Position numbers and translations under genes: made by a program. A stretch of DNA of 47,982 nucleotides from Bifidobacterium breve (GTDB taxonomy: Bacteria; Actinomycetota; Actinomycetes; Nanopelagicales; Nanopelagicaceae): the NCBI GenBank assembly GCA_945866305.1, contig CAMBGS010000004.1:1-47982 (forward strand), read 5' to 3'. The notes below the pieces were generated by a model. It did no database searches, was not told the DNA's origin, and was given only the letters and a program-made list of their open reading frames with translations. Shown piece after piece: positions 1 to 47,982 of the stretch; position 1 is the stretch's first letter; each line of letters begins with the position of its first letter.

Positions 1-465
1 TTTATTACGGTTACTGGAAACCGCGATGTATTGCGTGATGAGCACTTTGCCGTAATGAAGGATGGCGCAATAATGGCAAACTCTGGCCACTTCGATATTG
101 AAATTGATGTCGCTTGGCTAGAACAGAATTCAAAGAAAAAGAACGCCAAAATGCGTCATCAAACCGATGAATATGTACTTGCTGATGGACGCCGCTTGCT
201 ACTTCTTGCTGAGGGTAGATTGGTAAACCTAGGTGCTGCTGAAGGCCATCCAGCATCTGTAATGGACATGTCATTCTCAGATCAAGCTCTGACTGCAGAA
301 TATCTAGTTAAGGAAGCGAAGAATCTTGCAGCAGGAGTTCACAACGTTCCAACATATATCGATAAAGAAGTTGCCAGCCTGAAATTAATTTCAATGGGTG
401 GACGTATTGATACTTTAACTCCGGCACAAGATATGTACTTGAACTCTTGGGAGCACGGTAGCTAA
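1..465 (+). CDS. ahcY: Adenosylhomocysteinase, C-terminal part (5' truncated by window edge)
   Basis: Frame open from the window start; C-terminal SAHase signature (MKDGAIMANSGHFDIEID..., LAEGRLVNLGAAEGHPASVMDMSFS); position upstream of mtrA as in other actinobacteria. Confidence 0.95.
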   Translation, partial: FITVTGNRDVLRDEHFAVMKDGAIMANSGHFDIEIDVAWLEQNSKKKNAKMRHQTDEYVLADGRRLLLLAEGRLVNLGAAEGHPASVMDMSFSDQALTAEYLVKEAKNLAAGVHNVPTYIDKEVASLKLISMGGRIDTLTPAQDMYLNSWEHGS

Positions 466-1151
466 TGACCTTAGTCATGGTCGTCGATGACGACCAGGAT
501 CTTGCGGAGATGCTCGGCATCGTTTTAACCGGTGCCGGCATCGACGTGGATCTAGTAAGTCGTGGCGATGAGGTCTTGGAGGTATTTAGAAATAATCCTC
601 CAGATCTTGTTCTTCTAGATGTAATGCTTCCCGGTTTAGATGGAATTGAAGTTTGCAAATTAATCCGCGCAGAATCAATGGTTCCAATCGTGATGCTCAG
701 CGCAAAAGGTGACACCCACGACATTGTCAAAGGCCTTGAAGCTGGGGCAGATGATTACATGGTTAAACCATTTCGTCACCCATCAGAACTCATCGCAAGA
801 ATTAGAACCCGATTACGTCGTACAAACGCAGATGTCTTGGGTTTATTAACTATTGGCGATCTCTCAATTGATGTGACCGCCCATGAAGTAAGTCGTGGCG
901 GAAAGAAGATTGCTCTCACTCGATTGGAATTCGATTTATTGGTCGCCCTAGCCAAAGAGCCAGGACGCGTCTTTACGCGCGATGCTTTACTCGGTGAAGT
1001 TTGGGGATACCGACATTCAACTGATACTCGTTTGGTAAATGTCCACGTTCAGCGTTTACGTTCAAAGGTAGAACATGACCCTGAGCATCCTGAAATCGTT
1101 ATGACGGTTCGTGGAGTTGGCTACAAAGCGGGAGTGATGGGCGGTTCCTAG
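465..1151 (+). CDS. mtrA: OmpR-family response regulator MtrA
   Basis: Receiver domain (VDDDQDLAEMLG, LLDVMLPGLDG, KPF) plus winged-helix C-terminus; overlaps ahcY stop; followed by cognate kinase. Confidence 0.93.
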   Translation: MTLVMVVDDDQDLAEMLGIVLTGAGIDVDLVSRGDEVLEVFRNNPPDLVLLDVMLPGLDGIEVCKLIRAESMVPIVMLSAKGDTHDIVKGLEAGADDYMVKPFRHPSELIARIRTRLRRTNADVLGLLTIGDLSIDVTAHEVSRGGKKIALTRLEFDLLVALAKEPGRVFTRDALLGEVWGYRHSTDTRLVNVHVQRLRSKVEHDPEHPEIVMTVRGVGYKAGVMGGS

Positions 1152-1152
1152 A

Positions 1153-2727
1153 ATGAACCGTATTTCAACAAAGCTGAGCAATTCGCTAGCGTCAAAGGTA
1201 ATTGTCTCCACAGTCCTACTTTCTCTTGGAGTCGTATGGCTAACTGGATCTGCGCTTTATTCACAACTCTCGGACGGAGTTAAAGAAGTAAATCTTGAAT
1301 CCTCACTTGCAGAGGCGAGATCCTCGTTTTTCAATGCGCAGTACCAATTCCTAATTAGAGAAAACGCCGAGAGTTCTGTCATTACAAAGGCAGTTCAAGA
1401 AATCATCATCTCCTCCACAGAGGTGAGTCTTGGTCAGGATAGAAAATCGCTCTTTTTAAGTAGATTCGGTACACCATTCAAATTTTCTTTGAAAGTAGAT
1501 CCACCTGATTACACGACATCCACTGATGATTTAGATATATCTTCTTTTCCCGATGAACTACGCGAAAGAGTTCGCGCCAGTGATTTAGTTGAATACCAAT
1601 ATATAAAAATGCGATACCAGGATCGCGAAGATACGAACGTCTTGGTTGCGGGTCGCAAAATAGCGATTCCAAAATCTGGAAATTATGAGATGTATTTGGT
1701 CTATTCTCTAAATAATCAGAATAGAACGCTTACGATAATTCAGAACGCACTGTTTCTTACCGGATTTGCTCTCATATTCTTGATTGGTTTAATTACCTGG
1801 TTAGTGGTGCGCCAAGTCGTAAGACCAGTTCGCGAAGCAGCAGCTATTGCACAGAAATTCACTCAAGGAGATTTCTCACAACGAATGAAGGTGGAGAGCT
1901 CCGATGAAATTGCGACACTTGGTACGGCATTTAACGATATGGCCCTTTCCCTCGAATCACAGATTTCACGTTTAGAGAATTTATCTCGTGTGCAGCAAAG
2001 ATTTGTTTCTGATGTCTCTCACGAACTCAGAACCCCATTAACTACTCTTCGAATGGCATCTGAAGTGATCTATAGCCAGAAAGATAGTTTCGATCCGACA
2101 ATTACACGAAGCTCAGAACTTCTCGTTGCTCAATTAGATCGATTTGAGAGGCTCTTGGAAGATCTGCTAGAAGTAAGCCGATTTGATGCCGAAGTTGCAG
2201 TATTAGAACCAGTGGATTTTGATCTGATCAGTTTGATAGAAAGATGTATCCAAGATGTTCGAGCCAGTGCGCATGATGACGTTATTTCTATAACGATTGA
2301 TCACTTGACTGCTCAGTTAATGATTAAGGCCGATATTAGGCGTGTGGAGCGCATTATGCGCAACTTACTTTCTAACGCCCTCGACCATGCGGAGGAAAAA
2401 CCAATCAATGTAACGGTAATTGCAACTCGTACTGAAGTTGCTGTTGGGGTTCGAGATTTTGGAACGGGTATTGAAGCTTCAGCGCTATCTCGTATTTTCG
2501 ATCGCTTTTGGAGAGCAGATCCTTCGCGAGCAAGAGTGCGTGGAGGAACCGGTCTAGGACTCTCGATCGCGCTAGAAGATGCACGCCTACACAATGGCGA
2601 ACTAGATGCTTGGGGAGCGCCCGGAGAAGGGGCACACTTCGTTCTTACCCTTCCGAGAATTGCTGGCGAACAAATTGGTGGCCGACCAATACGTCCACAA
2701 CCTGAAGATTATCCCCATGATATTTAA
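1153..2727 (+). CDS. mtrB: Sensor histidine kinase MtrB
   Basis: TM, HAMP, HisKA (FVSDVSHELRTPLTTLRMASEVIY) and HATPase (RGGTGLGLSIALEDARLHNG); immediately downstream of mtrA. Confidence 0.92.
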   Translation: MNRISTKLSNSLASKVIVSTVLLSLGVVWLTGSALYSQLSDGVKEVNLESSLAEARSSFFNAQYQFLIRENAESSVITKAVQEIIISSTEVSLGQDRKSLFLSRFGTPFKFSLKVDPPDYTTSTDDLDISSFPDELRERVRASDLVEYQYIKMRYQDREDTNVLVAGRKIAIPKSGNYEMYLVYSLNNQNRTLTIIQNALFLTGFALIFLIGLITWLVVRQVVRPVREAAAIAQKFTQGDFSQRMKVESSDEIATLGTAFNDMALSLESQISRLENLSRVQQRFVSDVSHELRTPLTTLRMASEVIYSQKDSFDPTITRSSELLVAQLDRFERLLEDLLEVSRFDAEVAVLEPVDFDLISLIERCIQDVRASAHDDVISITIDHLTAQLMIKADIRRVERIMRNLLSNALDHAEEKPINVTVIATRTEVAVGVRDFGTGIEASALSRIFDRFWRADPSRARVRGGTGLGLSIALEDARLHNGELDAWGAPGEGAHFVLTLPRIAGEQIGGRPIRPQPEDYPHDI

Positions 2728-2767
2728 TTAGCCTTTTAAGAAAAATTGGGCGATAGAGAATCGCACC

Positions 2768-3424
2768 ATGAAGAGCCTTGCAGAATTAATCTTTCCATCA
2801 AGATGTATTAGTTGTTCACAACTTGGTATATCTATCTGTTCGATTTGTAGAAAGAATTGGCATCCACATATTTACAAACGTAGTTTAAAAGTTTTAGGTT
2901 ACGACTATCCAGTGATTTCATCAATTGAGTATTCTCCCATCGCTTCACGAGTCTTGATGAGATCAAAAGAGTCAAACCATATCGCCGCCGATCAATTACT
3001 TATAAAAGCTATAACTCATTCTCTGCAATATTTCTTGAAAAACTATGGATCTGGAGATTTGGTAGCAATTCCGTCGCGCAACTCTGCCACAAGAAAAAGA
3101 GGGCGAAACTTTATGCAAGAAATAACCAGATCTGTTGCAAATATTGAATCTTTGGAATATCAAGAGATATTGCAGCATAAGCGGGCGGTACGAGACCAAT
3201 CTCAGTTAAATTCACAGCAACGATTGAGCAATGTTGCAGGGGCTTTTTCTGCTAAAACAAATTTGGCCGCGGCGGCAGGTCGGGGGAATACAGAGCCGCT
3301 GATTATTGTTGATGATCTAGTAACCACTGGGGCAACCCTTGCGGAGGCTATACGGGCCTTACGTACAGCAGGTTTTACGGTAATTGGCGCGGTAACAGGC
3401 GCCGTCGCTAACCCTTACGATTAG
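2768..3424 (+). CDS. comF: ComF-family phosphoribosyltransferase
   Basis: N-terminal Cys motif (FPSRCISCSQLGISICSICRKNW) and PRPP motif (LIIVDDLVTTGATLAEA). Confidence 0.88.
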   Translation: MKSLAELIFPSRCISCSQLGISICSICRKNWHPHIYKRSLKVLGYDYPVISSIEYSPIASRVLMRSKESNHIAADQLLIKAITHSLQYFLKNYGSGDLVAIPSRNSATRKRGRNFMQEITRSVANIESLEYQEILQHKRAVRDQSQLNSQQRLSNVAGAFSAKTNLAAAAGRGNTEPLIIVDDLVTTGATLAEAIRALRTAGFTVIGAVTGAVANPYD

Positions 3425-3451
3425 GGGGTAGTTTTTCGAAAGGGTATATAA

Positions 3452-6124
3452 ATGGCAAAGATTTTTGATCGCATCATGCGGGCGGGCGAAGGAAAAATCC
3501 TTCGTGATCTCAGCAAAGTTGTGGATCAAGTCAACTCATTTGAGTCTGCCATCTCCCCGCTGGGCGACGCTGAATTGCGTGGCAAAACTGATGAGTTTAA
3601 ATCTCGATTCACCGCTGGAGAATCTCTAGATGACCTGCTTCCAGAAGCATTTGCTGTAGTTCGCGAAGCGGCAAAGCGCACGCTCGGTCAGCGTCACTAT
3701 GACGTACAAATCATGGGCGGTGCAGCTATGCATCGCGGCAATATTGCGGAAATGCGCACCGGTGAAGGCAAGACCTTAGTTGCAACACTTCCTTCTTATC
3801 TAAATGCGCTAGCTGGACGTGGAGTTCACGTAGTAACGGTCAACGATTATCTGGCAGAACGCGATAGCGAATGGATGGGTCGAATCCATCGCTTCCTCGG
3901 ATTATCAGTCGGTGTGATCGTAAATAGCATGACTCCCACAGAACGTCGTGCTGCATATAACTCGGATATTACATATGGAACCAATAATGAATTCGGATTT
4001 GATTATCTTCGCGACAACATGGCTTGGTCGCTACAAGATTGTGTTCAACGTGATCACTTCTTCGCAGTAGTAGATGAAGTTGACTCAATTCTTATCGATG
4101 AAGCACGTACGCCTTTAATCATTAGCGGACCGGCAGACAAGGCAACAAAGTGGTACGTCGAATTTGCTAACATCTCAGAGAAATTACAGCGCGATACTCA
4201 TTACGAAGTTGATGAGAAAAAGAAGACAATCGGAATTCTAGAAGATGGCGTTACCAAGGTAGAACAGCTTCTAAAGATTGAAAACCTATATGAAGCCGCT
4301 AATACGACTCTAATTGGCTACCTAAATAACTCGGTACGCGCAAAGGAGTTGTTTAAGCGCGATAAAGACTATGTTGTAATGAATGGTGAATTGTTAATCG
4401 TCGACGAGCATACAGGTCGCATGCTCGCTGGACGCCGCTATAGCGATGGTCTACATCAGGCCCTGGAAGCTAAAGAACGCATTGACATTAAAGATGAAAA
4501 CCAAACTCTTGCAACAATAACGCTGCAGAACTATTTCCGACTCTACGAAACGATTTCGGGTATGACTGGTACAGCAATGACTGAAGCATCTGAATTTCAT
4601 CAGATCTACAGACTCGGCGTTGTTCCGATTCCAACAAATCGTCCAATGCAACGAATTGACCAAGCAGATTTAGTTTACAAAAGTGAATTGGGTAAATTTA
4701 TGGCAGTCACAAAAGACATTGTGGAACGCCATCGTAAAGGTCAACCAGTTCTAGTCGGTACCGTCTCTGTTGAAAAATCGGAAGAACTTTCTGCCCTCTT
4801 GAAAAAATCAGGTATTCCTCACGAAGTTCTTAATGCGAAGCACCACGAGCGCGAAGCATCGATCATTGCACGTGCTGGCGTAAGCGGCGCAGTAACTGTC
4901 GCTACAAATATGGCAGGACGCGGTACTGACATCATGCTCGGTGGTAATCCAGAATTTATGGCCGACTTTGAACTTCAACGTCGAGGGCTATCACCAGTTG
5001 ATAACGCCGCTGAATATGAAGCAGCTTGGCCAGAAGAAATTGCTAAGCAGAAAGCAGCGGTTGCTAAAGGCCACGAAGAAGTTGTTTCTCTTGGTGGTTT
5101 ATATGTGCTCGGCACCGAGCGTCACGAATCACGCCGTATCGATAATCAGTTACGTGGACGTTCTGGCCGCCAAGGTGATCCTGGCGAATCACGCTTCTAT
5201 CTCTCCCTGCAAGATGAGTTAATGCGTCGCTTCAACTCTGGTCTAGTAGAACGCTTCCTATCTGCAGCAGGTCTTCCAGATGATGAGCCAATTGAGTCAA
5301 AGATGGTCAGTAATGCAATTCGTTCGGCGCAGACCCAAGTGGAAGCACAGAACTTCGAAATTCGTAAGAATGTTTTGAAATATGACGATGTTATGAACCG
5401 GCAGCGTGAAGTAATTTATGGAGAACGACGTCTAGTACTTGAAGGCGAAGACATCTCGCAGCAGGTTCAGACATTTGTTGCAGATACTTTGGTGGCATAT
5501 GTCAACGCTGAAACTACACAGGGCTTTGGCGAAGATTGGGATCTAGACCGTTTGTGGCAAGCGCTCAAATTGGTTTATCCAATTTCATTTACCCCAGATG
5601 AGTTGATCGCAAAGGTTGGATCTAGTTCGGCAATTGATGCAGATTATTTATCACAACAGATTTTAGAAGATGCAACTGCCGCATTTGAAAAACGTCAAGC
5701 CGATCTTGGTCCAGAAGTAATGCGCGAGCTTGAACGAAAAGTTTTGCTTTCAGTATTAGATCGCAAATGGCGTGAACATCTTTACGAAATGGATTATCTG
5801 CAAGAAGGAATAGGCCTGCGTGCAATGGCGCAACGTGACCCATTGGTCGAATACCAACGTGAAGGCTACGAACTCTTCGCCGCAATGATGGATGGAATCA
5901 AGGAAGAGCTTGCGAGCCTGGTATTTAATGTAGAAGTTACGGTCGAAGGTGACGGTTCACAGGTAAAGGCTGCCGGTATCACTGAAAAGCCATCAGATGC
6001 GACGGGCTTGCAATACACAGCGAGTGACGAATCTGGTATTTCCACTAAGGGTGAAGTCTCACGCAACAGCCAATGTCCTTGCGGTTCTGGCAAAAAATAT
6101 AAGCGTTGCCATGGTGGCGCTTAA
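3452..6124 (+). CDS. secA: Preprotein translocase ATPase SecA
   Basis: Walker [40 protein letters not shown]-terminal SEC-C motif [15 protein letters not shown]. Confidence 0.98.
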
Positions 6125-6660
6125 ATTAATTGTAGTTCAGTGCATAACCATCTCTGATCTACACCTTCAAAACGAATAACCATTACTCGTAGTCGGTCAC
6201 CAAAACGCACGGTAACCGTTGATTCGCAAATACCATCTAACGGCTCGCATTGATGGATACTTCGAATTCGGCCGATCTCCTTCTGGCTTCCAACTTGCAT
6301 TAACAATTGCATATAAATCTGTCGGTGGCATTTAGAAATTAACTGCGCTGGTTGGCGACGTCCAGCCCAAATTTCAACAACGCTAATTGCAAATTTCATC
6401 GTCCAAGTGTGAATTTCGGGCAGTTCAGTTGCCGAAGTAGGTACAGGCTCAAAACCGGGTTCAAACTCTTCGCCAAAAGTACTTGGTACCAGATAGAGCT
6501 TGGCGCGCTGTTCCGGAAGTTTTTCACTTTTTCGATTCGCTGCTAGCTCTGATAGTGAATAGAGATCTAATTGTGGATGGCTCCACATTGCTGGATCTTC
6601 GTTGCTAGAAACCAACTCTAAGGTGCGAATTTGGGTGTGTGCTTTAAATTTTATATCCAT
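6121..6660 (-). CDS. Conserved actinobacterial protein of unknown function (Rv3231c/DUF6459-like by general form)
   Basis: ORF convergent with secA with 4-nt overlap; start at ATG 6660 ([10 protein letters not shown]) preferred over the longest ORF start 6702; family name is tentative. Confidence 0.65.
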
Positions 6661-6784
6661 AGCCGCACCTTCAACCCAAATAGGGAAATTCTCGTCCTTC
6701 ACTTGGAGGATAAATTCTCATCCGAAAGGTTGACTGTGGAAAGGCCCTAAGAAAATAGTTGTCTATGGAATTTAGTACTCCACT

Positions 6785-7384
6785 ATGAATAAAACTGATA
6801 AAGCCGCTCAGACACGATTAGTCGTTGCAGTATCTCTTTTCGCCGCTGCAGTTATCTCTGCAATGGCCCTGACTGCTCTGGGAAATCAAAGTGATACTTA
6901 TTGGAGTGCCAGAAATTCACTAATCCCTGGGGTACAAATTTCAGAAAGCGATCTAGAAGAAGTTGATGTTTCTCTGGGAGAGGTGAACGGTCGCTACTTA
7001 TCGATTGATGTAATGGCTGCAGGCGCGTACGTTCTGCGCGCAATACAGAAAGGTGAGTTGATTGCTATCAGTTCAGTAAGTGACACTCCAAGCTCTATAA
7101 AATCGGGGCAAGTTCCAATTTCTATTCGCAGCAGTGATCTGCCAGATGACATCGAGTTAGGCGAATCAATCAATATCTATTGGGTGAAAGAGGCGATAGG
7201 AATTGAGAAACCTTTAACTCCCGAGCTGGTGATCTCGGGAGCTTTCCTGAACTCAATCAATAGAAAAGCTAGTAATTTTGGCAGCGATATTTCGCTAACA
7301 GTCTCAGTAGAAAATAGTGAAATCTTTGAATTGCTACGCGCCACCGCGTCGGGACGACTAGTAATTGTTCGATCTAATGGATGA
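6785..7384 (+). CDS. SAF-domain (CpaB/FlgA-like) membrane-anchored protein
   Basis: N-terminal TM followed by SAF-like pattern (SLIPGVQISESDLEEVDVSLG...GAYVLRAIQKGELI). Confidence 0.65.
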   Translation: MNKTDKAAQTRLVVAVSLFAAAVISAMALTALGNQSDTYWSARNSLIPGVQISESDLEEVDVSLGEVNGRYLSIDVMAAGAYVLRAIQKGELIAISSVSDTPSSIKSGQVPISIRSSDLPDDIELGESINIYWVKEAIGIEKPLTPELVISGAFLNSINRKASNFGSDISLTVSVENSEIFELLRATASGRLVIVRSNG

Positions 7385-8462
7385 TCCGGTACAACCAAAG
7401 GTCATAACTGCGATTGCTGATGCTGATTTCGAGGGAATGGTTTCAAGCGCGCTCTTTGAAAGCGGTTGGAGCGTAATTGCAAGACCGCTAGATTTTGGGA
7501 ATCTGGAGATATGCCTCAAAGAGGAATCAGCCACAAATGTTCTAGTTATCTATTCCGTTGATATGCCAGGGTTTAGCGATGCGCAGCTAAAGAAACTCGT
7601 CCGAGGCAATATCTCATTCCTTGGATTCGCAGATGCATTGGGTTCATCTCGTGGGTGCAGTGATATCTGCTCGCGCCCAAGCGATGCTGAAGAACTGTTG
7701 GCATATATCCGGGGGAATATTCGTTCACCACTTTTGCGCGCCCCACTACTGCAAAAAAAGTTGAACTTAAAGGCGAAGATAATCGCGATCGGCTCGGCTG
7801 GAAACTACACAGGTGCAACCACCTTGGCGCTAAATTTGGCGCAAGAGTTGGCCTTGTTAAACAAGAAAAGTTTGCTGATTGACGCCAACTTCTCATCCCC
7901 AGCAATAGCAACGCTTTTAGATCTGCGAAACATTTCAGAGGAAGACCATTGGCGCGATCTTTCTGATAATTTATCAGTTGCCGAAATCACCCAAAAAAAC
8001 ATTGCGAATTTTTCAGCGCGAGCGATAGAAGCGGCTGCGCACTTTGATTGCATAATTATTGATCTGGGTTCTCTACAAAACATTGTGAGCGACCTTTCTG
8101 ATCGCAGATGGACATCGCAGGTTAAGATCTGGGCAAGTCATTTTGCTAACGAATTATTTATTTCATCGGGTGCAGACATACTTCAGAGCGCCCGCTTGAG
8201 TAAACTTTGCGTCGAACTCTTTGAGGTTAAGCTATCAGCTCATATTTCTATTTTTGTTAAACCTTCAGAATCTTCCACAAAAAAGGAAAATGCTCGCCTC
8301 TTGAGTTTCCAACCCTTATCCCCAAAACAAGTGCTCTATCTTCCATTCGATTCGCGGCTTTGTTCAGCCGCGCGTAAAGAACGGACAACACTCTCTGAGA
8401 TAAACGAAAAAGCGCCTCTTCGCAAGGCGATCGCGCGGGTCGCTTTACAAATTACGGGCTAA
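7377..8462 (+). CDS. CpaE/TadZ-like P-loop (ParA/MinD superfamily) protein
   Basis: Deviant Walker A GSAGNYTGATTLALNLAQELALLNKKSLLIDANFSSP; overlaps the SAF gene; ATG at 7377 is in frame within the longer ORF. Confidence 0.7.
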   Translation: MDDPVQPKVITAIADADFEGMVSSALFESGWSVIARPLDFGNLEICLKEESATNVLVIYSVDMPGFSDAQLKKLVRGNISFLGFADALGSSRGCSDICSRPSDAEELLAYIRGNIRSPLLRAPLLQKKLNLKAKIIAIGSAGNYTGATTLALNLAQELALLNKKSLLIDANFSSPAIATLLDLRNISEEDHWRDLSDNLSVAEITQKNIANFSARAIEAAAHFDCIIIDLGSLQNIVSDLSDRRWTSQVKIWASHFANELFISSGADILQSARLSKLCVELFEVKLSAHISIFVKPSESSTKKENARLLSFQPLSPKQVLYLPFDSRLCSAARKERTTLSEINEKAPLRKAIARVALQITG

Positions 8463-8488
8463 GCCACATTTCTTATACTCTTGGCGTC

Positions 8489-8881
8489 ATGCGCGGGTAT
8501 TTACCAGTTACAGCAGAGGAGATTTCTACTTTCCTCAGCAGTGGAACAATGGAATGCGGACCACTTTATGCGCCCACTATAAAATTCTTGACCGCCAATA
8601 ACGATTTGGATGATGAGCAAGGCGAGTACATGCTTTCAATGCTTGCCGCGGATGAAGCTATAGAAATGCGTGAAGAATCTACTGGTCCGGGATTTATTTT
8701 GGCCTTAGAAATTACTGACCCACAGATCGCTGAACACGGTGAAAACTTTGTTAACTTGAAAGAGAATGGCCGCTGGGAAGATGTGCAGTGCGCTTTTCTT
8801 GTTTCTCCAGATGGTGAAGAGCTAACTTGGTTTGCAACTCAAGAGATTTCTGCTGCGATTTCACAATGGATTAAGGGCTAG
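8489..8881 (+). CDS. Conserved hypothetical protein (130 aa)
   Basis: Intact ORF tightly packed between the ATPase and kinase genes. Confidence 0.6.
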   Translation: MRGYLPVTAEEISTFLSSGTMECGPLYAPTIKFLTANNDLDDEQGEYMLSMLAADEAIEMREESTGPGFILALEITDPQIAEHGENFVNLKENGRWEDVQCAFLVSPDGEELTWFATQEISAAISQWIKG

Positions 8882-8884
8882 CCG

Positions 8885-10354
8885 ATGCCCCAGCTAGATT
8901 CTTTCCTGCGTGATCGGAGCCCCTTAGATGCAAATCAAATTCGTAGAATCCGTGAGTTAACTGCCGACTGGCAGCTCCTAGCTGATCTCTCTTTTGCCGA
9001 TTTGGTCTTATGGGTTCCCTTACGTAAGGACTTTAAGAGTTGGCCTACCGGATATGTAGCGGTCGCTCATATTCGACCAACAACTGCGGCTACAGTTTTT
9101 CCGCAAGATGTAATCGGGGATGAGATCGACTGGGGAGCAAGACCCCGAATCGATCAAGCGCTTTCAGGAGCAGAAATAATTCGGGACGCTCAACCTGAAA
9201 AGTTTGGTGAACTTTTAATCAAAGAGGAGACAATCCCGGTTATTTTTGAGGATCAAGTTATTGCGGTGATTTCACGCCACCGTAACGCAGAACTCATGCG
9301 CCAACCAAGTAGGTTAGAACTAAATTATCGGGAAGTCGCTCATAAGGTGTATCGCATGGTTGCTGAAGGTACTTTCCCATATACAGAGCACAGCGAACTA
9401 TTTGACTCTGCAGTACGTGTTGGAGATGGCCTGATCAGATTAGATATTAACGGAGTGATTACCTATGCAAGCCCAAACGCTAAATCTGCCTTTAATCGAA
9501 TGCGCTGGGCTGGTGAACTTGAGGGAAATGTTCTCGGAGATGTGGCGCGTAGCGTCTCACTTATCAAACCCGATGCACATGAAGAGGCTGTAGAAGTAAG
9601 TCTCAGTGGAAAATCTCTGCGTCGTGTTGAAATTGAAAACACTGGAGGAACAGTTGATTTGCTCGCTCTTCCTCTTTTAGCTGGGGGAGACCGCACCGGA
9701 GCAATAGTTTTGTTGCAGAATGTAACTGAATTACGTCGCCGAGAACGAGAATTGGTAACTAAAGATGCAACGATCCGTGAAATCCACCACCGAGTTAAAA
9801 ACAATTTACAAACAGTTTCTGCGCTACTTCGGCTGCAGTCGCGTCGTATAGAAGATCCGGCAGCAAGTGCTGCGTTGAATGAAGCGGTTCGCCGAATTGC
9901 ATCAATTGCCCTTGTGCACGAAACTCTTTCGAGCAGCACTGAAGCTTCGGTTGCTTTCGATGATGTCTTGGATCGGCTAGTCAATCACGCATTAGAGCTG
10001 AGCCCCAGAATGGGTGAATTGAAAATCTCGCGTAATGGTGAGATTGGATCTCTCGATCCGCGGATTGCGACCCCACTTTCCCTTATCGTTACTGAGTTAA
10101 TTCACAACGCGCTAGAACACGGATTAGCAGAATCTGGTGCTAATTTGAGTGTAGAAGTATCGCGATCAGAAGGATTTGTGCAGATAGTTATATTCGATGA
10201 TGGAGTTGGGTTGCCAGATGGATTTACGATCTTGGAATCTGCAAATCTTGGACTTCAGATTGTCCGCACTTTAACCGAGAACGAATTAAAAGGGACGATT
10301 AACTTAGTTCGTACAAATCGTGGGACTGAAGCGCAATTAAACTTTCCTGTATAA
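8885..10354 (+). CDS. pdtaS: PdtaS-like sensor histidine kinase (GAF/PAS-like N-terminus, HisKA_2, HATPase)
   Basis: HisKA_2 signature IREIHHRVKNNLQTVSALLRLQSRR; HATPase region; adjacent to whiB1 as in Mycobacterium. Confidence 0.85.
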   Translation: MPQLDSFLRDRSPLDANQIRRIRELTADWQLLADLSFADLVLWVPLRKDFKSWPTGYVAVAHIRPTTAATVFPQDVIGDEIDWGARPRIDQALSGAEIIRDAQPEKFGELLIKEETIPVIFEDQVIAVISRHRNAELMRQPSRLELNYREVAHKVYRMVAEGTFPYTEHSELFDSAVRVGDGLIRLDINGVITYASPNAKSAFNRMRWAGELEGNVLGDVARSVSLIKPDAHEEAVEVSLSGKSLRRVEIENTGGTVDLLALPLLAGGDRTGAIVLLQNVTELRRRERELVTKDATIREIHHRVKNNLQTVSALLRLQSRRIEDPAASAALNEAVRRIASIALVHETLSSSTEASVAFDDVLDRLVNHALELSPRMGELKISRNGEIGSLDPRIATPLSLIVTELIHNALEHGLAESGANLSVEVSRSEGFVQIVIFDDGVGLPDGFTILESANLGLQIVRTLTENELKGTINLVRTNRGTEAQLNFPV

Positions 10355-10376
10355 GATTAAAATTTATTTCTAAAAT

Positions 10377-10646
10377 CTAAATTGAATTATTTTGTTCCAT
10401 CATTCGTGCACGATTACGTGCAGCACGACGCTTTAGTGCGCGGCGTTCATCTTCAGAGAGACCGCCCCAAACACCAGCATCTTGTCCGCTCTCCAGCGCC
10501 CAGGCCAGACAGGCATCCTTTACGATGCAACGATTACAAACTTTCTTAGCTTCTTCGATTTGAGTAAGAGCCGGCCCAGTGTTTCCGACCGGGAAGAAGA
10601 GTTCAGGATCTTCATCGCGGCAGGCTGATTGATGTCGCCAATCCAT
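10377..10646 (-). CDS. whiB1: WhiB1-type Fe-S transcription factor
   Basis: MDWRHQSACRDEDPELFFPVGN...CNRCIVKDACLAWAL...GVWGGLSEDERRALKRR; ATG at 10646 preceded by AAGGAG on the minus strand. Confidence 0.93.
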   Translation of the reverse strand: MDWRHQSACRDEDPELFFPVGNTGPALTQIEEAKKVCNRCIVKDACLAWALESGQDAGVWGGLSEDERRALKRRAARNRARMMEQNNSI

Positions 10647-10790
10647 GAGTGAACTCCTTAAAAGAGGAAACGAGCGAAAAGTTAAACGAACGCAACTATG
10701 TGCGTAAGTAGACAATTCTCCCTGCTAACAAGGATTTAAACAAGGATGTAACGGTAAAGATTCCAAAGATTATGGGTGATTTGCGTCGCG

Positions 10791-10862
10791 TGCCCCCGAC
10801 AGGATTCGAACCTGTGCACCCGCCTCCGGAGGGCGGTGCTCTATCCCCTGAGCTACGGGGGC
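10791..10862 (-). tRNA. tRNA-Arg (anticodon CCG), no encoded CCA
   Basis: Minus-strand cloverleaf: acceptor GCCCCCG/CGGGGGC, anticodon arm CCGCC-CTCCGGA-GGCGG, T arm ACAGG-TTCGAAT-CCTGT. Confidence 0.95.
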
Positions 10863-10939
10863 GCAGGTATAGGAGAAGGCTATCTAATCTTTCATTCTTG
10901 ACCGTGCGCAAAGCTTGAACTCCTGAAAGAATGCGCGCT

Positions 10940-11479
10940 ATGAGTACTTCTACTGCTTATTTTGCTACAGGTTGCTTCTGGGGTGCCGAGCGACGCTTCT
11001 GGAATTTAGCAGGAGTGGTTAATACGAGTGTTGGATATATGGGCGGTACCACTCAAAGCCCGAGTTACGAAGAAGTTTGCACAGGTCGCACCGGGCACGC
11101 AGAAATGGTGCAAGTTGATTTTGATTTAAATTTAATTTCATATCAGCGACTTTTGGAAGAGTTTTGGACGATGCACGATCCGACTTCTTTAAATGCCCAA
11201 GGCGGGGATATCGGTACGCAATATCGCAGCTCGATTTATACGACTAATACCGACCAGTTAGAGCAAGCGCTCGCCTCTCGCGAGATCTATCAGCATACCC
11301 TCTCTGAATCTGGAATTGGTGAAATTGTTACAGAAATTTTGGATGCTACAGGAGTTACTTATTATTTGGCTGAGGAATATCATCAAAAGTATTTAGCAAA
11401 GAACCCAAATGGATACGACTGCCATTCCAGCACCGGAGTGGCCTTTCCCCGAACCAGCTCAAAGTCGGTCGTGAAGTGA
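10940..11479 (+). CDS. msrA: Peptide-methionine (S)-S-oxide reductase MsrA
   Basis: FATGCFWGAERRFWNLAGVVNTSVGYMGG; EEYHQKYLAKNPNGY. Confidence 0.95.
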   Translation: MSTSTAYFATGCFWGAERRFWNLAGVVNTSVGYMGGTTQSPSYEEVCTGRTGHAEMVQVDFDLNLISYQRLLEEFWTMHDPTSLNAQGGDIGTQYRSSIYTTNTDQLEQALASREIYQHTLSESGIGEIVTEILDATGVTYYLAEEYHQKYLAKNPNGYDCHSSTGVAFPRTSSKSVVK

Positions 11480-11880
11480 ATAAAAAAATTGAAATCAGTG
11501 AAGAAGAGTTAAAGGCGAAGCTAGATCCGCTTTCTTATGAAGTTCTGCGTAATGGTGCAACTGAACGTCCATTTACCGGTGAATACACTGATTCTGAAAC
11601 AGTCGGAATATATAGATGTAAAGCCTGCAACTCCGAACTCTTCCGGTCAGAGACCAAGTTTCACTCTGGATGCGGTTGGCCATCTTTTTATGCACCGACC
11701 GCAGCTGACGCGGTTACTTTAATTGAAGATCGATCACTGGCTCCGCGGGTACGTACAGAAGTTCGTTGTGCCAGTTGCGATTCGCACCTTGGGCATGTCT
11801 TTGAGGGCGAAGGCTATGACGTCCCAACCGATCAACGTTGGTGCATTAATTCAGTCTCGATGATCCTAGAAGCAAAGTAA
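11476..11880 (+). CDS. msrB: Peptide-methionine (R)-S-oxide reductase MsrB
   Basis: CKACNSELF...FHSGCGWPSFY...RWCINSVSM; GTG start overlaps msrA stop (GTGA). Confidence 0.95.
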   Translation: MNKKIEISEEELKAKLDPLSYEVLRNGATERPFTGEYTDSETVGIYRCKACNSELFRSETKFHSGCGWPSFYAPTAADAVTLIEDRSLAPRVRTEVRCASCDSHLGHVFEGEGYDVPTDQRWCINSVSMILEAK

Positions 11881-11949
11881 ATTCTTTTTCAACTTACTTA
11901 GTTTTCTAACCGCGCAAACCCTACATTCAAGCGCGCATAGGGAATCCAC

Positions 11950-12019
11950 CTTGCAAGTTACAGGTCCAGTAGCGTACTTTTACAGTCTCTTGCAGGTTTT
12001 TTGCAGTCGCTTGCAGGTT
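11950..12019. promoter_or_regulatory. Candidate operator array upstream of LacI-family gene
   Basis: CTTGCAAGTT at 11950-11959 (containing palindrome CTTGCAAG) plus CAGTCTCTTGCAGGTT (11983-11998) and CAGTCGCTTGCAGGTT (12004-12019), spaced exactly 21 bp. Confidence 0.5.
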
Positions 12020-12046
12020 CCATAGATCAGAGAAAGCGCGAACCCA

Positions 12047-13060
12047 ATGGCCGGAATAAAGGAAGTTGCGGAAGAAGCAGGGGTTTCTACTGCAACTGTT
12101 TCGCGCGCCTTGCGCGGCTTCCAACATGTCAATGATGAAACACGCGCCAAGATTATGGCTGCGGCAGAAAAGCTTAATTATCCAATCGCACCAGTGCAGA
12201 GCAAAGGTGCTTTAGGGCGAACAAATAGCATTGGAGTTGTTGCTCCATATATTTCACGTTGGTACTTTGCCCAAGTTATCAGCGGTGCCGAACAAGCTTT
12301 ACGTGAAGCTGGTTTTGATTTACTTCTTTATAACTTTAGCCAGATGAAGGGGCGCGAACGTCTCTTTCAACACCAACACTTAAAGGGTCGCGTTGATGCG
12401 CTTATTGTGATCAGTTTGCCACCGACTGAGGAAGAGTTTGATTCCATGCTCAACCTTGGTGTGCCAGTATCGCTGGTTGGTATGCACCACAGCAATTGTT
12501 CGAGTGTTGCAATTGACGATGTTGCAGCGTCCCGTACTGCCACTCAGCATCTAGTGAATCAAGGACATAAAAAGATTGGCTTAATGTCAGGGCGCCCCGA
12601 TGATCCATTTAATTTCAGCGTGCCTCACGATCGCCGTAAAGGATTTATGCAGGTGCTTGCCGAAAATGGTTTGGAATGGGATCCATCCCGCGAGGTGCAT
12701 GGTGACTTCACAATCAATACAGCATCGCGCGCAATGGATGATTTACTTGCTCGCCCAAATCGTCCTACTGCAATCTTCTGCGAGTCCGATGAAATGGCAT
12801 TTGGAGCAATGCAGGCTGCGCGACGCCACGGATTAAAAGTTCCAGATGACATTTCAATTATTGGATTTGATGGGCATGAAATGGCGGAGTATTCAGATCT
12901 CACAACTGTTGAGCAACCAGCACAATTAATGGGAGAGATGGCTGCATGGTCAATTATGGAGAGGCTGCGGAAACCGAGCGTTGCCCCCAAATCAATGATT
13001 CTGCCTACGACGCTTGTCGTACGTAACTCAACGCGTCGCCTTTCACCAAACGAGGCATAA
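12047..13060 (+). CDS. LacI-family transcriptional regulator
   Basis: N-terminal HTH AGIKEVAEEAGVSTATVSRALRG and periplasmic-binding-like domain. Confidence 0.93.
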   Translation: MAGIKEVAEEAGVSTATVSRALRGFQHVNDETRAKIMAAAEKLNYPIAPVQSKGALGRTNSIGVVAPYISRWYFAQVISGAEQALREAGFDLLLYNFSQMKGRERLFQHQHLKGRVDALIVISLPPTEEEFDSMLNLGVPVSLVGMHHSNCSSVAIDDVAASRTATQHLVNQGHKKIGLMSGRPDDPFNFSVPHDRRKGFMQVLAENGLEWDPSREVHGDFTINTASRAMDDLLARPNRPTAIFCESDEMAFGAMQAARRHGLKVPDDISIIGFDGHEMAEYSDLTTVEQPAQLMGEMAAWSIMERLRKPSVAPKSMILPTTLVVRNSTRRLSPNEA

Positions 13061-13077
13061 ATGGCATACTCGCGCAT

Positions 13078-14244
13078 ATGAGCGAAGGTCAGATAAAGAT
13101 TCCATCGCTTGCTCTTCTGCAGACGCATCGAAGTGAAAAATGGCGGGCATTTCCACACGAAATTCTGCCACTGCCAGTTGCAGAGATGGATTTTCCAGTT
13201 GCTGAACCTATTCGCCAAATACTCAGCGAGATGGTTACAACATCAGATCTTGGATACCTCGGCTCGATTCCAGAATTGGGCCCTTCATTTGCTGGCTTTG
13301 CCAAGCGCAGATGGAGCTGGACCGTAAACCCTGATTATGTTCGAGTTGCAACCGACGTTGGAGTCGCTGTCGTAGAACTGCTTCGCGTCTTCACGAAGCC
13401 GGGGCAGAAAGTTTTATTCAGTTCTCCGGTTTATCAAAACTTCTATACCTGGATGCGTGAAACCCAAGTTGAGATGGTTGATGTGCCATTTAAAGTTGAT
13501 CCGTCATCTCCTGATGGAACTGGCTGGAGCCACGATTGGGAAGCAATTGAATCTGCTTACAAAAATGGAATCAAAGTACATATGCTTTGCAGCCCACATA
13601 ATCCATTAGGCAAGGTGTACACCCGCGAAGAATTACTTCGCATAACCGCGTTGGCAAATGAACATAATGTGGTTGTAATTTCAGATGAGATTCATGCTCC
13701 GCTTACCTTTAAGGAATCAATATTTATTCCCTTCCTATCTCTAGGCGAAGCTTCTGCCAAAGTTGGTGTGACAGTCACCGCCTCTAGCAAAGGCTGGAAT
13801 ACCGCTGGATTAAAGTGTGCAATTATTATTTCGCAGAGTGAAAAAATGCACGAAAAATTGAGTGCTCTTCCACCAGCTCTTCACTATCGGGCATCGCTGT
13901 TAGGCGCTTTTGCCACTGTTACCGCTTTTGAAAAATGTGATGACTGGCTAGATGAGGCCATTAAAATTTTAGATGAAAATAGAAATTTACTTGCAAATTT
14001 GATTTCATCACGAATTCCTGCGATTGGCTATGCACCTCCACATGCGTCCTATCTTGCATGGCTTGATATGAGTAAATTGGATTTAGGAGATGACCCAGGT
14101 AAAGCACTTACCGAGCGCGCAAAAGTTGCATTTAATTCTGGCCATATTTATGGCGCGCTGGGCAAAGATCATGTGCGATTGAACTTTGCTACTAGTCCTG
14201 CAATTATCACTGAAGCCATCGAACGCATCGCAAGAGCGCTTTAA
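13078..14244 (+). CDS. PLP-dependent aminotransferase, MalY/PatB (cystathionine beta-lyase) type
   Basis: CSPHNPLGKVYTREEL; VISDEIHAPLTF; TASSKGWNTAGLKCA. Confidence 0.85.
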   Translation: MSEGQIKIPSLALLQTHRSEKWRAFPHEILPLPVAEMDFPVAEPIRQILSEMVTTSDLGYLGSIPELGPSFAGFAKRRWSWTVNPDYVRVATDVGVAVVELLRVFTKPGQKVLFSSPVYQNFYTWMRETQVEMVDVPFKVDPSSPDGTGWSHDWEAIESAYKNGIKVHMLCSPHNPLGKVYTREELLRITALANEHNVVVISDEIHAPLTFKESIFIPFLSLGEASAKVGVTVTASSKGWNTAGLKCAIIISQSEKMHEKLSALPPALHYRASLLGAFATVTAFEKCDDWLDEAIKILDENRNLLANLISSRIPAIGYAPPHASYLAWLDMSKLDLGDDPGKALTERAKVAFNSGHIYGALGKDHVRLNFATSPAIITEAIERIARAL

Positions 14245-14260
14245 GCATCAGGATTCGGCT

Positions 14261-15811
14261 ATGGCTCTGGATAAGAAGTATGACGCGATAGTTGTTGGTG
14301 GTGGTCACAACGGTTTGGTTGCCGCTTCCTATTTGGCTCGTGCTGGAAAGAAGGTCGTACTTTTAGAGGCTGAAAGCGAGCTCGGGGGAGCAACCACAAG
14401 TGTTCGCCCCTTTCCAGAATTTGATGCGCGTTTATCTCGTTATTCATATTTAGTTTCGCTCTTGCCTGATCAAATAGTTAGTGATCTTGGAATCAATTTC
14501 AAAACACTAGAGCGTTCGATCGCTTCATATACACCATATTCAAATAAAACCGCCGGATCAGAAGGCGGACTACTCATTTCGCAGAACTGGGATGAACGTA
14601 CTTCGCAAAACTTTAAGGACTTAACTGGGTCGGATGCAGAAGGCGCTGCTTGGCAAGAGTTCTATGCTGAAATTGCAGAACTTGCGAGAAGGATTGCACC
14701 TTCTATGTTGCAGCCATTGAAGAACGCTAAAACTTTAAATGAAGAAATAGGCTTGCCGCAGACTTGGAAATATTTGATGGAGCGGCCACTCGGAGAGGTC
14801 ATTCGAGAGCGCTTCAACAATGACTTGGTGCGCGGTGTTGCGCTAACAGATGGACTGATTGGAACATTTGTATCAGCCGATGATTTACAAGCGAACCGCT
14901 GTTTTCTCTATCACCTTATTGGAAATGGCACCGGGCAATGGCGCGTACCACAAGGTGGAATGGGTGCTCTAGTAACAGAGTTAAAGCGAGTTGCGGTAGC
15001 AGCCGGAGTTGAGATTTTGCTTAACTCTCGAGTAACCGAAATAGATAGTGATGCTGGTGGAGTTTCGGTAAAAACAATTCAAGGAGATAAATTCGCAGCT
15101 TGCGATTTGCTGTTTGCCGGCGCGCCTCAAACATTGGCGAAGATTCGTGGAGATTCAAAACCGCAATCTCTAGAAGGATCACAGATGAAGATCAACATGT
15201 TGTTATCTCGCTTACCAAGACTTAAATCTGGGATGGATCCACACCTAGCATTTGCTGGAACTTTTCACGTAAATGAGAGTTACTCCCAATTAGAATCGGC
15301 ATATCAAAGCGCTAGATCAGGAATTATTCCCGATGATTTGCCGCTTGAGCTGTACTGCCATACTTTGACCGATCCAACAATTCTCTCGCCAGAGTTAGTC
15401 GAGAGCGGATATCAAACGCTCACTCTCTTTGGACTACATACCCCTGCTGCGCTATTTGATAAATCACCAGATCAGATAAAGGCAGAAGTAAAGAGCGCCG
15501 CAATTGAGAGTTTAAATCAGTACCTACTGGATCCAATCGAGTCCGTTTTAGCAGTTTGCCAAGATGGCTCGCTTGCAATTGAAGCAAAATCTCCGCTAGA
15601 TCTGGAAAGTGATATCGGTCTACCGCGGGGCAATATTTTCCACCGTGACCTAGATTTCCCGTTTATCGATAATTCAGGTGCAAGTTTAATTTGGGGATCA
15701 GAGACGAGCGATCAACATATCCATTTGGCTGGTGCGGGGGCGCGGCGCGGCGGTGGGGTTAGCGGAATAGCTGGCCATAATGCGGCGATGGCAGTACTCG
15801 CTAACGATTAG
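14261..15811 (+). CDS. NAD(P)/FAD-dependent oxidoreductase (phytoene-desaturase-like)
   Basis: N-terminal dinucleotide-binding DAIVVGGGHNGLVAASYLARAGKKVVLLEAES; start at ATG 14261 preferred. Confidence 0.88.
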   Translation: MALDKKYDAIVVGGGHNGLVAASYLARAGKKVVLLEAESELGGATTSVRPFPEFDARLSRYSYLVSLLPDQIVSDLGINFKTLERSIASYTPYSNKTAGSEGGLLISQNWDERTSQNFKDLTGSDAEGAAWQEFYAEIAELARRIAPSMLQPLKNAKTLNEEIGLPQTWKYLMERPLGEVIRERFNNDLVRGVALTDGLIGTFVSADDLQANRCFLYHLIGNGTGQWRVPQGGMGALVTELKRVAVAAGVEILLNSRVTEIDSDAGGVSVKTIQGDKFAACDLLFAGAPQTLAKIRGDSKPQSLEGSQMKINMLLSRLPRLKSGMDPHLAFAGTFHVNESYSQLESAYQSARSGIIPDDLPLELYCHTLTDPTILSPELVESGYQTLTLFGLHTPAALFDKSPDQIKAEVKSAAIESLNQYLLDPIESVLAVCQDGSLAIEAKSPLDLESDIGLPRGNIFHRDLDFPFIDNSGASLIWGSETSDQHIHLAGAGARRGGGVSGIAGHNAAMAVLAND

Positions 15812-15820
15812 GCTTAGTCC

Positions 15821-16945
15821 ATGAATTCCAAGGAGCCACAGCATCGTCCCGAAACAATAGCGATTACTGCTGGCCGCCCAGATGTCGGTGCAGATAGCGC
15901 ACTGAATCAACCAATCTCACTCAACTCAACTTTTGTGGCTGGCGGTGCAATTGGATATGGTCGATACGGAAATGAAACGTGGAGCGCACTTGAAGTTGCA
16001 ATTGCCGCACTTGAAGGAGGAAAGACGCTTTCTTATTCTTCTGGAATGGCAGCCATTAGCGCCGTGTTTTCTACTCTTCCGGTTGGAGCAAAAGTTGTTG
16101 CTTCGGATCAAGGCTATTCAGGAGTAATGACTCTGCTTGGAACTTTATCTGCGGCGAAGAAAGTCAGCGCGAAATTTGTTGCAATTGCGGACACCGCCGA
16201 AGTTATCGCTGCGCTAGATGGAGCTGATTTGCTCTGGATTGAATCACCTACAAACCCATCACTCGATGTGGCAGATTTACCAACGCTAATTAGGGAAGCA
16301 AAGTCGCGAAAAATTACCGTTGCGGTAGATAACACATTTGCTACAGCGCTAGTCCAGCAACCATTGGCCATGGGCGCAGATATTGTTATGAATTCTGTGA
16401 CCAAGTATTTGGCCGGACACAGTGATGTTGTCCTCGGTTCGCTATCTACAAACGATCCGGTTCACTTCAAGGCGCTAGAAGATGCTCGTAAATTCAATGG
16501 TTCGATCCCTGGTCCTTTTGAAGCTTGGCTGGCACTTCGCGGAATCAGAACTTTTCCGCTGCGTTTTCAGCGCGCCAGCGAAAATGCCCATGAAATTGCT
16601 AAGCGACTTAGCCAGCATCCACTTGTTACTCGCGTTCGTTACCCAGGCTTAGCAACTGATCCGCAACATGCCAAAGCGAAGGCATTCATGAAGGGTTTCG
16701 GCGCAATTGTCTCTTTTGAATACGCCGGCAGCGCAGCATCGACAGATAAAGTCTGCGAATCCTCCAAAATAGTTACTTACGCAACCAGTCTGGGTGGCGT
16801 TGAATCTCTTTGGGAACGCCGCCGTCGTTGGCCGATTGAAAGTGCCAGCGTTCCGGAAACGTTAATTCGACTTTCAGTTGGGTGCGAAAATGTCGATGAT
16901 CTTTGGGCAGATATAGATGCGGCGTTGCTCGCTGCTAAAAAGTGA
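15821..16945 (+). CDS. Trans-sulfuration family PLP enzyme (cystathionine gamma-synthase/lyase-like)
   Basis: Cys/Met metabolism PLP signature NSVTKYLAGHSDVVLGS; SLGGVESLWERR. Confidence 0.88.
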   Translation: MNSKEPQHRPETIAITAGRPDVGADSALNQPISLNSTFVAGGAIGYGRYGNETWSALEVAIAALEGGKTLSYSSGMAAISAVFSTLPVGAKVVASDQGYSGVMTLLGTLSAAKKVSAKFVAIADTAEVIAALDGADLLWIESPTNPSLDVADLPTLIREAKSRKITVAVDNTFATALVQQPLAMGADIVMNSVTKYLAGHSDVVLGSLSTNDPVHFKALEDARKFNGSIPGPFEAWLALRGIRTFPLRFQRASENAHEIAKRLSQHPLVTRVRYPGLATDPQHAKAKAFMKGFGAIVSFEYAGSAASTDKVCESSKIVTYATSLGGVESLWERRRRWPIESASVPETLIRLSVGCENVDDLWADIDAALLAAKK

Positions 16946-16976
16946 AAAGTTTTCTAAGAAGCGGTATTTTTATCCT

Positions 16977-17129
16977 ATGAAATTGCTTCGTCGCCTCCTT
17001 GCAGCGTTTGCCCTGCTTGCCGTGGCATTCCAGGCGGTAGGCAGTTTCCTTTCTTGGGCGCAGCGCCAAGATGATGCTCCAGCAGATGCTTGGATTGATG
17101 AAGATGAAGATGAATTTGAGGATGCCTAA
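16977..17129 (+). CDS. Small single-TM protein with acidic tail
   Basis: MKLLRRLLAAFALLAVAFQAVGSFLSWAQ...DEDEDEFEDA; ends just before the next ORF. Confidence 0.5.
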   Translation: MKLLRRLLAAFALLAVAFQAVGSFLSWAQRQDDAPADAWIDEDEDEFEDA

Positions 17130-17513
17130 ATGTCGCAAGAGGGTTATATACCTGGCACTTGCAATTTAGGTGTCGGTGAAATAAACCGCCGTCGTATGGT
17201 TGCGGCAATTGGATTTGTGCTTTCACTTTCAGCGCTTACAGCGCTTGTAACTACCGAAGCTTCGCGTCAAACACGTTTCGGAATATTTCTTCCGTTAATG
17301 GTCATGTCCATTGGTTGGGTGCAGTCACGAAAGAAATTTTGTTTGGCCTATGGATTAGCTGGAACTTTTAACTTTGGCAAGATGGGTCAGATTTCACGAG
17401 TTGCAGACCCAGCTGATCGCGCGGCTGATCGCCGTACTGCACTGATTATTTTTGCGCAAAGCGCACTCTACGCTTTAGCGCTAACTTTGCTTGTCGTAGC
17501 TTTACCTCTCTAA
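17130..17513 (+). CDS. Membrane protein of unknown function
   Basis: 127-aa ORF with several hydrophobic segments, convergent with GH13 gene. Confidence 0.55.
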   Translation: MSQEGYIPGTCNLGVGEINRRRMVAAIGFVLSLSALTALVTTEASRQTRFGIFLPLMVMSIGWVQSRKKFCLAYGLAGTFNFGKMGQISRVADPADRAADRRTALIIFAQSALYALALTLLVVALPL

Positions 17514-19117
17514 CGAATAGCCACCCAAGCAGCACTGGCCGCCGGCAAAGATAAAGTTCCATTTGCCAATTTAACTTCGCGATCAGATCCCAGCGCTAAC
17601 GTGCCAACGGTTGGAATCTCTATCGCGGAAGTGCCGGTATTTAAGTAAACAGCGAACTCTCCACGCGCGAACGAGAGAAGCCCGGTTTCACCACGGTCAA
17701 CCCACTCAATTTCACCCGCACCTACGAATCTATTTTTACGAATTTTAAGCGCGCTGCGATATAGATTTAAAGTACTTGAAGGATCGGTGTTCTGAGAGGA
17801 GACGGAAAACTCTCTCCATTCATTCGGTATAGGTAGCCAAGGTGAACCAGAAGAGAAGCCAAATGGAGTTTTGTCGCCGCTCCAAGGCATTGGCACGCGT
17901 GCGCCGTCACGGCCTTTTTGCAAACCTTTAGTCCTAAAGAAAGCTGGATCTTGGCGATCGCTATCTGCTAATTGTGCATCGGGCAATCCAAGTTCTTGTC
18001 CGTTATAGATATAGCAAGAACCAGGCAGCGCCAAAACAAATAAGGCAAGTGCACGAGATGCTTTAGATCCATGGCGCGAAGCCACACGCGGCGTATCGTG
18101 ATTGCTTAGCGCCCAAGTCGCAGGGGCATCCACTTGGCGCAACATTTCTAGAGTGCTACTTATACATTGGAAGAGAAAAGCAGCATCAAATGGAGCAACT
18201 AAGAGATCAAAATTAAAGACCTGTTGCAATTCATCGCCACGCACATAACGCGTTGCGCGAGCCGGAGGATGGACCCAAGCCTCAGCAACAGCCATTACTT
18301 CGCGATCGTATGAATCAAAAATTCTTCGCCAATTGCGATAGATGGCATGGACGCCTTCGCGATCAAAAAATGGAGCACTCGCCAGCAGTTCACCACGCTC
18401 TTCAGATGACATCTCGAAATCTAAGCGCAGAGCGTTGCTCAATCCCTCAGGATCATGATGATCTATCAAGATATTTTCTTTAGCTAATCCATGCGCTACA
18501 TCTATACGGAAACCATCAACTCCTAAATCAAGCCAGAATCGTAGCGTTTTCTCAAAATCACTAGCTACATCTTCGTTCTCCCAATTCAAATCTGGCTGGG
18601 ATGAATCAAAGAGATGAAGATAATACTGAGCGGTTCCATCCGAAGTTTTAATCTGCGTCCAAGCAGGGCCACCGAAGAGAGAAATCCAATTATTTGGCGG
18701 AGTTCCATCTGACTTTGCATCATAAAAGTGGAATCGCTTACGTTCAGCCGATCCCGCTTTCGATGAGATCGCTTCTGTAAACCATGCATGCTGATCAGAA
18801 AAATGATTTGGTACTACATCTACTAAAACGCGTAATTCCAATTGATGCGCACGTTTAATCAACGCACGCGCATCTTCTAAGTTTCCGAATCTTGGATCAA
18901 CACCTCGTGGATCAGCTACGTCATAACCACCATCTTTATTGGGAGAGGTGTAAAACGGACTAAGCCAGATTGCATCAGCACCGAGTGATTGCACATGTTC
19001 TAAATGGGATGTGATCCCGGGTAGGTCACCTTCGCCGTCACCATTACTGTCAAAAAAGGAGCGCGGATAGATCTGATAGATGACAGATTCTGCCCACCAT
19101 GGCGATTCTGAAATCAT
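17510..19117 (-). CDS. GH13 alpha-glucosidase / oligo-1,6-glucosidase-like
   Basis: WWAESVIYQIYPRSFFDSNGDGEGDLPGI; DGFRIDVAHGL; EAWVHP; SNHDTPR. Confidence 0.93.
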   Translation of the reverse strand: MISESPWWAESVIYQIYPRSFFDSNGDGEGDLPGITSHLEHVQSLGADAIWLSPFYTSPNKDGGYDVADPRGVDPRFGNLEDARALIKRAHQLELRVLVDVVPNHFSDQHAWFTEAISSKAGSAERKRFHFYDAKSDGTPPNNWISLFGGPAWTQIKTSDGTAQYYLHLFDSSQPDLNWENEDVASDFEKTLRFWLDLGVDGFRIDVAHGLAKENILIDHHDPEGLSNALRLDFEMSSEERGELLASAPFFDREGVHAIYRNWRRIFDSYDREVMAVAEAWVHPPARATRYVRGDELQQVFNFDLLVAPFDAAFLFQCISSTLEMLRQVDAPATWALSNHDTPRVASRHGSKASRALALFVLALPGSCYIYNGQELGLPDAQLADSDRQDPAFFRTKGLQKGRDGARVPMPWSGDKTPFGFSSGSPWLPIPNEWREFSVSSQNTDPSSTLNLYRSALKIRKNRFVGAGEIEWVDRGETGLLSFARGEFAVYLNTGTSAIEIPTVGTLALGSDREVKLANGTLSLPAASAAWVAIR

Positions 19118-19204
19118 GCCTTGACGATAGAGGAGGCAATAGAGCGCTCCAAATGAAAGTAGATGTAAATGGGCGCGCAGTTGTATCGCTTTTATAACGA
19201 TTGA

Positions 19205-19660
19205 CTATTTCTTAGGCGCAGGTGATTTTTCTGTTTGTGGACCCTTGTTTTTTGCAACAGTAGGAATTTTTGCAGGTGGTGTAGGAGCAACTGGTGGTTC
19301 CCCAAGAGCATCAATTGCTGAATCTCGCGCCACTGTTGCAGCGATAACTGCGCTCTGTCTTGCATTCATACTTTGCCGTTTTTGAATTTGAGTTTGATTA
19401 ATTGATTTTGTTGATCGAGCATCAGAGAGAGCTTTATCAATTGCTTCCTTGAAAGCACGATTTATCTCTCGTCGATTATCCTCATAAATTTTAAGGTCTT
19501 TGCGGAATTGATCTACCGCAAGTTTATGGGCTGCTTTTAAATCAGCGTTGCTTTGGTTATTCGGAATGGGAGTCTTATTGTCAGCGTTCGCTGCAGCACC
19601 AGAAATTAAGGGTGCAAAAAGTAGAACTGTTGCAACAATGGCAACTCGACTAATTCGCAT
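19205..19660 (-). CDS. Secreted protein of unknown function
   Basis: N-terminal signal peptide ISRVAIVATVLLFAPLISGAAANA, charged helical middle, Pro/Lys-rich C-terminus. Confidence 0.6.
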   Translation of the reverse strand: MRISRVAIVATVLLFAPLISGAAANADNKTPIPNNQSNADLKAAHKLAVDQFRKDLKIYEDNRREINRAFKEAIDKALSDARSTKSINQTQIQKRQSMNARQSAVIAATVARDSAIDALGEPPVAPTPPAKIPTVAKNKGPQTEKSPAPKK

Positions 19661-19702
19661 TCCAAACCTCTCTTCCTTGGATTAAGTATCTGCCAACACT
19701 TT

Positions 19703-19719
19703 GTGAAAGTTCGGTGAAA
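19703..19719. promoter_or_regulatory. Candidate response-regulator direct repeat (GTGAAA-N5-GTGAAA)
   Basis: Two GTGAAA half-sites exactly 11 bp apart in the divergent intergenic region between 19660 and 19789. Confidence 0.4.
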
Positions 19720-19788
19720 ACACCTTTTGCCTTCAAATTCTTACCTTGCTCCTTGGCTATTTAAGCATAGGCATGCGAGGCTAGTGCC

Positions 19789-20472
19789 ATGGCCGAACTG
19801 ATTCTTGTCGTCGATGACGAAGCTGGAGTTCGCGAACTATTGGGCGATGCTCTGCGTATCGCCGGTTTTGAAACGGCAACTGCCCAAGACGGAATGTCTG
19901 CGTTGACAGCAATTCGCAATAAGAAACCAGATTTATTGATTATTGATATAAATATGCCGCTGATGGATGGATTTGAGTTGGTGGAAAGACTTCGCTCTAT
20001 GGGCGATAACACCCCAGCGCTAATGTTGAGCGCTCGTGCAGATCGCATCGATGTTACTAGAGGCTTGACTCTTGGAGCAGACGACTACGTAACAAAACCA
20101 TTTGGTCTGGAAGAGCTTTTACTACGTGTTAAAGCCATTTTGCGACGTTCGCAAATTTCAGAAAACATCTCTGCTGAATTGCGCTGCGGACCAATTCTTG
20201 TGATCGAATCTAGCCACACCGTTAAATTCAATGAAGAGATAATTGATCTATCGCCCACGGAATTTAGACTTCTGCAAGTCTTAGTCGAGAACAAGAATCG
20301 AGTTCTAAGTAAGAGCCTGCTTCTGGATGAAGTTTGGGGCATTACTTTTGAATCTGAAAGTACAGTTGCCGACACTTATATTTCATACCTTCGAAAGAAA
20401 TTGCATAAGGACGGCTTTGAAGGGATTAAGACGGTTCGCGGCGTTGGCTTCGTAATTCAGGAGCCTAAGTAA
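19789..20472 (+). CDS. OmpR/PhoB-family response regulator
   Basis: Receiver (VVDDEAGVRELLG, LIIDINMPLMDG, KPFG) and winged-helix output domain. Confidence 0.92.
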   Translation: MAELILVVDDEAGVRELLGDALRIAGFETATAQDGMSALTAIRNKKPDLLIIDINMPLMDGFELVERLRSMGDNTPALMLSARADRIDVTRGLTLGADDYVTKPFGLEELLLRVKAILRRSQISENISAELRCGPILVIESSHTVKFNEEIIDLSPTEFRLLQVLVENKNRVLSKSLLLDEVWGITFESESTVADTYISYLRKKLHKDGFEGIKTVRGVGFVIQEPK

Positions 20473-20474
20473 TT

Positions 20475-21686
20475 ATGAAGAAATCAAGCAGCAGGTATGC
20501 AGCGATCTCAATCTTTGTCACGACAATCCTTTCGAGTGTAATTGGCGGATTTGCAACCATTGATGCTAGAAATTCTGATTTACAGCAAATTGATCAATCT
20601 ATAAATTTGGTAGCTGAACGTGTTAATGCTTATCCAGCAGAAGCGATCAGCGCTGCAATTTTTACTATCGATGAAGAGAGTCTGGATTTAACGTTAGCTC
20701 TGATAACGAAGGAGGGAGATGAAACAGTTATCAATGAATCCCATTTACTTTATCCCGGTATCAAGTCAATGACAGTTGTTAAGAAAGCTCTCACAGTACC
20801 TATTTCCGTTGAGGCCAAAAATCCCTTCCGACTCAGAGCGATAGAAATAGCAGGCGGTGACTATCTAATAGTCGCAGCGGATTTACGCAAATTAGATATT
20901 AATTTGAAATCTAATTTGAAGAATTTAGTTGGCTTCACCATCACGGCCAATGCCTTGGCAATCTTTATCTCAATTCTCTTGCTACGACGCCACAATCGTG
21001 GTTTAGATGCTAAAGCGTTGGAAAGAATGCAGCGATTCTTAGGTGATGCTTCACACGAACTCCGTACCCCGCTCACTGTAATAAAGGGCTATAGCGAGAT
21101 GCTTAGTAAAGGTCAGATGAATGATGTGGTTGATAGGGCGCGGGCGTTTTCACGAGTAAATACCGAGATAGAACGCATGGAGAATCTGATCCATGACCTT
21201 CTCCTACTCGCCGAACTCGGAGAGAGCCGGCCAACCACTTTTGAGGAGATAGATCTATCTGAATTAACACAAGCTCATGTCAATGACTTCGAACTCTTCA
21301 ATAAAGGGCGCAAAATTGATATCTTGCTAGAAGAAGAGTGTCGCCTTAAGGGTTCACCTGAACACTTGAATCGTCTTATTCAAAACTGTCTATCCAACAT
21401 TGTGCGCCATACGCCATCGGATGCACCTGTTTCAATCACGCTAAAGAGCAAAGGCAGGAAAGTTAATTTCATTATTGAAGACGGTGGCCCCGGCCTTCCA
21501 GAGAGTGCTTATCGAACTGAGATAGAGGCGATGAATAGGTTTGATCCATCGCGCTCACGCGACAGTGGTGGATCGGGTCTTGGCATGAGCATTATCGCTG
21601 CAATTGTTCAAGAACATAACGGCAAACTTGAACTACGCAAGAGTGAACTAGGTGGCCTTGCAGTCGTACTTGAGTTACCTAGATAA
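20475..21686 (+). CDS. Sensor histidine kinase
   Basis: HisKA FLGDASHELRTPLTVIKGYSEML and HATPase SRDSGGSGLGMSIIAAIVQEHNG; paired with upstream regulator. Confidence 0.9.
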   Translation: MKKSSSRYAAISIFVTTILSSVIGGFATIDARNSDLQQIDQSINLVAERVNAYPAEAISAAIFTIDEESLDLTLALITKEGDETVINESHLLYPGIKSMTVVKKALTVPISVEAKNPFRLRAIEIAGGDYLIVAADLRKLDINLKSNLKNLVGFTITANALAIFISILLLRRHNRGLDAKALERMQRFLGDASHELRTPLTVIKGYSEMLSKGQMNDVVDRARAFSRVNTEIERMENLIHDLLLLAELGESRPTTFEEIDLSELTQAHVNDFELFNKGRKIDILLEEECRLKGSPEHLNRLIQNCLSNIVRHTPSDAPVSITLKSKGRKVNFIIEDGGPGLPESAYRTEIEAMNRFDPSRSRDSGGSGLGMSIIAAIVQEHNGKLELRKSELGGLAVVLELPR

Positions 21687-22607
21687 CTACTTTCGCTTCG
21701 CTGTAACTACCAAGCTAGCAATTGTTGAAATAGCGAGCACACCTACAATCACTGAAAGACTCTGAGTGATAGTGATATCAGGAATCTTGATTCCACCTAG
21801 TTCATGGATATCTACAGCGTGGAAGGCATGGAATAGAAGTTTCACTCCAATAAAGCCCAGGATTACAGACAAGCCTTTACCGATATAAATCAACCGCTGC
21901 ATAAGTCCGCCGATTAAGAAGTAAAGCTGGCGCAGCCCCATCAGTGCAAAAACATTTGCCGTGACTACTACATACACATTCTCAGTCAGTCCAAATATTG
22001 CTGGAATTGAATCAAGGGCAAAAAGGATATCCGTTGCGCCCAAAGCGAGCAGAGCGATTGTGAACGGCTTAAGTCCCTTAGATCTCAAATAAGTAATTAG
22101 CTTGCTTTCCTTCTCTTCTACATCTTTTTCGTGTGAACTTTCCAAGAACAGATGTACCGCGGTGTAAATCAAGAAGGCACCGAAGATAAAGAAGATCCAC
22201 TCAAACTGCTTAATCGCCGCAGCACCTAAGGTGATTGCGATAATGCGGAAAACTAGAGCGATCAAAATTCCGAAGAGAAGAGCCAATTGCTTGCTCTTCT
22301 CCGCAATCTGCAATCTGCTCAAAATAATTACGAAAACAAATAAGTTATCGAAGGAGAGCGAATATTCGGTGAGCCAACCAGCAAAGAACTCTTGCTGAGT
22401 TTGTGCATCGGTCCAAGTTCCTAGGTAAATGCCGAAGGCAATCGCCAAAGACACATATAAGAGACTCCAGAGAGTGGCTTCCTTCAAAGAAGTATTTTGA
22501 TTGCGTCTAATAACCGCCCAAGTGAAGTCAAATGCGACGACTATTGCCAAAAGCGATGCGGTCAGGATCCACGCGTTAGTTGTAATCACGAGCAGAGCGT
22601 AATGCAT
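21687..22607 (-). CDS. TerC-family integral membrane protein
   Basis: SLSFDNLFVFVIILSRLQI, ATDILFALDSIPAIFGLTEN. Confidence 0.93.
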   Translation of the reverse strand: MHYALLVITTNAWILTASLLAIVVAFDFTWAVIRRNQNTSLKEATLWSLLYVSLAIAFGIYLGTWTDAQTQQEFFAGWLTEYSLSFDNLFVFVIILSRLQIAEKSKQLALLFGILIALVFRIIAITLGAAAIKQFEWIFFIFGAFLIYTAVHLFLESSHEKDVEEKESKLITYLRSKGLKPFTIALLALGATDILFALDSIPAIFGLTENVYVVVTANVFALMGLRQLYFLIGGLMQRLIYIGKGLSVILGFIGVKLLFHAFHAVDIHELGGIKIPDITITQSLSVIVGVLAISTIASLVVTAKRK

Positions 22608-22631
22608 TGGAAACTAAGGTATTTTAAATAC

Positions 22632-25163
<2,532 letters not shown>

Positions 25164-25164
<1 letters not shown>

Positions 25165-25637
25165 TGAAGCGCAGCCTTGCAGGAATCTTAGCTTTTTCAC
25201 TGGTACTACTAACTGGATGTGGAGATAAAGAAGTGAGCGCAACCGCAGATAATTTGCCAACAGTCACCGCTAATATGGGTGAAGCTCCAACAATTGGCGC
25301 ACCCAGTGGGACTCCACCGACAACTCTTGAATCAAAAGATATTATTGTTGGAACCGGCGCAGAAGTAGCCGCAACATCCACAATTACATTTCATTACACA
25401 CTTATGACTTGGTCAAATGGCGCGCTAATTGAATCTTCTTGGAACAGCGGCGCACCTGCCACGTATCCATTGTCGCAATTAATTGTCGGATGGCAGCAAG
25501 GCATCCCGGGGATGAAGGTCGGTGGTCGTCGTTTGTTGGTGGTCCCACCTGATCTTGGTTACGGGGCACAAGGCAGCGGGCCAGTTGGTCCAAATGAGAC
25601 CTTGGTCTTCGTAATGGACATAGTTAGCGTTTCGTAG
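25164..25637 (+). CDS. FKBP-type peptidyl-prolyl isomerase lipoprotein
   Basis: Lipobox-like LLTGCGDKE; FKBP fold GWQQGIPGMKVGGRRLLVVPPDLGYGAQGSGPVGPNETLVFVMDIV. Confidence 0.9.
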
Positions 25638-25654
25638 AGTCTAGCAATTTGAGC

Positions 25655-25692
25655 GGTAACCCCCGAAGGCGGGTTAGCCAATATCTCTTTTT
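25655..25692 (+). terminator. Probable Rho-independent terminator after FKBP gene
   Basis: Hairpin GGTAACCCCCGAAGGCGGGTTAGCC followed by T-rich ATATCTCTTTTT. Confidence 0.6.
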
Positions 25693-25818
25693 GATAACGC
25701 TGTAAAAATCTGGCGTTTTACGCTCGTCTTGATTGACTCGCCCCCCCCGTTAGGCATAAGTTCACGCTTAGAACTGGGGTCAATCTCCACTTCCATAATC
25801 TGAATTCGGGGGAAATCA

Positions 25819-26955
25819 GTGATTAAATCAAAACGGATGAAATCAGCGGTAGTCGCTGTAATGGCAACTTTCGCTATCGGCTCATCGGTGCCAACTGCAC
25901 CCGCAGCTTCAACAACAATCGAACTATTGATTGCTGCTGATACAAATATCCAAACTCTTTGGGAGACAGTTTTCATCCCAGCGTTTGTTAAAGAGTATCC
26001 ACAGTACAAGGTAAATGTGACCTTCGACCGTAACGGACTTCGCGAAGCACAGAACACCGCCAAAATTATTGCTGCGAAGGAAACTCGTCGCGATCCAGGC
26101 GTTGACTTAATCGATGGTGGAATGGCCGCTCGTCTTGCTGTGGCTGGTCTACTTTATCGACCAAGTGCAAACTTGATGCCAAATCTTAGAGATGTAAGCA
26201 AAGTCTTGGTCAAGCAAGGAAATGGCCAGATTCCTTACCGTGCATCAACCGTTCTTCTTGCATACAACTCAAAGAATGTAACCAAAGCTCCTACGACACT
26301 TAATGAACTTCTAACTTGGATTAAAGCCAACCCAGGCAAGTTCAGCTACAACGTTCCATCAGGTGGCGGATCAGGTTACTCATTCGTGCAGACTGTGGTT
26401 GATATGAACCTAACTGCCGCTGAGCGACTAGCAATGTCAGTTGGTCCAGATAAGACAATTCAAACTAAGTGGGCCAAGGGTCTTGAAACTCTTAAAGATC
26501 TCAACAAGTTCACTTACGGAAAGAATGGAACATATCCAGCAAATAACACTGCGACCTTGAACCTACTTTCAACAGGTGAAATTGATATGGGAACAGTTTG
26601 GTCTGATCAATTTGCATCAGCCAGAGCTGCCGGCACAATGCCTGCAAATATCAAGGTAACTGCAATCAAGAGCCCATCACTAACTGGTGGACCAGCTTGG
26701 TTGGGTATCCCAATCAACGGTGGAAACCGTACGGGCGCTCGCTTGCTTGCAAACTTCGTGCTTTCACCAGCAATGCAGAATGCAATTATGGGCGGCGCGC
26801 TTAAGGGCATCCCAGTTGTGAAGCTCTCTAAATTAGATCCAGTACTTGCTGAAGGATTTAAGGATGTGGATGTCACTGACATGCGCGCTCCTTACTTCGG
26901 AGCTAACTCTGATGATCTAAAGAGCGCTTGGTCGCTTGCGGTTCCAGGTAAGTAA
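25819..26955 (+). CDS. ABC transporter extracellular solute-binding protein (family 1-like)
   Basis: Signal peptide, SBP fold (IELLIAADTNIQTLWETVFIPAFVKEYPQYKVNVTF), followed by two permeases and an ATPase; GTG start. Confidence 0.88.
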   Translation: MIKSKRMKSAVVAVMATFAIGSSVPTAPAASTTIELLIAADTNIQTLWETVFIPAFVKEYPQYKVNVTFDRNGLREAQNTAKIIAAKETRRDPGVDLIDGGMAARLAVAGLLYRPSANLMPNLRDVSKVLVKQGNGQIPYRASTVLLAYNSKNVTKAPTTLNELLTWIKANPGKFSYNVPSGGGSGYSFVQTVVDMNLTAAERLAMSVGPDKTIQTKWAKGLETLKDLNKFTYGKNGTYPANNTATLNLLSTGEIDMGTVWSDQFASARAAGTMPANIKVTAIKSPSLTGGPAWLGIPINGGNRTGARLLANFVLSPAMQNAIMGGALKGIPVVKLSKLDPVLAEGFKDVDVTDMRAPYFGANSDDLKSAWSLAVPGK

Positions 26956-26999
26956 TTACTTGAATCCAAGTTCCAAATCAGTAATATCGAGAGGAAATT

Positions 27000-27941
27000 G
27001 TGACGACAACTAATACTGTCGCCACGAAGGAGGGCTTTGCGGAGATAAAAACCGCAAAGCTCTCCACTCTCGGTTTTTTTATGGCGCTACCACCAGTCTT
27101 GGTAATCATTGTCTTCGTTGGTCTACCAATCTTTGTCGCTTTCATATTTAGCATTGGATATACCGGCGGCCCAAATCGCGTCATTTCGATTATTGGGCAA
27201 GATATTTTTCAGAAAAACAAATGGTGGGGAACTCCTGACGCTTATTTAACTGTCTTCAGAGATGCACGTTTCTTGCCAGATTTGGCACTCACACTTGTGG
27301 TTACTTTCCTCTCAACCTTCGTCGTTTTAGTCATGTCCTTGGGTATGGCGTTGTATCAGAGAATTAAAGGCGGAAAGATCGCCTCCATCCTGAGCATGCT
27401 CTCTCTCGTTCCTCTCTTTGTTCCAGTTGTTATCGCCGCATATGCCATTGCGCAGTTTTACAACGGTGTGGGTTTTATGCGCACCTTTATGGCCCAGTTC
27501 GGAATTGAATTTCCAATTATCACTGCAACGCGAAATGCAATCGTCATTGGCACAATCTGGACCTCACTTCCTTTTGCGATATTAATGATCACCTCCGGCC
27601 TGCAATCAGTACCTAATGCGCTGATTGAGACAGCTCAAGATGCGGGCGCTAGTTTTATGCGCATCGTGCGCACGATTCTTATACCTTTAGCATTTGTCCC
27701 AATTGTTATCGCTGGAACATTTACTGCAATCGGAATTATGGGTTCATTTACAGTTCCTTTATTCCTAGGTCCAAATCAGCCAACAATGTTGGGCGTTGAA
27801 ATCTCTAACTTCTTTACCGCCTACAACAGACCTCAACAATCGATCGTTATGGCATTTATTATCTTTGCCGCAGCATCTGGAATTGCGGTTCTGTATATTT
27901 GGGCAAATATTCGCAGCGCTAAACAGAGTGGAAGAATCTGA
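27000..27941 (+). CDS. ABC transporter permease
   Basis: Multi-TM; EAA-type loop ETAQDAGASFMRIVRTILIPL. Confidence 0.9.
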   Translation: MTTTNTVATKEGFAEIKTAKLSTLGFFMALPPVLVIIVFVGLPIFVAFIFSIGYTGGPNRVISIIGQDIFQKNKWWGTPDAYLTVFRDARFLPDLALTLVVTFLSTFVVLVMSLGMALYQRIKGGKIASILSMLSLVPLFVPVVIAAYAIAQFYNGVGFMRTFMAQFGIEFPIITATRNAIVIGTIWTSLPFAILMITSGLQSVPNALIETAQDAGASFMRIVRTILIPLAFVPIVIAGTFTAIGIMGSFTVPLFLGPNQPTMLGVEISNFFTAYNRPQQSIVMAFIIFAAASGIAVLYIWANIRSAKQSGRI

Positions 27942-28783
27942 TGGCCAAGCGCGATAATAATATAAATCTGCAAACGAGCAGTCTGCTAATACGAGTTTTA
28001 ATTGGAGCCTTCGTCTCCTTTATGGCGGTCTTTATTTTGGGGCCACTTGTTTGGCTAGCACTTCAAGCATTTAGCACAACTTGGACCTTTCCAAATCTAA
28101 AACCAGATGGTTGGACTCTTATTTGGTGGAAGCGCGTCTTTGAAACTCCATCAATGGTGCAAGCGATTAAGAACTCATTTATCACCGCCCCAATTGTTGT
28201 TCTAGTCTCTGCGATAATTTGTCTACCTGCCGCCTATGCCGCAGCTCGCTATAACTACATTGGTCGTCGCGTCTTTCTTATCGGAATGTTTGCGGCTAAC
28301 TCATTCCCAAAGCTTGGACTCTTCGCATCGATTGCAACTTTGTTCTACACGTTAAATCTGATGGGAACTATGGTCGGTGTGATTATCATCCAGCTGATTG
28401 GCACAATTATTTATATGACCTGGATTCCTGCAGCCGCCTTTGCCGCCGTTCCTAGGAATCTAGAGGAAGCAGCACGCGATGCTGGAGCATCGAAATTCCG
28501 AGTCTTCCGTGGAATCACACTTCGTATTGCAGCGCCCGGAATTCTGGTTGCCATGGTTATGTCATTTATCTCAGCCTTTGATGAGGCGCAAGGTACTTAC
28601 CTCGTTGGTTCTCCTCAAATCTTTACTATGCCAACTGAGATGTATTCACTAGTACTAACTTACCCAGTTCAGATCGCTGCGGTCTTCTCGATTTTGCTCG
28701 CCGTTCCATCAGTAGTTCTGATTGGTTTGGCTCGCAAACACATTATTGGTGGGCAGTTAGCTGAAGGTTTCCAAATAAAATGA
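27941..28783 (+). CDS. ABC transporter permease
   Basis: Multi-TM; EAA loop EEAARDAGASKFRVFRGITLRIAAPGI; 1-nt overlap with upstream permease. Confidence 0.9.
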   Translation: MAKRDNNINLQTSSLLIRVLIGAFVSFMAVFILGPLVWLALQAFSTTWTFPNLKPDGWTLIWWKRVFETPSMVQAIKNSFITAPIVVLVSAIICLPAAYAAARYNYIGRRVFLIGMFAANSFPKLGLFASIATLFYTLNLMGTMVGVIIIQLIGTIIYMTWIPAAAFAAVPRNLEEAARDAGASKFRVFRGITLRIAAPGILVAMVMSFISAFDEAQGTYLVGSPQIFTMPTEMYSLVLTYPVQIAAVFSILLAVPSVVLIGLARKHIIGGQLAEGFQIK

Positions 28784-28802
28784 TTACTACGAAAGGCAAA
28801 AA

Positions 28803-29816
28803 ATGAGCAACGCAACACTGGGTCTTGAGCTAGTTGGCCTTACCAAAGTCCTTGGCGGTCGCGTAATCATTGACAATCTAAATCTCACCGTTGAAAAAGG
28901 AGAGATGGTCTCCTTGCTTGGTCCTTCCGGTTGCGGAAAGACCACAACGCTTCGCATGATCGCTGGTTTCTTAATCCCCGAAAAGGGAACGGTAAATGTG
29001 GCCGGAAAAGATGTTACAAATCTCGGCCCAGAAAAGCGCCCAAGTGCAATGGTTTTCCAGAATTACGCGCTTTGGCCGCATATGACTGTATTTAAGAACG
29101 TGGCCTATCCATTAAAGATTCGCAAAATGAGTAAATCAGAGATTGAAAAACGAGTTCACGAAGTTTTAACTGTTGTAAACCTTATGCACCACAAAGATTC
29201 TCGACCAGGACAGATTTCAGGCGGCGAGCAACAGCGCGTAGCACTGGCTCGCGCCTTGGTACAAGAACCAGATATCTTGTTACTTGACGAGCCACTTTCA
29301 AACTTAGATGCAAAATTGCGCGTTAAAGTTCGTGAAGATATTAGAGATTTACAACGCAGACTCGGCATTACTACCGTGATCGTTACGCACGATCAAGATG
29401 AAGCACTTTCTATTTCAGATCGCATTGCGGTTATGAACGAAGGGCGAATTGAACAATTCAGCACCCCACAAGAGCTTTATGATCGGCCAGCTACAGAATA
29501 CGTAGCCAACTTCATCGGCAGTCTAAATCGCCTTGAAGGTGGTTACTCAGATGGACAAGTAACTTCTGGCAATGAAGTCGTTGGAATTCGCCCAGAAGAT
29601 GTCACATTCTCTAAGACCCAAGTTCCGGGAAGCCATGCTGCAACTGTCGAACTTGTAGTTCCACGTGGGCACTTCTACGAGGTCTACCTCAAGCGAGCCG
29701 ATGCCTCACTTCGTGCATTTATCTCAATTGATGTTCCAAAGGTGGGTGATACCGGTTTTGCCAAAGTCAACAAGGCTTTGGTTTACAAGGATGGCAAGCT
29801 AGTAAGAACTGCTTAA
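28803..29816 (+). CDS. ABC transporter ATP-binding protein
   Basis: Walker A GPSGCGKTT, signature ISGGEQQRVALARAL, Walker B DILLLDEPLSNLDA. Confidence 0.96.
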   Translation: MSNATLGLELVGLTKVLGGRVIIDNLNLTVEKGEMVSLLGPSGCGKTTTLRMIAGFLIPEKGTVNVAGKDVTNLGPEKRPSAMVFQNYALWPHMTVFKNVAYPLKIRKMSKSEIEKRVHEVLTVVNLMHHKDSRPGQISGGEQQRVALARALVQEPDILLLDEPLSNLDAKLRVKVREDIRDLQRRLGITTVIVTHDQDEALSISDRIAVMNEGRIEQFSTPQELYDRPATEYVANFIGSLNRLEGGYSDGQVTSGNEVVGIRPEDVTFSKTQVPGSHAATVELVVPRGHFYEVYLKRADASLRAFISIDVPKVGDTGFAKVNKALVYKDGKLVRTA

Positions 29817-29819
29817 GCG

Positions 29820-31358
29820 ATGTCAGATAACAAAGTAAAAACTTTCGCGTGTGCTCATCGCGGTGACTCAAGTCGTTTCCGCGAGAACACCATCATCGCT
29901 ATTCAGAGCGCAATTGATGCAGGTGCTGAAGTTGTTGAGATCGATGTGCGAATTAGTCGTGATGGCAAGGTAATCGTTTTACACGATTCAGATCTGGAAC
30001 GCCTCTGGGGAATTTCTAAAGAGAGCACCGAGATGGACTGGTCTGATATTTCTCAGCTCGGCAGCGGCCAAGACAGAATTCCACTCTTATTTGATGTTCT
30101 AAAGCTCTTTGTGGGCAGCAAGTCGATCTTGATGATTGATATGGAACAGAAAGATCCAGCCAAACAAGCCTATGAAGTTGTAGCAACTGGACCTTTAGCG
30201 CAAGAGCAAATCTTCTGGTGCGGAAACTTTGAAGGAATGAAGACAATTCGCTCACTCTCCTCCAAAGCTCGAATCTGGATGCCTTGGGATCAATTAGCGT
30301 TACCAACCAAGGCTGAAACCAATATCTTGAACCCAGAATTTATTAATCTGCATTACTCATTTGTCACAGAAAAATCAGTAAAAGCGATGCACGATATGGG
30401 ATTTAAAGTATCCGTTTGGACTGTCGATGACGAAGCAACAATACGCTGGGCGGCAGCGATTGGTGTTGATTCAATAACCAGCAATCAGCTATCGATGTTA
30501 AAAACGGTCATTGCCGAAAATCCAAAGATGGATACCACTGGCCCAAAGCAGATGAAGCTAGAAGAGATAGATCTTGATCGCGCTATGACTATTGCACGCG
30601 ATCTCGGAAAATGGGCAATTCTCGTTGCCAGCAGTATGGATCCTGGCAAAATCGAATTAAAGAAAAATGCGGCAGATATAGTTACAGAAATCGATGTAAT
30701 GATTGAAGCCCACGTTCGCGAAGTGATTGCTGCAAATTTACCGGGTCATAATTTTGTGGGTGAAGAAATGGGTGGGGCATATCTGGCAGATACTCCTTCT
30801 TGGTATCTAGATCCGATAGATGGAACAACTAACTTTGCCAATCGCTTACCTTGGACTTCTTTCTGTTTCGGGCTAGCTCACAACCGCGATGTCTTGGTTG
30901 GTGTTGTAATTGATCCTTGGCGTGATGAACTATTTGAAGCCCAACGCGGTAAAGGTGCAAAGCGAAACGGCCAGCCGCTAAAAATTGAAGATCAATCGGG
31001 AATTGAAAACCCACTGGCATCACGTGTTGTATCTACCGAATTAGCGGCATACCAACCATGGCCTGGAATGCTTGGATTACTGGATGGACTCGCTGAGCAA
31101 TATTGCACGATGCGCATAATGGGTTCTGGAACGCTAACAATCATTGGCCCAGCACTTGCACGTGGAGTTGGCGCAATCGTTGGAGAATTCAGTCCGATTG
31201 ATCATCTTGCATCACTTCTAATCGTTGCTGAAGCAGGCGGCGCAGTCTGGGATGAAGAGGGAAAACAGAACTTATTTCCTGAAAAAGGCGGCGTAATGAC
31301 TGCGACTCAGGCTGCAGCGAAACCGCTATATGAGATTTGGATGAAAGCCCTCAAGTAG
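29820..31358 (+). CDS. Fused glycerophosphodiester phosphodiesterase - inositol monophosphatase-family protein
   Basis: N-term GDPD (AHRGDSSRFRENTIIAIQSAIDAGAEVVEIDVRISRDGKVIVLHDSDLER...VSVWTVDDEATIRWAAAIGVDSITSNQ); C-term IMPase (VTEIDVMIE, GEEMGG, YLDPIDGTTNFANRLP, SPIDHLASLLIVAEAGGAV) in one uninterrupted frame. Confidence 0.9.
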   Translation: MSDNKVKTFACAHRGDSSRFRENTIIAIQSAIDAGAEVVEIDVRISRDGKVIVLHDSDLERLWGISKESTEMDWSDISQLGSGQDRIPLLFDVLKLFVGSKSILMIDMEQKDPAKQAYEVVATGPLAQEQIFWCGNFEGMKTIRSLSSKARIWMPWDQLALPTKAETNILNPEFINLHYSFVTEKSVKAMHDMGFKVSVWTVDDEATIRWAAAIGVDSITSNQLSMLKTVIAENPKMDTTGPKQMKLEEIDLDRAMTIARDLGKWAILVASSMDPGKIELKKNAADIVTEIDVMIEAHVREVIAANLPGHNFVGEEMGGAYLADTPSWYLDPIDGTTNFANRLPWTSFCFGLAHNRDVLVGVVIDPWRDELFEAQRGKGAKRNGQPLKIEDQSGIENPLASRVVSTELAAYQPWPGMLGLLDGLAEQYCTMRIMGSGTLTIIGPALARGVGAIVGEFSPIDHLASLLIVAEAGGAVWDEEGKQNLFPEKGGVMTATQAAAKPLYEIWMKALK

Positions 31359-31384
31359 GGGCGCTAGAATAAAGGTGTTGTTTT

Positions 31385-31500
31385 TCGGGGTCGATGTAAT
31401 TTCGAACCGGCAGTTAAAGTCTGCGACCCGGTCAAGGCCATTGACCGGTGGATTGGGTGAAATTCCCGAACCGACGGTTAAAGTCCGGATGAGAGAAAAC
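31385..31500 (+). ncRNA. FMN riboswitch (RFN element)
   Basis: GGGGTCGATGTAATTTCGAACCGGCAGTTAAAGTCTGCGACCCGGTC...GACCGGTGGATTGGGTGAAATTCCCGAACCGACGGTTAAAGTCCGGATGAGAGA, upstream of ribD. Confidence 0.95.
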
Positions 31501-31616
31501 CAACATGTAGTCGACGCATCCTAGGCAATTTATTTGCTTATGGGTATTGGTGCGTCGGCTCGTACCGCTTTTCCACCCCGAGATGCAACATCCGTTCTCG
31601 AATAAGGGTGTTGATA

Positions 31617-32636
31617 ATGAAGCAAGTACTCAGTGCAGAAGCTGCGATGGCCCACGCCATCGAATGTGCTCGCCTTGGTCTTGGCAAAACATTCCCAAAT
31701 CCAATTGTCGGCGCTGTGATCACCACTGCAACTGGAGAATTAATCAGTGAGGGTTTTCATCAAGGTGGAGATCACGCCGAAGTTATTGCGCTAAATGCAG
31801 CGAAGGAAATCCCAGCGGGATCAATTCTTTATGTAACCCTTGAACCCTGCAACCATCACGGTAAAACCCCACCGTGTGTCGATGCGATCATTAAATCTGG
31901 AATAAAAAAAGTTCTTTATGCAGTTGCCGACCCTAACCCTGCAGCCGCCGGGGGAGCAGAGCGCTTGCGCGCTGCAGGCATAGAAGTGCAATCAGGCATA
32001 GGAGAAGAAGGAGCGAGCTTGGTTAATCGTGCCTGGCTCACCAAGATGGAATTGGGGCGCCCTCACATTACCTGGAAGATTGCATCGACCATGGATGGCA
32101 AGGTAGCGGCGAGTGATGGCAGCTCTAAGTGGATCACCGGGGAACTTGCCCGCACTGATGTGGCGCAGATGCGCTCGCAAGTTGATGCCATTGTCACTTC
32201 TACATCTACGGTAATCGCTGATGACCCACTTATGACCAGCAAAGGTTTTGGCAAAGATCCAGTTCGAATTGTTATGGGTACATCCGAAATCAAAGCAGGG
32301 GCGCAGATTTTCAATGACTCTGCCGAAACAGTCTTGGTTAAATCTCGAAACTTAAAAGAGTTAATCACCTTGGCCAACGAGCGAGGTTTTAATCAATTAC
32401 TAATTGAGTCTGGACCAACTTTTGGGACCGCACTTTTGCGTGAAGATTTAGTCGATGAGATTGTGCTCTTTCAGGCACCAACTCTCTTCGGATCCGGGAA
32501 ACCAGCGGTTGGTGATTTAGGAATTACAAATATCTCTGGACGGATAGATTTCGAAATATCTGATGTAGAGATGTTCGGTTCAGATTTAAAAATAACGCTT
32601 ATCAAGAGCGCTAACGGCACAGAAGGTGGGCGATAA
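31617..32636 (+). CDS. ribD: Bifunctional diaminohydroxyphosphoribosylaminopyrimidine deaminase / 5-amino-6-(5-phosphoribosylamino)uracil reductase
   Basis: HAEVIALNAA, PCNHHGKTPPC; reductase domain TWKIASTMDGKVAASDGSSKWITG; riboswitch-controlled position. Confidence 0.95.
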   Translation: MKQVLSAEAAMAHAIECARLGLGKTFPNPIVGAVITTATGELISEGFHQGGDHAEVIALNAAKEIPAGSILYVTLEPCNHHGKTPPCVDAIIKSGIKKVLYAVADPNPAAAGGAERLRAAGIEVQSGIGEEGASLVNRAWLTKMELGRPHITWKIASTMDGKVAASDGSSKWITGELARTDVAQMRSQVDAIVTSTSTVIADDPLMTSKGFGKDPVRIVMGTSEIKAGAQIFNDSAETVLVKSRNLKELITLANERGFNQLLIESGPTFGTALLREDLVDEIVLFQAPTLFGSGKPAVGDLGITNISGRIDFEISDVEMFGSDLKITLIKSANGTEGGR

Positions 32637-33241
32637 TGTTTACCGGACTTATTCAGGCAATTGGGCAAGTTTCTGCGATTGAGCGCCAAGAAAGCAGCGC
32701 GCGAGTTGTAATTTCCAATTCAGAGATCGCTTCACAAATTGCCCAAGGCGATTCAGTAAGCGTTAACGGTGCCTGCCTAACTGTTGTCTCCTTCGATAAA
32801 ACCAACTTTGCAGTGGATGTTATGGTGCAAACTCTAAATTTAACTACTACCGGATCCCTTGAAGTTGGTTCTGCGGTTAACTTAGAGCTCGCCACACGCA
32901 CCGCAGATCGCCTCGGCGGCCATATCGTTCAAGGCCATGTAGATGGCATCGCCAAAGTTGCAGCGATATCGGCTGATTCGCAGTGGACGCGAATGGATCT
33001 TGCGATTCCAAAGGATTTAATGAAGTACGTAGTCGCCCAAGGATCTATCTGCCTGGAAGGTGTTTCACTCACTGTCGGAGAGTTAAACGATGCTGCAAAT
33101 CAAGTGAGCGTCTGGTTAATTCCAGAAACCCTGGCAAAGACAAACCTTTCAACAAAATCAGTGGGAGATAACTTAAATATTGAAGTAGATATTCTGGCCA
33201 AGTACGTTGAAAGACTTATTGCACGAGGACAGGAAAAGTAA
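32636..33241 (+). CDS. ribE: Riboflavin synthase alpha subunit
   Basis: MFTGLIQAIGQV, SVNGACLTVV, GGHIVQGHVDG. Confidence 0.95.
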   Translation: MFTGLIQAIGQVSAIERQESSARVVISNSEIASQIAQGDSVSVNGACLTVVSFDKTNFAVDVMVQTLNLTTTGSLEVGSAVNLELATRTADRLGGHIVQGHVDGIAKVAAISADSQWTRMDLAIPKDLMKYVVAQGSICLEGVSLTVGELNDAANQVSVWLIPETLAKTNLSTKSVGDNLNIEVDILAKYVERLIARGQEK

Positions 33242-34434
33242 TGAACAATTTAGAACAAGTTCTCAGCGATTTTAGAGCAGGTAAATTCATCGTGGTGACA
33301 GATGACGAAAGTCGCGAAAACGAGGCAGACCTGATTCTCTTAGCCGAGAAATCAACCGCTGAAAATATTGGTTTTATGGTGCGCTATACCTCTGGTGTTA
33401 TCTGTGGGGTAATCACAGCTGAAACCGCAAAGCGCTTGAAATTACCGCTAATGGTTAAGCGCAACGAAGATAATCACAGCACCGCATTCACCGTTACCGT
33501 TGATGCAATCGCAGGACGCTCAACAGGTATCCCCGCCGAAGAACGTGCAAATACGCTTCGTGCACTTGCTGATATCAATTCTCAGCCTACAGATTTTGCG
33601 CGCCCCGGCCATGTCTTTCCATTAATCTCTGTTGCTGGCGGACTTCACGAGCGCCGCGGGCATACTGAAGCAAGTATTGCTTTATGCGAGCTTTCGGGTT
33701 CAAACTCTGCCGCCGTTTTATCTGAATTGGTAAATGATGATGGCTCAATGATGCGTGGTGCTCAGATAACTGAATTCGCCAACAAACACGGCTTGCAAGT
33801 TATCTCGATCGAAGAACTGGCACGCGTAGCGCCAAAGCAATCAATCAGCGAAGACATTGGATTGGATTGGGCTGAGCTGCCGCTACAGGGCGCTGATTGG
33901 AAAATTTCAACATATATCTCCCCAACCGGTGCAGAACATGCAATTCTAAAATTTGGCGAAAACCTCAATCAGCAACCGCTGGTTCGAATTCATTCAGAGT
34001 GCCTAACTGGCGATGTCTTTGGCTCTAAGCGCTGTGATTGTGGATCACAATTAGAAGAAGCAATGCGCCTGATTGAAGAGAGCGGCAATGGATACATCAT
34101 TTACTTACGTGATCATGAAGGACGTGGAATCGGCCTAGCAGAAAAGATTCGCGCCTATGTACTGCAAGATTCTGGACAAGATACTGTTCAGGCGAATTTA
34201 TCAATTGGGCAACCTATAGATGATCGGACATACGAAGATGCAGTGAGTGTTCTGCACCGTCTAAAGATAACTTCGTTGACTCTCTTAACAAATAATCCTG
34301 AGAAGATTGCCGCGATTAAGGGTTCTGGAATTTCAGTGACACCTGCTGCACTTGAAGTAATTGCCAACAAACATAATCAAAAGTATCTCGAAACTAAACG
34401 AGATAAGTTAAATCACGTGTTAGGAGCGCTCTAA
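33241..34434 (+). CDS. ribBA: Bifunctional DHBP synthase / GTP cyclohydrolase II
   Basis: DDESRENEADLI; RPGHVFPL; VRIHSECLTGDVFGSKRCDCGSQL. Confidence 0.95.
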   Translation: MNNLEQVLSDFRAGKFIVVTDDESRENEADLILLAEKSTAENIGFMVRYTSGVICGVITAETAKRLKLPLMVKRNEDNHSTAFTVTVDAIAGRSTGIPAEERANTLRALADINSQPTDFARPGHVFPLISVAGGLHERRGHTEASIALCELSGSNSAAVLSELVNDDGSMMRGAQITEFANKHGLQVISIEELARVAPKQSISEDIGLDWAELPLQGADWKISTYISPTGAEHAILKFGENLNQQPLVRIHSECLTGDVFGSKRCDCGSQLEEAMRLIEESGNGYIIYLRDHEGRGIGLAEKIRAYVLQDSGQDTVQANLSIGQPIDDRTYEDAVSVLHRLKITSLTLLTNNPEKIAAIKGSGISVTPAALEVIANKHNQKYLETKRDKLNHVLGAL

Positions 34435-34892
34435 TGGCCGGACAAGCACCTCAAATTTCGATACCGCAGCTTCCACATTTAAAGGCTGTGGTCATAACAG
34501 CTGCTTGGCACCCAGAAATTTGTGATGCACTTGTTGCGGGTGCCGTTCGCGGATTTCAAGCCGCCGGAATCAGCAACCCAACTACTCGCATGGTTGCGGG
34601 ATCTTTTGAACTTCCACTTGCTGCGCAATTGGCCTTCGATGAAGGATTTGATGTTGCGGTAATTGTCGGCCTAGTTCTTCGCGGTGAAACACCGCACTTT
34701 GATTATGTCTGCCAGGGAGTAACGCAGGGCGTTATGGATGTTTGCCTTAGCCGTTCCAAACCAATCGGTTTTGGTGTTCTGATGTGCGACAACCTTGAAC
34801 AAGCGACCGCGCGTGCTGGATTGCCAGGAAGCAAAGAAGATAAAGGCTATGACAGCGCACTTGCCGCACTTAGCGTGATAAATAAGGCATAA
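34434..34892 (+). CDS. ribH: 6,7-dimethyl-8-ribityllumazine synthase
   Basis: VAGSFELPLAAQL, LVLRGETPHFDYVCQGVTQGVMDV. Confidence 0.95.
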   Translation: MAGQAPQISIPQLPHLKAVVITAAWHPEICDALVAGAVRGFQAAGISNPTTRMVAGSFELPLAAQLAFDEGFDVAVIVGLVLRGETPHFDYVCQGVTQGVMDVCLSRSKPIGFGVLMCDNLEQATARAGLPGSKEDKGYDSALAALSVINKA

Positions 34893-34895
34893 GCG

Positions 34896-35735
34896 ATGCC
34901 CGAATTACCAGAGGTCGAAACCGTACGGCGCGGCCTTGAAAAGTTAATTAAGGGATACACAATTACGCAGGCGCACGATCTGCATCCAAGAGCGCTCAAA
35001 CCAGAATCCATTGCACCTCTTAAATCTATAAATGGCGCAAAGTTCGTCGATATAAAGCGCCGCGGTAAATTTCTCTGGTTTGTTCTAGATCGCCCACAAG
35101 TATTGGTCGCACATCTTGGAATGAGTGGACAATTTTTAATTCATCAAAAAGATCGTCCCGAAGCCAAGCATGTTCGAGCCAAATTTGAGCTTTCCAAGAA
35201 TTTTCGTAAACGGGAACTCGTATTTAACGATCAACGCACCTTTGGCTGGGTTTCGGTGGAAGAGGTAAGCAACGGGATACCTACCTCTGCCCAACACATC
35301 GCAACCGATCCCTTTGATCCGCTATTTGATAGATCTGAAACGATAAACAAATTTGCTAAGCGCAAGATTCGTATTAAGACAGCGCTACTAAATCAAGAGA
35401 TCATGAGTGGAGTCGGAAACATCTACGCAGATGAAACGCTCTGGCGCGCCAAAGTTCACCCCGAAATTTCAACAGCAGATCTGAGCAAGAAGAGGATTGC
35501 AGCGATCATTGACTATGCAACCGAAGTAATGCAAGAAGCGATCGAAAAAGGCGGCACCTCTTTCGATGACCTTTATATAGATGTCAACGGAGAAAGTGGG
35601 TTCTTCGAGCAATCACTTGCTGCCTACGGTCGTACCGATGAGCCATGCCCTAGATGCGGTATCCCTATTAGGCGCATCACCTTTGGCGCACGTTCATCGC
35701 ACTTCTGCCCAAGGTGTCAACGCAAAATTAATTAA
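34896..35735 (+). CDS. mutM: Formamidopyrimidine-DNA glycosylase
   Basis: MPELPEVETVRRGL; MSGVGNIYADE; C-terminal zinc finger CPRCGIPIRRI...HFCPRCQ. Confidence 0.96.
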   Translation: MPELPEVETVRRGLEKLIKGYTITQAHDLHPRALKPESIAPLKSINGAKFVDIKRRGKFLWFVLDRPQVLVAHLGMSGQFLIHQKDRPEAKHVRAKFELSKNFRKRELVFNDQRTFGWVSVEEVSNGIPTSAQHIATDPFDPLFDRSETINKFAKRKIRIKTALLNQEIMSGVGNIYADETLWRAKVHPEISTADLSKKRIAAIIDYATEVMQEAIEKGGTSFDDLYIDVNGESGFFEQSLAAYGRTDEPCPRCGIPIRRITFGARSSHFCPRCQRKIN

Positions 35736-35765
35736 ACACTTATTGAAATCCTGTAATCTGCGCAT

Positions 35766-38132
35766 ATGAGAATCCGTACTCGCAAATATAAAGCACTATT
35801 TTTGGCACTCGCTACTTTATCCGTTGGCTTTCCAACTATCGCAAGCGGGGCTAATCCTGAGACAGTCAAACTCACTGTCCACTATCAGCGCGTTGCAGCA
35901 GATTACGCATCTTGGAATCTTTGGCTCTGGAAGAACAAGTTAACGGGAACTGATGAACCTGTAAGTACAACCGGCGTGCAATTTACCGGCGATGATGCAT
36001 ACGGAAAGGTTGCGACAGTTGAGTTAACCGGAATGGATAAATTCGATGATTTAGGAATCATTGTTCGTAAAGGAGAATGGCTCTCTAAAGACGTTCCAGA
36101 TGATCGATTCATAAGTAAATTTGGCGCAAATGGAGTTACCGAAATCTGGTTGCGACAAAACGACCCGACTATTTATTACGAGCTTCCTACAACTGCAGCT
36201 CCAGCCGCCCCTGATAACAAATTAGCCAAGCTATACGACTCAGCTGAGTTTTCAGCAAAATACACATATACAGGTAATGATCTCGGAAACACCTATTCGC
36301 CAACTGCAACCAAGTTCCGAGTATGGGCGCCAACGGCAATCGCGGTGACGCTTGTTACTTATGCAAAAGCAGATTCACCGCTGTCTTCTGCCGTTGAAAC
36401 CAGAATGACATCAGATGTAAATGGCACTTGGGTAGCATCTCTTTCGGGTGATCAAGAAGGCTTGATCTACAACTATCGCGTTACTTTAGAGGGACCAACA
36501 AATGAAGCCGTTGATCCTTATGTCCGCGCTACCACGATTAACGGCACACGCGGAGTCGTCGTCAATTTAGCTAAAACAAACCCCGCGGGATGGAAGAAGT
36601 CCAAGCCAAAATTTAGTGGCAAAGCAACAGATGCAGTCATCTACGAACTTCACGTCCGAGATCTTTCAATGGATTCATCAAGTGGTATATCTGCAAAGAA
36701 TAAAGGCAAGTACCTTGCTTTCACAGAATTGAATACAAAAAGCGGCGGAGTCTCTACCGGAATTTCTGCAATCAAAGACCTCGGAGTCACTCACGTTGAG
36801 TTATTGCCTATATATGATTTCGCATCTGTAGACGAAGCGGCACCAACTTTTAACTGGGGTTATGATCCAGCAAATTACAATGTGCCGGAAGGCTCATATA
36901 GTTCAGACCCAGCAAATCCAACTGCTCGCATTACTGAACTCAAGCAGGCTATCCAATCTATGCATTCCATTGGATTACGCGTCAATATGGATGTTGTTTA
37001 CAACCACGTTTATGAAACAAGCAAATTTAGTCAGAACCTAATCACGCCAGGGTATTTCTTCCGCACCGATGAGAATGGAGCGCTGACGAACGGTACTGGT
37101 GTCGGAAACGATGTTGCCTCCGAACGCCCAATGGTCCGCAAATTTATAGTTGACTCGGTTAAGTACTGGGCTACTGAATACAACCTCGATGGTTTCCGTT
37201 TTGACCTGATGGGCATTATGGATGTTAAGACAATAAATGAAGTTACCGCCGCCCTTAAGGTCATTGACCCAACAATAATAATTATTGGTGAGGGCTGGGA
37301 GATGGGAACTTTAGATAAGGATCTTCGAGCTAGCCAGACCAATATTTCGAAGTTAAATAACGTTGCACACTTTAACGATCAAATTCGTGACGGCATTAAA
37401 GGATCGGTCTTTAAGGCATCCGATACAGGTTGGGCAACTGGAAAGATCAGCGCTGTCGGAGACATCTATCCTGGAATCGTGGGCAATACTGATTACAACC
37501 CAATGTTCCTTAATAAATGGAGAACAGCAGCGCCTGGCCAATCAGTAAATTATGTTGAATCACATGACAACTTGACCTTGGCAGATAAGTTAACCGCCAG
37601 CGTTAAAGGAATTTCTCCGGCAGGGGTAGCCCAGTTGAGCCAGTTTGCTACATCCATTGCATTCCTATCTCAAGGAGTGCCATTTATGCAGGCGGGCCAA
37701 GAATTTCTGCGCTCTAAAAATGGGGATGACAACAGTTACAAATCAAATGACGCCACAAACTCGCTTAAGTGGAGTACGAAACTTAAGTACGCATCAACTG
37801 TCAATTACTACAAGGGCTTGATTGTACTCCGTGCGGCACACCCAGCCTTTCGAATGACAACCACTGCGGCGATGAAGGCAAACATAAAATTCTTCAAAGG
37901 CACAGATACGCTGATTGCATTTTCAATCAATGGTAAAGCGGTAGGGGACAAGGCGAAGACAATCGTTGTAATCCATAACGCCGATTCTGCTGGCGCTACA
38001 TTCACGTTGCCGAACGCAAATAGCTGGAACATCGTTGCTAAGGGATCTCAGATCGGTACAAAGACTCTTCAAGTATTAAAAGCCGGAAAAGTCGTTGTAC
38101 CCGGCCAATCAACTATGGTCTTGATTCAGTAG
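35766..38132 (+). CDS. Secreted type I pullulanase-like GH13 enzyme with N-terminal CBM41/PUD-like and CBM48-like domains
   Basis: Signal peptide; VIYELHVRDLSMD; YDPANYNVPEGSY; DGFRFDLMGIMD; GEGWEMG; VESHDN. Confidence 0.92.
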   Translation: MRIRTRKYKALFLALATLSVGFPTIASGANPETVKLTVHYQRVAADYASWNLWLWKNKLTGTDEPVSTTGVQFTGDDAYGKVATVELTGMDKFDDLGIIVRKGEWLSKDVPDDRFISKFGANGVTEIWLRQNDPTIYYELPTTAAPAAPDNKLAKLYDSAEFSAKYTYTGNDLGNTYSPTATKFRVWAPTAIAVTLVTYAKADSPLSSAVETRMTSDVNGTWVASLSGDQEGLIYNYRVTLEGPTNEAVDPYVRATTINGTRGVVVNLAKTNPAGWKKSKPKFSGKATDAVIYELHVRDLSMDSSSGISAKNKGKYLAFTELNTKSGGVSTGISAIKDLGVTHVELLPIYDFASVDEAAPTFNWGYDPANYNVPEGSYSSDPANPTARITELKQAIQSMHSIGLRVNMDVVYNHVYETSKFSQNLITPGYFFRTDENGALTNGTGVGNDVASERPMVRKFIVDSVKYWATEYNLDGFRFDLMGIMDVKTINEVTAALKVIDPTIIIIGEGWEMGTLDKDLRASQTNISKLNNVAHFNDQIRDGIKGSVFKASDTGWATGKISAVGDIYPGIVGNTDYNPMFLNKWRTAAPGQSVNYVESHDNLTLADKLTASVKGISPAGVAQLSQFATSIAFLSQGVPFMQAGQEFLRSKNGDDNSYKSNDATNSLKWSTKLKYASTVNYYKGLIVLRAAHPAFRMTTTAAMKANIKFFKGTDTLIAFSINGKAVGDKAKTIVVIHNADSAGATFTLPNANSWNIVAKGSQIGTKTLQVLKAGKVVVPGQSTMVLIQ

Positions 38133-38201
38133 CTTTCCCACGCTGCAAATCATTGCTTTTCTACTCTCCTGCTGTACGCTCATAGAAAGAGGGAGAAGGC
38201 T

Positions 38202-39032
38202 ATGAAAGAAGTCGCTGTAGTCACTGGTGCTGCATCCGGGATCGGACGCGGCATTGCTCATCGTCTCGCCGAGGATTACACAGTAATACTTATTGATCTT
38301 AATCCAGCGAACTTGCCGTTGGTTGAAAAGGAGATCAAAGATGCCGGAAATCAGGCATATTCAGTTCTTGGAGATGTCGGTAAACGTTCCACACATCAAA
38401 GTGCAAGAGCGTTAGCGGAATCCAAAGGAAATTTGATCTCTTGGGTTAATTGCGCTGGATGGACCAGGGGAGCGCCGATGCATGATTTCCCAAATGATCC
38501 GGCGGTGCTAGAAGAGTTAATCAACGCAAACCAAGTTGGTTCTTTCTGGGGCTGTACAGAGGCAGTGGCGTCTTTTACGATGAGAAAAGTTCCCGGAGCG
38601 ATTGTAAATATTTCATCTGTTCATGGTCGCAGAGCATGGCCTGATCACGCGGTTTATGAGATGACTAAGGCAGCAGTTGATGCGCTAACACGCAATGTGG
38701 CCGTTGCTTATGGGCCATTTGGAATTCGGGCAAATGCGGTTGCACCGGGTGCCATCATGACTCCCGCACTTGAGAAGAGTTTTGTAGATGCGCCAGATCC
38801 CGTCGCTCGACGTCAATCACTTGAGTTATTGACACCATTGAAACGTATCGGGGAGCCACGCGAGATTGCGGAAGTCGTTGCCTTCTTACTATCCACTCGC
38901 GCTTCTTATTTATCAGGTCAAAGTATTGCCGTCGAAGGTGGTTGGACATCCGCACTTGGTGTTGCAGAGGTTGATATTGAGTTAGCTAAACATTATGGCT
39001 TAGATTCTAAAACTGGCTTACCCAAGAGTTAA
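38202..39032 (+). CDS. SDR-family oxidoreductase
   Basis: VVTGAASGIGRGIA; YEMTKAAVDALTRN; YLSGQSIAVEGGWT. Confidence 0.93.
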   Translation: MKEVAVVTGAASGIGRGIAHRLAEDYTVILIDLNPANLPLVEKEIKDAGNQAYSVLGDVGKRSTHQSARALAESKGNLISWVNCAGWTRGAPMHDFPNDPAVLEELINANQVGSFWGCTEAVASFTMRKVPGAIVNISSVHGRRAWPDHAVYEMTKAAVDALTRNVAVAYGPFGIRANAVAPGAIMTPALEKSFVDAPDPVARRQSLELLTPLKRIGEPREIAEVVAFLLSTRASYLSGQSIAVEGGWTSALGVAEVDIELAKHYGLDSKTGLPKS

Positions 39033-39053
39033 TCACAGATTGCGAGTATTGAT

Positions 39054-40109
39054 ATGACAATCAAAGGACCGAGAGATCCTTTCACCCGCCGAGTTTCTGG
39101 TCATTATGGCCGACTTTCTGTCTGGGAAGGTCATGAAATTATTGAGATGACATCACCGCAGATTCATCTCAAAGTTAGCCTGACTCGAGGCGCAGAAATT
39201 TTGGAGCTACGATCTAAAAAATTAGATTTAGATTTACTCTGGCATGGGCAAGAAGATATCGTCAGATATCGAGAGGGAGTGCAATCTACTCAAGCGGCTA
39301 TCGGCAATTTTCTCGATCACTTCAGCGGGGGATGGCAAGAGGTATTGCCGGCTGCAAATTTTCCAGTTGATTACAAGGGTGCCTCCTTTGGAGCCCACGG
39401 TGAAGTAGCGCTTCTATCTTGGGATTATCGAATTTTAGAAGATAGAGAAGAAACAATTTCTGTTGAGTTCTCAGTCAATCTGCGACGCATGCCGTTGCGG
39501 TTAATTCGGATAATGACTTTGACCAATGGAGAACTTCGCTTTGATGAATCTGTTGAAAATCTAAGTGGAGAAGAAATGGAATTTCAGTGGGGTCAACACC
39601 TTGTGATCGGTGGACCTTTTATAGATCCAGGTATGGAAATCATCGTAAATCCAGGTGAGCCAATTGAAGTTCCAAGTTATCTGGGGTCTTCTTATGATCT
39701 TGATTCAACGTATCGCTTTAAACCAGATAGCAATTCGAAGTGGCCAAATGCGCTCGATGGCTCTGGCCAGGTTGTTGATGTAAGCACCTTCGGGGCTAAT
39801 GATGGAACAGATGGCCACGTCATCCTTGGTCCTATGAGCAAGAGCTCAGTAACTTTTAGAAATAAGACGCTACAAACAGATATAACTCTAGAATGGGATA
39901 AGAAAGTCTTTCCTTACTGCTGGATTTGGATGGTGTTCGGTGGCGTCAAAACTTGGCCACTTTGGGGTAAGGAAAGACTGATAACCCTTGAACCCTTTTC
40001 ATCTCCAGTCATACCTTTAACCGAAGCAATTAAACAAGATAAAGCTCTCATCTTGGGAGCAAAAGAAAGCATGAAGACTTGGGTATCTTTTAAACTAGAG
40101 GATATTTAA
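39054..40109 (+). CDS. Aldose 1-epimerase-like (galactose mutarotase-fold) protein
   Basis: Sugar-mutarotase-like pattern (ISPQIHLKVSLTRGAEILELRSK..., FQWGQHLVIGGPFI); downstream of SDR gene. Confidence 0.6.
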   Translation: MTIKGPRDPFTRRVSGHYGRLSVWEGHEIIEMTSPQIHLKVSLTRGAEILELRSKKLDLDLLWHGQEDIVRYREGVQSTQAAIGNFLDHFSGGWQEVLPAANFPVDYKGASFGAHGEVALLSWDYRILEDREETISVEFSVNLRRMPLRLIRIMTLTNGELRFDESVENLSGEEMEFQWGQHLVIGGPFIDPGMEIIVNPGEPIEVPSYLGSSYDLDSTYRFKPDSNSKWPNALDGSGQVVDVSTFGANDGTDGHVILGPMSKSSVTFRNKTLQTDITLEWDKKVFPYCWIWMVFGGVKTWPLWGKERLITLEPFSSPVIPLTEAIKQDKALILGAKESMKTWVSFKLEDI

Positions 40110-40477
40110 AGTTTACGAATCGAGCTGATCTTCTAGAAATTCAAGAATCTCACGTAGCTCTATACCTAAGAATCCATTCTGCGGAATCGCGGCTAGCAAA
40201 CTGGAATTCAATCGTGGAGTAGGTCTAATCATCTCGCCCCACTTGTTTTCTAATTCCGCAGGAGCCTGGTTGAACAAATTATCTTCGACATAATTAACGG
40301 AACAGAGCGAAACGAAAATGATCGCATTGAAGATGCGGTCACGATCTTGCGCCAAATCTGTCTAGATGAAGATCATTTCCCTACCTTCCTAACCCTTTCG
40401 GCTTACTCTCAATTCCTAGTCAGTGCACCTGGCGGGCCTATAAGATAAGGGCTCTATCGCATCGAGGTCATTGCATC

Positions 40478-41617
40478 GTGAAATCACTTGCCGCACTTCT
40501 TCGCCAAAGTGGTGAACCGCTTCCTTATGCAACCACGCGACCACTTGAAATTGTCGAAGTAGATCTTGCACCACCCGGTGCTGGGGAAGTGCTCATAAAA
40601 ATTGAATCGGCAGGAATTTGCCATTCCGATCTCTCAGTTGTTAATGGCACACGTCCGCGTCCGCTACCACTTGTTGCCGGACATGAATCGGCGGGTGTTG
40701 TCGTTGAAATAGGCGCCGGTGTTAAAGGTCTAAAAGTTGGCGATCACGTAACCAGTGTTTTTCTTCCTAGCTGTGGCAAATGCGCTGAATGCACAACAGG
40801 TACGCCAGCTTTTTGTTCAGTAGGTGCATCATCAAATGCACGCGGTGAAATGATCAGTGGGGGATCGCGAATTAGTTTTAATGGCACACCAGTGAGCCAC
40901 TACAACGGTGTTTCTTGCTACAGCCAATATGCGGTTCTTGATGAACGCTCACTAATAAAACTTCCTGAAGACATTCCATTTGATATCGCCGCGCTCTTTG
41001 GTTGCGCACTTCTTACAGGTATCGGTGCAGTTCGAAACTCTGCACATGCAAAAGCAGGACAGTCACTTGGTGTATGGGGCCTTGGCGGCGTTGGTCTCTC
41101 GGCGCTAATTGGTGCAGTAATTTCCCAAGCATCACCAATTTTTGCAATTGATCCGGTTGCATCAAAGCGCGAACTTGCACTTGAACTCGGCGCAGATTTT
41201 GCCTTGGATCCAAATGAGAACCTACGCGATCACCTCCCTGCTGGAGTATTGGTCGCAATTGAATGTGCTGGAAGAGCCGACACATTAAAAGCTGCCTATG
41301 AAGCAACTAGTCGTGGAGGAACAACGGTGACAGTTGGCCTGCCTCCTGCAACAGAGATGCTTTCTATATCAGCGCTATCTTTAGTGTCAGATGTGAAAAC
41401 CATTCGTGGTTCTTACCTTGGCTCTGCAAACCCACGTGTTGATATTCCAGAATTTGTTGATTTCTGGCGAGCAGGCAAACTGCCAGTTGAAAAGCTGCTG
41501 ACATCGGTGAGCCCAATGGCTCAGGTAAATGAAGCGATGGACGCACTACAAAGCGCCCAAGTAGTCAGGCAAGTAATTCATCCGCATTCGGGAGTTTGGG
41601 CTCTTGAAAACTCTTGA
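40478..41617 (+). CDS. Zinc-dependent medium-chain alcohol dehydrogenase
   Basis: AGICHSDLSVVNG, GHESAGVVVEIGAGV, CGKCAECTTGTPAFC, GVWGLGGVGLSALIGA. Confidence 0.93.
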   Translation: MKSLAALLRQSGEPLPYATTRPLEIVEVDLAPPGAGEVLIKIESAGICHSDLSVVNGTRPRPLPLVAGHESAGVVVEIGAGVKGLKVGDHVTSVFLPSCGKCAECTTGTPAFCSVGASSNARGEMISGGSRISFNGTPVSHYNGVSCYSQYAVLDERSLIKLPEDIPFDIAALFGCALLTGIGAVRNSAHAKAGQSLGVWGLGGVGLSALIGAVISQASPIFAIDPVASKRELALELGADFALDPNENLRDHLPAGVLVAIECAGRADTLKAAYEATSRGGTTVTVGLPPATEMLSISALSLVSDVKTIRGSYLGSANPRVDIPEFVDFWRAGKLPVEKLLTSVSPMAQVNEAMDALQSAQVVRQVIHPHSGVWALENS

Positions 41618-41646
41618 CAGAGAAAGATTTGCTGTTAAATTGAGTT

Positions 41647-42648
41647 ATGCGCAAAGTTGCTCTAGCCCTTTTGATGATGAGTGCGCTGATTTTCTCTTCG
41701 ACGCCAGTTTCTCAGGCTGGATTAAATGCACCAGTTAATCTCGATAACCCTCGAGCGGTTCCAATCTTTGGGCAGGAAGGCCCCTCACAAGTTAACTTGA
41801 TGGCCGGATGGAGTGGATTCCTATATTCACCACGTATTGTCTTTAGCGCTGCACATTCCTATTACCGTTTTGAGGCCAATGGTGATCGCGTTTTGATTGC
41901 GCCTAAGTATGTAACTGTAGGTAAACCTAACTCCTCAGTTAAGAGTACTGAAGGTAGAGCAAAGGTCATTCAGACTTATGTAGGTGATTATAGAAAATCA
42001 TCAATGGGCGGACAAAACGACTTTATTGTTCTTGTATTAGATAGAGATTTAGCCAGCATATCTGCAGCAAAGTTGATGACTGCAGAAGCTGAGGCTGAAT
42101 TAGTTAAGGCACGAGCAGAGGTAGTTTTCCATGGCTACGGTGAGTATCGAGATCGTTGTGATCCCGGCCAAAAGAATCCGTGTGCTGAGGATCGGAATAA
42201 TCCCAATAAAAGCCCAAGCGAACTTCCGCGAATTATGAGATCTAACTTGGCTCCCAAGTCTGATTTTCCATGGTTGCAAGGCCAGCAACTTACTGATGTG
42301 GCAAAAGAAACACTGTTAACAAATCTTTCATCCTGCCCTGGTGACTCTGGTAGTGGGATGACAACCACCTATAAAGGGAAGGTAATTTATGTGGGGCAAG
42401 CCTTTTCATCTGGAATGAATTTCTATGCCTGTGGAGCATCTAACACCCCTGCTAATGAAAAACACCCCCGAGAGCTTGCTGTTTTTTCTCCAATTTATAA
42501 GCATTTAGATTTAATCAAGCAAGCTGAAGAATTTGTGGCCCAACAAGTTGTAGTCGGAAAGTCTACGATCCAATGTATTAAGGGAAAAGTAGTCACGAAG
42601 ATAACTGCAATAAAACCTGTTTGCCCAAAGGGTTATAAGAAAAAATAA
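41647..42648 (+). CDS. Secreted trypsin-like serine protease
   Basis: Signal peptide; catalytic-triad motifs FSAAHSY, NDFIVLVLDRDL, CPGDSGSGM. Confidence 0.85.
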   Translation: MRKVALALLMMSALIFSSTPVSQAGLNAPVNLDNPRAVPIFGQEGPSQVNLMAGWSGFLYSPRIVFSAAHSYYRFEANGDRVLIAPKYVTVGKPNSSVKSTEGRAKVIQTYVGDYRKSSMGGQNDFIVLVLDRDLASISAAKLMTAEAEAELVKARAEVVFHGYGEYRDRCDPGQKNPCAEDRNNPNKSPSELPRIMRSNLAPKSDFPWLQGQQLTDVAKETLLTNLSSCPGDSGSGMTTTYKGKVIYVGQAFSSGMNFYACGASNTPANEKHPRELAVFSPIYKHLDLIKQAEEFVAQQVVVGKSTIQCIKGKVVTKITAIKPVCPKGYKKK

Positions 42649-42649
42649 G

Positions 42650-42690
42650 TGGGTTGTGAGGGACTCGAACTCCGACTGGGTGATTAAGAG
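42650..42690 (-). repeat. Degenerate 3' fragment of a tRNA-Lys(CTT)-like gene (candidate att scar)
   Basis: Minus strand CTCTTAATCACCCAGTCGGAGTTCGAGTCCCTCACAACCCA matches anticodon-loop-to-acceptor architecture of tRNA-Lys; no 5' half found upstream. Confidence 0.65.
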
Positions 42691-42741
42691 ATAGACCATA
42701 ACGATTGAATCTGGGGTGTGCTGGAATTTCGCACTGTAAAC

Positions 42742-43278
42742 CTATTTTTCTATTGCAATAGGAGGTGCGAAAGCCAACCGAAGTGCTACTTGATTTGGTT
42801 TTAAAGCGCTAGAAGTGGTTAGGTCAAAGTTTGCGCCTTCAAAGGCAGAAACTTCAGCTTTCTTAAGTGCAATGCTAAATTCAAGGGCTCGCATTGTTCC
42901 CAGTTCTGAACCTTCGGTTTTATCATCGAAGCCACCAACGATTTGAGCATAAATTACACCCGAATCTCTGGATAAATTCTCACGGAGAAAATATGCTTTT
43001 AAATCACTCTCTATTTGAGATTTGTTGAATGTTGAATAATAAAAATTAAATCCTTGCTCAATTGGTGACTTTTCCTGGCTCTTAGAATCCTGTATGTTCA
43101 AAACTTGACCAGTGGAATTAATCGGTGTTGCGGCATCTCCAGTTGCACCTGGCACGGCAAAGGAGATACTTGTCAGGAAAATTACGGAAAGGCTCAAGAG
43201 TAAATCAGCAAAAACCCATCCCGCGATATTTACAGAGTCATCTTGTTCGGGCTCAACAAAGAGCTCTCTCCGACTCAC
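42742..43278 (-). CDS. MotB/ZorB-like single-TM protein with OmpA-like C-terminal remnant
   Basis: NIAGWVFADLLLSLSVIFLTSISF (MotB-like FAD-LL TM with conserved Asp); GGFDDKTEGSELGTMRALEFSIAL resembles an OmpA-like G-x2-D...RA..V...L pattern; 4-nt overlap with upstream partner. Confidence 0.55.
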   Translation of the reverse strand: MSRRELFVEPEQDDSVNIAGWVFADLLLSLSVIFLTSISFAVPGATGDAATPINSTGQVLNIQDSKSQEKSPIEQGFNFYYSTFNKSQIESDLKAYFLRENLSRDSGVIYAQIVGGFDDKTEGSELGTMRALEFSIALKKAEVSAFEGANFDLTTSSALKPNQVALRLAFAPPIAIEK

Positions 43279-44030
43279 TTTTGAAATTTCTCTATTAACT
43301 TCTGAATAGAACCTAATTGCTGCCGAATAGCAGAACCTTTAGCAAGTTCGGCGGCGCTCTTCTCAGAAGACTTCATCAATTTTCCAACGGAGGATGTGGA
43401 TGCGCGAAGATCACGAATTGCCGCTGAAATACTCTGGTTAAGAATAACCGGAGTCAGAGCCTTAAATTTAAAAGTGAATTCATTTATATCAAGTGCGAGA
43501 TGTAAACGCTCTTGGTCAATTTCAGCTTTCTCAGCATTGCGTCGAACTTTGGATGTCTGTTGCAAATAAGCGATCGCGATAGAAGCAATAATTACTAGCG
43601 TTAGCAAAAGAAAGTCAATACGTGCGATGTTACTTAGAGTCCAGAATTTACTTAAGACTCCGTAACCATTTTCCCAGAAATCAAAGAAGTTCACGATCTT
43701 GTTAGGATTTGACTCTGAATAACTAGAGAAAGCCGTAGTTGCTTGGCTAATTCCCGCCCAAGTGAAAGCAACTGGTACGAAAACCATAATATTTCTAAAG
43801 GTAATCAGTCGTTCTGATAGAGAGTTTTCGCGGAGACCAGATTTAATCTCCGGATATGGCATCATTTCGGTTGCGTCATAGCCAGACCAATAGTCGAGAT
43901 CAGCACCTTTCTCTACAGACGGGATTAATCGGGATATATAAGCATCTTCGATTAGGTTGTGTTTCTTGGCCCAAATCCCAATTTTTGATGCTAATTGCGG
44001 ATTCGCTACTGCAGATTTCTTAGATGCCAC
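43275..44030 (-). CDS. Membrane protein, candidate MotA/ZorA-like partner
   Basis: Two predicted TM segments (LITFRNIMVFVPVAFTWAGI; IDFLLLTLVIIASIAIAYL) and a long helical cytoplasmic tail; ATGA overlap with MotB/ZorB-like gene. Confidence 0.5.
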   Translation of the reverse strand: MASKKSAVANPQLASKIGIWAKKHNLIEDAYISRLIPSVEKGADLDYWSGYDATEMMPYPEIKSGLRENSLSERLITFRNIMVFVPVAFTWAGISQATTAFSSYSESNPNKIVNFFDFWENGYGVLSKFWTLSNIARIDFLLLTLVIIASIAIAYLQQTSKVRRNAEKAEIDQERLHLALDINEFTFKFKALTPVILNQSISAAIRDLRASTSSVGKLMKSSEKSAAELAKGSAIRQQLGSIQKLIEKFQK

Positions 44031-44146
44031 GAGGTAAAACTAGTGGAACTATCGCCCGAGAGCGAGGGGATATCTAGCAGAAGTTATCTTGGGTAGGATT
44101 TGCACATTGCGATTGGTTTTTGCGGGCCAGGATGAAGGGGGCGAGT

Positions 44147-45268
44147 GTGGATATTCTCAAACTTGACCCTAATGAAGAGGATGAATACCGCGAGGACGCA
44201 GAGATAGAAGCAGAAGTTGAAGAAGAAGAGCTGGGTATTGCGGCTCCGAAGAAACCATCCGTAGCTGACCGCAAGTCATTTAAATTCGGCATAGCAGCTG
44301 CGTTTGTTTACACATTAGTCCTGATAGGCGACACAATCGGTGCGAGGATCACACTAAATGGTGCAAACCCAATTGAATATGGTCAAGGCTCAATAGTTGC
44401 TCAAGCATGCGATGACGATGGGATACGCGTATCTGCCATTTCGTATACCGATACTTCAACGGTGCCTTATTCGTTCTATCTTGCAGGAATCCGCCTTTCT
44501 GAGATATCTGATGCCTGTATCAACCAGACATTTAAGCTAACAATTCTGGATTCAGGCGCTAACGCTTTAAATCTTGGATTTAATCAAATGACGGGTGGCA
44601 CCGGCCCAGATGCGACTTTCGCTAAATTTTTACTGACTAGAAATTCATCTGATTCAGATGGCATTGATTGGCGCGTTTTCCCGACGTCAACTTTTCCAAA
44701 TCCACCCTCCGAAACAGGCTTGACGATCTGTGGTGGTGATTACGATTTGTCAGACACTATTGATTATGACTTTGGTGCCGATATTCCGAAACCGGGTTGC
44801 CCAGAAAATAATTACCTGATCCATTGGCGCGGGTTTGTTAAGATTCCAAAGACAGATGATGGCGTTAAGCACGATGTGGTTTTCTCTTTGTTTAGCCTCG
44901 GCAAAGCACAGGTTCAAATTAATAACCAGAACATAATTACAGACCGAAACGGTCACGATTTTGGCAAAGTTACCGGAAGCATTCCAATGCAGTACGGCCG
45001 CTCTTATGGAATTGATGTTTGGATGCATAAAACAACGGGCAATGCCAAGATAAGACTGGACTGGAATGTTGATTCCGAGACAACAATTCCTGCCGGCGTA
45101 TTCCAGTACGACTCCTCAATTTCGGCACAAGTCTCTGCCAGCGAAGGTACAACAGACTATTACGCGACCTACTCACCAAGCTCTGCCAATTCCCGCACTT
45201 TCACCGTTTTCTTCCCGCGAAAATTGCCAGCAGATTCCGTTAAGAAATTCACGTTGGAGACATCCTGA
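44147..45268 (+). CDS. Membrane-anchored extracellular protein with EFGQG module and PA14-like domain
   Basis: GTG 44147 preceded by AAGGGG; acidic cytosolic N-terminus, TM, then ARITLNGANPIEYGQGSIVAQACDDD; PA14-like YLIHWRGFVKIPKTDDGVKHDVVFSLFSLGKAQVQINNQNI...IRLDWNVDSE. Confidence 0.6.
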   Translation: MDILKLDPNEEDEYREDAEIEAEVEEEELGIAAPKKPSVADRKSFKFGIAAAFVYTLVLIGDTIGARITLNGANPIEYGQGSIVAQACDDDGIRVSAISYTDTSTVPYSFYLAGIRLSEISDACINQTFKLTILDSGANALNLGFNQMTGGTGPDATFAKFLLTRNSSDSDGIDWRVFPTSTFPNPPSETGLTICGGDYDLSDTIDYDFGADIPKPGCPENNYLIHWRGFVKIPKTDDGVKHDVVFSLFSLGKAQVQINNQNIITDRNGHDFGKVTGSIPMQYGRSYGIDVWMHKTTGNAKIRLDWNVDSETTIPAGVFQYDSSISAQVSASEGTTDYYATYSPSSANSRTFTVFFPRKLPADSVKKFTLETS

Positions 45269-46032
45269 TGCTTCGTATGTCCCAGGTCCGTAACCTAAAC
45301 AAGGGGGATAATTCGTATAAAAGGAAGTTGGCGGTCCGCTTTATCGTTCTGAGCCTGAGCGCCTTTTTTCTCTCGCAAGTAATCCCGACGCTAGCCGAAG
45401 AGCAGGATCGAGCGACTGAGTTAACTGAGGAGATCGCACCGACTGATTCGTCCCCATCGCCTTCACCGAGCTCGGCAACAGAAACGGCAACTGCTCCGAG
45501 TGATGCACCAAGTGGCTCGGCCAGTGCTAGCCCGAGCAGCACCCCGATCGTGTACCCAGCAAGACCATCGCAGTCGCAAGGAATGGTGATTCAAGTTCCA
45601 AATGAAATTTCAGTTGACCCACGCGCCCAAATTGTCCGAATTCCAAAGATTACCGTTTCAGGCCCGGAGTACTTATTAGTTTGCATAAATACTGTCAACA
45701 CAGTCGTTGATGTATTAACAATTGGGGCACCCGATAACGTAAACGCCACTAATCTGTATATAAGTGGTGACTTGAGTTCCACTGTAACGATCTCTGCCCC
45801 CACCACTTTGGTGAATACCGTCTTTAACGCTTCAGGCGGCGCCAAGGTCTCTGCGTTGGGGCGCTCGCTGGCAGGTCAACAGATTCAAATCGGATTCCTG
45901 GCTACCGATAAGCAAGCCGAGAATTCGTCGCTCTGCCCGAAGATTTTCGCGGAAAATCGCCGCGTACTATCGATAAATGCCGGGGGGGTAGGCATAGGAA
46001 TGAAAAAGGGAGAAGTGACTCTCAAGCGCTAA
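45268..46032 (+). CDS. Secreted/membrane-anchored protein with Ser/Pro/Ala-rich linker
   Basis: Hydrophobic N-terminal segment FIVLSLSAFFLSQVIPTLAE, linker SSPSPSPSSATETATAPSDAPSGSASASPSSTP, then a beta-rich globular region with two Cys; TGATG coupling with upstream gene. Confidence 0.6.
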   Translation: MLRMSQVRNLNKGDNSYKRKLAVRFIVLSLSAFFLSQVIPTLAEEQDRATELTEEIAPTDSSPSPSPSSATETATAPSDAPSGSASASPSSTPIVYPARPSQSQGMVIQVPNEISVDPRAQIVRIPKITVSGPEYLLVCINTVNTVVDVLTIGAPDNVNATNLYISGDLSSTVTISAPTTLVNTVFNASGGAKVSALGRSLAGQQIQIGFLATDKQAENSSLCPKIFAENRRVLSINAGGVGIGMKKGEVTLKR

Positions 46033-46168
46033 ATTCCGCGCTTATGGCATATTTTCGGCAATCCGAATAGGCTCTGGGGATTAGCTCGGGCACACTGGCA
46101 ACGAGCAGTTACAAATTGAGGAGGTGGTACCCATCGCAGGAAACTTGGGATCACCTCTAAGCGGAAAA

Positions 46169-46819
46169 ATGAACAATGGTTTCGCCGGAATCGGTGGAGC
46201 AAAATCAAAATTGATGTTGGGTGTTGCAGTTGTTGCACTCGTTCCATTTTTGATGTCAACATTTGCCGCGAATGTAACAGTTGGTTCTGGCGCACTTGAA
46301 TTCGGCCAAGGCTCTCAGCAAGCAATTGCATGCGACCCGACTGTTTTTGTTTCGATTGGCGAAGAATGGCATTCACAACCTACGCCTACAGATGCATCCG
46401 CCGGATTTTTCCGAGTCAAAGCGGTAACAATTTCAAATCTTGATTTGAATTCATGCCGTAGCAAGAAATTACGCATGCGTCTTATTAATACGACTGGTTC
46501 TGAAATCCCGATTGGCGCGAGCGCTGATGTGCGCGTATTACAAATTGTTGTCCCTGATGTTGACGCTCAAGTCAGTTCGAGTGATGCAACATATTTACAG
46601 CTTGCCTCGCTAAATGGTGACGGCGGCGTAGTTGGCGGCACCCTTGTGTCGGCTGCTTCACTGAATATCGCCGGTACATCTATCTACGATGGCAGCGATC
46701 TTTCAACTACATCTGCAGACGTTACCTATTACTTGGACCCAACGAGCTCACTCGTCAATATCGACGGTCAGATTGTTGGACGCACAACGGTGGAAACCGT
46801 AAATAACCCAAAGCGCTAA
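46169..46819 (+). CDS. Membrane-anchored/secreted EFGQG-module protein (start uncertain)
   Basis: TM then AANVTVGSGALEFGQGSQQAIACDPT; longest ORF starts 46124 but that GTG lies in the AGGAGGT; ATG at 46169 is the conservative start. Confidence 0.6.
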   Translation: MNNGFAGIGGAKSKLMLGVAVVALVPFLMSTFAANVTVGSGALEFGQGSQQAIACDPTVFVSIGEEWHSQPTPTDASAGFFRVKAVTISNLDLNSCRSKKLRMRLINTTGSEIPIGASADVRVLQIVVPDVDAQVSSSDATYLQLASLNGDGGVVGGTLVSAASLNIAGTSIYDGSDLSTTSADVTYYLDPTSSLVNIDGQIVGRTTVETVNNPKR

Positions 46820-46964
46820 ACCGCCTTGGATGAAGAGATTTGTTGGGTCTGCGCAAGCCTGCCCAGCAAAACAGATCGCTGATCGGCGCTTGGCTGCGGG
46901 GAAGTAGTCAAAACGAGAGGCGGTTTGGGGTTCTCCCAAGCGGTCATTCTGGCTGAGGGGTGGC

Positions 46965-46999
46965 CCTTGACCCACCCTTGACTCACCCTCTGGGTGAGT
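46965..46999. repeat. 11-bp tandem repeat plus 8-bp inverted repeat in the intergenic region
   Basis: CCTTGACCCAC-CCTTGACTCAC, then ACTCACCC-TCT-GGGTGAGT. Confidence 0.6.
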
Positions 47000-47063
47000 G
47001 ATTGGATTGAGCCGTTGTCCACCGTGGGCAGCGCCACTACGTACCGCGCAAAGGACATTTCAA

Positions 47064-47687
47064 GTGGAGATTTTAAAGTTTGCAGAACCACCAAAGCGTA
47101 ATTCACGCACCAATACAAAAAAGCGTGGCGGAATTATGCCACTACTCGCAGTTGTAGTCTCTGTAGCCGTTGTCGGTGGCATGAGCACAACTCTTGCGGG
47201 AACTATTTCTCTTAACACTTCAGGAAGCGTTGAATTCGGTCAGGGAGTTGTAACAACAGCTGCTTGTGATACAACGATCAAAATTCTTCCTGCCTCATCA
47301 TTTGAAACATCAACGTCAACTTTCAATGTTTCGACAATTGCCTTGCAAAATATCGGAAGCAACGGCGGAACAGAGACATCAACCGCTGGCGCTGGATGCC
47401 TTGGAAAGAAGCTGACACTGAAGGCGTATAACGCTAGTGGGGAAGCGCTAACCATGAATGCGGCTAACGGTACGGAAATCTTTGTAACCCTTCCAAGCTC
47501 GGTTACAAACGCGAATGACAATGCCAGTTACACAACTAAGACTGCGACTGCAACCATCACTGGCGCCGGTAGTTTTGGCGGCGATACGGGGCAAGATGGT
47601 CCAACAAACGCCGGTACATTCACAATCGGTAACTTGAAAATTCCAGGTTCCGTTACAAAGATCACCATTGAAAGCAGCGAAGCTTAA
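47064..47687 (+). CDS. Membrane-anchored/secreted EFGQG-module protein
   Basis: GTG 47064 preceded by AAAGGA; TM MPLLAVVVSVAVVGGMSTTLAG then TISLNTSGSVEFGQGVVTTAACDTT. Confidence 0.65.
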   Translation: MEILKFAEPPKRNSRTNTKKRGGIMPLLAVVVSVAVVGGMSTTLAGTISLNTSGSVEFGQGVVTTAACDTTIKILPASSFETSTSTFNVSTIALQNIGSNGGTETSTAGAGCLGKKLTLKAYNASGEALTMNAANGTEIFVTLPSSVTNANDNASYTTKTATATITGAGSFGGDTGQDGPTNAGTFTIGNLKIPGSVTKITIESSEA

Positions 47688-47714
47688 TCTTCGTTAATTG
47701 CGCGGTTTGATGAG

Positions 47715-47756
47715 AACCTGGTTTGGGTCTAGCACCCAAACCAGGTTTCTCTATTT
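47715..47756 (+). terminator. Strong intrinsic terminator
   Basis: Perfect 14-bp stem AACCTGGTTTGGGT-CTAGC-ACCCAAACCAGGTT followed by TCTCTATTT. Confidence 0.85.
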
Positions 47757-47806
47757 AAACTTAACCTGAAGTAGATTGATACAGTCCATTGGAGCTAGGG
47801 GGAGAA

Positions 47807-47982
47807 ATGCCGAACTTTCGCCGCATCTTCGATGACCCTAGCGACCCGGATATCTGGATTGCAGATGAGAGTCCAGAATCTGAAAAATATGTTCTAGTCA
47901 CAGTATCTGGTGACAAAGGAGAACAAACCGTCCTCGTGACGTCAGATAAATCATTTGAAAGTAAAGCACGCCATTTTGTGCA
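47807..47982 (+). CDS. Hypothetical protein, 3' truncated by window edge
   Basis: ATG with AGGGGGAG upstream; open frame MPNFRRIFDDPSDPDIWIADESPESEKYVLVTVSGDKGEQTVLVTSDKSFESKARHFV... Confidence 0.5.
   Translation, partial: MPNFRRIFDDPSDPDIWIADESPESEKYVLVTVSGDKGEQTVLVTSDKSFESKARHFV

Follow-up and report, generated by a model that had tools for sequence, protein, structure and literature searches.

A conserved actinobacterial locus of two-cysteine module proteins with its own SipW-type signal peptidase, a candidate surface fibre system

The stretch of DNA analysed here (the window, 47,982 nucleotides) ends in a cluster of genes for secreted or membrane-anchored proteins, listed in Table 1 from open reading frames called mechanically. 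Three of these proteins, P1, P2 and P3, share a module with two cysteines; P4, the fourth secreted gene in the cluster, lacks the module and lies between them. The preliminary description placed the end of the cluster at position 47687, and we found that it runs further, as a signal peptidase gene begins at 47807 and is cut by the end of the contig. A second contig of the same genome (C69, locus L082) continues the locus, its first 149 bases being identical to the window end, and beyond the peptidase it encodes a 527-aa polytopic membrane protein, a 315-aa collagen-like protein and proteins of 202 and 122 aa. The window holds the front half of a conserved multi-gene locus, truncated by the contig end. 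Just outside the locus, at 41647-42648, lies a gene for a secreted trypsin-like protein (Pfam Trypsin, 2e-6).

Table 1 Genes of the locus and its flank within the window.
Gene or product	Coordinates	Strand	Features
P1	44147..45268	+	373 aa; acidic cytosolic N-terminus (VDILKL), single transmembrane (TM) signal, EYGQG-Cys module
P4	45268..46032	+	254 aa; single TM, Pro/Ser-rich linker, ~130-aa C-terminal domain with two conserved Cys
P2	46133..46819	+	conserved N-terminus GL-x-SPLSG-x-V-x-SGFGG
P3	47064..47687	+	207 aa; V/MEILKF N-terminus, TM signal ending STTLA, two-Cys module
SipW/archaeal-type signal peptidase I gene, N-terminal part	47807..47982	+	contig end cuts gene
251-aa protein	43275..44030	-	two apparent TM segments; divergent from P1
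178-aa partner	42742..43278	-	one TM, conserved W-x-[YF]-A-D motif (MotB/ZorB-like segment)

The motifs by which the module had been recognised are in frame in all three proteins (P1, IEYGQGSIVAQACDDD; P2, LEFGQGSQQAIACDPT; P3, VEFGQGVVTTAACDTT), and pairwise searches bore out the proposed relationship: with P3 as the query against 822 ORFs, P2 was matched at 7e-8 and P1 at 4e-5, and 22 further ORFs, all of them in related genomes, also scored 3.2e-5 or better. Judged by these matches, P1, P2 and P3 are true paralogs and not a chance likeness, each with a transmembrane segment followed by the module. An iterated profile collected 28 ORFs from the window and the fetched loci, and in an alignment of 25 rows three positions are invariant, namely the Gly that ends the EFGQG motif and the two cysteines. 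Exactly two cysteines fall within 75 residues from the motif in 82 of the 90 non-redundant members, so that the profile search proposed in the preliminary description did recover a recurrent, clustered family with two near-invariant cysteines. Its view that the module lies outside any named family also held, since searches of the module against Pfam, NCBIfam and PDB sequences returned no meaningful family match except for the PA14-like part of P1; the best PDB sequence matches to the module itself were viral fusion proteins (E 4e-4 to 0.4), which we judged to be chance.

The N-terminal M[DE]ILK[LF], which had been suggested for P1 and P3 from GTG starts at 44147 and 47064, is backed by the pattern M-x-[IL]-[LI]-[KNDRES]-x near the N-terminus of 42 of the 90 members, most of which have an ATG start. 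Loosely defined, the form M-E-I-L-[KN]-[FL] occurs chiefly in members encoded between P2 and the peptidase, and P2 orthologs carry GL-x-SPLSG instead; these cytosolic signatures may be sorting marks. Some relatives have appended regions, which are weakly Lcl_C-like in proteins of L029 and L027, Sortilin-Vps10/BNR-like in L094 and glycine-rich in L093. A further module paralog in the same genome (L036, contig C16, 6935-7564) is interrupted by one TAG stop, and is either a broken copy or the result of an assembly error.

P1 carries a PA14-like domain at residues 200-310 (about 44744-45076), which matches the PA14 protein 6qdi in the PDB at 1e-5 and PF07691 below the cut-off (20.1 bits against a gathering score of 24, E 6e-4). 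The domain had been taken as an addition to the module. The PA14-like match stands, but the domain is inserted rather than appended: it sits between the region of the second cysteine and the final strand KKFTLETS, which in the alignment corresponds to KITIESS of P3.

P2 is the most conserved module protein, with 56-66% identity across orthologs. We place its start probably at the ATC codon at 46133, upstream of the ATG at 46169, because the orthologs conserve the GL-x-SPLSG N-terminus. The ATC aligns with ATG or GTG starts of the orthologs and follows, after 7 bases, a Shine-Dalgarno-like GAGGAGGT at 46118-46125; it is either a rare start codon or an assembly consensus error. A hairpin around this start was considered as a translational control and rejected, as orthologs use other synonymous codons there and do not conserve it.

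By sequence, the gene at 47807 encodes an archaeal/SipW-type signal peptidase I (TIGR02228). The part on the continuing contig scores 62.2 bits against TIGR02228 (cut-off 51.85, E 5e-17) and, when aligned with its homologs, the protein retains the S, THR and KGD motifs of its class (LTQSM...FTHR...KGDNN), with Ser and His, not Lys, as the catalytic residues expected of this type. Further downstream, the collagen-like protein (L082, 2215-3162) matches PF01391 with 52.7 bits (cut-off 27.2) and its C-terminus matches the module profile, whereas the 122-aa protein resembles by eye the beta region of the peptidase and lacks the catalytic motifs. Neither the dedicated peptidase nor the occurrence of the module as a C-terminal domain of collagen-like proteins was part of the preliminary description.

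About ten to a dozen related genomes keep the gene order P4-P2-module(s)-peptidase-polytopic-collagen/module-p225-mini-peptidase-like, which is shared, as far as the contigs extend, by L028, L030, L033, L083-L085, L092 and L095-L097. P4 orthologs immediately precede P2 in at least 10 related loci; P4 is a candidate wall-spanning anchor or starter subunit. On the other side of P4, two-component genes are divergently placed in L033, L083, L084, L085 and L096, and a membrane pair like that at 42742-44030 of the window in L093, L095 and L097; L093 carries the two sets close by, and L028 and L030 have the membrane pair at the opposite end of the locus.

A profile built from 25 members was run on 296 genomes of the host's family and detected the module in 64, often in several copies. 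All 46 of the 296 genomes that bear the peptidase also carry the module (hypergeometric p about 2e-39, a statistic that ignores shared ancestry). The peptidase was not detected in the remaining 18 of the 64, which means that some module proteins are either cut by a different peptidase or remain anchored; several genomes are incomplete metagenome-assembled genomes, which makes absences soft, and one of the 18 (G272) is a single contig with 100% completeness. Many of the 296 genomes lack the whole system, presence is patchy inside one genus, and copy number varies. In a sample of the class the module profile found 11 of 296 genomes, including distant proteins of 130-140 aa from three further families, all of them encoded next to a peptidase homologous to that of the locus. 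A widened profile found 9 of 348 in a sample of the phylum, and the peptidase lay within a few genes in six of the nine loci fetched. These minimal two-cysteine relatives of 130-140 aa have no other domain, and they adjoin a TIGR02228-type peptidase beyond the host's own family and class. Relatives of the module were not found in viral and plasmid collections.

With six sequences as input and the orthologs from the genome searches left out, which limited model quality, AlphaFold returned all-beta models of low confidence for P3 (pLDDT 55, pTM 0.56) and P2 (pLDDT 40), and a fold search of the PDB gave no match under E 0.001, FimA pilins being among the best of the non-significant matches. The suggestion of a conserved disulfide-linked beta domain therefore divides: the cysteine pair is near-invariant, and the common fold with a Cys-Cys bond is putative, the all-beta models being of low confidence. 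As the models were weak and the fold search and profile comparisons non-significant, the argument for the bond comes from conservation, by which the two cysteines probably close the module core with one disulfide.

The content of the locus recalls known fibre systems. In Bacillus subtilis, tapA-sipW-tasA likewise unites an anchored partner, a fibre subunit and a dedicated SipW-type peptidase; SipW cleaves TasA and TapA, and TasA fibres are built by N-terminal donor strands (PMC9674648), TapA being a disulfide-containing Ig-domain starter which donates its own N-terminal strand (PMC10151520). The present module differs in having two near-invariant cysteines and no detectable relationship to TasA/PF12389, and the present locus in having several paralogs together with collagen-like, polytopic, p225 and mini peptidase-like proteins. 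The sipW-bsaABCRSD locus of Clostridium perfringens is comparable in content, with a SipW-type peptidase, a secreted protein that polymerises (BsaA) and two-component genes: sipW is required for BsaA export and polymerisation, and bsaR/bsaS lie in the sipW-bsaA operon (PMC7395162); no collagen-like component is described in the sections of that source covered here.

Type 1 pilins offer a local likeness, since FimA, FimI, FimF and FimG have a short N-terminal strand, a G-x-V-x-F-x-G-x-V-V-x-x-A-C stretch and a second cysteine downstream. Chaperone-usher pilins are exported differently, the present locus encoding neither chaperone nor usher, and we found no PF00419 match among the module members scanned and hhalign probabilities of 1-6% (0.9% and 6%) against the four Escherichia coli K-12 proteins. 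Collagen-like adhesins such as Lcl (PF01391, Lcl_C PF07603) resemble the system in their Gly-X-Y protein and in the Lcl_C-like domains of some module proteins; here, however, the collagen-like protein bears the two-cysteine module C-terminally, and the Lcl_C matches are below the curated cut-off.

The paralog homology, the conserved cysteine pair, the gene order, the peptidase identity and its co-occurrence with the module form the established part of this picture. With moderate confidence, we propose that the locus is a peptidase-processed system making a polymeric surface fibre. P1, P2 and P3 would first sit in the membrane as anchored precursors that carry a basic segment and a single transmembrane signal, and the peptidase encoded directly downstream would release them, probably by cleavage after S-T-[LF]-A. 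Once mature, they would be small all-beta domains in which a short beta-prone strand precedes a core probably closed by the disulfide. Less confidently than the fibre as such, we suggest that the subunits join by donor-strand exchange, the mechanism of TasA fibres and type 1 pili, in which the free N-terminal strand of one subunit would complete the sheet of the next. P2 could then be the main or base subunit and P3-like paralogs further subunits. P1 would be a subunit that displays a PA14-like domain, which may bind glycans; the collagen-like protein would serve as a stalk or cap, docking via its terminal module, and P4 would be the wall-spanning anchor or starter. The preliminary description had already seen a cell-surface or fibre apparatus of paralogs, a reading now strengthened as a hypothesis because the partners fit: a SipW-type peptidase, a module-ended collagen-like protein, a Pro/Ser-rich anchored protein of the P4 type and two-component regulators in relatives.

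Other readings of the same genes have to be weighed. The many paralogs outside the cluster with varied extra domains, and the genomes that hold module genes without the peptidase, would also suit separate secreted or tethered adhesins or receptors, which bind through their PA14, Lcl_C or glycine-rich parts and form no polymer, the SipW-type export route being shared among them. We regard this as unlikely, though a serious alternative, as the core locus keeps the short, extension-free P2 and P3 beside the peptidase and the single-domain minimal relatives of other classes look more like subunits than receptors. A surface coat is harder to sustain: secreted beta proteins that occur in several copies and have their own export route might tile the surface as cell-wall or S-layer-like proteins, but patchiness within one genus, variable copy number and the lack of a recognised wall-binding or S-layer domain in scans of module members make this very improbable.

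A different question is whether the subunits are TasA/CalY proteins (camelysin, PF12389, Peptidase_M73) diverged past sequence detection and forming TasA-like fibres, in which case the mechanism would overlap with the one we favour and the ancestry would differ. The genomic logic is the same, as the locus has an anchored partner and a dedicated SipW-type peptidase and relatives add two-component genes; the proteins are laid out similarly, a signal being followed by a short strand and then a beta domain; and an [IL]-x3-[PC]-G-[DK] likeness can be seen by eye. On the other hand, PF12389 had no match in the same genome or in the sets of 25 and 26 module members scanned, and hhalign of the module against a TasA-like alignment, which does recover TasA in the PDB (8aur, 5of1), gave probabilities of 12% over 5 columns and 0.7%. 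The same genus does contain a protein above the PF12389 cut-off (L098, 1450-2121, genome G021), which looks distinct from the module family, and to our knowledge two cysteines are no feature of PF12389 proteins. We consider this ancestry improbable. On these tests, the locus would work like the TasA and BsaA systems without being filed as a TasA/CalY member, its subunit family being separate.

The membrane pair at 42742-44030 could energise or anchor the locus product, and homologs of its 251-aa protein flank the locus in several relatives. An ortholog of the 178-aa protein (L095) matches ZorB weakly (0.005); as this match in one ortholog was the sole support for assigning the pair to Zorya or another defence system, that assignment was rejected. 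A broader and more tentative idea, which we think rather doubtful as a whole, is that of a phylum-wide actinobacterial filament: a new family of disulfide-closed subunits, unrelated to TasA or chaperone-usher pilins and cleaved by SipW-type peptidases, used in streamlined cells with a module-ended collagen-like part and perhaps a MotB-like pair driving or sensing it.

We know of no surface fibres in small-genome planktonic actinobacteria, to which the host apparently belongs, and of no such extracellular-fibre machine described in this actinobacterial group. The module proteins make up a family, so far without a name, that occurs across several classes of Actinomycetota. If the proposed fibre is real, a 1.3-Mb genome would be spending heavily on it, with about nine genes in one locus, a signal peptidase gene among them, and up to a dozen or more paralogs elsewhere, and the system would provide direct targets for the study of attachment, grazing resistance or phage interaction.
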